From contig JAJRQK010000006.1 in NCBI GenBank assembly GCA_024280295.1, forward strand, positions 62,001 through 126,000: a stretch of 64,000 nt of DNA. The letters run 5' to 3'. The DNA comes from Bacteroidota bacterium (GTDB lineage: Bacteria; Bacteroidota; Bacteroidia; Flavobacteriales_D; Crocinitomicaceae). Numbering within the stretch: position 1 is the first letter of the stretch; each line of letters begins with the position of its first letter. Shown here piece after piece: positions 1 to 64,000 of this stretch. The notes beneath the pieces are model-generated. The model made no database searches. It was not told the DNA's origin and saw only the letters and a list, made by a program, of their open reading frames with translations. The translations under genes were made by a program, and so were the position numbers.

Positions 1-2
1 TT

Positions 3-131
3 GGTGGGGTTGCACTTGTTGGTGTGGGACTCACAGGAGCGACCCTTGAAAGCTACAGAGGAAAAAGATATAGAGCCGCTAGAAAAAATAAGCGTAAATG
101 GGAGTATTCTGTTCGTCGAATAGAATCGTAG
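3..131 (+). CDS. 3' end of an unknown small protein with one membrane segment (partial)
   Basis: The window opens inside an open frame that ends at TAG 129-131. The visible 42 residues are a glycine- and valine-rich stretch, probably a membrane helix, followed by a strongly basic tail (YRGKRYRAARKNKRKWEYS). I do not recognise it. A second frame is also open (ending at 121-123), but its composition is less protein-like. The gene points the same way as ftsX but is separated from it by about 330 bases, so it is probably not in the same operon. Confidence 0.4.
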   Translation, partial: GGVALVGVGLTGATLESYRGKRYRAARKNKRKWEYSVRRIES

Positions 132-457
132 TAGTTGAGCAAATAATTATTTCTGCCTCAAGTTATAGTGTGCTCCTATTCTCAACTTATTAAAAATAGT
201 TTACTACATTCGTTTCTCGCGAGACTCATCATAATATCTGTTCTAATTTACGGTTTTCTCATATAAGAAAGAATAAGGACCCCTACACAGGGACCCCCCT
301 AAATGTTGTAGAGTCGTAATCCATTATTTCAGTGTCATCAACATCCACTAGATTAACTTTAATCTCTATCGGTTAACATCTCACTTCTAACAATTCACCC
401 TGTATAACTACCTTCTCATCTTTAATTCTCCCATGCCATAATTCGTACTTTTGAATC
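132..457. other. 326-base gap before ftsX
   Basis: No confident gene. On the minus strand, an ATG at 459 opens a 28-codon frame ending at TAA 373-375. The same frame then continues for 29 further codons to TAG 283-285. Its composition is acidic and protein-like, but I recognise no family. A short direct repeat of GGACCCC lies at about 277-299. The last bases carry the ftsX promoter. Confidence 0.4.
446..453 (+). promoter_or_regulatory. Bacteroidota -7 promoter element of ftsX
   Basis: TACTTTTG matches the Bacteroidota -7 consensus TAnnTTTG. Only four bases separate it from the ftsX ATG, so transcription would begin at or beside the start codon and the message would be close to leaderless. 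No clear -33 TTG is present. Confidence 0.55.
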
Positions 458-1348
458 ATGGCAGGCGGAGTCGAGAAATACAACAAACGTGGTGTAAAAA
501 CCAGTTACATTTCCACAATTATTGGAATATCCCTGGTGCTATTCGTTATTGGCCTAGTAATTAGTGGTGTTATTGGTCTTGATCAGCTTCAAAAACAAGC
601 AAAAGAAAGCCTAGTTTGTGACCTTTTCTTTCAAGCGGATTTGAATGAAGCAGATATTAAACAAGTCGCTCAAGAACTCCAAACATGGGCTCAATTCAAG
701 GAGGTGGAGTTTGTTTCTCCCCAACGCGCCATCGAAACATTTCAAGAAGATGGACAAAATGCCGATAATATCATGGAAATCTATGATGGTGTTAACCCGA
801 TGCCCCCTACAATAACATTCAAGCCAAAAGAAGACTACGCAACAGCGGAAAAACTCGAAGAAATTCGCGCACTTATTATGGAATCCTACGGTGATCGAAT
901 TGAAGAGATGAGCTATGATAAGGCTAGTGTGGAATCTGTTAACCTTGGATTTAAACAGTTTGTCTTATTGATTGGCGTAGTTGCATTATTACTTATAATT
1001 GTTGCATTTGCAATGATTAACAATACAATTCGACTATCTCTTTACTCAAAAAGATTCTCGATAAAAACAATGCAGCTAGTCGGAGCAACAAGTGGTTATA
1101 TTCGAAAACCGTTCTTGTGGTCATCTGTTGGAATGGGAATTATCAGTGGAACAATCGGAATGGGACTCGTACTCGGATTGTTCTTTGCTCTTAATAATGT
1201 CCTCGATTCTATCGATATTCAATTAGATTTAATGATGTTTCTTTTTTTACTTGCATCCCTTGTTGTCATTGGAGTTGTCATCTCAATCGTGTCTACATGG
1301 TTTGCTCTTAACAAATATTTGAGAATGAAATTGGATGATTTGTATTAA
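458..1348 (+). CDS. ftsX: FtsX, cell-division ABC transporter permease
   Basis: FtsX pairs with the ATPase FtsE at the division site and controls cell-wall hydrolases across the inner membrane; it is not known to transport a substrate. The 296 residues have the classic layout: a short cytoplasmic N-terminus, TM1 at about 17-40, an extracytoplasmic domain at about 41-165, then TM2 (168-188), TM3 (222-245) and TM4 (260-282). The loop after TM2 carries the family signature NNTIRLSLYSKRFSIKTMQL. Length fits the family. It heads a tight run with the DUF3098 gene (9 bases) and uppP, an order common in Bacteroidota. ftsE is not in the window. The start follows a TAnnTTTG element by four bases. Confidence 0.95.
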   Translation: MAGGVEKYNKRGVKTSYISTIIGISLVLFVIGLVISGVIGLDQLQKQAKESLVCDLFFQADLNEADIKQVAQELQTWAQFKEVEFVSPQRAIETFQEDGQNADNIMEIYDGVNPMPPTITFKPKEDYATAEKLEEIRALIMESYGDRIEEMSYDKASVESVNLGFKQFVLLIGVVALLLIIVAFAMINNTIRLSLYSKRFSIKTMQLVGATSGYIRKPFLWSSVGMGIISGTIGMGLVLGLFFALNNVLDSIDIQLDLMMFLFLLASLVVIGVVISIVSTWFALNKYLRMKLDDLY

Positions 1349-1357
1349 ATTTGGGGC

Positions 1358-1738
1358 ATGAGTAAGAAAAAGCCCAACAAACGCCCTCAGAATTCACAAA
1401 CTTTTGATGCGAACTTAATTAACAATTCTCCAACAATTGAGAGTGTAACTAAAAATGCCGACGGAACGATTTCATTAGATGAGTTTAGTCGCACCGGGCC
1501 ATTTGCTTTTAGTAAAGTGAATACAAAACTCCTCTTGCTTGGTCTTGCAATCAACATTGTCGGGTTTATTCTAATGATTGGTGGTGCAACGGATGATATC
1601 ACAGAATTTCATGAAGAAGAAATTTTCAGTGAAACACGAATCACTGTGGCTCCAATTTTTATTGTTGCTGGGTACATTGTAACCCTATATGCGTTAATGA
1701 AGCGACCTAAAAAAAACGCTGATTCTGAATCAAACTAA
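1358..1738 (+). CDS. DUF3098 family membrane protein
   Basis: A 126-residue protein with a hydrophilic N-terminus (about 1-50) and two membrane helices (about 57-76 and 97-114) separated by an acidic loop containing EFHEEE. This matches DUF3098 proteins, a Bacteroidota family of unknown function regularly found between ftsX and uppP. The spacers are 9 and 6 bases, so the gene is almost certainly cotranscribed with both. A role near division or peptidoglycan precursor recycling is suggested only by the neighbours. Confidence 0.8.
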   Translation: MSKKKPNKRPQNSQTFDANLINNSPTIESVTKNADGTISLDEFSRTGPFAFSKVNTKLLLLGLAINIVGFILMIGGATDDITEFHEEEIFSETRITVAPIFIVAGYIVTLYALMKRPKKNADSESN

Positions 1739-1744
1739 TATCAA

Positions 1745-2539
1745 ATGTCATTTCTTGAAGCACTCATTCTTGGAATTATTCAAGGATTAACGGAGTTTTT
1801 ACCTGTCAGCAGTAGTGGTCATCTTGAAATTGTAAAAGCAATTCAAGGTTCTGATCTCTCTGATAAATCGAGTATGATGATGACGGTCGTTCTGCATTTC
1901 GCAACGGCAATGAGTACGCTTGTGATCTTCCGAAAAGAGGTCTTGGAAATTATTCGTGGCCTTTTCAAGTTTAAGTACAACGATGGGTTCAGATTCTCCT
2001 TGATGATTGTTATTTCGATGATTCCCGCTGCGATCGTTGGTGTGCTTTTCGATGATATCATTGAATCGTTTTTTAATGGTAAAATCTTACTGGTTGGTTC
2101 AATGTTAATCTTAACGGGACTACTCTTATTTGTCGCGAATCGTTCAAAAACATCAACTAGAAAAGTGGGCTTCAGGGACTCATTAATAATAGGTGTTTCA
2201 CAAGCAATTGCCATTCTTCCTGGAATTTCCAGATCTGGAGCTACAATTGGAACCTCTGTTTTGTTGGGCATCGACCGAGAAAGAGCAGCACGGTTTTCAT
2301 TCTTAATGGTGGTCCCGCTTATTTTCGGTAAAATGGCCAAAGATTTATTTAGTGATGGTTTCTCAACAGAAGGTGTATCAATGACAGCAATTTCTGGTGG
2401 CTTTATTGCTGCATTTGTTACAGGAATGATCGCTTGTACTTGGATGATCGCCATCGTGAAACGGAGTAAGCTATCTTATTTCTCTTATTATTGCTTTATT
2501 GTTGGGGCAATTGCCATAAGCTGGGCGACATTTGCTTAA
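1745..2539 (+). CDS. uppP: Undecaprenyl-diphosphatase UppP/BacA
   Basis: This enzyme dephosphorylates undecaprenyl diphosphate at the inner membrane, regenerating the lipid carrier for peptidoglycan and O-antigen synthesis; it also confers basal bacitracin resistance. Both active-site motifs are visible: E17 followed by SSSGH at 22-26, and PGISRSGATI at 159-168 with R163. The 264 residues and multiple membrane helices fit the family. It follows the DUF3098 gene by 6 bases and precedes truB by 18. Confidence 0.96.
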   Translation: MSFLEALILGIIQGLTEFLPVSSSGHLEIVKAIQGSDLSDKSSMMMTVVLHFATAMSTLVIFRKEVLEIIRGLFKFKYNDGFRFSLMIVISMIPAAIVGVLFDDIIESFFNGKILLVGSMLILTGLLLFVANRSKTSTRKVGFRDSLIIGVSQAIAILPGISRSGATIGTSVLLGIDRERAARFSFLMVVPLIFGKMAKDLFSDGFSTEGVSMTAISGGFIAAFVTGMIACTWMIAIVKRSKLSYFSYYCFIVGAIAISWATFA

Positions 2540-2557
2540 TTTAATTAGTCAGATGTT

Positions 2558-3256
2558 ATGATTCGAGAATTTGCAACCGGAAGCACAATCTTAGTCGATA
2601 AACCCCTCCATTGGACTTCTTTTGATGTGGTGAATAAACTTCGATGGCATTTGCGTAAGAAGTTAGGAGTTAAAAAGCTTAAAGTTGGACATGCAGGAAC
2701 GCTCGATCCGTTAGCAACTGGATTATTGGTGATTTGCATTGGAAAACATACCAAACTTATTGAAGGAATCATGGGAGGTCAGAAAACTTATACGGGAACA
2801 TTCCTGCTAGGTAAAACAACTCCATCGTATGATTTGGAATCGGAATATGATCAAGAATTTGAAACGAATCATATTACTTCAGAATTAATGGAAGAGGTTC
2901 GGGAATCGTTTTTGGGTGAGCAAGACCAGATTCCGCCGATATTCTCAGCTAAAAAGATTGATGGTAAACGCGCTTATGAATCAGCTCGTGCGGGAAAAGA
3001 AATTATAATGAAGCCCAATAAGATTGTAATAAATAGTTTCTCTATTGACGGCGATGAATTTCCAAAGGTGAAATTTGAGTTAAGTTGCTCCAAAGGAACT
3101 TATATTAGATCTATTGCAAGTGATTTTGGTAAAAATCTAAATTCAGGCGCGACGCTAATTGAGCTTAGAAGAACCGTTTCGGGAGATTCAAAAATAGAAG
3201 ACAGTAAATCAGTGGAAGAGTGGATTTCATTTATTGAAGATTCACCTTTGGAATGA
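2558..3256 (+). CDS. truB: tRNA pseudouridine(55) synthase TruB
   Basis: TruB isomerises U55 in the T-loop of most tRNAs to pseudouridine. The catalytic motif GHAGTLDPLATGLL is at 44-57, with nucleophile D50. The KPxxWTSFDVV motif at 15-25 and the RSIA(S)DFG segment at about 188-196 are also present. The 232-residue length is that of the short bacterial form without a C-terminal PUA domain. It is the last gene of the ftsX-uppP run; a separate promoter element precedes the next gene. Confidence 0.96.
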   Translation: MIREFATGSTILVDKPLHWTSFDVVNKLRWHLRKKLGVKKLKVGHAGTLDPLATGLLVICIGKHTKLIEGIMGGQKTYTGTFLLGKTTPSYDLESEYDQEFETNHITSELMEEVRESFLGEQDQIPPIFSAKKIDGKRAYESARAGKEIIMKPNKIVINSFSIDGDEFPKVKFELSCSKGTYIRSIASDFGKNLNSGATLIELRRTVSGDSKIEDSKSVEEWISFIEDSPLE

Positions 3257-3294
3257 TTTTTTCAAACCCACGATTAGACAACGAAATTCTTTTT

Positions 3295-3302
3295 TATCTT
3301 TG
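3295..3302 (+). promoter_or_regulatory. -7 promoter element of queA
   Basis: TATCTTTG is an exact TAnnTTTG match 47 bases before the queA ATG. It indicates that queA has its own promoter even though it follows truB on the same strand. Confidence 0.6.
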
Positions 3303-3349
3303 CCAACCTTGCACAAGTGCGAATTACAACTAGTAAATAGAGTAGTGTT

Positions 3350-4408
3350 ATGAATAAAATGAAATTATCCCAATTTAACTTTGATTTGCCAGAAGAGTTG
3401 ATCGCAGAATTCCCAACCACAAATCGGGATGAGTCGCGTTTAATGGTCGTTCACAGAGATACGGGAAAGATCGAGCACAAACTATTTAAAGATGTTATTG
3501 ATTACATCGATGAAGGGGATGTAATGATCATGAACAACACAAAAGTGTTCCCAGCTCGTATGTACGGGAATAAAGAAAAGACAGGAGCAAAAATTGAAGT
3601 ATTCCTTTTGAGAGAATTAAACCGCGAAAGTTTACTCTGGGATGTTCTTGTTGATCCTGCACGTAAAATACGAATTGGAAATAAGCTATATTTCGGTGAT
3701 GATGATTCATTGGTTGCTGAAGTAATTGATAATACAACGTCTCGCGGAAGAACACTCCGATTTTTATTTGACGGTCCTTACGAGGATTTCAAAAAGAAAA
3801 TAACTGAACTTGGTGAAACGCCTTTGCCTAAATACATCAAAAGAGATGTGATAGATTCAGATGAAGAACGATACCAAACAATTTACGCCAAAAAAGAAGG
3901 CGCGGTGGCAGCACCAACGGCTGGACTGCATTTCTCTCGTCAGTTAATGAAGCGTTTGGAACTTAAAGGAGTTGAGTTTGCAGAAGTGACCTTGCACATT
4001 GGCTTGGGAACTTTCCGCCCTGTTGAGGTTGAGGATCTTACGAAACACAAAATGGATTCTGAGCAGATGTCTATCGATCAAGCAGACGCTGACAAAGTAA
4101 ATGATGCAAAGAAAAACCGCAAGAAAGTTATAGCAGTTGGAACCACTTCAATGAGAGCAATTGAAACTTCTGTTTCTACTGACGGAATGCTAAAGCCATT
4201 TGATGGATGGACGAACAAGTTTATTTTCCCTCCTTACGATTTTAGTATCGCTGACGCACTTATTACTAACTTCCATACCCCACTCTCTACTTTGTTGATG
4301 ATGATTTCAGCGTTTGGAGGTCACGAATTTGTAATGGATGTTTACCAACAAGCAATTAAAGAGAAGTACCGTTTTTATTCTTATGGAGACGCGATGCTAA
4401 TCATCTAG
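3350..4408 (+). CDS. queA: S-adenosylmethionine:tRNA ribosyltransferase-isomerase QueA
   Basis: QueA transfers and isomerises the ribosyl moiety of SAM onto 7-aminomethyl-7-deazaguanine at the wobble position of tRNA, giving epoxyqueuosine. The 352 residues match the family length. Recognisable segments are the N-terminal [12 protein letters not shown], the [10 protein letters not shown] stretch at about 61-70, [13 protein letters not shown] near 184-196, [11 protein letters not shown], and the C-terminal [12 protein letters not shown]. It has its own promoter element upstream and a strong terminator directly downstream. Confidence 0.96.
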
Positions 4409-4430
4409 TCAATTTAAAATAATAGCTATA

Positions 4431-4465
4431 AAAAAAGGAAGTTGATTAATTCAACTTCCTTTTTT
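4431..4465 (+). terminator. Rho-independent terminator after queA
   Basis: A perfect hairpin: AAAAAAGGAAGTTGA pairs with TCAACTTCCTTTTTT around a five-base loop and runs into a T tract. It lies 22 bases after the queA stop. Confidence 0.9.
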
Positions 4466-4657
4466 GTTTGTAGAGGTATTAGGCTGCTATATATGCGTCC
4501 TATTCCAGTGATGCTGATGGTTAAACAGCGGCTTTGTGTCGACAAATATACGATTAATGTCGATTAACAATGTTTTTTTGTGCGATTTTTTCAGTTTTTT
4601 ATTTTATCTCTAATTGTTACTTAGTGTTTAAACTGATGTTTAACGTTAAATATTGAG

Positions 4658-4665
4658 TACTTTTG
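4658..4665 (+). promoter_or_regulatory. -7 promoter element of the cytochrome oxidase operon
   Basis: TACTTTTG, an exact TAnnTTTG match, lies 29 bases before the ctaB start. It is the only such element found before the seven-gene run to 9985. The rest of the 4470-4690 gap is AT-rich and shows no gene. Confidence 0.55.
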
Positions 4666-4694
4666 GGGCGAAAAACACCTTTAAATTTCCTTAA

Positions 4695-5576
4695 ATGGAT
4701 AGCAAAGAAGTCAAGATAACAACTCCTAGCAAGTTGAAATCATACATGGTTTTCACTAAATTCCGCCTGTCAGCGTTAGTGGTCGTTTCTGCGCTTTCTG
4801 GGTATTTATTTGTTGGCGATTTTGTTTGGTTGGAAATGACCTACTTGCTTGTTGGTGGTTTATTGGTGACAGCTGCATCTAACGGCTCAAACCAAATTTG
4901 GGAAAGAGAACTTGATAAAAAGATGAATCGGACGGCTAAACGCCCGTTACCTCAAGGACACATGTCGTTAAGTGAGGCTTATATCATCGTTGTGATTTGC
5001 CTAATCGGAGGAACTACACTTTTACTCATGCTTAATTTGTCCTCAGCATTACTTGGGTTAGTCGCATTTGTGTCTTATGTGTTTATGTACACTCCATTGA
5101 AAAGAAAAACGTCTTGGGCTGTTTTCGTTGGAGCATTTCCTGGTGCAATACCTCCACTTTTGGGAGCAATTGCACACGATGAGGTTGGATTTGGAATGGT
5201 GCCAGGGGTACTTTTCTTTGTTCAATTTACATGGCAATTCCCTCATTTCTGGGCGATTGCTTGGGTAGCTTATGATGATTACAAAGCTGGCGGATTCTCA
5301 TTACTTCCTTCTAAAAAAGGAAAATCAAAAGAATCAGCATTTCAAATAGTAGCTTATTCGTTAATTCTGATTCCATTTAGTTTAATGCCTTGGCTTCTTG
5401 GCTATACAGGAATTTGGTCAATGGTCATTGCAACTATCTTTGGAGCAGGGTTTTTCTTATACTCCTATCGACTTTTCTTAACATTAGAGGATAAAGATGC
5501 GCGAAAATTAATGTTTGCGTCTTTCCTATACTTACCAGTGATTCAGTTTGTATATGTATTCGATCGAATTATTTAA
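4695..5576 (+). CDS. ctaB: Protoheme IX farnesyltransferase (heme O synthase)
   Basis: This membrane prenyltransferase adds a farnesyl chain to heme B, making heme O, the precursor of heme A for terminal oxidases. The UbiA-family substrate motif is at 66-79 (N66, E70, D74, R79), followed by AKRPLPQG. There are about nine membrane helices in 293 residues, the usual length. It opens an operon of oxidase subunit and assembly genes (12 bases to the next), which supports heme-copper oxidase maturation rather than quinone synthesis. Confidence 0.95.
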   Translation: MDSKEVKITTPSKLKSYMVFTKFRLSALVVVSALSGYLFVGDFVWLEMTYLLVGGLLVTAASNGSNQIWERELDKKMNRTAKRPLPQGHMSLSEAYIIVVICLIGGTTLLLMLNLSSALLGLVAFVSYVFMYTPLKRKTSWAVFVGAFPGAIPPLLGAIAHDEVGFGMVPGVLFFVQFTWQFPHFWAIAWVAYDDYKAGGFSLLPSKKGKSKESAFQIVAYSLILIPFSLMPWLLGYTGIWSMVIATIFGAGFFLYSYRLFLTLEDKDARKLMFASFLYLPVIQFVYVFDRII

Positions 5577-5588
5577 ATAGAGATTAGT

Positions 5589-6683
5589 ATGAGTGAAGAA
5601 ATCAAAAATCAGAAACGGAACAGCGCAGAAGATTTCGAAGCACTAGATGATCGCAAAGATCAAATGGAGCGAGCAAAGAAAAATCTTGCCTATGTAGGTA
5701 TGTTTAGTGTTGTGATGCTTTTTGCTGGACTTTCCTCAGCTTATATTGTCTCGATGGGAGATTCTTTTTGGCTGAAAGTTCCTTTTCCTAATGCTTTTTA
5801 TGTAAGCACTGGATTATTACTTGCAAGTAGTATCTCAATAATTATAGCACTGAAATTGGCTCGTGCGAATAACAAAGGCGGACTTAAAATTGCAATATCA
5901 GTTGCGTTTGTTCTAGCGTTGTTATTTGTCTATTTCCAATTTAAAGGATATGGTGCACTCGTTGATCGAGGTGTACACGCCACATTTAACGGGATAGTTG
6001 TTACTGATGGTCGCTACGGCGACTATTTCGAAGTTCGTAAAGGAGATGACTTCGTTGAAGTAAATGGGAATGATTATTTACTCAGCGGGAAAAAAATGAC
6101 TGATGTTGAGATGAAAGATTTTCAAAAATTTATGTCTCAATTTACTGAATTTGATCAAAAAGAACCCTTTAAAGTGTCAAATTATGGCGATCCTTTTACC
6201 TTGTTATTAAAGAGTGGTAAGTTACACCTTGATGGAACCACATTGAAAACAAAAGATAATAAAGAGTTAGCTTACTTAGACCGTCAACGGTTGTTTTACC
6301 TTGCTAGAAATGTCAGAGATGAAAGAGGTGATTTCTTTGTGAGTGGAGAGATGGGGAAAGATTTTCACATCTACTATAAAGGAAATGAGCTAGAATATAA
6401 GGATCGCAACCTTTATTGGAAAGGTGCGATCTTATCTCCTTATCTTCAAGTCAAAGCAATGGAATCTTCAGACACCGCTTCTTCCTATTTGTATCTCATC
6501 ACATTTGCTCACTTACTTCACGTTATTGTTACGCTGTTGTTTTTATTGAAGGCTGTAATACGCTCGTACACAGGTCGAATTAATAGTGATAATACAATTG
6601 GTTTGAATATGACAGCAATTTTCTGGCATTTTTTGGGACTATTGTGGGCATATTTATTGCTTTTTTTGCTTTTAATTCATTAA
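5589..6683 (+). CDS. Cytochrome c oxidase subunit III-like protein with a large soluble insert
   Basis: A membrane subunit of the heme-copper oxidase. TM1 (about 34-56), TM2 (70-90) and TM3 (99-120) are followed by a hydrophilic insert at about 128-292. The last 72 residues resume the subunit III fold, with helices around LITFAHLLHVIVTLLFLL and a final segment starting FWHFLGLLWAYLL that corresponds to the typical subunit III C-terminus. At 364 residues it is well above a minimal subunit III of about 200. It is followed 20 bases later by a second subunit III. Subunits I and II are not in the window. The insert has no motif that I recognise. Confidence 0.85.
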   Translation: MSEEIKNQKRNSAEDFEALDDRKDQMERAKKNLAYVGMFSVVMLFAGLSSAYIVSMGDSFWLKVPFPNAFYVSTGLLLASSISIIIALKLARANNKGGLKIAISVAFVLALLFVYFQFKGYGALVDRGVHATFNGIVVTDGRYGDYFEVRKGDDFVEVNGNDYLLSGKKMTDVEMKDFQKFMSQFTEFDQKEPFKVSNYGDPFTLLLKSGKLHLDGTTLKTKDNKELAYLDRQRLFYLARNVRDERGDFFVSGEMGKDFHIYYKGNELEYKDRNLYWKGAILSPYLQVKAMESSDTASSYLYLITFAHLLHVIVTLLFLLKAVIRSYTGRINSDNTIGLNMTAIFWHFLGLLWAYLLLFLLLIH

Positions 6684-6703
6684 ACTTGCATAAAAAAAAC
6701 AGT

Positions 6704-7741
6704 ATGGCTGGACATGCTTCTAGAGAGATAGACTCTAAAACACTGTGGGGTGGTAAGGTATCACCGTTTAGTACAAGCTACGGTAAATTAATGATGTGGT
6801 TTTTTCTCGTTTCGGATGCTTTGACATTCAGCGGATTACTCATCGCGTACGGCTTTACTCGCCACAGTTTTCAAGGCTCATGGCCAATTGGAGAGGAAAC
6901 ATTTGATTCACTTCCTTTTTTAGGTCACGGATATCCACTGATTTATGTGGCACTAATGACATTCATTCTTATTGTCTCGTCTGTAACTATGGTGCTTGCC
7001 GTGGAAGCTGGGCACAGAATGGATCGTAAAGGTGTTACCAAGTGGATGATCGCTACTATTATTGGTGGTTTTTTCTTCGTTGCTTCACAAGCTTGGGAGT
7101 GGTCGCATTTTATTCATGGAACTGAATTTGGAAAAGTTGAATTGACTGATGACTCTCAAGCGATTGTTAAAGGTCACTGGGGAGACGTTAAGAATTTTAC
7201 CGTTACTGTTGATGGTGATCATCACAAGAAAGGTGCTGTTATTACAATGAAACAGGAGGATATTCAGCACACATATCGGCACGCTGTTGCAGAAGGACAT
7301 CTACATAATGGTATGATTACACTTCACGATGGTTCTATTGCTCGTGTGAACAAAGAAGCAAACCACGAAATGATGCTTATCGTAAAAGAATCAGGTGGAG
7401 AGTACAGCAAAGGTGATAAGATCAAAGATCACAAAAAAGCTACCAAGATGTACGAAGATGTCGTGAATTCTGGTGATGCAGGTCGCGTAATTTACGGAGC
7501 GAATCTCGAAGAGAATGAATATGGACCTCAACAATATGGTCAATTCTTCTTCTTTATTACAGGATTCCACGGATTCCACGTGTTTTCAGGAGTTATGTTT
7601 AACATCATTATTCTATTGGCTGTTCTTAGAGGACTTTACCACAAACGTGGCCATTATGAAATGATTGAAAAAACAGGACTGTACTGGCACTTTGTCGATC
7701 TTGTTTGGGTATTTGTATTTACTTTCTTCTACCTAGTTTAA
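6704..7741 (+). CDS. Cytochrome c oxidase subunit III (second copy)
   Basis: A 345-residue subunit III. TM segments are at about 27-50, 78-101 and 113-133, ending in SQAWEW. The C-terminal part has the family signature FFFITGFHGFHVFSG (about 282-296) and WHFVDLVWVFVFTFFYL. A histidine-rich soluble insert lies at about 139-275, at the same loop position as the insert of the preceding gene. An upstream in-frame ATG exists at 6644, but it would overlap the previous gene by 40 bases; the ATG at 6704 gives the N-terminus MAGHASREID expected for the family, so I use it. Confidence 0.92.
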   Translation: MAGHASREIDSKTLWGGKVSPFSTSYGKLMMWFFLVSDALTFSGLLIAYGFTRHSFQGSWPIGEETFDSLPFLGHGYPLIYVALMTFILIVSSVTMVLAVEAGHRMDRKGVTKWMIATIIGGFFFVASQAWEWSHFIHGTEFGKVELTDDSQAIVKGHWGDVKNFTVTVDGDHHKKGAVITMKQEDIQHTYRHAVAEGHLHNGMITLHDGSIARVNKEANHEMMLIVKESGGEYSKGDKIKDHKKATKMYEDVVNSGDAGRVIYGANLEENEYGPQQYGQFFFFITGFHGFHVFSGVMFNIIILLAVLRGLYHKRGHYEMIEKTGLYWHFVDLVWVFVFTFFYLV

Positions 7742-7759
7742 TTTTAAAAGCACTACGAT

Positions 7760-8128
7760 ATGTTAAGAGATGACATTATTGAATATTCATTAGACGCACA
7801 CCATAGCGAAGAAACAGGGAAGAAACTAAGAAAGAAGATTTGGTTTGTTACTGTAATTCTAACTTTAATCACAGCGGTTGAAGTAGCAATTGGTGCTTCA
7901 ATTCATCAAGATTCTAGTTACTGGCCAGTTGTAAAGGTTTTCTTTATCGTATTGACACTTGTGAAAGCTGCATATATCGTGCTTGTTTTTATGCACCTTG
8001 GCGATGAACGTAAAATATTAAAGTACATTGTTCTTATTCCATACTTCATTTTTGCACTTTATCTGATTGCAATTCTAATCTATGAAGGATTAGCTGCTGG
8101 TGAAGGCTTTGTAGGAGGAGGTGCTTAA
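7760..8128 (+). CDS. Cytochrome c oxidase subunit IV family protein
   Basis: A 122-residue protein with three membrane helices (about 28-46, 57-80 and 87-109), in the layout of the small CyoD/CtaF-type subunit. The segment KVFFIVLTLVKAAYIVLVFM followed by HLGDE is typical of Bacteroidota members. It follows the second subunit III gene by 18 bases. It probably stabilises the oxidase; no catalytic residues are expected. Confidence 0.85.
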   Translation: MLRDDIIEYSLDAHHSEETGKKLRKKIWFVTVILTLITAVEVAIGASIHQDSSYWPVVKVFFIVLTLVKAAYIVLVFMHLGDERKILKYIVLIPYFIFALYLIAILIYEGLAAGEGFVGGGA

Positions 8129-8143
8129 GCACAATCACATATT

Positions 8144-8818
8144 ATGGCGAAAAAAACTGTAGCCGGACGAATCAAAGTAGTATTAATGTTGCTGCTTGTG
8201 TTTGGTCCGGCTTCTTTATTGATTCTAATTGGAACTAGAGGTTGTGAGCATAAATTCAAAGTGCTCGACGATTACGGACCAGCCATTGATTATCACTTTA
8301 CGGATGGAATGGGGAATGAACATTCTTCTAAAGATTTTAAGGATCATGTAGTATTGATTACAACACTTCAATTAGGTTGTCCTGAAGATTGCGCTGTCTC
8401 CTTTTGGCACATTGATCAACATATTTATCAACCTGTTAGATCTAGTAAGGATAAGTCTGGCTCTGTTCGTATTATTTCCTTTGTTACTGATGCTGATGGG
8501 AATCCTATCAAAGATGTTTCTCAAGTTCAAGAAATGATGAAGGATCGAGTTGTAGGATATGATCCAAGCGTCTGGATGATTGCTTCTGGAGATAGTAGAG
8601 AGATATATGATTTCGAAAGTAATAATCAATCTCTACTTGAAAAAAGTGAAGAGGAATACGGCGAATTAGGCTATCAAGAGTTATTATTGTTACTCGATAA
8701 GTCTAATCACCTAAGAATGGTTCGATCTGGTTCCACTGAAGCGTGGGTTCGAGAAATGAAACAACATTTAGCATTACTGCAAAAAGCATACGACAAGGAA
8801 AAAGCAAGAAAGAAATGA
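8144..8818 (+). CDS. Membrane-anchored Sco-like protein
   Basis: A 224-residue protein with one N-terminal membrane anchor (about 10-31) and an extracytoplasmic thioredoxin-like domain. C79 and C83 in GCPEDC form a CxxxC pair at the position of the copper-binding cysteines of Sco proteins. The conserved Sco histidine near the C-terminal HSPAFVLID region is not evident; the equivalent stretch reads LLLLDKSNHLRMV, whose histidine sits after the strand. It may be a reductase-like or divergent copper chaperone partner of the next gene, whose ATG overlaps its stop (ATGA, 8815-8818). Confidence 0.75.
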   Translation: MAKKTVAGRIKVVLMLLLVFGPASLLILIGTRGCEHKFKVLDDYGPAIDYHFTDGMGNEHSSKDFKDHVVLITTLQLGCPEDCAVSFWHIDQHIYQPVRSSKDKSGSVRIISFVTDADGNPIKDVSQVQEMMKDRVVGYDPSVWMIASGDSREIYDFESNNQSLLEKSEEEYGELGYQELLLLLDKSNHLRMVRSGSTEAWVREMKQHLALLQKAYDKEKARKK

Positions 8819-9474
8819 AAAGGAGTTTAATTATTATTCTAAGTGTTCTTCTTTCAGTTGCTACTGGTTGCACTGAGGAAAAAAAGGATTCTGGTCTTCC
8901 ACGTCTTGGAATGCACGATATTAGTTCTAAAATGGTGGATGGTAAAGAAGTGTCGGATACCGTTTATGCAACAATACCAGATTTTAGTTACCTAAACCAA
9001 GATTCTGTAATGGTGAAGTCTTCCGAGATGAAAGGTAAAGTTTGGATTGCAGATTTTTTCTTCAGCACTTGCCCTACGATTTGCCCGGTTATGACTACCC
9101 AGATGAAAAGGCTGAACAAAATGACCGAAGACCTCAATGAGCATATTCAGTACATTTCATTTTCAATCAACCCAGATTATGATCAACCTTCAGTGTTGAG
9201 AAACTACATCAAACATCACGGAATTGAAGCGAAGAACTGGAATTTCTTTACAGGTAACGAAGAAGAGACACATCAACTTGGAGTAGAACATTTTATGGTT
9301 CACGCTCAGTCAGATGAGAATTCCCCAGGTGGATTTGCACATTCTCCCGCTTTCGTTTTGATCGATCGTGAAGGTGTTGTGCGTGGTGTTTATGTTGGCA
9401 CCGAGACAGAAGATGTTGACAAACTAGAGAAAGACCTTCGTTTACTTTTATCTATCGAATATGGAGTTGAGTAA
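8815..9474 (+). CDS. SCO1/SenC family copper chaperone lipoprotein
   Basis: Sco proteins deliver copper to, or reduce, the CuA site of oxidase subunit II. The 219-residue protein begins with a lipoprotein signal ending at C19 (SVATGC). C86 and C90 in STCPTICP form the metal-binding CxxxC, and H176 in GGFAHSPAFVLID is the third ligand. An in-frame start at 8743 would lie deep inside the previous gene; the start at 8815 uses the ATGA overlap and places the signal peptide at the N-terminus. It overlaps the next gene by 14 bases. Confidence 0.93.
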   Translation: MKRSLIIILSVLLSVATGCTEEKKDSGLPRLGMHDISSKMVDGKEVSDTVYATIPDFSYLNQDSVMVKSSEMKGKVWIADFFFSTCPTICPVMTTQMKRLNKMTEDLNEHIQYISFSINPDYDQPSVLRNYIKHHGIEAKNWNFFTGNEEETHQLGVEHFMVHAQSDENSPGGFAHSPAFVLIDREGVVRGVYVGTETEDVDKLEKDLRLLLSIEYGVE

Positions 9475-9985
9475 ACCTCAAAATATTGCCAAGACCAAGA
9501 AATTCATTTACGCAGTTTCAATCATTGTTCCAGTCGCAGTAGCATCACTTTTTAAAGTAGAAGTTGAGGGGGTTGATCTTTCCTTCCTTCCTGCTGTTTA
9601 TGCAACAATCAATGGATTAACTGCAATCTTACTCGTCTCCGCTATTATTGCCATCAAAAACAAAAACATCAAACTCCATCGAATGCTCATTCGAATGTGC
9701 TTGGTATTATCAATTCTATTTCTTGGATGCTATATCGCATACCATATTACCTCTGACGCAACTCCTTACAGGGGTTCAATGGGAGCAATTTACTATCCAT
9801 TATTAATTGCTCATATTTTTCTGAGCGTACTAGTAATTCCAGTTGTTTTACTAACCTACTTATGGGCTTGGATTGGTGATTTTACAAAGCACAAGAAATG
9901 GACGCGATTCGCTTTTCCAATTTGGCTGTTTGTTGCGGTTAGTGGAGTCATTGTTTATTTGATGATTTCTCCTTATTACACTTAG
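9461..9985 (+). CDS. DUF420 family membrane protein (CtaM-like)
   Basis: A 174-residue protein with about five membrane helices. It has the DUF420 landmarks: a histidine near LHRMLIRM (about 67-74), the CYIAYHITSDATPYRG segment near 87-102, HIFLS, and the K(H)KKWTRFAFPIWLFVAVSGVIVYLM C-terminus. In Bacillus-type bacteria the DUF420 protein CtaM is needed for active aa3-type oxidase, which fits its place at the end of this oxidase assembly operon. The start overlaps the Sco gene by 14 bases, implying translational coupling. Confidence 0.88.
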   Translation: MELSKPQNIAKTKKFIYAVSIIVPVAVASLFKVEVEGVDLSFLPAVYATINGLTAILLVSAIIAIKNKNIKLHRMLIRMCLVLSILFLGCYIAYHITSDATPYRGSMGAIYYPLLIAHIFLSVLVIPVVLLTYLWAWIGDFTKHKKWTRFAFPIWLFVAVSGVIVYLMISPYYT

Positions 9986-10221
9986 CTATTCCCTGTGCCT
10001 TGGTGTTATCCTGTTTTCTCCGTCAAAATTCACTTACATCTAATAACCAATCACTAAACTATGTGATTTTGACGCCATTTCAGCTTACATGCTTTAGTTT
10101 CCTTTTGATCATTGTTCAAACTTCCAATTCGGCAAGCTATCGCACTCCGTCTGGGCGTAGGCTATACTTCGTAATAAATCGAATTCAAGAAAGGCCATCA
10201 AATCATTTGATAATAGTAAGA
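9986..10221. other. Gap between convergent genes, with an inverted repeat
   Basis: No gene called. An imperfect inverted repeat, CGTCAAAATTCAC (10021-10033) with GTGATTTTGACG (10063-10074), could form a stem with a 29-base loop. On the minus strand an open stretch at about 10110-10220 reads ...SIAYAQTECDSLPNWKFEQ-stop. This stretch looks less AT-rich than its surroundings and could be part of a dispersed repeat, but I cannot test that here. Confidence 0.3.
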
Positions 10222-11238
10222 TTATAATGTTTCTGGATCAAACTCTTCAACTCGAATAATCACATTCGGGCCATTGCTGCCAAATGAACCACTGATTCCG
10301 CGAACACCAGGAAAACCATCTCTACCATCTATTTGACCTGTATCGCCGTCTCCACCATCACCTTTTTTTCCTCCTTCACCGTATGAACCTCCGCGACCAC
10401 CAGAATTACTAATAGAAATCGCACCCGCTACAGCAGAGGCGTTTGTGTGAACAATGATTGAAATGGTTCCACCATTACCTCCGTTACCGCCATTTCCGCC
10501 AGTACCACCGTTACCGCCATCTCCTACTTTTTTAGTAGATTCAGTTGTAACGCGCCCATCTTTTCCGTCGCCGCCATCACCACCATCGCCGCCATCACCA
10601 CCATCACCACCGGGGAAATCAATGACACAATTATTGCTGTTGATACTTTTATATTTCCAAACCTCGCCTGTTGCATTATTCGCAACCCGAACGCGTGTTT
10701 CACTTCCTTCTTTCCAAGCATGAATGGAGTAATTTCCACCGTGTGATCCATTTTCACCATGCGGACCATTGTTTCCGTCCTTGCCATCTCGACCAATTAG
10801 TCGATTACCTACTTTTTTCTGATCTTTTCCATCTGCACCATCCACGGAAGTCTCGTTAATTCTAATCGTTCCCTGATAATTCAATACAATGCTGTCCATC
10901 GAAGTGAATGTCTCATCTTTATCAGAGATTGTGAATTCGGCGCGAACTACTTCGTTGTTGAAACTCGTTGGGTGACCAACAATCATCATCGAATTTTCAG
11001 AGATAAAATCAATTTCTAATGAACTGATCTCTAACTTTCTGTGGTTTGTAATGATAATCTCTTCCCCATCATTCATTAGAGCAACGACATTACCTAAAAC
11101 ACTCGAACCATAGTTAATAGGTTGATCGGGTGAATGGTCAATGTAAATTTGCTGAATATTAGCAACCTCTATTTTTTTTGAGTTGCCACAACTTGCAACA
11201 AGTGCGAATAGTGTGAATAGTGTGACTGTTTTTTTCAT
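10222..11238 (-). CDS. Collagen-like, glycine-rich lipoprotein
   Basis: A 338-residue protein with a lipoprotein signal ending at C17 (VASC). Residues about 20-130 look like a beta-rich globular domain. From 133 on, low-complexity Gly-X-X stretches alternate with short ordered parts: GADGKD...GRDGKDGNNGPHGENG (134-165), GGDGGDGG repeats with GKDG (210-228), GDGGNGGTGGNGG (239-257), and a C-terminal block at 280-324. This resembles bacterial collagen-like or glycine-rich surface proteins. Function is unknown. It starts 11 bases after the glycosyltransferase gene stops, so the two are probably cotranscribed. No T9SS domain is visible, so it is presumably membrane-anchored by lipid. Confidence 0.8.
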   Translation of the reverse strand: MKKTVTLFTLFALVASCGNSKKIEVANIQQIYIDHSPDQPINYGSSVLGNVVALMNDGEEIIITNHRKLEISSLEIDFISENSMMIVGHPTSFNNEVVRAEFTISDKDETFTSMDSIVLNYQGTIRINETSVDGADGKDQKKVGNRLIGRDGKDGNNGPHGENGSHGGNYSIHAWKEGSETRVRVANNATGEVWKYKSINSNNCVIDFPGGDGGDGGDGGDGGDGKDGRVTTESTKKVGDGGNGGTGGNGGNGGNGGTISIIVHTNASAVAGAISISNSGGRGGSYGEGGKKGDGGDGDTGQIDGRDGFPGVRGISGSFGSNGPNVIIRVEEFDPETL

Positions 11239-11249
11239 AAGTTGTGAAC

Positions 11250-12377
11250 TTAATTTCTTTCTGCCGTTTTAACTAAAACATCCCAAACATTTTCCGCAGA
11301 TTTTTCCCACGAGAAAAGTCTGGATCTTTCAAGTCCTTTTTGAATTAATTCCATTCTTAGCTTGCTATCATTCAGTAAAACGCACAATTTCTCGTATATA
11401 TCATCGACATCAAATGGGTCGCAATAAAGTGCAGCATTACCCGCTACCTCAGGAAGTGAAGTCTTATTTCCCGATAGAATAGTCGTTCCAGATTTCATCG
11501 CTTCCACCAACGGAATTCCAAATCCTTCAAAATAGGGAACGAAGGTAAATACGGTTGCCGATGCCATGATTCTTGCTAACTCATCCAGCGGGACATGTCC
11601 TGTGAAGTGGATGTGCTTCTGAAGTGAATCGGAAATTTCAGAATCCAATGCTGATCCTTTCCAAAGTGCTTCACCAACAATGATTAGTTCGTATGGACAG
11701 TTTTCATCATTTCTAAGCTCTTCAAATGCAGCTAAAAGCCTTCTTAAATTCTTCCTTGGATGTAGTGCACCAACAAAAAGCAGGTAAGGTCTTCCATCAG
11801 AGTATTTATCTCGAACATCTTGCTGATCTAAATCAGAAATAGGCTTGAATGCGTCAGATGCACCATTCCATGAGACAGTAATTTTATCTTCGGATATATT
11901 ATATGTGGTGCAAATATCTTGTTTTGAAGCCTCAGAAACAGTAATAATGTGATTCGCTACATGGGCAAATTTCGGAAAATAAGTACGCAGATAATTACGT
12001 GGACTCTTTGGCAAATCTTCTGGGAAATGCTCGAAATTGATATCGTGAATTACTCCAACTTGTGGAATGTTGGTTTTCAAACTCAAATACCCATCTGGAG
12101 AAAAGAAAATATCTGCTTGATACTTTTTTAATGCTCGAGTAACTGATCTATTGAACCAAATCTTGAATAGAATAGGATGTCGAGCTTGGGGTTTTAAAAT
12201 TACTGCTTCAACATTATCACCAAAAATAAAACGGTCATCAAAAGGGCGATCAAATAAGAAAATAAAGGTGTGATTCGGATGATTTTCAACGAGTCGCTTT
12301 ACAATTTCAAAGGTGTACCAACCAAATCCCTCCATCTTGTGAGGAAGTAAAAATCGAGTATTGATGGCAATGCGCAT
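11250..12377 (-). CDS. Family 4-type glycosyltransferase
   Basis: A 375-residue GT-B fold glycosyltransferase, presumably transferring a sugar from a nucleotide-sugar donor in cell-surface glycan synthesis. Visible landmarks are the N-terminal G-F-G-W-Y-T segment (about 17-22), VGALHPRKNLRRLLAAFEEL (about 201-220) and the donor-binding FEGFGIPLVEAMKSG (about 284-298). These are typical of the RfaB/WbpY-like GT4 group. Acceptor and sugar cannot be inferred. It lies between an MBL hydrolase and a collagen-like lipoprotein on the same strand. Confidence 0.88.
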   Translation of the reverse strand: MRIAINTRFLLPHKMEGFGWYTFEIVKRLVENHPNHTFIFLFDRPFDDRFIFGDNVEAVILKPQARHPILFKIWFNRSVTRALKKYQADIFFSPDGYLSLKTNIPQVGVIHDINFEHFPEDLPKSPRNYLRTYFPKFAHVANHIITVSEASKQDICTTYNISEDKITVSWNGASDAFKPISDLDQQDVRDKYSDGRPYLLFVGALHPRKNLRRLLAAFEELRNDENCPYELIIVGEALWKGSALDSEISDSLQKHIHFTGHVPLDELARIMASATVFTFVPYFEGFGIPLVEAMKSGTTILSGNKTSLPEVAGNAALYCDPFDVDDIYEKLCVLLNDSKLRMELIQKGLERSRLFSWEKSAENVWDVLVKTAERN

Positions 12378-12416
12378 GAAACTAAGTTAGTAGGAAATGA
12401 TGACTAATCCCACAGA

Positions 12417-13064
12417 TTATTGAGTAAGAATGTAATTCGTTCTCTTTTCTTCACCAATAGTTGTTTCTGGACCGTGACCACAATAAATAATTGTCTCTTC
12501 TGGCAGTTTAAACATCACTTCATTAATTGTCTTTTTTAGCACCTCCATATTTCCTCCAGGGAGATCAACTCGACCAAAACTACCTTTAAAAAGAACATCA
12601 CCATTGATAACGAATTCATTCACTTTATCATAAAAAACAACGTGTCCGGGAGCATGTCCAGGTGTGAATAAAACATCGAACTTCATCTCTCCGAATGATA
12701 GAGTCTCTCCTCCTTTTAATAAATGAGTTGCTTGAATTGTAGGGGCCGAATATCCAGGAAACCCATAGATGTGAGCGTAATTCTCAACAGTTTTCAGCGT
12801 TTCCACATCAATTTCATGCATGTAAAAACCCAGCGAGTACGTTTTGAGAATATAATCTAATCCAAGTACATGATCAATATGAGAATGCGTCAACAAAACT
12901 GCAAGGGGCGTTAAACTTTCATTACAGATAAAGTTGGAGAGTTTTTCTTGCTCCTCACGTTCATAACATCCCGGATCAATTATAACACAGCTCTTACCAT
13001 CATGTAATAAATAGGTGTTCTCTTGAAAGCCGTTGAAAGTGAACTTTTCTACTGTAATTGACAT
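12417..13064 (-). CDS. MBL-fold metallo-hydrolase (glyoxalase II-like)
   Basis: A 215-residue metallo-beta-lactamase-fold hydrolase. The metal-binding motif THSHIDH is at 59-65 (H60, H62, D64, H65). Further ligands are in TPGHAPGHVVF (about 134-144), the VINGDVLFKGSFGRVD aspartate and CGHGPET near 195-201. This arrangement is common to YcbL/GloB-like thioester hydrolases. The substrate is unknown; hydrolysis of S-lactoylglutathione or a related thioester is the family guess. The next gene on this strand starts about 40 bases downstream. Confidence 0.88.
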   Translation of the reverse strand: MSITVEKFTFNGFQENTYLLHDGKSCVIIDPGCYEREEQEKLSNFICNESLTPLAVLLTHSHIDHVLGLDYILKTYSLGFYMHEIDVETLKTVENYAHIYGFPGYSAPTIQATHLLKGGETLSFGEMKFDVLFTPGHAPGHVVFYDKVNEFVINGDVLFKGSFGRVDLPGGNMEVLKKTINEVMFKLPEETIIYCGHGPETTIGEEKRTNYILTQ

Positions 13065-13146
13065 AAATAATCTATTTTAGATGCTATTTCAACGTAAAAT
13101 TAGAACGATTTTACATTAAGGCACTGTTTTTGAAGGTTCTCTTTCC

Positions 13147-13154
13147 TATATTTG
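13147..13154 (+). promoter_or_regulatory. -7 promoter element of the 13169 lipoprotein gene
   Basis: TATATTTG, an exact TAnnTTTG match, ends 14 bases before the ATG at 13169. A TTG is present at 13130-13132, closer than the usual -33 spacing. Confidence 0.6.
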
Positions 13155-13168
13155 TCAAAAATTGAAAA

Positions 13169-13699
13169 ATGAAATACGTATTAATACTTTTTGTGGGAGT
13201 TCTGTTAATGAGTTGTGGAACTAAAATCCCTTTTACTAATAAAGTGAAGGATGAATTTGGCCTTGACAGTAATAAATCGATGGCGAAAGTTCAATTCTTT
13301 ACTTCTGCTACAATTAAACTTCAAAGAAGTAAAGCTTCAGGAAATCAAGGTACAACTCAAGATGGTACATTGGTCTCAAGCTCTAATAGTGAGCAAGATA
13401 TCATTACTATTCCAATCGGAACAAAATGTATCTTTGAAGAGCAAGCTAATGGGAACATTACTGTACGCTTTGAACCAGGTGTTGGGCACACAATTTCATT
13501 TGGAATGCGTCAAGGGCAATCATCAGGAAAGTATTACTTACTTGCAGATTGGAAAGCTGAAAAAGGTGGAGCTGTTGAATACGGTAATAAAACTTATTAC
13601 GCCACAACTTCTAGTGGAACAGCATACTTGCAAGTAGTAAAGAAAAAATTAGCGAAAACAAAGAAGAAAGAACGCTTCGTGAATGGTATGAAAGTATAA
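13169..13699 (+). CDS. Putative lipoprotein of unknown function
   Basis: A 176-residue protein beginning MKYVLILFVGVLLMSCGTKIPF, a lipoprotein signal with C16. The rest is soluble and beta-rich, with a basic tail (KKKLAKTKKKERF). The central part contains FFTSATIKLQRSK and VRFEPGVGHTISFG. I do not recognise the family. It is monocistronic: its own promoter element lies upstream and a strong terminator begins 18 bases after the stop. Confidence 0.75.
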   Translation: MKYVLILFVGVLLMSCGTKIPFTNKVKDEFGLDSNKSMAKVQFFTSATIKLQRSKASGNQGTTQDGTLVSSSNSEQDIITIPIGTKCIFEEQANGNITVRFEPGVGHTISFGMRQGQSSGKYYLLADWKAEKGGAVEYGNKTYYATTSSGTAYLQVVKKKLAKTKKKERFVNGMKV

Positions 13700-13716
13700 C
13701 TTTCGTGTAAATATTT

Positions 13717-13751
13717 AAAAGGTCGGTTATCAATGATAACCGACCTTTTTT
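13717..13751 (+). terminator. Rho-independent terminator after the 13169 gene
   Basis: GGTCGGTTATC pairs perfectly with GATAACCGACC around a three-base loop. The flanking A and T runs extend the stem, and the hairpin ends in a T tract. Confidence 0.92.
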
Positions 13752-14088
13752 GTTGCATATAGATCGACTTCATTTATACTCACATCAGCAACGGTAACAC
13801 AGTTTGAGGTGTCGCTACAATTCCCGATAGTGGTTTGCACAGCATACTCACCGTTAATTATTGGAGTATCTGTTTGATTGGTTTCACCAGCGATATGAGT
13901 AAAACAATTTGAACAACTTAACCACTGATAACTTAGTCCACCTTGATCAACTGGTAGAACACTGACTGTGTAAGTGACTCCTGTACTTGGATCATCAAAA
14001 TCACCTCTGTTACTAAACTACTATCACAGCCTAGAATTGTTGCGAGTGAATCAGTATAAAAGCCACTAAGGGTCAAATTCGGTTTATG
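13730..14088 (-). pseudogene. Remnant of a secreted adhesin (Ig-like surface repeats)
   Basis: Two minus-strand reading frames carry fragments typical of Bacteroidota surface proteins. The first (from 14088) reads LTLSGFYTDSLATILGCDSS followed by LVTEV. After a frame change near 14005 the second reads DDPSTGVTYTV, then SYQWLSCSNCFTHIAGETNQ, then GEYAVQTTIGNCSDTSNCV, then VSINEVDLYATK. Repeats with YQWL.C...F..I.GETNQ and a cysteine pair followed by a short linker usually precede a T9SS sorting domain. Here a stop comes 4-5 codons later, inside the terminator of the neighbouring gene. There is no start and no sorting domain, so this is a decayed 3' fragment. Confidence 0.7.
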
Positions 14089-14093
14089 TTATT

Positions 14094-14513
14094 TTGGAAC
14101 TTGTTACGGTCGTATCTTGTGAGTTGAAACAAACAGGAGGTAGATTAAGCGTACCAACTCCGGAAATTGATTCTCTGGATCTAATCATTGATAAAAATAG
14201 TGATGACACAACTGAACGTACAGAGCAAATTACTCAGTTTCCAGATATCGAAGCATCATATTCGGGAGGTAAAGCTGCCAAGATGAAGTTTGTCATTGAA
14301 GTTGGATTACAAGGTCGAGTGTATATCCTTTGTTGTTGAAAGGGATGGTAAATTGACTAATCTCAAGATAATACGCGGGATATCAATAGAACTTGATAGA
14401 GAAGCAATACGAGTAGTTCGGGTATGCCAAACTGGGAAGCAGCTAAATCCAAAGACAAGACTGTTAGATCACTCTATAGACTTCCAATATCGTTCGTGCT
14501 CAGTGATATTTGA
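14094..14513 (+). pseudogene. Frameshifted TonB C-terminal domain remnant
   Basis: Three segments in alternating frames together give a TonB C-terminal domain: FPDIEASYSGGKAAKMKF...GLQGRVY (to about 14323), then ISFVVERDGKLTNLKIIRG and ELDREAIRVVR (about 14323-14420), then GMPNWEAA...VRSLYRLPISFVL (14421-14501), ending at TGA 14511-14513. Frame changes are explained by loss of two bases in a TATA stretch near 14323 and one G near 14421. The usual NxxYPxxAxE stretch between KMKF and GLQGRVY also appears to be missing. No convincing start or membrane anchor is seen. An intact member would pass inner-membrane energy to outer-membrane receptors. Confidence 0.8.
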
Positions 14514-14577
14514 CTTATCGACACAAAAAAGTATGTAACTCTTAAGTCTTCCTGTCCGCCATCTTGAAATCTCCTTC

Positions 14578-15975
14578 CTAATCCAACGACCCAATCATCT
14601 TTTTAGGATCTACCCAGTTGTCGTATTCATCCGCAGGAACATAACCTAAGCGAACAGCTTCTTCACGTAGCGTAGTCCCATTTTCATGGGCAGTATTAGC
14701 AATTTCAGCTGCTTTGTAGTAGCCAATTTTCGTGTTCAAAGCAGTAACGAGCATCAGAGAGTTGTTCACCAATTCGTCAATTCGCTTTTGATTTGGTTCA
14801 ATTCCACGAGCACAGTTTACATCAAATGAAGCGCAGGCATCACCAATTAACTGAGCACTCTGAAGTAAATTTGCTGCCATCATAGGTTTAAAAACATTCA
14901 ATTCATAATGACCTTGCATTCCGCCAACAGTTATCGCAACATCATTCCCCATCACTTGAGCACAGACCATTGTAATTGCTTCAGCTTGAGTAGGATTTAC
15001 TTTTCCTGGCATGATTGAAGATCCTGGTTCGTTTGCTGGAATAGTAATTTCTCCAATACCTGAACGTGGACCAGAAGCCATGGAACGAATGTCGTGTGCT
15101 ATTTTATTCAAAGAAACTGCCAGCTGTTTCAATGCTCCGTGAGTTTCAACAATTGCATCGTGTGCTGCTAATGCTTCAAATTTATTTTCAGCAGTGATAA
15201 ACGGAAACCCTGTGAATTCTGCAATTTTTTTGGCAACTAATACATCATATCCTTTAGGAGTATTCAGCCCAGTTCCAACTGCTGTACCTCCTAATGCTAA
15301 TTCAGAAAGGTGAGTCATTGTGTTGTTCAATGCTTTCAGTCCATGATTAAGTTGAGAAACATAGCCCGAGAATTCTTGACCAAGTGTTAACGGGGTGGCA
15401 TCCATTAAGTGAGTACGACCAATCTTTACCACATCCTTAAATGCTTTTGATTTTGCCTCCAATGTATCTCTTAATTGCTCAATGCCTGGAATTGTTATTT
15501 CTACAATTTTCTTGTAGCAGGCGATATGCATTCCCGTTGGAAAAGTATCGTTACTCGATTGTGATTTATTGACATCGTCGTTTGGAAGAATTGTTTTTTC
15601 TCCTTCACCAATTTTCATTCCTTGATTAACATGCGCACGATTTGCGATCACTTCATTTACATTCATGTTACTTTGAGTTCCAGAACCCGTTTGCCAAATC
15701 ACCAACGGAAACTGGTCATCAAGTTTCCCAGCAATAATTTCATCTGCTGCAACTGAAATTAAATCTCGTTTTTGCTCAGTTAATACTCCCAAATCACAAT
15801 TTGCATGAGCGGCAGCTTTTTTCAAATAAGCAAATGCATGAACTATTTCGATGGGCATTGAAGCCGGATTACCGATTTTAAAGTTGTTTCGAGATCGTTC
15901 AGTTTGTGGTCCCCAATATTTATCAGCTGGTACTTTTACTTCTCCAATCGTATCTTTCTCAATGCGGTACTCCAT
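14578..15975 (-). CDS. fumC: Class II fumarate hydratase
   Basis: FumC interconverts fumarate and L-malate in the TCA cycle. The superfamily signature [11 protein letters not shown] is present, along with [13 protein letters not shown] near 105-117 and [20 protein letters not shown]. An in-frame ATG 33 bases further upstream would add 11 residues not found in the family; the ATG at 15975 gives [16 protein letters not shown] and 465 residues, the usual length. A TATTTTTG promoter element on the same strand lies about 100 bases upstream. Confidence 0.95.
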
Positions 15976-16071
15976 AATAGATGTTTTATATTTTATATGT
16001 CTAATCAATTTCTTCTCTTGGTCTCAGCGGATTAATTGAATTATTTAATTAATTTTAGCACTGTTAAAACA

Positions 16072-16079
16072 CAAAAATA
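16072..16079 (-). promoter_or_regulatory. -7 promoter element of fumC
   Basis: Read on the minus strand, this is TATTTTTG, an exact TAnnTTTG match. It gives a leader of about 95 bases for fumC. It lies 8 bases from the start of the divergent small gene at 16088, so the two transcripts diverge from one short interval. Confidence 0.5.
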
Positions 16080-16087
16080 ACAAAGAG

Positions 16088-16243
16088 ATGGGCATATTAG
16101 GTACAGTAATTTTCCTTTTCATCGGTGGAATGGCATTTTGGCTATTAGTTTTCTTGATGGGATTCATCCTACCTTACTGGATTACCTTAGGAGCAATGGA
16201 AAAACTTCGCCCAAAAAGAATCCTAGAAGACACTAAAGAGTAA
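16088..16243 (+). CDS. Small membrane protein, 51 residues
   Basis: ATG 16088 opens a frame that ends at TAA 16241-16243. The product begins MGILGTVIFLFIGGMAFW and continues with LLVFLMGFILPYW, a long hydrophobic stretch (about 3-40), then a charged tail (MEKLRPKRILEDTKE). This layout, one or two helices and a basic/acidic tail, is typical of real small membrane proteins. I do not recognise the family. It is divergent from fumC and convergent with the large outer-membrane protein gene. Confidence 0.65.
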   Translation: MGILGTVIFLFIGGMAFWLLVFLMGFILPYWITLGAMEKLRPKRILEDTKE

Positions 16244-16404
16244 ATTCTTTTTCTTTCTTAATCAACTTTGCTGATTTGCCGATAAAGTAGCTGGTGCAAT
16301 TAAGCTATTGAAAATAATAATTTATCAAAAACTACTTTTCGCTAGATCTTTACTGTTGATTTTATCCTAAGTATTTCTTAGTTTATTAGGACTCAAGTAA
16401 CTAT

Positions 16405-19400
16405 TTAAAAGAACGCCCGAACCTCCATTCCTCCAGAATGAATCGCACGATTATCTTCTGATTTACGCCCGTTGTATTGAATTGAAAGTTGCAAGTTTTT
16501 CGAAATTGTTCGCTGATACCCAACGTTCCATGTGTAATTCACACCGGGCTTTAACGCTTCCAACATTTCGAATCCAAGCGCCGAATTTGGATCGCCAGAG
16601 TAATCAATGAGGACAGTTTTAAGCCCTCCGATTAAACTCCCTTTCTGGGCTTGATTGAATTTAAAGGTGGCACCAAGCTCTTTCACTTTTGCAATTTCTC
16701 CACCGAGAAGGGCATCATTTTCTTTAACCGAATAGCGACCATCAAGTGTGATTCTAAATGTTGTTGATGGCTGATAGATCAAACTTGGCTCGATGAAGTA
16801 ATAATCGAGGGCATAATTTCGACCTGTCGTGTAATCCGCTTCAGATTCTTTTTCTCCAATTTTAGCCGAAGCTTCGATGGTAAACTTCTTTTTAATATTC
16901 CAGCGAACACTTACTTCTTGAAAACGATTTATGCGAGAATCAAATCCTGTTGCTAAGAGTGATTTACTTCTGCTTTCCTGGACGATATATTGAGCTCCAA
17001 TCACACTGGAAGTTCTATTAAAGTAAACAGTATTTCTCAAATTAGAACCTGTCGAGATCAGATTTGTATCCTCAATTGCTGTGAAAAATGGGTTGAATGC
17101 TTCACTTCCCTTAAAGTAGTCAGTTTTTCTTCGAATTCTGACTCTAGCTTGATCTGAAAATCGTGTCATAAACTTCAAAAAGCCTTTTTTCGTTCCCCAG
17201 ACACGTTCGGGTCGCCAATAAAGAGATTGATTAAATTCATTGGAATACGTTTTTACATATTCATTACTTGGAGTAAACACACGAATATAACTTGCCTGAT
17301 CAACAAATTGGGCAATTTCAAACTCATTCAAATCCTTGATCCCGTCACCATTGTAATCAATCCAAGTATAGACCCCTTGACCCGCATTGACCTCTATATA
17401 AATAAATTCTCGTTTGAGTTCCAATCCAGAACCAACTTCGTAAAATGTATTGATACTCAAGGCACCATTTAAAATCCTCGCTTGATAATCCACTCGCCCT
17501 AGCAAGGTGTTTTCTGGAGTTTGATTAAGTAAAGTTACATCCTCGATAACTAATTCACGGTAGCTTGTAATAAAGTTGAGTTTATGATTTTTCCACTCAG
17601 TGATATTCAATTCTGCACCAATGGATCTTGCCTTAGCAGCACGTGTCAATGATGTACTATCTGATCGATCATCGATTCGCTCGCGGTAGAAAATTTTGTA
17701 CTCATTCTTGATTGAATCACTGTTTGCAATGTAAAATTGATAGTCGAAAAACTGATAACTTGCTGGTTCTAGGAAGGTAGATTTAAATTTATTCAATTCG
17801 TGATCGTCGCGATATCCGAGTCGAAACCATCCTAGCTGTTGTGAAACATCAATTCGATGACGAACATATTCATTTGCTTGTTCTGCTTTACTGGAAAGAT
17901 AACTCCCATCCCATGTTGCTGCAAATCCCTTCTGTTTCCAACGTCCATTACTAAATGCTCTTAACCCCTCATAATCTCCTCCGATAATGTATTGTTGTCC
18001 CGAAAAATTGATGTTTCCATATTTCCTATTCATAAAGTTCGCGCCCAATCTGGATGACACTTCATTGCCCACATATCCCTTGTTTCGTGTGTTCCAATCA
18101 CGGTTAAATTCTACCGATCGGTAATTCTCTATTGGATTAAAATTTCGATCGCGAGCTTCAATTTGCATGGTTGTCCTCAATGTCCATTTAGGAAGACTGT
18201 CTTTTGAAAGTGGAAGATCACCTATCAATCGAGCCATCGTTCCAAAGCTTTCATCGTCACCTGAATCGGCTCGTGAAAAAGTATTCAAATCGTTTTTAGA
18301 ATAGGCAACCTCTGTTTCTAATCGAAGATTTTTTGTTAGTTGAAATTTAACTCCAGCAGTTACCATTTGCCGTTGTTTGGGAGTGGTTATTGTTCGTGAT
18401 GCGTCATAATCTCCTTGACTTATTCCTAAAATTGGTGCAACCCACTGGTAAACTTTACCCAATGCATTAAAATGGCTAAATTTATAATCTCCCTTGTTCG
18501 CTCCTACAAATTGAAAAGTTGCACGATATAACGCAGAATCTGGGTGTACCGAGTAGACAAGGATGGAATCATACCCTAGAGAATCAATCAGTTTATAAAT
18601 GTTTTGATTATCAAAAAACCCGATAGAATCAATACTTGATGTTCTTGCTAGATCCAATGTATCTCCAATTTGAGAAAGCAGCGTTTTCTGGCTAATTGAT
18701 AATGGCTGCTGAAGTGTTTGATTTCGTGCATCCTGCTCTGAATAACCGTTGATCCAAAACTCCATACGTTTGCCTTTATAGGTCGTAGAAGTCTGCATTA
18801 CTGATCGTGCATAATTTTGATCTGAGTATTGAAACTCAACAACAATTCTGGAATCTTTGGTGATTTGGTGTCGAGAAGTAAATGTAACCTCAGCAGTATT
18901 GTAGTCAATCACGTAATCGAATGACTGTCCACGCTCCAGCTCTTTCCCATCGAGAAAAACACGTTCTGTTCCCGATAAAACAATGATGAATGGTTCGTTT
19001 TGTGCGCCTCTCAATCGATACGGACCTTGATTCCCTTCAACGCCTTGGATAATTTGACGCTGAAACTTACCACGAGATAACGCACCACTTGCTTGGGTTT
19101 TCCAAACGCGACTTGTGTCAGTTGTCCATTGATAATTGACCGTTAACCCTTGCGCTCTTTTCTTGTAAGTTAAGAAATGCCCTTTTGGTTTATAGATCCA
19201 AAAATCTCCTGCAACCATGTTAAAACGATCATTGTAAACTTGAATAAACACTTGATCAAATTCGCGCAATTTGTTCGTGTTTCCGTCTGGTTGTATTGGC
19301 AAGTTATCATCGGAAACCGAAGCTAACAATTTTAGGTTTGGAGCGATTTGCCCTGACAATTCGAGATTCAACGTCGAATTAACACCTAAGTCTTGATTGT

Positions 19401-19842
19401 TTCCAAAGGAAATTCCGCGTGAAATACTCCCTTCTTTATTTAGGCCAGGACCCCCAAATAAATCTGAGGTAATCGAAGGAGTGCTGATCAGAAATCGATC
19501 TCTAATTCCCTTATCACGTGTGTAGATAACACTCGTATCTCGCATCGCATAAGTTTGAGATAAATTCATGGGTAAAACACGGTATTCTAGCCTAATTGAG
19601 TCCGCACATTTTTCATTTAAAACCAAAATCGCACTTGAATAGTTGAGTTGATAATCCTCTGATGATATAAGCCTTGTTCCGCAGTAAATCTTAAACGAAT
19701 TTGGGTAAATGGATAGCGTGTCGATGCGCATCGTATCTGAACTCACAACGGTTTTTTGCCTTAAACTAGAGTATTGCGACCATCCGACAGACGGAAGGAG
19801 AACCGCAAGTAATAGTATAACTCGATTGTGAAAAACACGCAT
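16405..19842 (-). CDS. Giant outer-membrane protein, SprA-like in its N-terminal region
   Basis: A 1145-residue secreted protein: a signal peptide (MRVFHNRVILLLAVLLPSVG, cleavage after WSQ at about 23), then a long beta-rich sequence ending in aromatic F, as outer-membrane barrels do. The segment LNKEGSISRGISFGNNQDLG, then NLELSGQIAPNLKLLASVSD and QPDGNTNKLREFDQVFIQ, resembles the repeated plug/barrel unit of SprA, the T9SS translocon. SprA itself is about twice as long, so this is a related but distinct Bacteroidota family. The open frame extends two codons upstream to a GTG at 19848; the ATG at 19842 fits the signal peptide better. The role is unknown; surface assembly is an inference. Confidence 0.75.
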   Translation of the reverse strand: MRVFHNRVILLLAVLLPSVGWSQYSSLRQKTVVSSDTMRIDTLSIYPNSFKIYCGTRLISSEDYQLNYSSAILVLNEKCADSIRLEYRVLPMNLSQTYAMRDTSVIYTRDKGIRDRFLISTPSITSDLFGGPGLNKEGSISRGISFGNNQDLGVNSTLNLELSGQIAPNLKLLASVSDDNLPIQPDGNTNKLREFDQVFIQVYNDRFNMVAGDFWIYKPKGHFLTYKKRAQGLTVNYQWTTDTSRVWKTQASGALSRGKFQRQIIQGVEGNQGPYRLRGAQNEPFIIVLSGTERVFLDGKELERGQSFDYVIDYNTAEVTFTSRHQITKDSRIVVEFQYSDQNYARSVMQTSTTYKGKRMEFWINGYSEQDARNQTLQQPLSISQKTLLSQIGDTLDLARTSSIDSIGFFDNQNIYKLIDSLGYDSILVYSVHPDSALYRATFQFVGANKGDYKFSHFNALGKVYQWVAPILGISQGDYDASRTITTPKQRQMVTAGVKFQLTKNLRLETEVAYSKNDLNTFSRADSGDDESFGTMARLIGDLPLSKDSLPKWTLRTTMQIEARDRNFNPIENYRSVEFNRDWNTRNKGYVGNEVSSRLGANFMNRKYGNINFSGQQYIIGGDYEGLRAFSNGRWKQKGFAATWDGSYLSSKAEQANEYVRHRIDVSQQLGWFRLGYRDDHELNKFKSTFLEPASYQFFDYQFYIANSDSIKNEYKIFYRERIDDRSDSTSLTRAAKARSIGAELNITEWKNHKLNFITSYRELVIEDVTLLNQTPENTLLGRVDYQARILNGALSINTFYEVGSGLELKREFIYIEVNAGQGVYTWIDYNGDGIKDLNEFEIAQFVDQASYIRVFTPSNEYVKTYSNEFNQSLYWRPERVWGTKKGFLKFMTRFSDQARVRIRRKTDYFKGSEAFNPFFTAIEDTNLISTGSNLRNTVYFNRTSSVIGAQYIVQESRSKSLLATGFDSRINRFQEVSVRWNIKKKFTIEASAKIGEKESEADYTTGRNYALDYYFIEPSLIYQPSTTFRITLDGRYSVKENDALLGGEIAKVKELGATFKFNQAQKGSLIGGLKTVLIDYSGDPNSALGFEMLEALKPGVNYTWNVGYQRTISKNLQLSIQYNGRKSEDNRAIHSGGMEVRAFF

Positions 19843-19951
19843 TAACACGAATGTACAACGTTCAAAGGAGAAAAATCGTGTTTGATGAGTTCATTAAATG
19901 TTGAGATAATGCAAAGAAGGTTAAAATGACGCTTATCCATTGAAAATGATG

Positions 19952-19959
19952 TAGTTTTG
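19952..19959 (+). promoter_or_regulatory. -7 promoter element of the NlpC/P60 gene
   Basis: TAGTTTTG, an exact TAnnTTTG match, is followed by only four bases before the ATG at 19964. As with ftsX, this predicts a nearly leaderless transcript. Confidence 0.5.
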
Positions 19960-19963
19960 AAGT

Positions 19964-20431
19964 ATGAAAATCATTCTTTTATTCGCAATCATTTTGTTCT
20001 CGACGCAGTCATTCAGTCAAGATCTTTTACAGTCACGTGCGGATTCATTAGTTTCGGTTGCAGAATCACAATTGGGAGTCCCTTATGTTTGGGCAACTTC
20101 TAGTCCGAATAAAAGTTTTGATTGTTCAGGATTTACATCTTACGTATATGGCTCATTTGACATCACAGATTGTAGAAGCTCTAAGGGATATGGCTCACTC
20201 GGAGATAAAGTCAATTTAAAAGAGGCCCGTAAAGGAGACTGCATCTTATTTGCAGGAACCACACCTGGAAGCAAGACGATTGGTCATATTGGAATTGTAA
20301 TTCAGAATGATAACGAAGGGCTAAAATTTATCCACTGTTCCAGTTCGAAAAAACATTTTGGCGTAGTTGTCACAGATTACTATTCTTCTGGCTACCCGAA
20401 GCGATTTTTGGAGGTGCGTAGGTTGTTTTAG
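19964..20431 (+). CDS. NlpC/P60 family cell-wall hydrolase
   Basis: A 155-residue secreted papain-like peptidase, expected to cut peptide stems of peptidoglycan. A signal peptide (1-19) ends in SQSFSQD-type sequence. The catalytic cysteine is C54 in FDCSGFTSYV, the histidine H108 in IGHIGIVI, and the third polar residue probably H124 in FIHCSSSKK. The domain occupies almost the whole mature protein, with no extra SH3 or LysM domain. It stands alone between two minus-strand genes. Confidence 0.92.
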   Translation: MKIILLFAIILFSTQSFSQDLLQSRADSLVSVAESQLGVPYVWATSSPNKSFDCSGFTSYVYGSFDITDCRSSKGYGSLGDKVNLKEARKGDCILFAGTTPGSKTIGHIGIVIQNDNEGLKFIHCSSSKKHFGVVVTDYYSSGYPKRFLEVRRLF

Positions 20432-20493
20432 CAATTGACAACAGGTGTACTCTAATCCCTTTCTATCCTAACACTATCTTTGGTAGTCGAACA

Positions 20494-21525
20494 TTAAGTA
20501 GTTTTTCTTTTTCGATAAAGTCGCATACTTGGTTCTTCAATAAATCTGTTGACAAAGAATGCCAGTAGAATTGCAACCAACGCTGAAATAATAACACCTA
20601 GTCTATAGTCAATACCGCATTCTGTTTCCAAGTAGGGAATAATCAAATGGATCCCTAAAAATTGATGAATCAAATAGAGTGAGTATGAAACTTTCCCTAA
20701 GAAAAGAGTCACTGGGTTAACAATCAATTTCAACCTATTTCGTACGAAAAGAATGAAAACGCCAAAGTAAATCGTTGTTGTTAACACATACTGAAGAACA
20801 TCAATGAAATACTTAGATGGTTCGATATTATCAAAAATTAATAGAGCTGTGATATAGCACATTAGGATTGCAATTACTGTTCTCCATCTTCCCTCTCCAA
20901 TATAAATTTTATAAAACAGCATTCCTGCAACAAAAAATGGAAGCCGGTTAATAATCTGAATCCAAATCTCAGACTTCCTAAATAACCAAGTAAACATTTC
21001 AGGGCTAATCGGTTGGATAATTAATTCATTGATTAATACTAAACTCATAAGAACCATCAGTGTGACGATTAAATAGTTCAACTTTTTTATCCACATGGCT
21101 ATTGCTACCAAAAAATAAAATTGCATTTCAACTAGCATTGTCCAATACGAACCATCCAATGAGGGAATGTCGAAATATCTTTGAAGCATTGTTAAGTTTA
21201 CAAAGTATCGGGAAGGAGGCACATCAACAAGTAATGGGTTATTGTTGACATTAAGATACATCAACACCCACGTAAAGGTCACAATCACCCAATAGACAGG
21301 GAAGAGTCTGAAAAATCGTCTGCGTATAAAATCAAATGGTCGATCTATTTTTTGTGCTGACATGAAAATTACAAATCCACTAATAATGAAAAATAAATCA
21401 ACACCCGTAACACCGAGTTCCCATCCATAAGATGAAATGTCACGGTGCATCGTATAATGGAAACCAACAACTAATAGAGCTGCTATTCCCCTCAATGCAT
21501 CAAGTTCTTGTAATCTTTTTTTCAC
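20494..21525 (-). CDS. Acyltransferase family 3 (OafA-like) membrane protein
   Basis: A 343-residue integral membrane acyltransferase with about ten helices. The N-terminus has the family motif ELDALRGIAALLVVGFHY, including the conserved R and H, followed by GVDLFFIISGFVIF. Such proteins O-acylate surface polysaccharides or lipids. The C-terminal RFIEEPSMRLYRK is also typical. The acceptor is not inferable. It is a single gene, with no sugar biosynthesis genes next to it. Confidence 0.9.
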   Translation of the reverse strand: MKKRLQELDALRGIAALLVVGFHYTMHRDISSYGWELGVTGVDLFFIISGFVIFMSAQKIDRPFDFIRRRFFRLFPVYWVIVTFTWVLMYLNVNNNPLLVDVPPSRYFVNLTMLQRYFDIPSLDGSYWTMLVEMQFYFLVAIAMWIKKLNYLIVTLMVLMSLVLINELIIQPISPEMFTWLFRKSEIWIQIINRLPFFVAGMLFYKIYIGEGRWRTVIAILMCYITALLIFDNIEPSKYFIDVLQYVLTTTIYFGVFILFVRNRLKLIVNPVTLFLGKVSYSLYLIHQFLGIHLIIPYLETECGIDYRLGVIISALVAILLAFFVNRFIEEPSMRLYRKRKTT

Positions 21526-22040
21526 GGAACACGTTAAGACAGTAATGTACTAATTTTGAAAATTAGTGCCAGTTTTGAGCTGTAATGAATCATTCATAGG
21601 ACTTTGTTTACCCGTTTAATTTCAAAAATAATTCGAATAACAAAAGGTGTTTTGGAATGTAAATATAGTAGAACGAGGGCATACACCGCGACAGATAAAA
21701 CTATCGGTGCTGACTTATATCTTTTTCAATTTTTAGGTGAACTTTGATCTCAGTATTAAGAGAAACGATAAACTATAATAGACAGCAGGTACAGATTCTA
21801 CCCAAATAGCTGTGCCAGATGAGGTTACAAGTGCAAAAACCAGCATTAAATTTATATTCCACGGTTAACTGAAAGCGCACACATTTGAAATAATCTATTG
21901 ATGTTCATGCTAGAGTCTTAAAAAAGACTTAGCGTGATTAAGTTCTAAGCGGCTGCAAAAATAGTGATTTATTCACGACCAAATTCTAGTTAAAAAACGT
22001 TAAGCATCTCAGGTGTAAGCTCCTTTGACTTAAATTCGTT
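21526..22040. other. 515-base gap with a possible membrane-protein remnant
   Basis: There is no confident gene. On the minus strand a 37-codon frame (ATG 21846 to TAA 21733) reads as a hydrophobic, transporter-like fragment (FALVTSSGTAIWVESVPAVY) ending in a basic tail. It could be the C-terminal relic of a polytopic membrane protein, or chance. The rest is AT-rich with no repeat or RNA structure that I recognise. Confidence 0.3.
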
Positions 22041-22046
22041 TTGATC

Positions 22047-23660
22047 ATGAAGCAAATTCGCGTCCATTTTATACTAATTGTAGTTATCATCGCGATGTTG
22101 GCTTTGCTCGTAATTCAAGCCTTTCAAACTGCTCAAATCTATGATCGGAAATCGGAAGAGTTCAAAGATCGATTCTCTACAACACTGGATCGAATTGCAT
22201 TACGTCATGAAAAAGCAGATGATTTAAAACGCTATATGCATGTCATGGACAAGGATTTTAGCGGGAAGTACAAAGATATCCTCAAGGAGGAGTTTGGGAA
22301 CATGCTCGCCACTAGAGAAGAAATCTCCATTCAAGATACGGCAATTTACAACGATGGTAAATTTGAGGATTATCTGATTATTCGAGGAAAAACGTATGAC
22401 TCAATCTCTGGGTTAAGTGCCGAACAAACGGTCCTCGCCCGCGATGTTCGGAAATTGCGTGATTTACTTCGAAACGGAAATCAAACTGTTCACCAAGATT
22501 CTATTAACCTCACAATTCAACTAGATCAACGTGTAGTGCAGCAAATATTCAAGAAAGCACACTTCGTAAATGAGATGATGATTGATGCATTTAGAAATAA
22601 TGTGTATGAAGATCCTGCAGATCGACTTGATTTAGGGTTCTTGGATTCTATCTTGAAAATTGAAATGAAGGGTGTTGATTTACCATCGAGTTTCGAGTTT
22701 ATGATTACAGACGAGTACGATCAACCCATAGATTTTAAGTATACTCCCAAACGTTACTCTGCAAAACTTGACACATCAAAAACACACCGTGCACTTTTGT
22801 TTCCGAGCAATTCTTTGGATAACGACCTATACATTCACTTAAGCTTCCCGAAACAGAATTCTTATGTCATCAAGGAGATGTGGGGTCCTCTTACTGTTAA
22901 CTTCATTCTATTTATTTTCATCATTATGGCAATGATTTATATGTTTCGAACGATTCTTACACAGAAGAAACTTTCTGAACTGAAGAGTGATTTCATTTCG
23001 AACATGACACACGAATTTAAAACTCCTATTTCCACGATATCATTAGCATGTCAAGCGATGAATGACACCGACATGGTTGGTACCGAAACATCCTCAACTT
23101 CACCTTATGTTAAAATGATAGATGATGAGAATAAACGTCTTGGAACACTTGTGGAGCGTATCTTACAAAGTGCAATTCTCGATCGAGGTGAACTAAATTT
23201 GAGAAAGGAAGAAGTCTTACTAAACGAAATCATTAACGATGTTGTTCATCGTGCAAAATTCAGATTGTCAGATGTTGGAGGGTTGATTGAACTTCACATG
23301 CCTTCTGAGTTAATTTCAATTCAAGCGGATAAACTGCATGTAACGAACTTAGTCTCAAATCTTATAGATAATGCAATTAAGTACAGCAAGGGTAAATCAA
23401 AAATTGATGTAACACTCACACAGACTAGTAATAGAATCAAAATTAGAGTGGAAGATGAGGGAATCGGAATTAAAAAAGAGCACTTGAATAAAATATTTGA
23501 CAAATTATATCGTATTCCAACCGGTAATGTTCACAACGTGAAGGGTTTTGGACTTGGCTTAAGTTATGTAAAAGCCATAGCAGATCTTCACGGATGGAGT
23601 ATTCATGTTAAAAGTAAACATGGCGTTGGATCAGAATTTACCATTGAAATAATCAATTAG
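22047..23660 (+). CDS. Sensor histidine kinase (RprX-like)
   Basis: A 537-residue membrane kinase. It has TM1 (about 8-26), an extracytoplasmic sensor region (about 30-280), TM2 (about 287-303), a HisKA domain with phospho-acceptor H322 in SNMTHEFKTPIS, and a HATPase domain with the N box (NLIDNAIKYS), G1 (DEGIGI) and G2 (GFGLGLSYV) motifs. The start at 22047 is an ATG; a TTG two codons earlier is less likely. It is followed by its response regulator after 1 base. The pair resembles RprX/RprY of Bacteroides. The stimulus is unknown. Confidence 0.92.
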   Translation: MKQIRVHFILIVVIIAMLALLVIQAFQTAQIYDRKSEEFKDRFSTTLDRIALRHEKADDLKRYMHVMDKDFSGKYKDILKEEFGNMLATREEISIQDTAIYNDGKFEDYLIIRGKTYDSISGLSAEQTVLARDVRKLRDLLRNGNQTVHQDSINLTIQLDQRVVQQIFKKAHFVNEMMIDAFRNNVYEDPADRLDLGFLDSILKIEMKGVDLPSSFEFMITDEYDQPIDFKYTPKRYSAKLDTSKTHRALLFPSNSLDNDLYIHLSFPKQNSYVIKEMWGPLTVNFILFIFIIMAMIYMFRTILTQKKLSELKSDFISNMTHEFKTPISTISLACQAMNDTDMVGTETSSTSPYVKMIDDENKRLGTLVERILQSAILDRGELNLRKEEVLLNEIINDVVHRAKFRLSDVGGLIELHMPSELISIQADKLHVTNLVSNLIDNAIKYSKGKSKIDVTLTQTSNRIKIRVEDEGIGIKKEHLNKIFDKLYRIPTGNVHNVKGFGLGLSYVKAIADLHGWSIHVKSKHGVGSEFTIEIIN

Positions 23661-23661
23661 T

Positions 23662-24360
23662 ATGAAAAAGGAAGCTTCACTATTACTTGCAGAGGACGAT
23701 ATCAATCTCGGACAATTGCTTCAAACATTTTTACGCTCGAAAGGATTTGATGTAACATTAGCGCAAAATGGTAAAATCGCATTGGAGAAATTCCACGCCG
23801 GTTCCTTCGATTTTTGCATTTTCGATGTTATGATGCCAGAAATGGACGGATTCACGCTTGCGAAAGAGATTAGAGAGGTAGATAAAAAAGTTCCGATCTT
23901 ATTCCTTTCGGCCAAATCGATGAAAGAGGATAAATTGGAAGGATTCGCAATTGGTGCTGATGATTATTTATCGAAACCATTTGTAATGGAAGAATTATTG
24001 GCTAGAATTAATGCTATTATGCGCCGGATTGAAGTTCCCGAAAGTCAAGAAGAGGGGATTCGTTATATCGGAAAGATTAAGTATGAACCAGAAATGCGGT
24101 TATTGCATCTTAATGATGATGTGAAGAAATTGACTACAAAAGAAAATCAATTGTTATCGCTTTTGGTGAAGAATCAAAATGACATTCTTGATCGACATGC
24201 GGCACTAAGAGCAATTTGGGGCGATGATAATTATTTCAACGGTAGATCTATGGATGTGTATATCGCAAAATTACGGAAAGCACTGAAGCAGGACGAAGAC
24301 ATTGAAATAATGAATGTTCACGGAAAGGGTTTCAAATTGATTGTGAAAGAGACAAGTTGA
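23662..24360 (+). CDS. OmpR-family response regulator (RprY-like)
   Basis: A 232-residue regulator. The receiver domain (about 6-120) has acidic D12-D13, phospho-acceptor D55 in FDVMMPEMDGF and K106 in DYLSKPF. The C-terminal winged helix (about 135-230) includes LTTKENQLLSLLVKNQN and NGRSMDVYIAKLRKALK, and ends VHGKGFKLIV. It begins one base after the kinase gene. Target genes cannot be read from the sequence. Confidence 0.95.
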   Translation: MKKEASLLLAEDDINLGQLLQTFLRSKGFDVTLAQNGKIALEKFHAGSFDFCIFDVMMPEMDGFTLAKEIREVDKKVPILFLSAKSMKEDKLEGFAIGADDYLSKPFVMEELLARINAIMRRIEVPESQEEGIRYIGKIKYEPEMRLLHLNDDVKKLTTKENQLLSLLVKNQNDILDRHAALRAIWGDDNYFNGRSMDVYIAKLRKALKQDEDIEIMNVHGKGFKLIVKETS

Positions 24361-24411
24361 GTTCACTGAGATGATTCCGAGAATTAATCTTTCTAACTCC
24401 TAAGAAATTCC

Positions 24412-24419
24412 TATTTTTG
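24412..24419 (+). promoter_or_regulatory. -7 promoter element before the FkbM gene
   Basis: TATTTTTG, an exact TAnnTTTG match, ends 13 bases before the GTG start at 24433. It separates the methyltransferase-flippase pair from the two-component genes. Confidence 0.55.
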
Positions 24420-24432
24420 CCGCTCGAACGCG

Positions 24433-25161
24433 GTGAAAAATTTGATCAAATACATATTGCAAAAATTTCTGGGTTTTCAGAAGTATCTTTTCGTATTTTC
24501 GAAATATAAAATCCGTACGCTCAAAAATGACTCAAAGGAAAATCACTTCTTTCATTTCCTACAACTGATGAAGGATAGCAATGGATTAGTCCTTGATATA
24601 GGTGCAAATATTGGCATCATGACTGTTCACTTGGCACAAAAACTCCCAGGTTGTACAATTCACGCTTTCGAACCAATGCCTGATAACTGTACCGTCTTCA
24701 AAAGAATTATTGCAAAATATGACTTGACAAATGTCGCCTTCCATGAAATAGCCTTAGGTGAAACATCGGGAAGTGTAAAAATGATCCTTCCAACGAAGGG
24801 TGGTGCTAAAATGCAAGGATTAAGTCACGTAAAACATGATTCAATCACTGAATGGAACGATGGAATCGAAATTGAAACACCAATTGAAACATTAGACAAC
24901 CTATTTGGTGAAGAGCCTATTCAAGGAATAAAAATGGATGTCGAAAACTTCGAGTATTTTGTTTTAAAAGGAGGATTGACTATCCTCAAAAAGGATCTTC
25001 CTGTGATCTACACGGAACTTTGGGATAATAACAATCGCCAAAAGTGTTTCCAACTTCTTGGAGAATTAGGTTATTCAACGTACGTTGTGATTGAAAATAA
25101 ACACGTTCCTTTGGATTCTGCGAAACATCAAATGCAAAACTTTATCTTTATCGCGAATTAA
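24433..25161 (+). CDS. FkbM family SAM-dependent methyltransferase
   Basis: A 242-residue methyltransferase. The SAM-binding motif I is LVLDIGANIGIMTVHLA near 53-69, followed by HAFEPMPDN (acidic motif II). Further FkbM features are IKMDVENFEYFVLKGG and the C-terminal VIYTELWDN. FkbM enzymes usually O-methylate sugars or secondary metabolites. The start is GTG, chosen because it gives a full N-terminus and sits 13 bases after a promoter element. The flippase gene follows 27 bases later, suggesting a shared role in surface glycans. Confidence 0.88.
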   Translation: MKNLIKYILQKFLGFQKYLFVFSKYKIRTLKNDSKENHFFHFLQLMKDSNGLVLDIGANIGIMTVHLAQKLPGCTIHAFEPMPDNCTVFKRIIAKYDLTNVAFHEIALGETSGSVKMILPTKGGAKMQGLSHVKHDSITEWNDGIEIETPIETLDNLFGEEPIQGIKMDVENFEYFVLKGGLTILKKDLPVIYTELWDNNNRQKCFQLLGELGYSTYVVIENKHVPLDSAKHQMQNFIFIAN

Positions 25162-25188
25162 TTTCTTGTTTTCGCGTTAAGAAGTCAC

Positions 25189-26619
25189 ATGCAACGAAAA
25201 TTTCTTTCTGGACTTGTCCTCATGTTGGTACTAAATCTGCTGATTAAGCCTTTGGCAATCTTTGGAATTGACGCTGAAATTCAAAATCGTGTTGGCGAAA
25301 GCTATGGGACTTACTTTTCTCTTTTGAGTTTTTCTTTCCTGTTTAACATCCTAATGGATTTTGGGATTAATAATTTCACAACGAAACGTATTGCTCAACA
25401 ACCAGAAGTGGCGATTTCTTACTTGGGAAGGATGCTTGTCTTTCGTTTCGTGCTTTTTATATTCTATGCTATTGTCACCTTTTCCATCGCATTAATTCTC
25501 GATTGGGATAGCTATGAATTGTACTTACTCACATTTTTGGTGTTTAATCAGTTCTTAGTAACATTAATTACCTATGCCAGAAGTCATTTCGCTGGATTAC
25601 TCCAATTCAAAACTGAAGCTTTACTGAGTATTTTAGATCGCTTCTTGCTAATACTAATTTGTGGCGCACTATTATACATGCCAATTTCGGGTGAAATTTT
25701 CAAGATCGAGTGGTTTATTTGGATACAAACACTTTGCTACGGGATAACAGTGATCGTTGCGTTTATTCTTCTGCTTAAGAAGATCGGTCGGCCTAAGCTC
25801 GCATTTCGCCCAGTGTTTTCTTATGCCGTTATTCGCAAAAGTATGCCCTATGCACTCTTGATTCTGTTGATGATGATTTACACACGTATGGATTCTGTCA
25901 TGATTGAACGCATGCACTGGGACGGAAAAGCACAAACTGGATACTATGCGCAAGGGTTTCGGTTGTTTGATGCTCTCTTCATGTTTGCAATGATCTTTTC
26001 GGGTCTCCTCTACCCGCTTTTCTCAAAAATGTTGGCTGCGAATGAAAGTATCAAGCTATTACTTGGATCGGCAACAAAATTGCTTATTGGAGGTACAATT
26101 GCTCTAGCGATAATCGCTTGTTTTAATAGTGAACTCATCCTTGGGTGGATTTATGACAATAACATTTACGAAAGTGAGAAAGCATTTCAAATGCTTATGG
26201 TCGGATTTGTTGGAATGAGTGTGAATTTGATTTTCGGTACGCTTTTAACTGCGGATGGATCCTTGAAATTTCTAAACATACTATCGGCAGTTGGAATTTT
26301 GGTCAATATCGGAATGAATGCATACCTGATTCCGAAATACGGTGCAACTGGTGCAGCTTTTGCCACACTGGTTACTCAATGCAGCGTCTCATTGACTCAA
26401 GTCGTCTATTGCGTTTATCGTTATGCACTGTTGCCATCGATCATTCAAATTGCTCAGTTTATTGGGTACGTACTCTCTGTTTTCGCATTGTGTTATTTTA
26501 TCGAAATTGAAACAATTTGGGTCTTCCTAGCAATTTGTACGACTTCTTTCTTCGGATTAATTGCCTTTAGATTAATTGACCTTAAGCAGTTAAAATTGAT
26601 TTTTAGTCAGAAAGGATAA
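25189..26619 (+). CDS. Polysaccharide flippase (Wzx/MATE-like)
   Basis: A 476-residue integral membrane protein with 12-14 helices, of the oligosaccharidyl-lipid flippase type. N-terminal LVLMLVLNLLIKPLAIFGID and the central TRMDSVMIERM with TGYYAQGFRLFDAL are characteristic of Bacteroidota Wzx-like proteins. It would move lipid-linked oligosaccharides across the inner membrane. Only an FkbM methyltransferase is beside it; glycosyltransferases and a polymerase are not in this locus, so its substrate is unknown. Confidence 0.88.
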   Translation: MQRKFLSGLVLMLVLNLLIKPLAIFGIDAEIQNRVGESYGTYFSLLSFSFLFNILMDFGINNFTTKRIAQQPEVAISYLGRMLVFRFVLFIFYAIVTFSIALILDWDSYELYLLTFLVFNQFLVTLITYARSHFAGLLQFKTEALLSILDRFLLILICGALLYMPISGEIFKIEWFIWIQTLCYGITVIVAFILLLKKIGRPKLAFRPVFSYAVIRKSMPYALLILLMMIYTRMDSVMIERMHWDGKAQTGYYAQGFRLFDALFMFAMIFSGLLYPLFSKMLAANESIKLLLGSATKLLIGGTIALAIIACFNSELILGWIYDNNIYESEKAFQMLMVGFVGMSVNLIFGTLLTADGSLKFLNILSAVGILVNIGMNAYLIPKYGATGAAFATLVTQCSVSLTQVVYCVYRYALLPSIIQIAQFIGYVLSVFALCYFIEIETIWVFLAICTTSFFGLIAFRLIDLKQLKLIFSQKG

Positions 26620-26966
26620 CGTCGGTTTCAATACTTTTCCATTTTGTTAAATCGCCTTTTTGATGAAGATTTCCCCGTTTTTCGTAAAATTCAATTGGTT
26701 TTCACGTTTTCATGTAGCTTTTCGATCAAAACCGACGCGTTAGTGATTGGAGCGGCATCCTTTTGATTTTAGGAAAAAGATACAGCAGAAAGCACGCCCG
26801 AACGCCCAATAACATCTCAAAACGAATTCAGTTGAGAAAATTAATACTAATCCAGTTTAGAATGCCCCATTTTACTCCTGTCAAATCGAGTATATTTCTT
26901 AAGAATTTGTATCGAGATCAAAAAAACGTACGTTTGTCAAACATTTAAACTTTAGCATAAATTCAA
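26620..26966. other. 347-base gap before pth
   Basis: No gene is supported. The 61-codon frame at 26763-26948 starts with TTG and has no protein-like pattern. A short inverted repeat, CGTCGGTTT (26620-26628) and AAACCGACG (26728-26736), flanks about 100 bases directly after the flippase stop; its function is unclear. Confidence 0.4.
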
Positions 26967-27530
26967 ATGAAATACCTAATCGTTGGACTTGGAAACCCTG
27001 GAGTGAAATACGAAAACACTCGACACAACGTCGGCTTCAAAGTCTTAGACGAATTTGCAAAGGAACGTGAAGGTAAATTTGAATCTGATCGTCTTGCTGA
27101 TGTTGCAAAAGTGAAGTTTAAAGGTCGCACCATTATACTTATCAAGCCAACAACATTTATGAACTTATCTGGGAAGGCAGTTAATTATTGGATGCAAGCA
27201 GAGAAAATTCCACTCGAAAACGTACTAATTGTTACTGATGATATCGCCTTGCCGTTTGGAAAACTTCGCATGAAAGGAAAAGGTTCGGATGGAGGACACA
27301 ATGGATTGAAAGACACTCAAGCAGTCTTAGGCACTCCAAATTATGCACGGCTTCGTTTCGGGGTTGGAGCAGAATTCTCATCTGGACGACAAGTAGATTA
27401 CGTCCTCGGTGAATGGTCCATCAATGAAAAATATAACCTCTCAGAACGACTTAAAACATCCACCGAATTCATTAAGGGCTTCACTACCATCGGGCTCAAC
27501 AGAACAATGAGCAATTGGAACGGTAAGTAA
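26967..27530 (+). CDS. pth: Peptidyl-tRNA hydrolase
   Basis: Pth releases tRNA from prematurely terminated peptidyl-tRNA. The N-terminus has the signature YLIVGLGNPGVKYENTRHNV with catalytic H20. TTFMNLSGKAV (about 61-71), DDIALPFGKLRMKGKGSDGG, HNGLKD and the following RLRFGVG are also characteristic. At 187 residues it is the usual length. Confidence 0.96.
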   Translation: MKYLIVGLGNPGVKYENTRHNVGFKVLDEFAKEREGKFESDRLADVAKVKFKGRTIILIKPTTFMNLSGKAVNYWMQAEKIPLENVLIVTDDIALPFGKLRMKGKGSDGGHNGLKDTQAVLGTPNYARLRFGVGAEFSSGRQVDYVLGEWSINEKYNLSERLKTSTEFIKGFTTIGLNRTMSNWNGK

Positions 27531-27648
27531 CCATTTCATTTCTTTGCGCCATTGTGGTTATTCCATAATTCCACCCTCTCAAGTCAACCGCATTTTGTCA
27601 CATATAAACAATCACTTTTTGTTAATTTAGCACTTCAATAAAAATAAA

Positions 27649-29088
27649 ATGAAAAGAATCAAAATTGCAGATGTTCTATCGAGTCCCAAGGTTGGAGATT
27701 CAATTTTAGTTAAAGGATGGGTAAGATCATTCCGAGCAAATCGATTTGTTGCACTCAATGATGGATCAACAATCAAGAATATTCAGGCAGTAGTTGATTT
27801 TGAAAATCTTGATGAAACTTTATTGAAGCGAATTACTACGGGTTCAGCAGTTGGAATTACCGGAAAATTAGTCGAATCACAAGGTGGTGGTCAGGCTGTT
27901 GAAATTGAAGTTTCTGAGATTGAGATTATAGGTGATGCAAACCCCGAAGAAATTCAAAAAACGGTCATGCAGTCTAAGCGTCACAGTATGGAGTTCTTGC
28001 GTGAACAAGCACATTTGAGATTTAGAACAAACACATTTGGAGCAGTTTTCAGAATTCGTCATGCTGTTTCCTACGCAATACATAAGTACTTCAATGATGA
28101 AGGTTATTTTTACTTGCACACTCCGATTATCACCGGATCTGATGCTGAGGGAGCAGGAGAAATGTTTCGTGTTTCAACACTCGATCCTATAACTCCACCA
28201 ATGACGGATAATGGACAAGTAGATTATTCAAGAGATTTCTTTGGGAAGGCGGTAAACTTAACCGTTTCTGGCCAGTTAGAAGCGGAATTGGGTGCATTGG
28301 CTCTTGGTCAAGTATACACTTTCGGACCTACCTTTCGTGCTGAGAATTCAAATACATCTCGACATCTTGCAGAGTTTTGGATGATCGAACCTGAGGTTGC
28401 ATTCAACGATCTGAAAGATAATATGAATCTCACGGAAGATTTCTTGAAGTATATCGTGAACTATATCTTGACAAATTGTGCAGATGATCTTCAATTCTTG
28501 AATGACCGCGACATGAAAGAACAGCAGTCTAAACCACAAAACGACCGTAATGAATTAACGTTAATCGAACGATTGGAATTTGTTAGAGATAACGATTTCA
28601 AAAGACTGACTTACACTGAAGCAATCGAAGTCTTACAACGATCGAAACCGTATAAGAAAAAGAAATTTAACTACGAAGTAGCTTGGGGAGTTGACCTCCA
28701 CAGTGAACACGAGCGCTATTTAGTAGAAAAGGAATTTAAATGTCCAGTGATCTTATCCGATTATCCAGCGGAAATTAAAGCGTTCTACATGCGACAAAAC
28801 GATGACGGTAAGACAGTCGCAGCGATGGATGTCCTCTTTCCTGGGATTGGAGAAATCGTTGGTGGGTCGCAGCGTGAAGAACGATTGGACATCTTGAAAA
28901 AAAAATGTGCTGATTTTGATATCGATATAAAAGAATTGGACTGGTATTTGGATACTAGAAGGTTCGGAACGGTTCCTCACGCTGGTTTTGGCTTGGGATT
29001 TGAACGTATGGTAATGTTTGTCACTGGGATGTCCAATATTAGAGATGTGATTCCTTTCCCTAGAACTCCACAAAACGCGGAATTCTAA
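27649..29088 (+). CDS. asnS: Asparaginyl-tRNA synthetase
   Basis: A class II synthetase charging tRNA-Asn. The N-terminal OB-fold anticodon-binding domain (about 1-115) includes [20 protein letters not shown]. The catalytic domain has motif 2 ([22 protein letters not shown], near 228-249, with FRAE and RHLAEF) and motif 3 ([12 protein letters not shown], near 447-458). The 479 residues fit AsnS rather than AspRS; the [10 protein letters not shown] stretch is the AsnRS form. rpoN follows after 57 bases. Confidence 0.96.
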
Positions 29089-29145
29089 ATAGGTATTAGA
29101 AGAAAAAAGATTACATTGGAATTGAAAATTTAGAACTAGGCTAAT

Positions 29146-30582
29146 ATGGCAATGAAACAATATCTTTCTCATAAACTGGAGCAGCGATTGTCGCCGCAAC
29201 AAATTCAGTTAATGAAATTGTTGCAAGTGCCAACGATGGAACTCGATGCAAGAATTAAACAAGAAATTGAGGAAAATCCTGCATTAGAAGAAGGTGCGGA
29301 TAAGGAGGAGGATGAATTTGAAGAAGAGGATCTCGATGACAAGGAAACAGAAGAAGACTTTGATATAAGCGATTACCTTGCCGATGATGCGGATTACAAA
29401 ACGCGTGTGTCAAACAAGGGAAAAGACGAGGAAGAAAAAGGTGTTCCGCTATCTGGAGCTGAAAGTTTTCAAGAACGTCTGTCGAAACAACTTTCACTGC
29501 GCTACCTAAGCGACACTCAGTATTTAATTGCAGACACGCTTATTGGTAACCTTGATGAATCTGGTTACCTAAACCGTGAAGTTGAAGCTATTGTAGATGA
29601 TCTTGCATTTTCTGCAAATATTACAACAACTGAAGCGGAAGTTGAGGAAATATTAATGATGATCCAAGAACTCGATCCAGCAGGAATTGGCGCCCGAAAT
29701 TTACGCGAATGTTTACTTATTCAGATTGAACGACGACAAGATGGAGACATTACAAAATTTACCGCAAAGAAAATTTTAGAATCGTATTTTGAGGAGTTTA
29801 CAAAGAAACATTATACGAAAATTGCTAAGAAACTTGAAATTTCGGAAGGGAATTTGAAAGATGCTATTGCGGAAATCGTAAGACTCAATCCTAAACCTGG
29901 TGGATCAATGAAGGAATCAACTGTTAGTTTTCAACAGATAATTCCTGATTTTACGGTCTATGAAAATGAAGGTCAGTTAGTATTGACTATTAACGGTAGA
30001 AATGCGCCAGAATTAAAAGTTAATCACGAATACAAACAAATGCTTCAACGATACGCTGAAGGAGCAAAATCAAATAAAAAAGAAGGTGAAGCACTCTCGT
30101 TTGTGAAGCAAAAATTGGACGGTGCAAAATGGTTCATTGATGCGATCAAACAACGCCAAAACACATTACTATTCACCATGGATGCAATTATGAATTATCA
30201 AAAAGAATACTTCCTAACTGGCGATGAAACGAACATGCGCCCAATGATATTGAAAGATATTGCTGAGATTGTAGAGTTGGATATTTCAACAATCTCACGT
30301 GTTGCAAACAGTAAATATGTTCAGACTTCACAAGGAATTTTGTCCCTCAAATATTTCTTTTCCGAGTCACTTTCTACTGATTCTGGTGAAGAAGTCTCTA
30401 CACGAGAAGTGAAGAAAATTTTGTCGGAAGCAGTTGATAGTGAAGCGAAACGCAAACCACTTACAGATGAAAAGCTGGCAATTTTACTGCGAGAAAAAGG
30501 ATATAATATAGCCCGAAGAACTGTAGCAAAATACCGCGAACAACTCAATATACCAGTAGCAAGATTACGTAAGGAGCTCTAG
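29146..30582 (+). CDS. rpoN: RNA polymerase sigma-54 factor
   Basis: A 478-residue sigma-54. Region I contains QRLSPQQIQLMKLLQVPTME; an acidic region II (about 45-75) follows. The core-binding and HTH regions follow, the latter around LDISTISRVANSKYVQTSQG. The C-terminal RpoN box reads ARRTVAKYRE. Sigma-54 needs AAA+ activators to open promoters; no such activator is in this window. The downstream PAP2-like gene starts 10 bases after the stop, so the two are probably cotranscribed. Confidence 0.96.
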   Translation: MAMKQYLSHKLEQRLSPQQIQLMKLLQVPTMELDARIKQEIEENPALEEGADKEEDEFEEEDLDDKETEEDFDISDYLADDADYKTRVSNKGKDEEEKGVPLSGAESFQERLSKQLSLRYLSDTQYLIADTLIGNLDESGYLNREVEAIVDDLAFSANITTTEAEVEEILMMIQELDPAGIGARNLRECLLIQIERRQDGDITKFTAKKILESYFEEFTKKHYTKIAKKLEISEGNLKDAIAEIVRLNPKPGGSMKESTVSFQQIIPDFTVYENEGQLVLTINGRNAPELKVNHEYKQMLQRYAEGAKSNKKEGEALSFVKQKLDGAKWFIDAIKQRQNTLLFTMDAIMNYQKEYFLTGDETNMRPMILKDIAEIVELDISTISRVANSKYVQTSQGILSLKYFFSESLSTDSGEEVSTREVKKILSEAVDSEAKRKPLTDEKLAILLREKGYNIARRTVAKYREQLNIPVARLRKEL

Positions 30583-30592
30583 CCTCTATTCA

Positions 30593-31237
30593 ATGAAAAT
30601 TACCTCACAACTCATTTCTTGGATTTTTATCCCCTTATTAACACCTGTTTATGGTATGTTGCTTGCAATGTTTGTGCCTTCAAGCGAAGATGGCTACTAT
30701 CAAATATCCAATTTATATGGTCTGTTAAGTGAGCAGAAGTGGAGTATCCTTTACTCGTACGTTTTCTTTTGCACGATTGTCCCAGCAATTACAATGCTCT
30801 ATTTAAGAAATCGTGGATTAATTACATCCATAGAATTAGACGAAAGAAAGGAACGCACGATTCCTATTTTAGTTATGTTTATGAGTTGCTTGGGATTGTA
30901 TATTATGTTCCAACTTCTACCGTCAAACACAGGAATTTCGAAACATATTTTCTCTTACCCTCTTGCGGGATTAGTCGCCACAGTTATCTTCTTTATTATG
31001 ACCCTTTCTCGAAAAGTAAGTCTCCATGCTGGAGGAACTGGTATCATGTCTGGATTTATTCTTGCGTATGCAGGATCTCAAGATCATTTCCAGTTTTGGG
31101 TAATTCCTGTATGTATTTTGGTGTCGGGAATCGTAATGTCAGCCAGATTATTTTTAAAAAAACACACTTTATCTGAAGTGACAATCGGATGGTTTACCGG
31201 AGCAATAATTACTTTTACAGTGAGTTATTTTTTATAA
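30593..31237 (+). CDS. PAP2-like integral membrane protein
   Basis: A 214-residue membrane protein with six helices. The segment VSLHAGGTG near 142-150 and SARLFLKKHTLSEVTIGWFT near 183-202 resemble the SRxxxxxHxxxD-type motif of PAP2 phosphatases, with H191 and E194 at the expected spacing; the second acidic position reads E rather than D. A lipid phosphatase role is therefore possible but not certain. The gene sits 10 bases after rpoN, a placement seen for similar proteins in Bacteroidota. Confidence 0.7.
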   Translation: MKITSQLISWIFIPLLTPVYGMLLAMFVPSSEDGYYQISNLYGLLSEQKWSILYSYVFFCTIVPAITMLYLRNRGLITSIELDERKERTIPILVMFMSCLGLYIMFQLLPSNTGISKHIFSYPLAGLVATVIFFIMTLSRKVSLHAGGTGIMSGFILAYAGSQDHFQFWVIPVCILVSGIVMSARLFLKKHTLSEVTIGWFTGAIITFTVSYFL

Positions 31238-31276
31238 CAGGCAAGATTATTGATTAATTAGAAAACAAATAAGAAC

Positions 31277-32083
31277 ATGAGAAAAATAAACCTATTAAAT
31301 ATTGCACTTGTTGTCCTTGTAATAAGTGCCTGTGGAGTAGTTAACGAGAAAAATAAGGGTAAAGGGTTTAACCTGTTCAGCGTGGAACAAGATATTCAAT
31401 TAGGTGCTCAAGTTGCAGGTGAAATCGATGGGAATCCAAGTCAATATCCTTTACTTGACTCTAGCCAATATCCTGAAGTTTACGCGTATGTCTATAAGGT
31501 TCGGGATAAAATTCTGAATACAGGGAAAATTGATTTCAAAGATGATTTCCAATGGAGGTTGAGAATTATTCACGATGATAGTACGTTGAATGCGTTTTGT
31601 ACTCCTGGAGGATATATCTACATCTACACAGGCATCTTAAAATATTTGGATTCTGAAGATCAATTTGCAGGTGTTCTAGGACATGAAATCGCACATGCTG
31701 ATATGCGCCACTCAACACGGCAAATGACAAAAATGTTTGGTGTTCAAATCCTTTTGGATGTTCTTGCGGGAGATGCAACTGCGTTAAAACAAGTTACAGG
31801 CGCGCTAATAGGATTGAAGAATTCTCGAAAGCACGAAACTGAGGCAGATACAAAATCTGTGGAATATTTATGCCCAACTGATTACAATGCAGCGGGTGGT
31901 GCAGGATTTTTCCGAAAGATTCAAGAAGCTGGCGGATCTGGCGTTCCTGAGTTTATTAGTACACATCCTGATCCTGGAAACCGTGTTGAACACTTCGAGA
32001 ATGAGAAGATTGTGAATGGCTGCGCAGGTGATCAAACTTATACGACTGAGTACAAATCAATGATTGCAACACTTCCTAAATAA
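31277..32083 (+). CDS. M48 family metallopeptidase lipoprotein
   Basis: A 268-residue zinc peptidase of the BepA/YcaL type. A lipoprotein signal ends at C19 (VISAC). The zinc motif HEIAH is at 136-140, in VLGHEIAHADMRHSTRQM. The third ligand is in the RKHETEADTKSVEYL stretch near 186-200. The C-terminal STHPDPGNRVEHF is also family-typical. It probably takes part in outer-membrane protein quality control. Confidence 0.93.
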   Translation: MRKINLLNIALVVLVISACGVVNEKNKGKGFNLFSVEQDIQLGAQVAGEIDGNPSQYPLLDSSQYPEVYAYVYKVRDKILNTGKIDFKDDFQWRLRIIHDDSTLNAFCTPGGYIYIYTGILKYLDSEDQFAGVLGHEIAHADMRHSTRQMTKMFGVQILLDVLAGDATALKQVTGALIGLKNSRKHETEADTKSVEYLCPTDYNAAGGAGFFRKIQEAGGSGVPEFISTHPDPGNRVEHFENEKIVNGCAGDQTYTTEYKSMIATLPK

Positions 32084-32182
32084 ATTTAACACGTTAAAAT
32101 GAATAGACTTTTTTGTATTTTTACATGTGTCGACGCGAATGGCTGCGACTTATTTGGGATTTAGAATTTTAGAAGTTCGAGT

Positions 32183-33175
32183 ATGAAGACAAAAAGAACG
32201 TCACTCAACGATATTGCAAAGGCACTTAGTGTATCAAAGGCTACTGTTTCATTTGTTTTAAATGGAAAAGGTGATCAGTTTAATATCAGTAAAGAAAAAC
32301 AACGACTAATTAAGGAGAAGGCAAAGGAACTATCTTACGTTCCTAATTTCTTCGCGAAGAGTTTACGTCAAGGTGAAACAAAGACCATTGGTCTAGTGTT
32401 ACCTGATATTTCTAATGAGTTTTATGCAGAACTAGCCAAAACAATTCAGGAGCAACTTTATGCTGAAGGTTATACAACATTCATTGTCAATACAAATGAT
32501 AATAATGAGGTCGAAAAAGTGCTTATGCGTGAACTTATTCAACGGAGTATCGATGGAATGATTATCGCACCAAGTAATCATATCACCAACTTGATACCAA
32601 TTCTCTTAGAAACTCACATACCAGTAGTTTTCACCGATCGACCAGGTGATGAAAATGCAGATTTTGTAGGTGTTGATAGCATCCCAGAAGCGGAACGCTT
32701 GGTAAACTCCTTCTCAGTGAAACCAAAGCGAGTAGTATGTGTTGTACCCGCTAAGTCAGATGTCTCTACAATTCAAGAGCGCGTCAAAGGAATTGCTGAG
32801 GTTTGTGAAAAGGCAGGTATGGATGTTAACGTTGTTGAACTCCCTGGAACAAAAAATGGAAATAAAGCTGTCATACAGCAGGAAATTAAAACTGGTGCGG
32901 ATTCATTTATTCCACTTAATAATAAATGTACACTTTCTTCTTTAGCAGCCTTTAATTCATTGGACTTAACGATGCCTAAAGACATTAGAATGATTTCATT
33001 CGATGATAGCGAATCATTCGAGTACATGAACCCTCCTATTTCTGCACTTCGACAGCCTGTCACTGAGATTGGGCTAAAAACTGTTGCCAGACTTTATGAG
33101 CGACTCAAAGAAACAAAGGATCCAGGAAAACACTTTCTACTGCCATGTGAATTCATGGCTAGAGGATCTCATTAA
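32183..33175 (+). CDS. LacI-family transcriptional regulator
   Basis: A 330-residue regulator. The N-terminal HTH (about 6-25) reads SLNDIAKALSVSKATVSFVL with the NG hinge start after it. A periplasmic-binding-protein-like effector domain (about 62-330) contains TIGLVLPDISNEFYAELAK and SIDGMIIAPSN. It probably binds a sugar or related ligand. No sugar transporter or catabolic gene flanks it, so its regulon is elsewhere or limited. Confidence 0.93.
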   Translation: MKTKRTSLNDIAKALSVSKATVSFVLNGKGDQFNISKEKQRLIKEKAKELSYVPNFFAKSLRQGETKTIGLVLPDISNEFYAELAKTIQEQLYAEGYTTFIVNTNDNNEVEKVLMRELIQRSIDGMIIAPSNHITNLIPILLETHIPVVFTDRPGDENADFVGVDSIPEAERLVNSFSVKPKRVVCVVPAKSDVSTIQERVKGIAEVCEKAGMDVNVVELPGTKNGNKAVIQQEIKTGADSFIPLNNKCTLSSLAAFNSLDLTMPKDIRMISFDDSESFEYMNPPISALRQPVTEIGLKTVARLYERLKETKDPGKHFLLPCEFMARGSH

Positions 33176-33242
33176 CAGCTGTTTTTCATGTAAGTTCACA
33201 ACTTAAAAATTCACTAGTTAAAAGGTAAACAAGTTTCAACAG

Positions 33243-33854
33243 ATGAGTAAATGCCTAACTATTATTGTTTTTTTTATCAGCTTCATCAACGAAAATATTT
33301 CGCAAGATAGTACCGGATATAAAAGAGATATCACCTTTGACTTCACCGACAATTTTAACCTCCGTAATCAGACCAGTTACTTCGGTCCTAATTATGGTAT
33401 TAGTTCAACATCGAAATGGAACGCTAAGTTTCGGTACGGAATAGGGATTAATTTCTCACCTCACAATCAACTCTTCAAGAATGTTTTAGGTTTCAATTCG
33501 AATATTAAATTTTATCCATTTGGCTTTACTCGAAAGATAAATAGTTATGCAATATTCAGCCAATTCTTAATGGCAAAGAAAGTTAAAAACCAAGAAATAA
33601 TAAAGTTAAATGAGTACTCACTTGTAATAATTAACCCAAGTCTATTCCGACTTACAAAAATGAAAGTTGGTCTTGGTTATGGTCTAGATATTTCACTTAC
33701 ACCGAGAATGTTTCTTTCCTTTAGCACAAGAATTAATTGGGAGTACGGACAGTACGAATGGAATTATACCGGGAATTTTGAAGATAATTACTACCATGAA
33801 TACAATGAAGCGGTTATTGATGCTACGCTTTCGATCGGATATTATTTTAACTGA
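33243..33854 (+). CDS. Putative outer-membrane beta-barrel protein
   Basis: A 203-residue protein with a signal peptide (MSKCLTIIVFFISFINENIS, about 1-20). Its alternating amphipathic strands end in aromatic residues (GIGINFSP, GYGLDISLT, SIGYYFN). The terminal YFN is compatible with barrel insertion. It resembles small Bacteroidota outer-membrane proteins of the OmpW/OmpX-like size class, but I do not recognise a named family. Its stop lies before a 476-base gap. Confidence 0.6.
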   Translation: MSKCLTIIVFFISFINENISQDSTGYKRDITFDFTDNFNLRNQTSYFGPNYGISSTSKWNAKFRYGIGINFSPHNQLFKNVLGFNSNIKFYPFGFTRKINSYAIFSQFLMAKKVKNQEIIKLNEYSLVIINPSLFRLTKMKVGLGYGLDISLTPRMFLSFSTRINWEYGQYEWNYTGNFEDNYYHEYNEAVIDATLSIGYYFN

Positions 33855-34330
33855 ATTATTTAAAGAAACAATTCCGTCTGATCGACCGGTGGCTCCAATT
33901 TCAACTACTTCGAATTGCACGGATGAAGATGTATCAGTAGAAATGTTAAATAACTATTGGAAAATTTTCGCCGCTGAAGAGTCAGATATTTCGTGCCATA
34001 ATAGTGCACTAAGATTGCTTGAATGGAAATGCATGAGGGTAGTTCAAGTTGCTGCATTAGCCTATTTGTTCAAGTCGAAATATCAGCAATTACAATTCGT
34101 GAAGTTCACTTCATACTTTCTACATGATTCGCAGAATAAACATATACTCACTGACTCTATTCCAATATGAGAACATGCGTAACGAGGTAACTCAGCTCTA
34201 ATCATTTGATTCGGTAGGCGTACACCAATTCCATTCATTTGCTATTCCTCCGTAGTTCGCAAAATGAACTGTGTGGAAATGTGTATATTTAGTTGCAAAA
34301 CTTGAATCTTAGCGAAAAGATAAACAGAAA
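33855..34330. other. 476-base gap; doubtful overlapping frame
   Basis: I find no supportable gene. One plus-strand frame (33778-34170, 130 codons) overlaps the preceding gene and contains no recognisable motif; its cysteine- and glutamine-rich tail looks unlike the neighbours. A minus-strand frame at 33693-33920 is also open. The stretch could hold a decayed gene. The last 50 bases should contain the promoter of the GNAT gene; TATATTTA (34283-34290) is one mismatch from TAnnTTTG. Confidence 0.35.
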
Positions 34331-34786
34331 GTGAATTTTAGAACAGCAACAGAAAATGATATTGCAGTAATTGTAGAAATGATTGCTGATGATGAACTTG
34401 GGAAGAAAAGGGAAAAATTTCAAATTCCTTTACCTTCTGAATATTTAAGGGCTTTTGAAAAAATCAATTCTGATCAAAATCAAGAATTAATTGTTGTTGA
34501 AAATGAGGACTTAGAAATAATTGGTACGCTTCAACTATCATTTTTACAATACTTAACTTATCGTGGTGGAATTAGAGCGCAAATTGAAGCGGTAAGAATT
34601 AGAAAAGATAAAAGAGGCCTCGGAATTGGAAAAATGATGTTTGAATGGGCAATTAATAGAGCGAAAGAGCGGAAAGCACATTTAATTCAGTTAACAACAG
34701 ACAAAAAACGGCCGAAAGCGATTAAATTTTATGAGGAATTGGGATTTAAGCAAACACACGAAGGAATGAAAATGCATTTTAACTGA
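34331..34786 (+). CDS. GNAT family N-acetyltransferase
   Basis: A 151-residue acetyltransferase. The acetyl-CoA binding loop is RIRKDKRGLGIGKMMFEWAI (about 91-110), preceded by an IEAV strand. The C-terminal AIKFYEELGFKQTHEGMKM is typical of the family. The start is GTG, giving the usual N-terminus (FRTATENDI). Substrate unknown. It stands alone between convergent and divergent neighbours. Confidence 0.9.
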   Translation: MNFRTATENDIAVIVEMIADDELGKKREKFQIPLPSEYLRAFEKINSDQNQELIVVENEDLEIIGTLQLSFLQYLTYRGGIRAQIEAVRIRKDKRGLGIGKMMFEWAINRAKERKAHLIQLTTDKKRPKAIKFYEELGFKQTHEGMKMHFN

Positions 34787-34931
34787 AAAAAACTGGTTAC
34801 TAGCACTCTAACTAATAATAGTTGATTGGAGAGTGTGCGCAATACTCCCAAATTGACTTACTATATTTAGTATTGACAAAAAATCATTATCAGCATAACA
34901 AAAGACTATAACTGATCACGAAAATAAACCC

Positions 34932-35090
34932 TTACTTTTTAAGAATTTTTTTAGTTATCCATTGTTGACCGTCAAAGAACTTAGCGAGATAAATGCCACT
35001 CTTATTATCAGTCAAATCCAAAGAGATGGTCAATCTGTTTACGTTTTCTTCCCCAAGTATTTTCTTTCCTTGAATGGTGTATATTTCGTA
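34932..35090 (-). pseudogene. Detached C-terminal half of a T9SS sorting domain
   Basis: In the same frame as the 35091-38120 gene, after its TAA, 52 further codons run to TAA 34932-34934. They read YEIYTIQGKKILGEENV... SGIYLAKFFDGQQWITKKI, ending LKK. This is exactly the end of a type A sorting domain: a strand, a GIY motif and a basic terminus. Together with the NPSSG motif upstream of the stop it rebuilds a complete domain. The sequence is untranslated unless the stop is read through or is a sequencing error. Confidence 0.85.
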
Positions 35091-38000
35091 TTACAAGATA
35101 TTCAGATTAGAATTAACTAAAAACAATCCAGACGAAGGGTTAGGTGAAATGGTGAGATTAGCCTCTACCATTTTACAACTTGATGATATATATATACTTG
35201 CTGAACGTCTATATACGCCATTATGATCTGTTTGCTTGATTCGGTAGAAATATCCTTCGGTATTCTGCGAAAATGGATTCCTGTCTTTAAACCCGTAATC
35301 ATGGATACTTGTCGAATTCCCTGCTCCATCTACTATTCCGATAACCTCATAATTAATTCCATGAATACTCCTTTCAACAGAAAAATAGTCGTTATCATTC
35401 TCTGATGCTGTTTGCCAATGTATTGATATTTGAGCATTTGAGCATTCTCCCTCAAACGAAATCATTTGGATTGGCAATGCAATATTATCGACCGTTGCAC
35501 TGTACATCCCATTTCCATGAGTCCCGATTAATAATTGTAAATCTGAATGTCTGTATTTTAAATCCGTTACAAGTGCGTATCCAACCGTTGCTGATCCTTC
35601 TTGTAACCAATTATCAACCCCTGGATTCTGATTAGAATAGAGTCCTTTTGCCGTTCCAACAAAGTAAATAATGTTCCCTGCTACTTCTGCAATAGCTGCA
35701 GACCGAACAGAGTGTCCTGAAAGATTCCCTTCTACCAATGTCCATGTCGGTGTACCTGCCGTTGCATTTGTGGTCAAAAAGATACTAGGAATACCATAAT
35801 TTGAATAGGTAGCAAGGACAATATCGGGGTTAGTTGGATGTACAGCAAGACCTTTCACAACAGATGGAAATCCAACGGTTGCTCCTGGAGGTGTAATATC
35901 TATTAGTGAACCTAGATTAGGAGCGCCCCTTGGATCAGAGAGTCGAAAAATATGTCCTTCGTCTCCTCCAATATACAGCTGACTCGTTGCAGCAGAGTAC
36001 GCACCACCTGTCGTAGCATAGCTTTGAATAAAATCTGTTCCTGGCAATGTCCCAAGATTATTCCACGTCCCCGTAGTTACTGTTGTTGCATTATTTGTTC
36101 GGTAAGCAGTTCCACGCCCAGCATAATAAATGGTATTACTTCCAACTGGATCTAAATGAAAATAGGTCACAAATTGACTGGTTGAGCCTCCTGGAGTTAT
36201 CGTTGCAAATGTTGGGCAATCCCTAACCATATTGCCATTTTGTGTGCTCATAAAGAAAGGTAGACATGGATCTGCATTAGAAATTGCACATGCAGCTCCA
36301 TCACCACTAAAAACACGAGACTGTGTAGTGTTATCTGGAAATCCCAAGGCAGTTCCTCCTGCCATCGTTCCATTATCCTGTGCTCCACCTATAACAGCAT
36401 TATTTCCAGTAGCTGGGTGCATATTGACATGGTAAAATTGGTATGTGTCGTAGTTATTACTCAAATTTACCCACCCAACTGTAGCAGCATTCACGTTGAT
36501 CGTTCGATGAACACCTCCATCCGTTCCAGAATATAATAAGTTTGTATTGTTAGGATCAAAGACCAATGTATGTACATCGGGATGATGCTCAACCCCACCT
36601 CCATTATTCCATATTGCAAACGTACTTGGACCGTCATATCCTCCAATTCTTAAGAATTCTGGGTCAGACGTTATATCCGTAATCTTATACGCATTTGTGC
36701 TTCCTATAACAACAAAATTTTGATCATCGGGCTTCACTGAAACGGCCATGTCATATCCCCCCTGCGTATTAAAAGGATCATTTCCAGCACTTCCGCCAGG
36801 TTCATCGGGTATCTTTGCTGCAAAACTAGTCCAAGTTGTTGTCAATTGATTCCATCTCCAAATATCACAATCTCCAGGGGATGGAGTTGATCCTGCTGAT
36901 TCGTATAGTACATATAAAATATCTGGATTCGAAGGTGCAATAGCGAGAACCCCTCTTCCAGTCTGATTCCAAGCTCCTGGCGCACCATTTGTCGCAATTC
37001 TAGACCAGGTTCCAGCGCCAATTCCTGTGGCATCGTTAGAGGTCCAAACACCTTCAGTAGCTGCTGGCGTTACACCTGAGAACACAGCATAAACTCTACC
37101 TCCTGGTGTTACTACTACATCTGTGAAATGAGCGGTATTGAAACCTCCCACAGCCGTTAATTCTGTTATCCAATTGGATGCTGAAGCATCAAAACGATAA
37201 ATTCTCCCTAAAGCAGCAACGAGCAAATCTCCCGTTGTTGGGTGAACTTGAACACGAGAAATTAGATCAAAACGACGGTCGAAAGTTGTCTCAATATTCG
37301 CCAAAGGGAAAGACATTTGAGTCCAAGATAAGCCGTTATCCGTTGATTGGAATACTCCAAACCCTAAATAGAATGCACCAGATTCACTTGCACTGTTGCC
37401 AGCAGACTCGCCAGTTGCATAGTACCAAATATTATTGAACCCAGGTCTAGGGTCCTGAGCAATTGCTGTAACATTATGCCGATCGTTTAAATCAGAAACC
37501 ATTGTCCAAGAAGTGCCACCATTTGTTGTGCGAAACACTCCTCCTGAAACTCCACCCGCGAGAATAGTATTACCCGTTATATCACCTGCATCAAATACTA
37601 GAGATCTTGTTCTCCCACCAAAATTTGAAGGTCCACGGTATGCAAAAAATCCTGCAAATTTTTCTTCTGAGTAATTCGCTTTTGGAGCTGCTAAAGCTTG
37701 CTTTAGCTCTAATTCTTTTTCCTCAAGTGGAATTGTTCCTGTAATTGGATTTACCTGTAATTTATGTTCATAATTGAGTCTTTCCTCTGTAAAGCGTGCA
37801 GGAAATTCTTCTTCAATCAAATGTTTACCAAGCACTTTTGGAATGTTTTTCCCCTCTATCAAAATTGTAGGTTCATCTGGTAGATCAGAAACAAATTTTG
37901 CGTGATTAATACCTCTTAAAATAGTTATATTGGTATGTTTTTCTTGTTTTTGCGCTACTTGTTCACACTTTTTTTTGGTAAAATGCTTCTCAATTTTTAA

Positions 38001-38120
38001 TTCGGCAGCACGGGTATCCTTAGGATTTGTAATTTCATTCTGATTTGTATTTATATAGACAACTGCACAAAAAATAGTGCTAAGAGTGAAAAAAGTTAAA
38101 TAGCGTCGTAGAATGTTCAT
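35091..38120 (-). CDS. Secreted beta-propeller (BNR/sortilin-like) protein, cut before its T9SS sorting domain
   Basis: A 1009-residue secreted protein. It has an N-terminal membrane/signal segment (about 8-24) and a prodomain-like region to about 150. From about 156 it carries repeated beta-propeller units of the Asp-box type (GGVSGGVFRTTNGGTSWTMV, GVFQSTDNGLSWTQM, SGTDGGVHRTINV). Near 900 an Ig-like domain begins (CSNAQISIHWQTASENDNDY), followed by the start of a type A sorting domain (ISPNPSSGLFLV). The frame ends at TAA 35091-35093, in the middle of that domain; the missing 52 residues follow in frame. Without them, surface display through the T9SS should fail. A sialidase or protease-type role for the propeller is possible but not shown. 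Confidence 0.85.
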   Translation of the reverse strand: MNILRRYLTFFTLSTIFCAVVYINTNQNEITNPKDTRAAELKIEKHFTKKKCEQVAQKQEKHTNITILRGINHAKFVSDLPDEPTILIEGKNIPKVLGKHLIEEEFPARFTEERLNYEHKLQVNPITGTIPLEEKELELKQALAAPKANYSEEKFAGFFAYRGPSNFGGRTRSLVFDAGDITGNTILAGGVSGGVFRTTNGGTSWTMVSDLNDRHNVTAIAQDPRPGFNNIWYYATGESAGNSASESGAFYLGFGVFQSTDNGLSWTQMSFPLANIETTFDRRFDLISRVQVHPTTGDLLVAALGRIYRFDASASNWITELTAVGGFNTAHFTDVVVTPGGRVYAVFSGVTPAATEGVWTSNDATGIGAGTWSRIATNGAPGAWNQTGRGVLAIAPSNPDILYVLYESAGSTPSPGDCDIWRWNQLTTTWTSFAAKIPDEPGGSAGNDPFNTQGGYDMAVSVKPDDQNFVVIGSTNAYKITDITSDPEFLRIGGYDGPSTFAIWNNGGGVEHHPDVHTLVFDPNNTNLLYSGTDGGVHRTINVNAATVGWVNLSNNYDTYQFYHVNMHPATGNNAVIGGAQDNGTMAGGTALGFPDNTTQSRVFSGDGAACAISNADPCLPFFMSTQNGNMVRDCPTFATITPGGSTSQFVTYFHLDPVGSNTIYYAGRGTAYRTNNATTVTTGTWNNLGTLPGTDFIQSYATTGGAYSAATSQLYIGGDEGHIFRLSDPRGAPNLGSLIDITPPGATVGFPSVVKGLAVHPTNPDIVLATYSNYGIPSIFLTTNATAGTPTWTLVEGNLSGHSVRSAAIAEVAGNIIYFVGTAKGLYSNQNPGVDNWLQEGSATVGYALVTDLKYRHSDLQLLIGTHGNGMYSATVDNIALPIQMISFEGECSNAQISIHWQTASENDNDYFSVERSIHGINYEVIGIVDGAGNSTSIHDYGFKDRNPFSQNTEGYFYRIKQTDHNGVYRRSASIYISSSCKMVEANLTISPNPSSGLFLVNSNLNIL

Positions 38121-38433
38121 GGTAGTAGAATGTTCTAAGTCAAATCATTAAGGGCTTAGAATGAAGATACCACTTTTATTTTAAAGCATGAAATGTTTTC
38201 GACCAAGCGAGACATTTACAGGACAAACGATGCTAACGAACTGAATCACTTCGATTGAGTTTTAAACAGTTCATCTTTTTCGGCTGAAACATTGGACTTG
38301 ATCTATATCTTTATGATAACTCTTTTTCCTTATAGTTAGAGTCCTTTCCTAATCAACTGGCTACGCGTGTTACTTTAAACTGATTTCACATTACAGGGGA
38401 AATCGATGTTACTATAACGAAACCTTCCACTGT
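38121..38433. other. 313-base gap between divergent genes
   Basis: Both flanking genes point away from this interval, so it should contain two promoters. No exact TAnnTTTG element, repeat or gene was found. Confidence 0.4.
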
Positions 38434-39714
38434 ATGAAATTTACCAAATCACTTTATTTTTTACCTGCTCTTGTTCTCTTAGTGTCCTACTTTTTTAAAC
38501 TTGGGATGATACCGAATCAATTGGTTCTTCTCGGATTTTCACTTCTTCTAATCCTCGTTTTCCTGTTGATATTCTTGATTCGACAAATTAAACGATCAAA
38601 AGATATAGGTGAAAAAATCGTCAATGTAGCTTGTTTTATATTAATTATTTCGGCTCTTTTCCTTCCGTTAATTGGAGTTTTCGAGCAAGGGATAATTCCA
38701 GTTGTCATTTATTTAATCCTTATCGGAGGGCTTAGTTTTTATTTTATTAGACTCAAGGCTGATTCTTCTAGTTTTTTCGATCAAAGCAATTATAGAAATT
38801 TTGTTATTCTCAATTTACTCTTGATTATTTTTAATTCACCATTTCAAGAGGTACTGCCTGACATAAGTTATTCTCCAACTTTTCAAGCTGAGTACAGCCC
38901 GAATAAAGGACCAGAAGTCTACATTGATGAAGCTCATAATAACCTACATACACGAAAGGGGTTGTATGCAACATTTTCTAATCTTCTGGAAAAGGATGGA
39001 TATAACGTTAAATCATTCGAGCAGAAATTCACAGTTAAATCGTTGAAGAAGATTAAATTTTTAGTCATTTCAAATGCACTTCATCTGCAAAATGTAAATG
39101 ATTGGAATGGCCCCGTTGCTTCTGCATTTACGAAAAATGAAATCAAGGCATTGAACGATTGGGTTGACAATGGAGGCTCATTATTTTTTATCGCTGATCA
39201 TATACCTTTTGGAGAAGCATCGGCAGATTTAGCATTAAGTTTCGGGTTTAATTTCTCTAAAGGATCTGTCATAAAACTTGATGAGAAAGGTGTTGATTTG
39301 TTTTCTAGAAATCGAAATACGCTCATTAGTAATTGTATCACCGAAGGCCGAAATTCTTCTGAATTTGTAGACTCGATAGTGACATTTACGGGTCAAGCAA
39401 TCGAAATTCCTGTGGATGCGCGACCAATTCTGCTTTTTGATGATGAGTTCGCTCATTATTCTCCGGAAACACGAAAAAATCTAGATGGTGTCAAAGCAGA
39501 AAACATTGTGGGTATGTCGCAAGGAGCTTATATGCAATATGGCTCGGGGAGAATTGTTGTTTTCGGTGAAGCGGCAATGTTCACGGGACAACTACCTGCT
39601 GGACTTAGTTTCTGGAAAAAAATCGGAATGAACGCACCCGAGGCGAAGAATAATTACAAACTACTTTTAAACACGATGCATTGGCTAGACGGTACTTTGA
39701 GTGATGAAAATTGA
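38434..39714 (+). CDS. Membrane protein with a DUF4350-like domain
   Basis: A 426-residue protein. The first third has four membrane helices (about 7-27, 29-50, 62-82 and 87-107), and there may be a fifth near 122-138. From about 163 a soluble domain begins GPEVYIDEAHNNLHTRKGLY, continues with FLVISNALHLQN and ALNDWVDNGGSLFFIADHIP (about 247-266), and ends with YGSGRIVVFGEAAMFT near 367-382. This pattern (flavodoxin/GATase-like fold with an N-GG-SLF motif) matches DUF4350-type proteins. Function unknown. Single gene, divergent from the truncated propeller gene. Confidence 0.75.
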   Translation: MKFTKSLYFLPALVLLVSYFFKLGMIPNQLVLLGFSLLLILVFLLIFLIRQIKRSKDIGEKIVNVACFILIISALFLPLIGVFEQGIIPVVIYLILIGGLSFYFIRLKADSSSFFDQSNYRNFVILNLLLIIFNSPFQEVLPDISYSPTFQAEYSPNKGPEVYIDEAHNNLHTRKGLYATFSNLLEKDGYNVKSFEQKFTVKSLKKIKFLVISNALHLQNVNDWNGPVASAFTKNEIKALNDWVDNGGSLFFIADHIPFGEASADLALSFGFNFSKGSVIKLDEKGVDLFSRNRNTLISNCITEGRNSSEFVDSIVTFTGQAIEIPVDARPILLFDDEFAHYSPETRKNLDGVKAENIVGMSQGAYMQYGSGRIVVFGEAAMFTGQLPAGLSFWKKIGMNAPEAKNNYKLLLNTMHWLDGTLSDEN

Positions 39715-39778
39715 TTTGATTAGCGATATCTCTCAAGCGTTAGATGTAATCTCGGACTGAATGATCTTGTGTTAAAAT

Positions 39779-41500
39779 TCACACTGAAGAGCGAATATCC
39801 TTAATGTTTAATTGAAGTGTCTCCCGATCTCGCCAACGGTTGATTTCTAATGTGTACAATATATCAAAGGGCATCCCAGAGGAAACATCATCTACTTTAT
39901 CCGCCATATTGAAGCCAATTGCTTCCACAATCACATCATGCTGAGGTTGTGTCATTGATAACTTTAAATGGGCGTCTTTTAAGAGTCGGACATCTGTGGA
40001 ATAAACGTTTTTCGTAATGAATACAGGTTTCATATTCTCAGGACCGTGCGGCTCAAATTGGCGTAATACTCTCTTTAGGCGAGGTACTTTCAACCTGTTC
40101 TCTTCGGGGGTGAATATCTGATTAAAGTCGAGTTCAAGATCAACCTTTTGCTCAGGGATTAATAATTCACGATCAATTGACTTTGAGACTTCTTCTTCAA
40201 ATTTTTGCTTGAATGCCTCTAGGTTTTCCGTTTTCAAGGTCAACCCTGCGGCATATTTATGTCCACCAAATTGCTCAATCAGTTCACCACACTTTTCGAT
40301 AGCTTCGTGGACATCAAAACCTTGGACGGAACGCGCAGATCCAGTTACGACACCTTTCGATTCAGTTAACACAATTGTTGGTTTATAGTGATTTTCAATA
40401 ATTCTAGAAGCAACAATTCCTACTACGCCTTTGTGCCAATTTGGACTGAAGACAACATTTGAACATCGATCTTCGGGATATTCCTTTAACATTTCAAGAG
40501 CTTCGACTGTAATTTCTTTATCAATGGATCTACGCTCTGTGTTGTCATCGTTAATCTCTGCCGCAATGATTCTTATTTCCTCTATGTTATCAGAAATCAT
40601 TAATTCAACAGCATGTTTACCTGACCGTAACCTCCCTGCAGCATTTATTCTTGGAGCAATTGTGAAAACTACATCTGTCAAAGTCACAGGAAATGTCCGC
40701 TTTGCTAATATTAGCATCTCTTTGAACGCGGTTCTAGGTGATTCATTCAGTAATTTCATCCCAAGTGAGCACAAAGTTCGATTTTCCCCTGTCATTTCTA
40801 CTAAATCTGCTCCGATGCTTATGGCCAATAAATCCAAATTGTTCCAAAGAGGATCAAGCAACCATTTATTCTCTATATACAACGCCTGCATCAATTTGAA
40901 TCCAACACCACAGCCCGAAAGTTCTTGAAAAGGGTAGTCGCAATCTTCTCGTTTTGGATCTAAGATGATTCCGTTTGGAAGTGAATCACCAGGCCTATGG
41001 TGATCACAAACAATAACATCAACACCTTCTTTTTTAGCTGCCTCGACTTGCTTCAAGGCTTTTATTCCACAATCGAGAGTAATTATGAGTGTTATTCCTT
41101 CTTCAATTGCATGTTGAACGCCCTTCATACTTACGCCATAACCTTCTTCGTAGCGATCGGGGATGTAAAAAGACAAATCTTCTACATGATTTTTAAGTAG
41201 CGTATACATTAGTGCAACAGAAGTCGTACCGTCCACATCGTAGTCTCCATAAAGCATTACTTTTTCATTATTCGCTATTGCATTTTTGACTCTTGAAACC
41301 GCTCTCTCCATGTCTTTCATTAAAAACGGATTATGAAGCTGCTCTAATTTGGGCCTAAAAAATGCTTCTGCATCTTTAAATGTGTCAATATCTCGTTGAA
41401 GCAGTAGTTCTGCAACAATTGAATCAATTTTCAGCGTTGAACGTAATTCCTCTACTGCTGTACCATTATTTGACGTTCGAACGAACCATCTTTTTTGCAT
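39779..41500 (-). CDS. recJ: Single-stranded-DNA-specific exonuclease RecJ
   Basis: RecJ degrades single-stranded DNA 5'-to-3' in recombination and mismatch repair. The DHH phosphoesterase motifs are visible: motif I VMLYGDYDVDGTTSVALMY near 80-98, motif II LDCGIKAL, motif III (VCDHHRPGD, near 164-172), and the later IAPRINAAGRL and EQFGGHKYAAGL (DHHA1, GGHxxAAG near 413-424). The 573 residues fit the family. Confidence 0.96.
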   Translation of the reverse strand: MQKRWFVRTSNNGTAVEELRSTLKIDSIVAELLLQRDIDTFKDAEAFFRPKLEQLHNPFLMKDMERAVSRVKNAIANNEKVMLYGDYDVDGTTSVALMYTLLKNHVEDLSFYIPDRYEEGYGVSMKGVQHAIEEGITLIITLDCGIKALKQVEAAKKEGVDVIVCDHHRPGDSLPNGIILDPKREDCDYPFQELSGCGVGFKLMQALYIENKWLLDPLWNNLDLLAISIGADLVEMTGENRTLCSLGMKLLNESPRTAFKEMLILAKRTFPVTLTDVVFTIAPRINAAGRLRSGKHAVELMISDNIEEIRIIAAEINDDNTERRSIDKEITVEALEMLKEYPEDRCSNVVFSPNWHKGVVGIVASRIIENHYKPTIVLTESKGVVTGSARSVQGFDVHEAIEKCGELIEQFGGHKYAAGLTLKTENLEAFKQKFEEEVSKSIDRELLIPEQKVDLELDFNQIFTPEENRLKVPRLKRVLRQFEPHGPENMKPVFITKNVYSTDVRLLKDAHLKLSMTQPQHDVIVEAIGFNMADKVDDVSSGMPFDILYTLEINRWRDRETLQLNIKDIRSSV

Positions 41501-41564
41501 TGTTTATGTCTTTAAGCTAGGTTAATTATTTACTTTTAGAAAGCGTCACTTTATCTATTAAGTT

Positions 41565-42218
41565 ATGAAAATATTTGCGACAATAACGACAATTTTTCTT
41601 TCGGGAATGATTTTTTCTCAGAATTCATACCTATTTAAGGATCCTGTTCCTAGTAAGGAGCATAAAGTTGAAAAAGTAGAATCAAGTTTTTTCGGAAAAT
41701 ATAAAGATGAAAAATCTATGCACATATATGAATTTAACGAAGAGGGCGTGTTTATCAATTCGTTAAACATGTCTTCATTGCCTAAAAAAGTAGTCCGAGA
41801 ATCATCTACTTATACAGTTCGAGATGGATTTATTCATGGGGTTGTTAAGGGTGATTCTCTTCCATGTGTTCTCCAAAAAGGAATATATTTCTTTGGGATT
41901 CATAACCGCGTTAGACTTGTTTATCCAGGATCACTTACCACTTTGACGAAGGTTTCTACGGGACAATACCTATTGAACCACTATGAGAATGGTGCATACA
42001 TGCCTGTGAAATTGTCCTTCAAAGGTTCAAGTTTAACGCTAAGTGATTTCGATTATAATCAAGAGAAAACAGAGTTTGACTTCGTTGAGAACCAATCTTC
42101 AAATAAATCAGATTCACAAAATCAAATTGTCCTCGCACCATCAGTAGACGAGTTTGCTAGGATAAATAATAAAACTCATTTTGTAAAGCGAAGTTCACTT
42201 CAAGAGCTTGTTGAATAG
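41565..42218 (+). CDS. Secreted protein of unknown function
   Basis: A 217-residue protein with a signal peptide ending in FSQN (about 1-20). The rest has two beta-rich parts, with KYKDEKSMHIYEFNEEGVFI and TLTKVSTGQYLLNHYENGAY. I do not recognise it. It precedes the alpha-2-macroglobulin gene by 17 bases on the same strand and is likely cotranscribed, so it may act with that protein at the envelope. Confidence 0.7.
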   Translation: MKIFATITTIFLSGMIFSQNSYLFKDPVPSKEHKVEKVESSFFGKYKDEKSMHIYEFNEEGVFINSLNMSSLPKKVVRESSTYTVRDGFIHGVVKGDSLPCVLQKGIYFFGIHNRVRLVYPGSLTTLTKVSTGQYLLNHYENGAYMPVKLSFKGSSLTLSDFDYNQEKTEFDFVENQSSNKSDSQNQIVLAPSVDEFARINNKTHFVKRSSLQELVE

Positions 42219-42235
42219 TATAAAACATCAACCTA

Positions 42236-45200
42236 ATGATCAAACAACTTATAAATATCGCGATGTTTGCTGTGTTTACACTTGCGCTAATGTCGCCATC
42301 TTGTGAGCCTAATGATATCGGAGAATCCAATATATCTGAAGAAAAACCGCGAGAGGAAATTCAATCCAACATTCAATCGATTAATTATTCCTTTAATGAT
42401 GATTATAAAGAAATGTGGAAACAAGTCGATTCATTGCAAAAAATTGGCTTGTATAAATCTGCATTGAATGTCGTTCAAGTGATTTTTATAGATGCTCGAA
42501 AGGCGAAAAATTCACCCCAAGTAGTCAAGGCTGTCATTCACAAAATGAAGTACAATTCTTACCTAAAGGAAGATGATTTTGTTGTCGCAATGAATGAGCT
42601 GAACTCACTCACTAATGAAACTAGCTTTCCATTAAAGCAGATCATTCATACTGTAATAGCGGACACTTATTGGAATTATTATCAGTCCAATCGGTGGACA
42701 TTTATTAATCGTACACAGACGGTGAATTTTGAGAACAATGATGTACGCACATGGGACTTAAAAACGATTCTAAATCACGTTAAGAAAAATTACCTTTTGT
42801 CACTTTCAAGTAAAGATAGTTTACAGCATGTTTCTATTCGCGATTTTACGGATATACTTTCAGGTAAGGTTGTTCATTCAATAGAGCAGCGACCTACACT
42901 TTATGATTTTCTCGCTCATCGGGCACTGGATTATTTTGAAAATCCTGAACAATCAGTGAGTCGCCCTAAAGAGAAATTTGTTATGGATAGGCGGAATTAT
43001 TTCGGGAATGCTTCTGAATTTTTAGCCCTGAAAGTTGACTCAGACGATACACTATCAAGACTTCTTTATGCGATTGAAATATATAGAACCCTTACGTATT
43101 TTCATTTAAAAGATCAAGACCCATCGGCAATTGTTGACCTAGACCTTCGTAGATTGCGTTTTGCTAGAACGAACTCGGTGAAAGATGGCAAAGATGACCT
43201 CTACTTGAAAGGCTTGGGAAATCTTGCAAAAAAGTATTCTGCTCACCAATCATCGACTGAAGTGGATTTTCGAATTGCCTCTTTTTACGATCGACGTGGA
43301 AATAATTATTCTCGAAAGCTGACAGATCATCAGTGGGACAAGAAGAAAGCGTTGGAGATTTGCCGCAATGCGATCATTACTCATCCTAAATCACTCGGTG
43401 CAGAGCAATGTGCAGCATTGATGAATACAATTCAACAGAAAAGCGTTTCATTTAACAGCGAAGGTGCATATACTCCCAACGTGAAGGGAAAAATGTTGAT
43501 CAGCTATAAAAATGTTGATAAACTATACTTCAGAATGGTAAAGGTTGATGGGGATTATTTCTTCAAAAATAAACTCTATGGTAAAGATAGGATTCAAACT
43601 TTACTAAAGCTTAAATCAATGAAAAATTGGGAGTTAGAGATGAATAACCCTGGTGATTATCAGTCACACAGCACTGAAATTGTGCTGCCAGAAACGGATC
43701 TTGGACAATATATCGTTCTTGCCTCCCCAGATCCAAATTTCAAGCTTTCAGAGAACGCTATTGCGCATGGTTCATTTTGGTCAACGACTCTTTCTTTCTC
43801 TTTTAGACGAAATTCGAATCAGACAATTGACGCATACATCACTGATCGTGAAAGTGGAAAGCCATTATCAAACGTCAAGGTTTCTGTTTATATCAACAAG
43901 TATAGCTACATCTCAAGATCCAATGAATTTGTGAAGAAGGAATCTTATCGAACAGATGATTTTGGAATGATATCGATTAAATCGACACAAGAGTATCGCT
44001 ACATCTATTTGGATCTTCAGAAAGGATCAGATCGATATAACAATAGCAGTCAACTTTATCAGTACCGCGATTATTCCGACAATCAAGCTAATACCACAAC
44101 AAACCTATTCACCGATCGAGCAATTTATCGACCTGGACAGACAATTTACTTCAAAGGAATAAAGATTAAGCATCAAAAGGACAAGCACACAATCGTTGCG
44201 AATCAGAGTGCTGAGGTGGAACTATTTGACGCCAATTATCAGAAGGTTTCAAGTGTAAATGTCACTACCAATGAATATGGAACGTTTAGTGGTTCATTTA
44301 CAGCACCATCTTCCGGGATGAACGGAAGAATGACCATCAGAGAACGAGACGGGAGTAAGTCAATTTTGGTTGAAGAATATAAACGACCCAAGTTTGAAGT
44401 TAAGTTTGAACCAATTACGGGAGTTTACAAAATTGGGCAGAAGCTAAAGGTTACTGGGAAAGCGAAAGCATACGCTGGTTCAAATGTTGATGGTGCAAAA
44501 GTTCAATATAGAATTACTAGATCGTGTTATTTCAATTATTGGACATGGTATCGCTGGGGATATTATCCAAACTCTCAAACGATAGAAATCAAGCACGGTG
44601 AACTCAAAACGGATGAAAACGGAGCGTTTAGTGTAGAATTTGAGGCAAAAGAAGATCCATCGATTAATAAAAAGTACTTCCCAACTTACTCTTATTCAAT
44701 AACTGCGAATGTTACTGACCTCAACGGAGAAACTAGAAGTACAACTGGGAGTGTGAGCGTTGGATATAATTGCATGAACTTAAGTCTTGGAATAGAAACT
44801 AAGTTTGATCGAACTAACAAAAACAGATTCAAAGTTTTCACAACGAATTTGAATGGAGAAAAAATTGAAGCTTCTGGATCGATTAGCATCACAAAATTGA
44901 TCGAGCCAGACCGACTTTATCGCACTTCACTTTGGGAACAACCTGACATGCAATCGTTTTCCGAGGAGGATTATAATAAGCTTTTTCCACATGATAAGTA
45001 CGATCAAGAATATGATCACACGAAATATAAAAAAGGAGAAATTGTTGGCGAGTACGATTTCGATACAGCCAAAGGTGACTCTGTTGACTTCACAACAATG
45101 AAAACATGGCAACCGGGCAGATATGTAATTGAAACTTCATCGATTGATGCGTTTGGTCAAAAAGTAGAAGACGTTAAATACGTGACCATTTTAAATCAGA

Positions 45201-47539
45201 AAAGCGATCAGAATCCCACGAATGATATTTGGACACTCACTGCTTTGAATAATTATTGTGAGCCTGGAAAAAATGCCGAGTTTCTAATTTCTTCTGGCGC
45301 AAAAGATCTCATTATTCTCTATGAGATTGAACACAAAGGCAAAATTGTTTCAAGAAAATTATTGACATTGAGTACTTCACAAATGAAGATTTCAATTCCT
45401 ATTCTTGAAAAACATAGAGGTAATTTGACGGTGCATTTTAGCACAGTTAAATTTGGCAGACGACATTCATCTAAGGAAACAATTACAGTTCCTTATAGTA
45501 ATAAAGTACTCGATATTCAGTTCGAAACATTTCGAAATAAATTATTGCCAGGTTCTAAAGAAGAATGGAAATTGATTATTAAAGGTCCTCGTGGAGAAAA
45601 GGTTGCTGCTGAACTTCTCGCTGCTATGTATGATGAGTCACTGGATGCATTTGCTTCTAATTCCTTCTATATGAACATTTACAATTCTTATTACTCTGAC
45701 TCATATTGGGGGAGTAGTAGCTTCGATCAATCATTCTCCTCACTGTATAATGATCAATGGAATAAGTACATGTCAACTCCTTCTCGGAAATATAATTTTT
45801 TGAATTGGTGGGGAACAGTTCAAGTTTATACGGGGAGCCTAGATTATCGTTATCGTGGCTTTGTTGGTGGGATAGATGGAAATGCACCTCTTATGGATCT
45901 GTATTCTGAAGAAGCAGAACACAATGAAGCAAAACCTCCAACCGCCATTATGAAAGAAACTCTTTCTGTGTCAAACATCAGTATCGATAAAGATGAAGCT
46001 GTAGAATTAGATAGGTCCGAATTATCAATATTACCTGTTGGTGAAAATCAATCGAGTGCAGGTTTGAGTGAAGTTAATGCACGGACAAATTTAAATGAAA
46101 CTGCTTTCTTTTTTCCGCAAATGGAGACAAATGCACAAGGCGAAATTATCTTGAAATTTACTATTCCCGAAGCATTAACTAAGTGGAAGTTTTTGGGAAT
46201 GGCACACACCAAAGATCTAAAGATTGGATATGTCCAAGAGTCCGTTGTTACTCAAAAGGAGTTGATGGTAATGCCAAATCCACCAAGATTTTTCAGAGAA
46301 GGTGATAAGATGTCGTTTACGGCAAAAGTTTCAAATTTAACCGAAGACGATATGTCTGGTGAAGCCCAATTGTTCTTGTTTGATGCACTTTCTATGAAAC
46401 CAGTCGATGAACTTTTTAAAAACGCTTCGAAATCAATTTCATTTACAGCAAAGAAAGGACAGAGTGCTAAACTAGCTTGGGAGATTGAAATTCCCGAAGG
46501 ATTAGGAGCTGTAACTTATCGCGTTGTGGCAAAATCTGGAAAGTATTCAGATGGAGAAGAAATGGCAATTCCGATTTTATCGAATCGTATATTGATCACA
46601 GAATCAATGCCACTGCCGAGTAAGGAAATTGGAACGAAAAATTTCACCTTCACTAAATTGGTGAATAGCGCATCCTCATCTAGCCTAAAACATCATAAGT
46701 TGACTTTAGAGTACACGTCAAATCCGGCTTGGTATGCAATTCAAGCAATGCCTTACATGATGGAATATCCATACGAATGCGCCGAGCAAACATTTACACG
46801 ATATTACTCGAATGCACTTGCGTCGAGTATAGTGAACTCTAATCCAAAAATTAAAAAGGTTTTTGAAAGTTGGAAGGAGAGCAATCCAGATGCATTCCTA
46901 TCCAATTTAGAAAAGAATCAAGAGTTAAAATCACTCATGTTGGAAGAAACTCCATGGGTACTCGATGCGCAAAATGAAAGTGAGCGAAAGAAACATGTCG
47001 CGCTATTATTCGATTTGAACAAAATGGATAATGAACTTAGCAAAGCGATGCGGAAATTGCGGAAGATGCAGGTGATTAATGGTGGATGGCCATGGTTTCC
47101 AGGCATGAAGGAAAGCCGATATATTACACAGCATATTGTTACAGGACTAGGTCATTTAGATCATCTTGGTGTGAAGGGAATACGAGATGATACTAGAACC
47201 TGGGAAATGGTTAAAGCTGGCGTTTCTTATCTTGATATGCGTTTAATTGAAGATTATGAATGGTTGAAAAAGCATGATGATAACTATCTTACCGAGCAAC
47301 ATATTGGACAGATTCAAGTGCATTATTTGTATGCTAGAAGTTATTTCAAAGATTTGCCAATGAATAGTCGATTGCAAAAGGCATTTGATTATTATCAAAA
47401 TCAAGCAGAGACTTACTGGACCAAATTCAATCTGTACAACGAAGGTATGATTGCGCTTCAAGCAAAGCGTTACGAAATTAAGAAACTACCTGAAATGGTT
47501 ATGGCTTCGATTAAAGAGCGAGCAATTATCCATGAATAG
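42236..47539 (+). CDS. Alpha-2-macroglobulin family protein, N-terminal 1767 residues before an in-frame stop
   Basis: Bacterial alpha-2-macroglobulins trap proteases in the periplasm using a thioester. The N-terminus has a signal segment with a possible lipidation cysteine (SPSC, about 20-23). An MG2-like domain shows TDRAIYRPGQTIYFKGIKI near 625-643, followed by EEYKRPKFEVKF and the domain boundary IGQKLKVTGKAKAYAG. The A2M domain begins near 1285 (FFPQMETNAQGEIILKFTIP). The thioester motif CAEQ is present, with C1515 (codon 46778-46780), in PYECAEQTF. The frame stops at TAG 47537-47539, inside the C-terminal helical barrel. The remainder follows in the same frame after two codons. Confidence 0.88.
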   Translation: MIKQLINIAMFAVFTLALMSPSCEPNDIGESNISEEKPREEIQSNIQSINYSFNDDYKEMWKQVDSLQKIGLYKSALNVVQVIFIDARKAKNSPQVVKAVIHKMKYNSYLKEDDFVVAMNELNSLTNETSFPLKQIIHTVIADTYWNYYQSNRWTFINRTQTVNFENNDVRTWDLKTILNHVKKNYLLSLSSKDSLQHVSIRDFTDILSGKVVHSIEQRPTLYDFLAHRALDYFENPEQSVSRPKEKFVMDRRNYFGNASEFLALKVDSDDTLSRLLYAIEIYRTLTYFHLKDQDPSAIVDLDLRRLRFARTNSVKDGKDDLYLKGLGNLAKKYSAHQSSTEVDFRIASFYDRRGNNYSRKLTDHQWDKKKALEICRNAIITHPKSLGAEQCAALMNTIQQKSVSFNSEGAYTPNVKGKMLISYKNVDKLYFRMVKVDGDYFFKNKLYGKDRIQTLLKLKSMKNWELEMNNPGDYQSHSTEIVLPETDLGQYIVLASPDPNFKLSENAIAHGSFWSTTLSFSFRRNSNQTIDAYITDRESGKPLSNVKVSVYINKYSYISRSNEFVKKESYRTDDFGMISIKSTQEYRYIYLDLQKGSDRYNNSSQLYQYRDYSDNQANTTTNLFTDRAIYRPGQTIYFKGIKIKHQKDKHTIVANQSAEVELFDANYQKVSSVNVTTNEYGTFSGSFTAPSSGMNGRMTIRERDGSKSILVEEYKRPKFEVKFEPITGVYKIGQKLKVTGKAKAYAGSNVDGAKVQYRITRSCYFNYWTWYRWGYYPNSQTIEIKHGELKTDENGAFSVEFEAKEDPSINKKYFPTYSYSITANVTDLNGETRSTTGSVSVGYNCMNLSLGIETKFDRTNKNRFKVFTTNLNGEKIEASGSISITKLIEPDRLYRTSLWEQPDMQSFSEEDYNKLFPHDKYDQEYDHTKYKKGEIVGEYDFDTAKGDSVDFTTMKTWQPGRYVIETSSIDAFGQKVEDVKYVTILNQKSDQNPTNDIWTLTALNNYCEPGKNAEFLISSGAKDLIILYEIEHKGKIVSRKLLTLSTSQMKISIPILEKHRGNLTVHFSTVKFGRRHSSKETITVPYSNKVLDIQFETFRNKLLPGSKEEWKLIIKGPRGEKVAAELLAAMYDESLDAFASNSFYMNIYNSYYSDSYWGSSSFDQSFSSLYNDQWNKYMSTPSRKYNFLNWWGTVQVYTGSLDYRYRGFVGGIDGNAPLMDLYSEEAEHNEAKPPTAIMKETLSVSNISIDKDEAVELDRSELSILPVGENQSSAGLSEVNARTNLNETAFFFPQMETNAQGEIILKFTIPEALTKWKFLGMAHTKDLKIGYVQESVVTQKELMVMPNPPRFFREGDKMSFTAKVSNLTEDDMSGEAQLFLFDALSMKPVDELFKNASKSISFTAKKGQSAKLAWEIEIPEGLGAVTYRVVAKSGKYSDGEEMAIPILSNRILITESMPLPSKEIGTKNFTFTKLVNSASSSSLKHHKLTLEYTSNPAWYAIQAMPYMMEYPYECAEQTFTRYYSNALASSIVNSNPKIKKVFESWKESNPDAFLSNLEKNQELKSLMLEETPWVLDAQNESERKKHVALLFDLNKMDNELSKAMRKLRKMQVINGGWPWFPGMKESRYITQHIVTGLGHLDHLGVKGIRDDTRTWEMVKAGVSYLDMRLIEDYEWLKKHDDNYLTEQHIGQIQVHYLYARSYFKDLPMNSRLQKAFDYYQNQAETYWTKFNLYNEGMIALQAKRYEIKKLPEMVMASIKERAIIHE

Positions 47540-47545
47540 CTAGGA

Positions 47546-48421
47546 ATGTATTGGAAGAACAATATTAGTGGATATTATTGGTATCAAGCACCTATTGAAA
47601 CACAGGCTTTACTCATCGAAGCATTTGATGAAGTTACCGACGATCAAGAATCAGTAGAAGAGGCAAAAGTTTGGCTTTTGAAGCAGAAGCAAACTACCGA
47701 TTGGAAAACGACTAAAGCAACAGCAGAAGCTTGTTATGCATTGCTTCTGAGCGGTACAGACATTTTAATGAACAATGAGCAAGTTGAGATAAAAGTGAAT
47801 AATGTTCGTGTCGACCCTGCTGCTCTTGGTTCTAAAGTAGAGGCAGGAACAGGTTATTTCAAAACATCGTGGGAATCATCACAAATTACTCCTGAAATGG
47901 GTAATGTTACTGTGACACGTAAAACTGAAGGGGTTAGTTGGGGCGCAATGTATTGGCAATATTTCGAAGACCTTGATAAGATTACGCCACATAAGAGTCC
48001 CTTGAGTCTAAAGAAGAAATTGTTTTTGGTTGTAAACACGGATGCTGGCCCTGTTATGACTCCAATTGAAGAAGAAACAAAACTTAAGCCTGGAGATAAA
48101 GTCCGCGTGCGTATTGAACTTCAGTCAGATCGAGACATGGAATACGTTCACATGAAGGACATGCGAGCTGCTGGATTTGAGCCTGTCAATATTTTCTCAC
48201 GCTACAAGTGGCAGGGTGGATTGGGTTATTATGAAAGTACAAAAGACGCTGCGACAAACTTTTTTATGGACTATTTACGAAAGGGGACTTATGTCTTTGA
48301 GTATGATCTTCGGGTAAGTCACGCAGGCGATTTTTCAAATGGAGTAACAACGATTCAAAGTATGTATGCCCCTGAATTTACATCACATTCCGAAGGAATA
48401 AGGGTTAGTGTTGGTGAGTGA
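47546..48421 (+). CDS. Alpha-2-macroglobulin, C-terminal part after the in-frame TAG
   Basis: This 291-codon frame is in phase with the 42236-47539 gene and begins YWKNNISGYYWYQAPIETQ, the conserved barrel segment that normally follows ELGM in intact homologues. It ends in the receptor-like C-terminal domain (KPGDKVRVRIEL, MKDMRAAGFEPVN, YDLRVSHAGDFSNG). The ATG at 47546 has no clear ribosome-binding site. The simplest reading is one 2061-codon gene interrupted by a single G-to-T change (GAG to TAG). Re-initiation at this ATG is possible but would give a soluble fragment without a signal peptide. Confidence 0.85.
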   Translation: MYWKNNISGYYWYQAPIETQALLIEAFDEVTDDQESVEEAKVWLLKQKQTTDWKTTKATAEACYALLLSGTDILMNNEQVEIKVNNVRVDPAALGSKVEAGTGYFKTSWESSQITPEMGNVTVTRKTEGVSWGAMYWQYFEDLDKITPHKSPLSLKKKLFLVVNTDAGPVMTPIEEETKLKPGDKVRVRIELQSDRDMEYVHMKDMRAAGFEPVNIFSRYKWQGGLGYYESTKDAATNFFMDYLRKGTYVFEYDLRVSHAGDFSNGVTTIQSMYAPEFTSHSEGIRVSVGE

Positions 48422-48463
48422 CTCTCAACTTACTGATTAGTTTAATAGAAAAAATAGAACCAC

Positions 48464-49240
48464 ATGAAGGTCAAATTACTGTTTATTGTTATCGTAACTT
48501 TACTTTTATCGAATTGTACTATTCAAAAGCGCGTACACCTTCCTGGGTGGCATATAGAATGGAAAAAAAACTATAAAAACACCCCCTCTGAGAAGGTAGA
48601 AATTGCAGATTTAGAACCAGATAGTGAGAAGCAACCTCATAAAGGTGAGATTATTGAAGAAGTGTTAAGCAGCAGAGGTGAAACAGTTAGCTACGATTCT
48701 GATCCTGCAGTAATGAGTCCATTTTATGAGTCTGTAGATTCAGGTCCCAAATCTTTAGTGTCTCAATTTTCTCATGATAAAAAGGTTTCAACCAAAGTAA
48801 AAGAGAGAACAAATACTTTATTGGTAAATCATCAACCTGCTAAAGGAAGTAGGGAAAGAGGTGTCAATGGTGGAGCTGTTTTTATAGCTGTTATGTTGGC
48901 TGTTTTATTGGGATTTGTTGCATTAGGTTTTGTAATTTTAGCTCCATACCTTGCCCCCTCAACTCTCTCCTGGTTAGGAGTTCTTTTTGGTGTTGTTGTT
49001 TTATTCTTTGGTATTCTTTTTGGATTGGCACGAAAATCTGCGATGAAACAGGATGCCGCTAATGATAATAAAAAAGATGTATCAGAAACATTAGAAGATT
49101 CAGAAAAAATTGAAGAGACGGAATTTTCAAACCTGTCGGATATCAAAGAAGAAAAACCTGTAAAGAATAAACGCAAAGAAAGAATTGCCATTGGAGTGAT
49201 ATTCATTAGCATACTAATCATGATCTTGGTTTTTCAATAA
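48464..49240 (+). CDS. Putative lipoprotein with C-terminal membrane helices
   Basis: A 258-residue protein that begins with a lipoprotein signal (LLLSNC, C18) and the segment TIQKRVHLPGWHIEWKKNY, which is shared by many Bacteroidota proteins of unknown function. Residues about 45-135 are acidic and likely disordered. Two helices follow at about 139-185 (AVLLGFVALGFVILAPYLA and SWLGVLFGVVVLFFGILFG), and a last helix lies near 242-257. I cannot assign a function. It follows the split alpha-2-macroglobulin gene by about 40 bases. Confidence 0.7.
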   Translation: MKVKLLFIVIVTLLLSNCTIQKRVHLPGWHIEWKKNYKNTPSEKVEIADLEPDSEKQPHKGEIIEEVLSSRGETVSYDSDPAVMSPFYESVDSGPKSLVSQFSHDKKVSTKVKERTNTLLVNHQPAKGSRERGVNGGAVFIAVMLAVLLGFVALGFVILAPYLAPSTLSWLGVLFGVVVLFFGILFGLARKSAMKQDAANDNKKDVSETLEDSEKIEETEFSNLSDIKEEKPVKNKRKERIAIGVIFISILIMILVFQ

Positions 49241-49369
49241 TAAGGTATAATAGACAAAAAGTAATCTTATTGACTAAATTTAAGGAGCGACTAATTAGTG
49301 ATAATCGTCAATCAATCATTCGAGCAGTAAAAATTTAGCTTTATTATTCGAATTACGACCTACAGAGAA

Positions 49370-50644
49370 TTAAGATAGTTGCTTCACCACCAATCGTGCT
49401 GTTTCCCGTGTTTTTTGCTGAAGAATAATCTCTTTATCGATCGTTACACGATCTATAGTCGCTTGGTCATAGTGCCGAATCGTAACCAATTCTAAATTTC
49501 TGTTGTATTTGACATTGTAGTTGTCTTCGAACAATCCTAGAATTCGTTCTATGGAAACTTTGTCTTCGTCCACCAATATTGAGAAATTCAAAGCAGAGTT
49601 TTGCATTATATTGATTTTCGCATTCGATTGAGCCAACCTTCCGAAAATATCGCTTAAATTCTTCTCTACAATGAAGGAAAAGTCCTTTGGTGTGAATGAA
49701 AACAATATCTGATTCATCTTGAAAATAAAGGAGGGTACTAAATGATCCTTAGAGGTTGAAGAATGTATTACCGTTCCATCTTCCTTTGGATTTATGAATG
49801 ATTTCACATAGAGAGGAATCTCCTTATTTTGAAGTGGTTTTATTGTTTTCGGGTGAATTACCGATGCTCCGTAATAGGCAAGTTCAATCGCCTCTCTGAA
49901 AGAAATACTATCCAATTTCACCGTGTTATCAAACCACTTTGGATCCGCATTTAGCATACCTGGCACATCTTTCCATATTGTGACACTTTCTGCATTGCAG
50001 CAATAGGCAATAATTCCAGCCGAAAAATCAGAACCTTCACGTCCAATGGTTGTTGTAAGTCCATTGGAGTTATGCCCAATAAAACCTTGCGTCAAAATAA
50101 CATCTGCATCCTTATGCTTTGGAATAAACTTCTCTTGAAAAAGTGTGGTTGTTGTTTCCCAATCAACCTCTGCTTCTCGGTGAACATCATTTGTGCGGAT
50201 AAGCTCTCGTGCATCCATCCAAGCAGTAACAATTCCTTCTTGAACACAGTAAGCGGCGACAATTTTTGTGGAAATAATTTCTCCAAGCGAGACAATTTGA
50301 TCATATTCCAAACCAAAATTATCAGAAATCGGAGCTTCAATTCTCTGACTTAGCGTATCGAAAATTGCATAAACTTCAAGGAAAATTTCACTCTTTTTAT
50401 CAGAGAAAAGTTCATTCATAATTGAGCTATGGAAGAATCTACTTTCCTCAATCAATTTTAAGAATTCAAGCGTGTTTTTTTTCATCAATGCCTCAACGAT
50501 CTCCTCCATTGTATTGGTAGTCTTACCCATTGCGGAAATAACGACGCCAAGTTTGGAGTATGAATGCATTTGCAGAATACTAATCACATTCTTAACCGCT
50601 TCGGCACTTTTTACAGAAGCACCACCGAATTTGAAAACGAACAT
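49370..50644 (-). CDS. Aspartate kinase
   Basis: Aspartate kinase phosphorylates L-aspartate, the first step toward lysine, threonine, methionine and diaminopimelate. The 424-residue protein starts with FKFGGASVKSAEAVKNV, the KFGG[TA]S signature, and contains TTIGREGSDFSAGIIAYCC (about 216-234) and WKDVPGMLNADPKWF. A C-terminal part of about 130 residues fits ACT regulatory domains. It is a monofunctional enzyme without a homoserine dehydrogenase domain. A TATTTTTG element lies 13 bases before its start. Confidence 0.92.
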   Translation of the reverse strand: MFVFKFGGASVKSAEAVKNVISILQMHSYSKLGVVISAMGKTTNTMEEIVEALMKKNTLEFLKLIEESRFFHSSIMNELFSDKKSEIFLEVYAIFDTLSQRIEAPISDNFGLEYDQIVSLGEIISTKIVAAYCVQEGIVTAWMDARELIRTNDVHREAEVDWETTTTLFQEKFIPKHKDADVILTQGFIGHNSNGLTTTIGREGSDFSAGIIAYCCNAESVTIWKDVPGMLNADPKWFDNTVKLDSISFREAIELAYYGASVIHPKTIKPLQNKEIPLYVKSFINPKEDGTVIHSSTSKDHLVPSFIFKMNQILFSFTPKDFSFIVEKNLSDIFGRLAQSNAKINIMQNSALNFSILVDEDKVSIERILGLFEDNYNVKYNRNLELVTIRHYDQATIDRVTIDKEIILQQKTRETARLVVKQLS

Positions 50645-50657
50645 TTTATCTTTTTTA

Positions 50658-50665
50658 CAAAAATA
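50658..50665 (-). promoter_or_regulatory. -7 promoter element of the aspartate kinase gene
   Basis: TATTTTTG on the minus strand, an exact TAnnTTTG match, 13 bases before the ATG at 50644. It shows that this gene does not depend on transcription from gpsA upstream. Confidence 0.55.
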
Positions 50666-50776
50666 GAAAAATAGACACGGTAGAGCCTACAGATTTTCTG
50701 TTCGGAAATAACATGATATACTAATTGGCATCAGAATAACTGCGTTTAAGGCCTATATGCAAAGCAATATAATATC

Positions 50777-51775
50777 CTAAGTAAGTCTATCTGAAAGGAT
50801 CTGCATTTCAATTACTGGCGAAATCTTTTCGTGGATGATATTATTCACAGCTTCCACAATTGGCATTTCGATTTCAAATTTATTCTTGATCTCCATGACA
50901 CTTTTTGTTGCGTAATAACCTTCTGCAATCATACTCATCTCCAATTGAGCAGTCTTGACGGAGTAGCCCTTGCCGATCATAAAACCAAACGTTCTGTTTC
51001 GAGAAAATTTCGAGTAAGCTGTTACGAGTAAATCTCCCAGATATGCCGATGACTTTACATCGCGGTGAATTGGACTCACCTCATCAATAAAATTCTCGAT
51101 TTCGATTATTGCGTTTGAGATAAGCACCGACTGGAAGTTATCACCATATCCTAATCCTGCGCACACACCAGAGGCAATTGCATAAACGTTTTTCAATACC
51201 GCGGAAAGTTCCGTTCCGAATAGGTCATCTGAAGTTGTAGTTTTAATATATCGGCAGGCAAGCATTTCTGCCATTTCTTCTGCGATATCGTCGTCTTGAC
51301 AAGCAATTGTTAAGTAAGAAAGTCGTTCAAGCGCAACTTCCTCTGCATGACATGGTCCGCAAATAATTCCAATTTCATCGTATGGAGTTCCAAATGTTTT
51401 ATGGATGAAGCGAGCTGGTATAGCTGAATATTCAGGAATAATTCCCTTTACAGCCGAAAAAACCACCTTATCCTTGATCAATTCGATCGGGAAATTCTCA
51501 AATAACTTCACTAAAAACGCTGATGGAGTAGCGATAATAATGATATCCGCTCCTTTAATCATGCCATTTAAATCTGTGCTAACTTCGATTTTTTCAAGGT
51601 CAAACTCAACTGATTGCAGGTAATTTGGATTGTGGCGGAATTTATGAATATGTTCAACAGCATTATCATTTCGCATGTACCAATTCAATTTTGATACATT
51701 GTTGCAAAGAATCTTCACAAGCGCAGTTGCCCAACTTCCTCCACCAATAACTGCAACACGTTTATCCGATTCCAT
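50777..51775 (-). CDS. gpsA: Glycerol-3-phosphate dehydrogenase [NAD(P)+]
   Basis: GpsA reduces dihydroxyacetone phosphate to sn-glycerol 3-phosphate for phospholipid synthesis. The N-terminal Rossmann motif is VIGGGSWATALVKIL (about 9-23). Family features are FSAVKGIIPEYSAIPARF, ICGPCHAEEVALERLS and the catalytic-lysine segment ELSAVLKNVYAIASGV. The 332 residues fit the family. Confidence 0.95.
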   Translation of the reverse strand: MESDKRVAVIGGGSWATALVKILCNNVSKLNWYMRNDNAVEHIHKFRHNPNYLQSVEFDLEKIEVSTDLNGMIKGADIIIIATPSAFLVKLFENFPIELIKDKVVFSAVKGIIPEYSAIPARFIHKTFGTPYDEIGIICGPCHAEEVALERLSYLTIACQDDDIAEEMAEMLACRYIKTTTSDDLFGTELSAVLKNVYAIASGVCAGLGYGDNFQSVLISNAIIEIENFIDEVSPIHRDVKSSAYLGDLLVTAYSKFSRNRTFGFMIGKGYSVKTAQLEMSMIAEGYYATKSVMEIKNKFEIEMPIVEAVNNIIHEKISPVIEMQILSDRLT

Positions 51776-51781
51776 CAGTTA

Positions 51782-51789
51782 CAAAAATA
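51782..51789 (-). promoter_or_regulatory. -7 promoter element of gpsA
   Basis: TATTTTTG on the minus strand, an exact TAnnTTTG match, six bases from the gpsA ATG. This again predicts a very short or absent 5' leader. Confidence 0.5.
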
Positions 51790-51928
51790 GGAATATTCAT
51801 AGAATGACCGTTATATGAGTTGGCAACATTCTTTCAAAACTGACCATTCTCATGTTTTTACATGTTCAAGATCATAATTGGAGCGGGAAATATCCATCAA
51901 CTTTGTAGCACACAGAAAGTACAAAATT

Positions 51929-52210
51929 ATGGAAAACACTAATAGACTTATGCCAGCCTGGGAAGAAAATGCAGAATTTAATCGATTTGGAATTATTTCA
52001 GCAATGTTAATGATTGTTGGTATACTTGGTGGTCTCGCTGTTGGAATGGGTGCCATTAACTATACATGGTTACTCATCATCGTGGTAACATCTACAATGC
52101 TTTGCTTAAGTTTAATTCTAGCACTGGCCCCCATGAAATACATTATTTACACGGGAGTGTTCAGTGTTGTCGTTGACATCATATTATTATCCTACTTTCT
52201 GATCACTTAA
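51929..52210 (+). CDS. Small membrane protein of unknown function
   Basis: A 93-residue protein: a short N-terminal tail (MENTNRLMPAWEENAEFNRF), then three hydrophobic helices (about 21-43, 46-65 and 70-91). An in-frame ATG at 51878 would add 17 polar, basic residues and is less likely. It is the only plus-strand gene between gpsA and the NtrY-like kinase and is closed by a terminator 21 bases after its stop. I do not recognise the family. Confidence 0.65.
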   Translation: MENTNRLMPAWEENAEFNRFGIISAMLMIVGILGGLAVGMGAINYTWLLIIVVTSTMLCLSLILALAPMKYIIYTGVFSVVVDIILLSYFLIT

Positions 52211-52230
52211 TTTAAGAGAGTAAGTGATTG

Positions 52231-52268
52231 AACCCGGTTCTGTCGGCGCAGGATCGGGTTTTTATTTA
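52231..52268 (+). terminator. Rho-independent terminator after the 51929 gene
   Basis: AACCCGGTTC pairs with GGATCGGGTT (ten pairs, two of them G-U) around a ten-base loop and is followed by a T-rich run. It sits between the plus-strand gene and the 3' end of the minus-strand kinase gene. Confidence 0.8.
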
Positions 52269-52277
52269 ATAAAAAAT

Positions 52278-55200
52278 TCACAATGAAATTGGCAGAATAA
52301 TACTAAATGTAGTTCCTTCATTAAGAATTGAATCAAAATCGATAGAGCCGTGATGATTTTCGATAATTTGCTTAACCATTGCTAATCCAAGACCCGTTCC
52401 ATTACTTTTTGTTGTGAAATAAGGAACAAATATTTTGCCCTCTTTGGATGAGTCGATTCCAACACCGTTATCCGATATTTTCACATGAACTGTGTTCTTT
52501 AATATATAGAGGCTAATATCAACTTTACCTTCTCTATCTTCTGGGATTGCCTGGATTGCGTTTTTGATTACATTATTGAATACACGCACAAACTGATCCT
52601 TATCTGCTTTCACAAAAATTTCTTTCGGATCACATGTCACTGTTATCTCAATTCCTTGTGCTGTTTTGAAAACCTCACTTACTCCTTTTACAAGTGCCAC
52701 CAGACCCAAGCGTTCTTCCCTCGGATTAGGCATCTTAGCGAAACTCGAAAACTCATTCGCAATGTTAGACAACGCATCGATTTGCTCGACTATTGAATTG
52801 GCAACTTTCTTCAATTTTTCGCCACTTTTTGGGTCATTAGGATCATGCGTCCGTAGCATCTGCTGAACACTTAATTTCATAGGTGTCAACGGGTTTTTTA
52901 TCTCATGAGCGACCTGTTTTGCCATTTCTCGCCAAGCAGATTCACGTTCGCTTTTTGCAACCTGTTCGGCAGCAAATTCAAGTTCAAGTAATTTTTTATT
53001 GTACTCCTTAACTAGGGCACCTATTTCATCTTCCCTGTCATATTCAATTTGTTCGTTGTGTTTTCCGAATTTCACCCGTGCGAAACTCTCTTGAAGAATT
53101 CTAAGTGGAGAGGTCAACCATGTTGATATGAAAATTGCCAAGACAATCGAAATTGCCAGTAATAAGATAAATACATTGATGATTGCTACAAGAAATTTTT
53201 GGATCTGATTTTCGAACTCTCGTTGTTGACCAAAATGCTGAAGATTAATGAATCCGAGTTGGTCTCCATTGTTATTGTAAAAAGGAAGATACGCCGATGT
53301 GTACTCTAACTCCCCAATACTTTCGGGCTGCACGAACTGACTCTTTTGATTGTAGTTCATGTATTTCAATGCTGTTGGATTCATTTGTTCACTCAACAAC
53401 CCAATATTAAATACCTTAGGCCGAGAAGTTCCTAGTAGATAGCCATCATTGTCATACATGTTGATATCCGTGTAGAAAACCTTTGCGAATTTCTGCAAGA
53501 TATACTGCATGTAATTTCCGTTCTCATTTATTGAAAGTGATTCATTATCACCCAACTTTGCACGAACCTCAGTTTGGACGGAATTCAACTTTTCGCTAAT
53601 AACATCATTGGTATATTGATTGTATTGGTTGCTTACAAAGATTCCACTTCCCCACCCAAATGCCAATAATGATAAGAAAACGAGTGAAATCAATACTAGT
53701 TGGATCTTCATGGCAAGACTCACAGTTCTTTTTGCTGATCCTCTACTGTTTAACCTAAACAACATAGGCAAAAGAAGCATCCCAAAGAAGCTGAACAAGT
53801 AGGAGAATGATGTTAACAGATCGATGTTTGAAAAGTTTTTATTTGAGAGAATAATCACATTAGAACTCCCTTTGATTAACACATAATGATTGTAATCTCC
53901 GTAGTCGAAGAACCCCTTAGTTTTCAGGTCATTTGGAACCATCGCGGTGTGCGAAGAGGGATAATTAAACTCCCCGTATTTTGTTACTAATCGACCATTG
54001 TGAAATTTAGCTACTGAGTAAGACTCTAGTGTTTCCAAAACATTCGTTTGCACAGAAATCAATAAGCGCGGAAAGCCTATTTCTTCTGGAATTTTCTTCG
54101 ATTTTAAGGTGCAAAAAAATACCGCCGTATTCGTTGAGTCTTCATTGTACAACTTTTGCTTAATAATATAGCTGATTTGAGCCGAGTGATCTTCGATGTA
54201 AAAAATATCTTGGCTAAGATCTGATGACAAACCAGACCTTTTAATTATTCGTTCAAGTTCGTTATAGCCCTCACTAGGATCTTTTCTATATTGAATGAGC
54301 GACTCTTTATTTTCATCGTAAAGACTAAATATCATCTCATACCGATCCCAAAACCCATTGAATAACCTACGTTCCAGTCCTTCATGGAAGTCTGAAACGC
54401 TCATTTCCTGAGGAGATGAAATAAATCGTTGGAGAAAATTATCCGATTGAATGTCAGAAGCCAAAATAGCATACTCTGCTTCGGTAACAATATCTTGATC
54501 TGTAGCAATTTGATTCGCATAGAGTTCTCGCTCGCCTCGTTCTTTAATTCGATTAAACTCAGATACATTCACTGAAAGAACTAGAGAGAACAAGACCAGA
54601 TGAATAAGACCCGCCCCCAACTGCCGTAAGCCATTGTAGCGATATACTAAATAGACCGTTAGTCCAAAGAAGATCATTGGATAAAGTCCATTTAAAAAAA
54701 GTTGATGCCCTAAATTGATCTCATATATCAAAAAGGTACAGCCAACAATAAATGTAATTACTGCGAGCCGAGCAGCACTCCAATTTACATCCTTGCATTT
54801 TAAAACAACTGAACGTAGCAACAAGTAATATGAGTAAAAGAAGATACCTAAACTCATTACAGCAAGCAGAGAGAAAGCATTGAGAGCAAAAAGCTTATCA
54901 ATTATCAATGGAATTGAAGAATCTTCAATCAACCCTCTGATTAGATAGACCAGAAGCACCCACAATAATATAGAACTGAGATAAATGATTAGTATGCTAA
55001 TTCGTCCAAGTAGGTTTTTCTTTATCAGTATCAATGCTTTGCGAATCTCGTGCATTAAATAGACGATAACCGCTACATTTATCATGTATTCAGCAAAATT
55101 TGGAAACCATCTACTGGTTCCGTACAGGCTTGGGTCAAACGCTTCTGTTTCTTCAAGGAAGCTAAACCACTGAAAATGCAAAGAGAGGATTCGGACAACA

Positions 55201-55910
55201 ATAACACCCACTGGGAAAACCCACCTCAATTTACGTGTAAAACGTTTACTCAACCTCACAAATACAAGAAGCCAGGATGCTATAGAAAGTAACAAAAGAA
55301 CAAGAGTAATAACGGATTCAGAACTCGAAATCTCTTGATTATTTGGAATTAATGATAACAAATAGCCGCCATTTGACCCCTTAATTTGATAGCCGACTTC
55401 TTCATCTAACTGAACTTCAGCGTCAAAAGAGATTGGGAGATAATTAGGAAAATTGTTAACTAGGTCATTGTTTTCATAGGAATAATCCTGCTTAACTTTG
55501 AACGACCCACAAATCAAGTACTCGTTTTCTTCCACAATCTTGGCGAAGTACCACCCGTTTTGCAAATGAATCAATCCTTCAGAGGGAAAGTGGATATCTG
55601 CAAATCGGAGTATTGGAAGTTGGTTTGTATTCCAAAAAACCAATGAGTCACGATGATAGACATGAAAATTAATTTCGTCCTTGTCTTCTACTTTTTCCCA
55701 AAGTTTAGCAATGCCTTTGGTTTTAACATCGTTTCGGAAAAATTCGAGACTACTTTCTAATTTGGCCTCTTCTTTGTGAAAGGACAACTCGAAATTTTCA
55801 ACAGAACTATCAAAGTTGGTTGAGAAAATTTGAAGGTAAAAAGTAATAAAGAGGAATGTGCAAAGTAAAGCGCCAGTGAGCGTAGAATATTTCTTCAGTG
55901 CACGTATCAT
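52278..55910 (-). CDS. Large NtrY-like sensor histidine kinase
   Basis: A 1210-residue membrane kinase. An N-terminal TM (about 12-32) and a sensor region precede a run of seven or more hydrophobic helices at about 205-455. A second extracytoplasmic region (about 460-720) and two further TMs follow, at about 742-762 and 915-940. A HAMP domain (LTSPLRILQESFARVKFG, near 938-955) leads to HisKA, with AWREMAKQVAHEIKNPLTPM holding the phospho-acceptor H, and a HATPase domain with NVIKNAIQA, DNGVGI and GTGLGLAMVKQI. The kinase core matches NtrY-type proteins. No response regulator is adjacent. Its start overlaps the end of the uridine kinase gene by four bases. Confidence 0.88.
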   Translation of the reverse strand: MIRALKKYSTLTGALLCTFLFITFYLQIFSTNFDSSVENFELSFHKEEAKLESSLEFFRNDVKTKGIAKLWEKVEDKDEINFHVYHRDSLVFWNTNQLPILRFADIHFPSEGLIHLQNGWYFAKIVEENEYLICGSFKVKQDYSYENNDLVNNFPNYLPISFDAEVQLDEEVGYQIKGSNGGYLLSLIPNNQEISSSESVITLVLLLLSIASWLLVFVRLSKRFTRKLRWVFPVGVIVVRILSLHFQWFSFLEETEAFDPSLYGTSRWFPNFAEYMINVAVIVYLMHEIRKALILIKKNLLGRISILIIYLSSILLWVLLVYLIRGLIEDSSIPLIIDKLFALNAFSLLAVMSLGIFFYSYYLLLRSVVLKCKDVNWSAARLAVITFIVGCTFLIYEINLGHQLFLNGLYPMIFFGLTVYLVYRYNGLRQLGAGLIHLVLFSLVLSVNVSEFNRIKERGERELYANQIATDQDIVTEAEYAILASDIQSDNFLQRFISSPQEMSVSDFHEGLERRLFNGFWDRYEMIFSLYDENKESLIQYRKDPSEGYNELERIIKRSGLSSDLSQDIFYIEDHSAQISYIIKQKLYNEDSTNTAVFFCTLKSKKIPEEIGFPRLLISVQTNVLETLESYSVAKFHNGRLVTKYGEFNYPSSHTAMVPNDLKTKGFFDYGDYNHYVLIKGSSNVIILSNKNFSNIDLLTSFSYLFSFFGMLLLPMLFRLNSRGSAKRTVSLAMKIQLVLISLVFLSLLAFGWGSGIFVSNQYNQYTNDVISEKLNSVQTEVRAKLGDNESLSINENGNYMQYILQKFAKVFYTDINMYDNDGYLLGTSRPKVFNIGLLSEQMNPTALKYMNYNQKSQFVQPESIGELEYTSAYLPFYNNNGDQLGFINLQHFGQQREFENQIQKFLVAIINVFILLLAISIVLAIFISTWLTSPLRILQESFARVKFGKHNEQIEYDREDEIGALVKEYNKKLLELEFAAEQVAKSERESAWREMAKQVAHEIKNPLTPMKLSVQQMLRTHDPNDPKSGEKLKKVANSIVEQIDALSNIANEFSSFAKMPNPREERLGLVALVKGVSEVFKTAQGIEITVTCDPKEIFVKADKDQFVRVFNNVIKNAIQAIPEDREGKVDISLYILKNTVHVKISDNGVGIDSSKEGKIFVPYFTTKSNGTGLGLAMVKQIIENHHGSIDFDSILNEGTTFSIILPISL

Positions 55911-56527
55911 CCTCTTTTTTGCTCCTCCATCCGATGCTCGATTTCCTGTGTTAATGACTGAAAATCTTGATCCGCTCTAGCATCATTTCTAAAGTGGAAA
56001 TCCGCATCTTTACGGTAAGGTAGTAAATAATTATTAAAGCAAGGTGTGACGTGGTTCTCCCACTGATACAAGATTGCTTCTCGCGTGTATCCACGTGTTT
56101 CTTGATCGCGGTAAAGTCTTCTATCTAATTGAACTTCTTGATCTACATCGATAAAAATGCTAAAATCGAGCATTTCACGGACTTCTGGGTAGTGAAAGAG
56201 AAAGAGTCCTTCAACAATTAATAACTCGGAAGGTTCGATTGTAATTAATACGTGCTTATCCGGAGGAGAGTTAAAGTGATATTCTTTGACAACAACCTGC
56301 TCTCCGTTCGCTAATCTTTTTAGATCTCCAGTTAGTTTAACTTGGTCAAGCGCAGTTGGAAGATCAAAGTTGATTTCTCCGTTATCATCAAGTTTTTGCT
56401 GATCAATAGATCGATAATAGTTGTCCATCGTGAACACACTTGGATCAAGATCTTTGAATTGAGAATATAAACGATTGAGGATAGTTGTTTTACCTGATCC
56501 ACTTCCTCCACAAATACCAATGATCAT
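55907..56527 (-). CDS. udk: Uridine kinase
   Basis: Uridine kinase phosphorylates uridine and cytidine with ATP or GTP for pyrimidine salvage. The P-loop GGSGSGKTT is at 7-15. DNYYRSIDQQ near 41-50, the YHFNSPPDKHV segment and IVEGLFLFHYPEV are typical. At 206 residues it fits the family, although it is somewhat divergent from the enterobacterial enzyme. It overlaps its neighbours by four bases on both sides (56524-56527 and 55907-55910), implying coupled translation. Confidence 0.9.
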   Translation of the reverse strand: MIIGICGGSGSGKTTILNRLYSQFKDLDPSVFTMDNYYRSIDQQKLDDNGEINFDLPTALDQVKLTGDLKRLANGEQVVVKEYHFNSPPDKHVLITIEPSELLIVEGLFLFHYPEVREMLDFSIFIDVDQEVQLDRRLYRDQETRGYTREAILYQWENHVTPCFNNYLLPYRKDADFHFRNDARADQDFQSLTQEIEHRMEEQKRG

Positions 56528-57750
56528 TTTGCTATCAATTCAAATTCAACTTTCATTCCATCCGCAAGTTGATTTGTATCAAAAACCAAAACTGCTTCTG
56601 GCAAATCTACGGTAAATTCTGCTGTTTTTTGTCGTTCAAGGACGCTACTTGGATTGTAAATTGTTCGATCCGTAAAATCATTGTGTGAAGATGTTTCATT
56701 AGGCGTGAAACTGATCAAGCTAACTTTGTTGTAGCCATTGTGATCAAGGTGATATCCTAGACCTTCATTTACAGGATAAATGCCCAATTTTAATGTTTTC
56801 TTTTCAATGAAATAATTCAAATTCATGGTGTTCACTTCAACCCATTCTCCCTCCTTATTTTTAAACAATATTAATGTCGCACCATTGTCACGTTTCTGAG
56901 CTCCTATCATATAAAGTTTTCCATTTATTTGAGAGATTAAACCTGTTTCTACCGTCTTTTTATCCTCCAAATAATATTCTCCTGTTGTCCCAAACCCAAT
57001 ATTTTCAATTGAAATTAGATCTTCTGGAGCATTAATAAAGGTTCCCAACTTTGCCTTTCCCTTGGATGTATATTCCTTTATCGACCAACCTTTCTTCTTG
57101 CTTTGGTAATCACGCAACGCGAAATAAATTTGATCTCCAGTGAATCCGATGTACTTCCATTGACCATAAAGTTCACTGTTTTTTAAGTTTTCATTGCTCA
57201 CAGAGCCTACCTCAACCGCATAGCAAAGAAAATTATGGTGCGTAATGAACGTTGCAAACTCTCGAACGCATTTTTCTTTTTTATCAACATATCGGAGATG
57301 ATGCACAAGAGCTTTATCTGTAACAACAACATTAATTACCTCTAAATTATTGTAATCATAATTACCCAATTTTTTAATGGCAGATCCTATTGAAACTGAA
57401 TTTCCTTTGATATTTCCAGCAGAATTAAGCTGATTAAAGTACACTTTTCCGTTAGTCAATTCAAGGTTGTCTAGAAAATAAACATAACGCGCATTTTCGC
57501 TTGATAAGTAATAGAATTCTTCGGTTTTAGGGATAAACTTCTGATCCCAGATACTTGTCTGTTTATTACCAATTAAAGTGAGGTTAATCTGACGTGTTAT
57601 GTTATTTGGGTCCTTGCTCATCAGAATTGCTCCCATCCCTTTCCATTCGATAATATCGTAAAATGGATACTTCTTTGTTGGAATCTCAAATTTTTGTGCA
57701 GTTGATCCAAAGCTTATCAAGATCACCAAAAATAATATTGACTGTTTCAT
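56524..57750 (-). CDS. Secreted protein of unknown function
   Basis: A 408-residue protein with a signal peptide (MKQSILFLVILISFGSTAQK, cleavage near 18-19). The mature part is beta-rich, with repeated W/Y-rich strands (FYYLSSENARYVYFLDNLE, YGQWKYIGFTGDQIYFALRD), which may be a propeller-like fold. I do not recognise the family. It is the first gene of a three-gene minus-strand operon with uridine kinase and a sensor kinase, with 4-base overlaps; it could be a periplasmic partner of the sensor. Confidence 0.7.
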   Translation of the reverse strand: MKQSILFLVILISFGSTAQKFEIPTKKYPFYDIIEWKGMGAILMSKDPNNITRQINLTLIGNKQTSIWDQKFIPKTEEFYYLSSENARYVYFLDNLELTNGKVYFNQLNSAGNIKGNSVSIGSAIKKLGNYDYNNLEVINVVVTDKALVHHLRYVDKKEKCVREFATFITHHNFLCYAVEVGSVSNENLKNSELYGQWKYIGFTGDQIYFALRDYQSKKKGWSIKEYTSKGKAKLGTFINAPEDLISIENIGFGTTGEYYLEDKKTVETGLISQINGKLYMIGAQKRDNGATLILFKNKEGEWVEVNTMNLNYFIEKKTLKLGIYPVNEGLGYHLDHNGYNKVSLISFTPNETSSHNDFTDRTIYNPSSVLERQKTAEFTVDLPEAVLVFDTNQLADGMKVEFELIAK

Positions 57751-57836
57751 TTATTTTGTAATTTGCAGTTGTTAAAATACTGTTGCAAGTATCGTGCTAA
57801 ATTTACTAAGGAATACTTTCAATATCAAAACTCAAT

Positions 57837-58472
57837 ATGATTAAAAAGTTACTGTTTATTGCAATCGCACTTCCAACGCTTGGTTTCGTTACTTCGTCTT
57901 CTACATTAGTAAAGGGCAAAGGAGTAAAAGTTGGTAAGAAAGCACCCATGATGAATGTTTCTATGGAAAGTGTTGATGGGGGAAATTATTCTTTAAATGA
58001 TTTGATGGGGGAAAATGGTTTATTTGTTATTTTTTCTTGTAATACCTGTCCGTTTGTCGTAGGCAACGAGCATTTTGAAGGCTGGGAAAGACAGTACAAC
58101 GAATTACATGCATCCGCTCAAAAAGGGAAAATTGGATTTGTGCTTGTCAATTCTAATGAGGCCAAACGAAATGGTTTAGATTCAAAGGGTTCAATGGTGA
58201 AGCATTCGTATGCAGCTAAATATACCATGAACTACTTAGTTGATCGCAACTCTGAACTGGCAGATGCATTTGGAGCAAAAACTACACCGCATTTCTTTGC
58301 GATAAACAGCAAGGGGAAAGTGGTTTTTATGGGAAGCATTGATAATTCATGGGACAGTGGTCGTGAGAAACTAGAAACCTATGCGATAGATGTGATTTCA
58401 CACCTATCAAAAGGAACAGCATTAAAAGAAAAAAGCTCTTCACCAAGAGGGTGTAGTATAAAACGTAATTAA
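57837..58472 (+). CDS. Thioredoxin-fold protein (AhpC/TSA-like), exported
   Basis: A 211-residue protein with a signal peptide (about 1-20). A peroxiredoxin-like domain begins VKVGKKAPMMNV near 31-42. The redox motif C68xxC71 lies in FSCNTCPFVVGNEHFEGWE. A cis-proline-like segment is at TTPHFFAINSKGKVV. It probably acts in thiol redox reactions in the periplasm. The C-terminus is basic, with a last cysteine (RGCSIKRN). It is monocistronic. Confidence 0.85.
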   Translation: MIKKLLFIAIALPTLGFVTSSSTLVKGKGVKVGKKAPMMNVSMESVDGGNYSLNDLMGENGLFVIFSCNTCPFVVGNEHFEGWERQYNELHASAQKGKIGFVLVNSNEAKRNGLDSKGSMVKHSYAAKYTMNYLVDRNSELADAFGAKTTPHFFAINSKGKVVFMGSIDNSWDSGREKLETYAIDVISHLSKGTALKEKSSSPRGCSIKRN

Positions 58473-58526
58473 CATGTGTGATATCAGTTGGTTGAGCACA
58501 ACAATTAATATAAATAAGCTAGAACT

Positions 58527-60191
58527 ATGAAAAGAAAATTACTCATCGTATGCGCAGCTGCTTTTTTGAGCAGTTCTTCATTCGGACAAGTAACGGATTT
58601 AGGTGGACCACTTAGTTGGAAAACCCCACTTAAAAGCGCAAGTCTTCTTCAAACGAAGAAAATGAAATCATTCGACATGAAAACTGTTGAAACACAAGAT
58701 TTAGTGAACGACCAAGACAAGTCAATTCCTTACCGTTTTGGATATAAATTCGATACCGATTTCACCCTAGACAACTCAGGTTCATGGGAAAACCTAGCTG
58801 ATGGTGGACGCGTTTGGCGATTGGCGATTATTTCTGATGATGCCATAACAATGAATTTATTGTTGGAAGATGTTGTAATTCCAAAAGGTGCATCCTTGTA
58901 TTTGCACGATGCGGAAAACACAAATCGAGTTGGCGCTTATACTGCACGAAACAATCGAGAAGATGGACTTTTAGGGACTGAGCTTATGCGTGGAGATCAC
59001 ATGGTCGTTGAGTATTATGAACCAGCAAGTGTGATCGGACAAGGGTCCTTTACCATCGTGAATGTGATTCATGGTTACAGAACACTAACTCATGTTCAGA
59101 ACAATTTGACAAAAGCTTTAAATAGTTCAGGTAATTGTAACATTGATGTTCAATGTCCTCTTGGTGACTTATGGAGCAATCAAATTCGCTCTGTTGCTAT
59201 GATCGTAGTGGGTGGCTCAGGTATTTGTACCGGAGCCTTGATCAACAATTCATGCAATGACGGCACTACCTATTTTCTTACCGCAAATCACTGTTTAGGT
59301 GGAAGCACAGGAAATTGGGCTTTCCGCTTCAATTGGGAGGTATCGGCAGGTGATGCTTCACTATCATGCGCAACGACAACAAATACTGCAGGAACATACA
59401 ACAACTCATCAAACTGGGACCAGTCAGCAAATGGAGCAACAATATTAGCAAGCAATGGTGCTTCAGATTTTGGCTTATTGCAAATTGACAATATGACTGT
59501 AACTGATGCATCTAATTGGGGGCTTTTCTATGCCGGGTGGAACAATGTTGATACAGACGGAACTATTACAAGTGCTATTGGGGTTCATCACCCTTCTGGA
59601 GACATAAAGAAAATTTGTGAAGAACAAGATGCTCCTTACCATAGTGTAGTTAGTGGGGCTGATGTTTGGTGGATCGATGCTTGGGATAGCGGAGTAACAG
59701 AACCCGGATCATCTGGATCACCGTTATTTGATCAACAAGGTCGTATTATTGGTCAACTTTTTGGTGGTGCAGCTGCATGTAACGGTACAAGTAATAACAA
59801 TCAATACGATTTTTATGGTCGTTTTGGGGTTTCTTGGGGATTAGGCGCTAGTACTTACCTCGATCCTACAGCTTGTGGTGGAGGAAGTGCAACTTCTAAC
59901 CCTGGATATGATCCAAACCCATCAACTTCTTCTCTTGATAAGTTAGTGTCAAATTTATTCACCGTAAGTCCGAACCCTAGTAATGGATTCTTCAAACTAG
60001 ACCTCGGATCAACATCTTTGAAAGGTGCTAACGTTACCATTTCAGATATGACAGGTCGAGTTGTTTTAACTCAATCAATCAATTCGATTTCAACATCATT
60101 GAATCTTTCATCTGCTGATAATGGAGCGTACATTGTTCGTGTTATTTCATCAGAAGGATCTCAAGTTAAAACGATTGTCTTGAATAAATAA
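58527..60191 (+). CDS. Trypsin-like serine protease with T9SS type A sorting domain
   Basis: A 554-residue secreted protease of the lysyl endopeptidase type. A signal peptide (1-20) is followed by a prodomain. The catalytic residues are H255 in FLTANHC, D314 in GASDFGLLQI and S396 in EPGSSGSPLFDQQG. Paired cysteines surround them (ICTG and NSC near 233-243). The C-terminal 80 residues are a type A sorting domain: FTVSPNPSNGFFKL, ISDMTGRVV, and NGAYIVRVISSEG ending VLNK. Unlike the 35091-38120 gene, its sorting domain is intact. Confidence 0.93.
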   Translation: MKRKLLIVCAAAFLSSSSFGQVTDLGGPLSWKTPLKSASLLQTKKMKSFDMKTVETQDLVNDQDKSIPYRFGYKFDTDFTLDNSGSWENLADGGRVWRLAIISDDAITMNLLLEDVVIPKGASLYLHDAENTNRVGAYTARNNREDGLLGTELMRGDHMVVEYYEPASVIGQGSFTIVNVIHGYRTLTHVQNNLTKALNSSGNCNIDVQCPLGDLWSNQIRSVAMIVVGGSGICTGALINNSCNDGTTYFLTANHCLGGSTGNWAFRFNWEVSAGDASLSCATTTNTAGTYNNSSNWDQSANGATILASNGASDFGLLQIDNMTVTDASNWGLFYAGWNNVDTDGTITSAIGVHHPSGDIKKICEEQDAPYHSVVSGADVWWIDAWDSGVTEPGSSGSPLFDQQGRIIGQLFGGAAACNGTSNNNQYDFYGRFGVSWGLGASTYLDPTACGGGSATSNPGYDPNPSTSSLDKLVSNLFTVSPNPSNGFFKLDLGSTSLKGANVTISDMTGRVVLTQSINSISTSLNLSSADNGAYIVRVISSEGSQVKTIVLNK

Positions 60192-60211
60192 TAGACGAAA
60201 AGACATAATGT

Positions 60212-60250
60212 AAAAATGCCTCTATCAAATGTTGATAGAGGCATTTTTTA
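60212..60250. terminator. Bidirectional terminator between convergent genes
   Basis: AAAAATGCCTCTATCAA pairs with TTGATAGAGGCATTTTT around a three-base loop, with A runs before and T runs after. It can serve the protease gene on the plus strand and the 60265-61695 gene on the minus strand. Confidence 0.9.
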
Positions 60251-60264
60251 TTGAACTAATAAAT

Positions 60265-61695
60265 CTAGTCTTCTTTTTTTGCTTCTAAACGCTTTTCTAT
60301 ATCCTTCACAGCAGCCTCCCACATCGGAATTGCCTTAAAAGCAGTCACCATGTCGAAATCTAAACCAATTTGACCTGCTCCTGAATCCATTGGTGTTTCC
60401 CCATTTCTATTCTGGAACCACTTCATCCACCCTGTTGTTCCTGGGTCATAAAAGGTTGGGAAGTCCTTCCCTCCTGGTAATGTAGTTGTCGAAATTAAAA
60501 ATGATTTAAACTTATATTGAGCAGAACTATGACAGGAAATACAGCCAACATTTGCTAGTGCAGGATACACTTTTCCGCTTACAGTCTTAGCATCGAGTTG
60601 AACGGCACCATCATTCGGACCAGAAAGACGACCATCCCATCCTAATGTTGATTGTGCGTATGTTGGAGCATCCAAGTTAATCCAATTCTCCGTGAGTGCT
60701 TGATTTACATGAACAACTGAATTTACAGCGGTTGAATTTAAACTGATAATTCCAGGATTAGACCCCCAAGTGGAACCAAGTGGAACCATTTTGTCCCATG
60801 TATCATTCCCCGGAGCATTTTTGTCATAAACTAACGTGCTAAAAACCCAACCAGTAACAGGCGCAGCAACGGTGTCTTTAACAATGATATCACATTGCAT
60901 CATATAAACAGACTGCATTATAGTATCACCCTCTGAGTTTGCTCTCCCTGTATGAGGATCTACATTATTGAAGATGTCCCAACTAGTTGTTCCATTCATT
61001 GGTGACCACTCAGTCCCGGATAATGTCACAAAAGCAAACTTGACAATTATACTTCCTTGTGCATATTGCGTTTTGGATACATCCGTTAATTCAGGCACAT
61101 AAGCAGATATGATATTATCACCCCAAATATTTCCAAGTGTTACTGCTGCGGTTTTATCATATAATGTTAGTACATATGTCGTAAGACTATCAGTTTGATC
61201 AGTAAGGGATCCTGGCGGAAATGAAGATCCAACATACATTCCATGTATAGGTTCTCGATCGATACCAACCCAAATTGATTGATACCAATCTTCAGATTGC
61301 CAATCCCAAGTCTCGTATTGATAGAGCATTTTTTTCATATCATCAGAGATAAATGATTTCAAGGAGTCCACATAGGCCATTGAAGTCCCTTGTGTTAAAG
61401 TGTCTCCATTTGTAACAGTATCCCAGGGGTAGGAAGAAGGCTGAGTTGGCACTGATGATGGGTAGTCATGCCTTAGATCAAAAGTGTTTTGAGTATAAGT
61501 AGTTGGAAGAATATAGGGTGAGTTTAGGAAAGGATCGATACTATCGTAGTAATGAATATCCCGCATGCCTTTTTTTCCATACACCTGATTGGTCATTAAA
61601 ACTGAATCCTTCTCATCATCAGTTTCATTCTCAGAACAGCTAGCGAATAGGAGTATAAATCCTAGTCCAGCTAAGGTTAGATTTTTAATCTTCAT
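60265..61695 (-). CDS. Lipoprotein with a single CXXCH heme-binding motif
   Basis: A 476-residue protein with a lipoprotein signal ending at C20 (FASC). A CISCH motif at 385-389 matches the heme c attachment site of c-type cytochromes; it lies 92 residues from the C-terminus, in ALANVGCISCHSSAQY. Upstream is a large region with no motif that I recognise. A met ligand may be M440 or another C-terminal methionine. The layout resembles diheme or monoheme cytochrome domains at the end of a larger lipoprotein, but the family is not certain. It is convergent with the serine protease gene. Confidence 0.75.
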   Translation of the reverse strand: MKIKNLTLAGLGFILLFASCSENETDDEKDSVLMTNQVYGKKGMRDIHYYDSIDPFLNSPYILPTTYTQNTFDLRHDYPSSVPTQPSSYPWDTVTNGDTLTQGTSMAYVDSLKSFISDDMKKMLYQYETWDWQSEDWYQSIWVGIDREPIHGMYVGSSFPPGSLTDQTDSLTTYVLTLYDKTAAVTLGNIWGDNIISAYVPELTDVSKTQYAQGSIIVKFAFVTLSGTEWSPMNGTTSWDIFNNVDPHTGRANSEGDTIMQSVYMMQCDIIVKDTVAAPVTGWVFSTLVYDKNAPGNDTWDKMVPLGSTWGSNPGIISLNSTAVNSVVHVNQALTENWINLDAPTYAQSTLGWDGRLSGPNDGAVQLDAKTVSGKVYPALANVGCISCHSSAQYKFKSFLISTTTLPGGKDFPTFYDPGTTGWMKWFQNRNGETPMDSGAGQIGLDFDMVTAFKAIPMWEAAVKDIEKRLEAKKED

Positions 61696-61870
61696 GATTT
61701 GATTTTTAATTAATAAACGTGGTTAAGTAACATTTTAGCAAATGTTATTCTATCCTAAAGTTAGGATAATTGTATCATCTAAGCACCTTTATGAAATTAA
61801 TTAATAATAATCCCTTCATTTTGGGTCGTTCTCGGCAACTAGCTAAAAAATTAAGCGTCATCTATGCAGC

Positions 61871-64000
61871 ATGATGAACCTATCTATAAAAACTCCTACA
61901 GCAAACAGAATAACTACGATTGTGGTTTCAATTTTTTGCACTTTAATGATTCTAATTACTTCGGCAAAAATACATGCCCAGATTAATGTGGGTACTTATG
62001 TAGGTATTGACCATGCTACGGCTTATACAAATCCAACTACTGGCGGAGGTTGCGGCTCAATAGGTGCAATTAACTTATCAATTGGTGATGCTGACTTCGT
62101 AAACGGGTCTGCTGAGGTGCCTCTAGGTTGGTCATTTTCAGGAACTTGGGCTTCAGGTACAACTTATATGGATGGGCCGGGAAATGAAGTCCTTCTTGTG
62201 TCCTTGCACACATATACAGAAACTTGGAGTGTCGCTCTTCGATTATCAAACGGAACCACAACGGCTTTCTCTACCTATGCACTTACGATTGTAACAAATA
62301 ACGCAACAGGTACACTTACAACATGTACTGGCTTAATTGGGTCAACATTTAATTATGAACGCCCATCGCAAGAACTAGATTTTGCATCCTATATAATACC
62401 CCCTGGAGTTGGAGTAATCGGGATCGTATTTGAGCCTCTAACTGATGGCGCTGCAAACCCTGACCCTCATGGTGTGATGATTTTAGATAATACGCCAATA
62501 CTTAGCCCTGGATCCTCTGTGATTTCAGACTCAACCTGTTTTGGGACATGTAACGGTACTGCTACAGTTGTGGATGGGCCAGATACTCCGTATTCATATT
62601 TGTGGGATGCTGCTGCTGGTAATGCAATAACACAAGGAGTAACAAATCTATGCTCAGGGACATATAGTGTGGATGTAACTGGTAATAGCGGAACAGTTGA
62701 AAACTTAACGATTGTGGTTGGTGATTATCCTCAACTAACACTTACTGAAGTTTCTTCAACTGCGTTTATCTGTAATGGAGCGAATGGTCAACTAGAAGTT
62801 GTCGGGGCAGGTGGAAGCCCAGGTTACACCTATGCTAATGACGGTTTAACGTTTAATGTGAGTCCTGTTTTTAGTGGAATCCCTGGTGGGTTGCATACAA
62901 TCACAGTTCAAGACATTAATTCATGCCAAGAAACGATAGACATTACAATTGCGGAAGGCGCACCAATAGGTGTCAGCGAAAGCGTAACAGATGAAATTTG
63001 CCTTGGTGATTGTCAAGGAATGATAACACTAATTGCAACAGGTGATTTACCGATGAGTTACAGTATTGACAATTGCGTTACTACTCAACCAACAGGAAGC
63101 TTTCTAAACCTTTGCCCAGCTAACTTTAATATTTGTGTTTCGGACGCTAATGGCTGTCAGTACACAAATTTACTTACTGTCAATGCATCAACCAATATTG
63201 GCATTGACGGAACGATGAATACTATTGATCCACTTTGTATCGAAGATAATGCGATTACTATTACTGCCGTAAATGTAGGATCTCTTAGTGGGATTGGTGT
63301 TATTGGTGGAACATTCGATCCAACTCTTGCAGGTGTTGGAACTCATACAATAACTAATACAAATGTTGGAACTTGTATTAGCACATCAACTTTAGATGTG
63401 ATCGTAAATCCAATGCCAATTGTTGAATTTTTGGCTGACGTTACAGACGGATGTGAAGATCTTACTGTCAATTTTGCTAACACAGGTGATTTAGGCGTTG
63501 TTTGCTTCTGGGATTTTGGTAATAATAATTCATCAACCGACTGCTTTGCTGTTGCAAACACTTATGAAAATGACGGCACTTACGATGTTAGTCTCACTGT
63601 GGTAGATTTGAATGGTTGTGCAACTACAGTAACTTATCCAAATTACATCATTGTAAGGCCACTTCCAGTTGCCAATTTCATTAATGACCCGGTTACAGCA
63701 TCATCACTAAAGCCAGAATTTAATTTTACAAACACTTCAAGTGGAGATGTTGCATGGCTATGGACATTTGACGCTTTTGGAAATTCGTCGTTGGAAGATC
63801 CTTCCTTTACATTTACGGATGGTCCTGGAGGCTACCTTGTCACGTTAATTGTTGAATCTGAGTTTGGTTGTTATGATACAATTATTCGACCTGTAACTGT
63901 TAGCACCGAGGAGTTGATCTTTATTCCAAATGCCTTTACACCAGACGGTGATGAATTCAATCAGAATTTCCGCCCAATCTTCACAGAAGGTTACGATCTT
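61871..64000 (+). CDS. Large secreted adhesin with SprB-like and PKD repeats (3' end beyond the window)
   Basis: An ATG at 61871 opens a frame with no stop through 64000; 710 codons are visible. It starts with a signal peptide (about 1-40, ending SAKIHAQ). After a beta-rich N-terminal domain come SprB-type repeats with the conserved STCFGTCNGTATV, FICNGANGQLEV and ICLGDCQGMI starts, then two PKD-type repeats (VCFWDFGNNNSSTDCFAV, VAWLWTFDAFGN). The frame then enters a CHU_C-like region (IFIPNAFTPDGDEFNQNFRP), which begins the type B C-terminal domain of gliding-motility-type T9SS proteins. The protein is probably exported by the T9SS. Confidence 0.88.
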   Translation, partial: MMNLSIKTPTANRITTIVVSIFCTLMILITSAKIHAQINVGTYVGIDHATAYTNPTTGGGCGSIGAINLSIGDADFVNGSAEVPLGWSFSGTWASGTTYMDGPGNEVLLVSLHTYTETWSVALRLSNGTTTAFSTYALTIVTNNATGTLTTCTGLIGSTFNYERPSQELDFASYIIPPGVGVIGIVFEPLTDGAANPDPHGVMILDNTPILSPGSSVISDSTCFGTCNGTATVVDGPDTPYSYLWDAAAGNAITQGVTNLCSGTYSVDVTGNSGTVENLTIVVGDYPQLTLTEVSSTAFICNGANGQLEVVGAGGSPGYTYANDGLTFNVSPVFSGIPGGLHTITVQDINSCQETIDITIAEGAPIGVSESVTDEICLGDCQGMITLIATGDLPMSYSIDNCVTTQPTGSFLNLCPANFNICVSDANGCQYTNLLTVNASTNIGIDGTMNTIDPLCIEDNAITITAVNVGSLSGIGVIGGTFDPTLAGVGTHTITNTNVGTCISTSTLDVIVNPMPIVEFLADVTDGCEDLTVNFANTGDLGVVCFWDFGNNNSSTDCFAVANTYENDGTYDVSLTVVDLNGCATTVTYPNYIIVRPLPVANFINDPVTASSLKPEFNFTNTSSGDVAWLWTFDAFGNSSLEDPSFTFTDGPGGYLVTLIVESEFGCYDTIIRPVTVSTEELIFIPNAFTPDGDEFNQNFRPIFTEGYDL

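What the first reader, a model, noticed from the sequence alone, without database searches (positions are those of the whole stretch)
34932..38120. An ochre codon removes the T9SS sorting domain from a secreted beta-propeller protein
The open frame of the 1009-residue protein stops at TAA 35091-35093. The next 52 codons, in the same frame, encode the rest of the type A sorting domain (YEIYTIQGKK...GIYLAKFF...ITKKI). Type A domains normally have NPSSG, an IQG/I strand and a GIY motif with a basic end; here these are divided by the stop. If real, the protein would be made but not displayed on the surface.
Basis: seen in the sequence. Interest (0 to 1): 0.6.

Follow-up and report, generated by a model that had tools for sequence, protein, structure and literature searches.

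The report
Stop codon cutting off secretion tag
A bacterial gene for a secreted propeller-shaped protein carries one stop codon inside the tag that would export it to the cell surface, most likely a recent loss-of-function mutation (or a sequence error) of an ordinary kind.

Summary
Observation confirmed. The minus-strand frame 38120-35091 (1009 aa) ends at TAA 35091-35093; the next 52 codons in frame (34935-35090) complete a type A T9SS sorting domain, which matches TIGR04183 over 72 of 72 positions across the stop. Of 150 sorting domains scored in this genome (205 candidates) it alone has a stop inside. Of 30 homologue loci examined, 26 end with an intact domain. The part behind the stop scores 36.6 bits against a median of 39.0 for 149 comparison rows: no decay. 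TAA is the usual stop here (86 of 148 distinct sorting-domain genes), and none of 31 tRNA genes found reads a stop codon. PorU and SprA lack stops. Published Porphyromonas mutants predict retention in the periplasm. Best reading: a recent nonsense mutation in one of about 150 cargo genes; a sequence error cannot be excluded without reads. Of three other same-genus genomes, one has three comparable interior stops in 150 domains, two have none, so the event is ordinary. No homologue close enough to date it was found.

The parts
35091..38120 (-). open frame of 1009 aa: N-terminal hydrophobic stretch, beta-propeller, linker domain, first 19 residues of a sorting domain, TAA stop
35493..37784 (-). 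beta-propeller of the Sortilin-Vps10 / xyloglucanase / BNR kind (residues about 113-876)
   Evidence: profile of 22 proteins matches xyloglucanases in the PDB, best E 5.4e-17; Sortilin-Vps10 in 18 of 22 members; homologues
35151..35483 (-). linker domain (about residues 880-990), shared with other cargo of this genome; in the propeller homologues the sorting domain comes soon after the propeller
   Evidence: 23 of 25 other places in the genome lie in the region of residues 835-1008; (with the sorting domain, 72 of 186 identical to a frame on contig C74)
35094..35150 (-). 19 codons of the sorting domain before the stop (ISPNPSSG...)
35091..35093 (-). in-frame TAA at about position 20 of 72 of the sorting domain
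34935..35090 (-). 52 codons after the stop: rest of the type A sorting domain (YEIYTIQGKK...GIYLAKFF...ITKKILKK)
34932..34934 (-). second TAA, where the domain would otherwise end

Best explanation
A recent nonsense mutation in a T9SS cargo gene. The gene encoded an exported Asp-box-type beta-propeller protein with a linker and a type A sorting domain. The stop removes the last 52 residues, which hold the conserved G-containing loop (IQGKK) and the basic C-terminal end that the T9SS is known to need in another species. Shown: the frame, the stop, an undecayed remainder, the domain in homologues, PorU and SprA without stops. Inferred: the 1009-residue protein is made, crosses the inner membrane, is not passed on by the T9SS, and stays in the periplasm or is degraded; the gene is a young pseudogene or a strain-level loss.
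For: 1 of 150 scored sorting domains of the genome has a stop inside (205 candidates). 26 of 30 homologue loci end with the domain (these are the loci held of 38 homologues matched). Pfam finds the domain in 21 of the 22 aligned proteins, the window's being the miss, but those 21 were picked after from loci with the domain. The part behind the stop scores 36.6 bits, median of 149 rows 39.0, 60 below and 89 at or above. Neutral model: of 745 mutated copies per rate, 68% at 0, 25.5% at 0.05, 7% at 0.10 and 1.2% at 0.15 substitutions per site reach the target's score without a new stop. PorU 1192 bits, SprA 2352 bits, no stops. Interior stops recur in the genus: 3 of 150 in G020, 0 of 150 in G009, 0 of 150 in G046.
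Against: An undecayed remainder is equally expected of a sequence error, a population variant or a domain still translated. The 19 residues before the stop score rather low (17.0 bits, median 20.4, 36 of 149 below). No homologue above 36% identity was found in the 240 family genomes (E up to 1e-40), or above 38% in 399 of the order, so age and selection were not measured.
Confidence: 0.62

Rival explanations
1. Sequence or assembly error: the cell's gene is intact and the protein is ordinary T9SS cargo.
For: The remainder is undecayed and the 1009 codons before the stop are open. Apparent defects in genes of T9SS-type proteases have been corrected by resequencing before: in Tannerella forsythia KLIKK protease loci the database sequence held errors including point differences, deletions and insertions (PMC4404884, section on re-sequencing read).
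Against: None of the other 149 scored sorting domains of this assembly has a stop inside, which speaks against a generally error-rich assembly, though decayed domains rank low and 55 candidates were not scored. No reads to decide.
Confidence: 0.25
2. Selected truncation: the protein now works in the periplasm, or surface display was lost to advantage.
For: The 1009 codons before the stop remain open.
Against: None of the 30 homologue loci examined is seen to end at that place (26 with the domain in frame; the other 4); an undecayed remainder is not expected of an old truncation.
Confidence: 0.08
3. Readthrough or recoding: TAA is sometimes read as an amino acid, giving a mix of periplasmic and displayed protein.
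For: The remainder scores like a used domain.
Against: TAA ends 86 of 148 distinct other sorting-domain genes; TAAT, the context found here, is their commonest four-base ending (37 of 149 rows). TAA ends 21 of 42 main window ORFs. None of 31 tRNA genes found has a stop-reading anticodon; that list lacks Ala and Ile tRNAs, so it is incomplete. RNA around the stop folds no better than shuffles (z 0.78).
Confidence: 0.04

Closest known systems
T9SS type A cargo proteins (TIGR04183 / PF18962 sorting domain)
   Same: Full 72-position match when the stop is passed as X; PorU and SprA present
   Different: The translated open frame lacks the last 52 residues of the domain and matches no Pfam family at E 0.01
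RgpB and other cargo with engineered sorting-domain changes in Porphyromonas gingivalis
   Same: Loss of the domain's end: removing two C-terminal residues keeps RgpB in the periplasm (PMC11285876, passages); the targeting signal of HBP35 lies in the last 22 residues (PMC4804311, passages)
   Different: A natural sequence, not engineered; localisation untested. Not all small changes matter there: removing one residue of RgpB or the last two of PPAD is tolerated, and G699P in RgpB had no significant effect (PMC11285876)
Asp-box beta-propellers (Sortilin-Vps10, GH74 xyloglucanases; the GH74 label is partly recalled)
   Same: Profile matches
   Different: Activity unknown; catalytic residues not checked; the single-sequence fold was unusable (mean pLDDT 29.5)

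Membership tests
T9SS type A cargo | complete C-terminal sorting domain in the translated protein | tested here: not met
   0 Pfam families at E 0.01 for the 1009-aa protein; not listed by a profile of the genome's other sorting domains at E up to 10
T9SS type A cargo | complete sorting domain in the DNA | tested here: met
   TIGR04183 1-72/72 across the stop
T9SS type A cargo | a T9SS in the same genome | tested here: met
   PorU and SprA over cut-off, no stops; other components not searched
T9SS type A cargo | Sec signal peptide | not tested
   hydrophobic N-terminus seen by eye only
recent nonsense pseudogene | homologues intact past the stop | tested here: met
   26 of 30 loci; L114 carries similarity to the end of its homologues after a frame break, L119 and L124 run into the end of the sequence held, L123 loses similarity part-way; 8 further homologues were not examined
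recent nonsense pseudogene | remainder relaxed or decaying | tested here: inconclusive
   no decay visible; compatible with a very recent stop
recent nonsense pseudogene | the stop is in the cell's DNA | not testable with these tools
   no reads and no same-species genome
stop-codon readthrough or recoding | suppressor tRNA, reassigned TAA or stimulatory RNA structure | tested here: not met
   the tRNA list is incomplete and low-level leakage cannot be excluded

The most novel reading that the evidence does not exclude
The stop is a tolerated or programmed switch: most product stays in the periplasm while a small readthrough fraction carries the full sorting domain and reaches the surface, which would explain an undecayed remainder behind a normal stop codon.
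Probability: 0.04. Interest if true: 0.6.

Novelty: new member of a known kind. Interest (0 to 1): 0.15.

Why it matters
It is a clean natural example of a cargo protein losing its export tag by one stop codon, and a caution for annotation: the translated frame alone shows no sorting domain. In a genome with about 150 such cargo genes, one broken tag is unremarkable. If reads confirm it, the strain is a ready test of what an untagged T9SS cargo does in the periplasm.

Tried and rejected
Close orthologues: searched 40 genomes (own plus 39 relatives), the 34 genus genomes held, own included, 399 of the order, own included and drawn from a larger group, the 240 family genomes held, own included, genome contigs (24 stretches, 3 relatives, 25-43% identical over parts only; records of the window's own or a very near genome may be left out there) and viral contigs (2 stretches, no relative). 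At E up to 1e-40 the best identity was 36% in the family and 38% (a partial frame) in the order, so dN/dS was not attempted. Recoding and suppression: not supported (see rivals). RNA structure at the stop: none. Fold of the single sequence: mean pLDDT 29.5, not used, no fold search made. phmmer of the window protein alone against the PDB gave nothing useful (2 matches, best E 0.15); the propeller assignment rests on the profile. Promoter and terminator scan near chance. GC and GC3 of the remainder (0.33; 0.38) differ from the rest of the gene (0.40; 0.26), but 52 codons are too few to read anything into it. Precedent searches, open-access library only: 'type IX secretion' + 'premature stop codon' + 'C-terminal domain' 0 papers; 'type IX secretion' + 'pseudogene' + 'C-terminal domain' 7 papers, passages of two seen and one section of one of them read; 'T9SS' + 'nonsense mutation' 3 papers, listing only; two further listings only. 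I saw no description of a natural stop inside a sorting domain in these, which is no proof of absence.

Limits of my counts: the genome-wide searches score only 150 of 205, 261, 208 and 221 candidates, so decayed domains may be missed. The three other genomes were chosen by me from 33 of the genus for good assemblies. The comparison set has 149 rows but 148 distinct sequences: L064 picked its neighbour's domain, so one of the 149 domains is missing; some searches were not rerun. In one search the ends that were mutated had also trained the profile, which favours them, so the limit on neutral change is loose. In one search, 16 of 89 loci were read on the wrong strand; replaced. Of G020's 5 flagged domains I count 3 as interior stops; one is the normal end overrun by the match (L247), one a multi-stop wreck (L249). 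In one search I aligned the window protein with 21 of the 29 homologue loci L096-L124, leaving out L107, L114, L118, L119, L120, L122, L123, L124 and also L251. In one search I counted stops of 42 of the 47 ORFs, leaving out the gene itself and four that overlap a neighbour.

Full report
What is there. The minus strand of the window has an open frame of 1009 codons, 38120 to 35091, ending in TAA at 35091-35093. In the same frame 52 sense codons (34935-35090) follow and end at a second TAA, 34932-34934. With the stop passed as X, the end of the frame matches the type A T9SS sorting domain over its whole length: TIGR04183 1-72 of 72, 45.9 bits, and PF18962 1-73 of 75, 40 bits. The stop lies near position 20 of 72, after 19 residues of the domain.

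What the protein is. A profile of the window protein with 21 homologues matches xyloglucanases and other BNR propellers in the PDB (best E 5.4e-17), and Pfam's Sortilin-Vps10 model is found in 18 of 22 members. The window protein alone matches no Pfam family at E 0.01 and nothing useful in the PDB. The propeller covers about residues 113-876. It is followed by a linker domain that recurs before sorting domains in the same genome: of 25 other places matched, 23 lie in the region of residues 835-1008 and 2 in the propeller. A near one, a 427-aa frame on contig C74, is 39% identical over linker plus sorting domain (72 of 186). In the propeller homologues the sorting domain comes soon after the propeller. 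A structure predicted from the single sequence was unusable (mean pLDDT 29.5).

The genome. The window is part of a 3.46-Mb genome in 74 contigs. The three relatives found in genome contigs are from Crocinitomix (two) and Fluviicola (one), similar over parts only, so a member of that group of the Bacteroidota is likely; this is a guess and the species is not known to me. PorU (1192 bits) and SprA (2352 bits) match over their cut-offs without stops; other T9SS parts were not searched. 150 sorting domains were scored of 205 candidates. So the export machine is likely there and cargo is abundant.

Is the stop unusual? Within this genome, yes: 1 of 150 scored. In three other genomes of the genus that I chose for good assemblies, G020 has 5 flagged of 150, of which 3 are single interior TGA codons, one is the normal end and one a multi-stop wreck; G009 and G046 have 0 of 150 each. 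The searches score only 150 candidates per genome, so decayed domains may be missed.

Do homologues end there? Not as far as seen. One search matched 38 homologues besides the gene itself at E up to 1e-40; DNA of 30 was held. Of these 30, 26 end with a sorting domain in the same open frame. Of the other four, L114 continues after a frame break to the end of its homologues, L119 and L124 run into the end of the sequence held, and L123 loses similarity part-way. Pfam finds the domain in 21 of the 22 aligned proteins, the window's being the one without; the 21 had been picked, so this count adds a second method, not new cases. The homologues are 27-32% identical to the window protein over the alignment, and none above 36% was found in the 240 family genomes.

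Has the remainder decayed? Not visibly. The 52 residues score 36.6 bits with a profile of the other domains, against a leave-one-out median of 39.0 for 149 rows (60 below, 89 at or above; the rows hold 148 distinct sequences). The 19 residues before the stop score 17.0 against 20.4 (36 below, 113 at or above). In a simple neutral model, 68% of unmutated ends reach the target's score without a new stop, 25.5% at 0.05 substitutions per site, 7% at 0.10 and 1.2% at 0.15. So the stop is young, false, or the remainder is still under constraint.

Readthrough or recoding. TAA is the commonest stop of the other sorting-domain genes (86 of 148 distinct) and of 42 main window ORFs (21). The context TAAT is also the commonest four-base ending (37 of 149 rows). 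Of 31 tRNA genes found none has an anticodon for a stop codon, although the list lacks Ala and Ile tRNAs and so is incomplete. RNA folding at the stop is unremarkable (z 0.78). I find no support for readthrough; low-level leakage cannot be excluded.

Expected effect. In P. [quoted passage not shown]). The targeting signal of HBP35 lies in the last 22 residues (PMC4804311, passages). In the window's protein the matching loop (YTIQGKK, by the conserved G; the match to RgpB is mine and was not aligned) and the basic end both lie behind the stop. So the truncated protein should stay in the periplasm or be degraded. This is inference from another species.

Verdict. The best explanation is a recent nonsense mutation in one of about 150 cargo genes (0.62); a sequence error is next (0.25), and only reads or an independent sequence can separate the two. 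Selected truncation (0.08) and readthrough (0.04) are minor. The case is a well-formed example of an ordinary event, so interest is low.

Noticed in passing
L245, L246, L248 (genome G020, contigs C5, C4, C1): Three sorting domains in a same-genus genome, each with a single interior in-frame TGA and an otherwise good match; whether they are mutations, errors or something particular to TGA is open.
   Followed up: partly
L092, L093 (genome G000, contig C42:92249-102498): Two neighbouring frames of 1737 and 1738 aa with partial PorU-type (NF033707) matches under the cut-off, besides the PorU on contig C60.
   Followed up: no
window 58527-60191 (+): A second T9SS type A cargo gene in the window (554 aa) with a sorting domain without stops at 59964-60182.
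   Followed up: no
window 42236-47539 (+): A 1767-aa open frame, not examined.
   Followed up: no
L250 (genome G022, contig C95): A cargo gene with an in-frame TAA in the linker before its sorting domain.
   Followed up: partly
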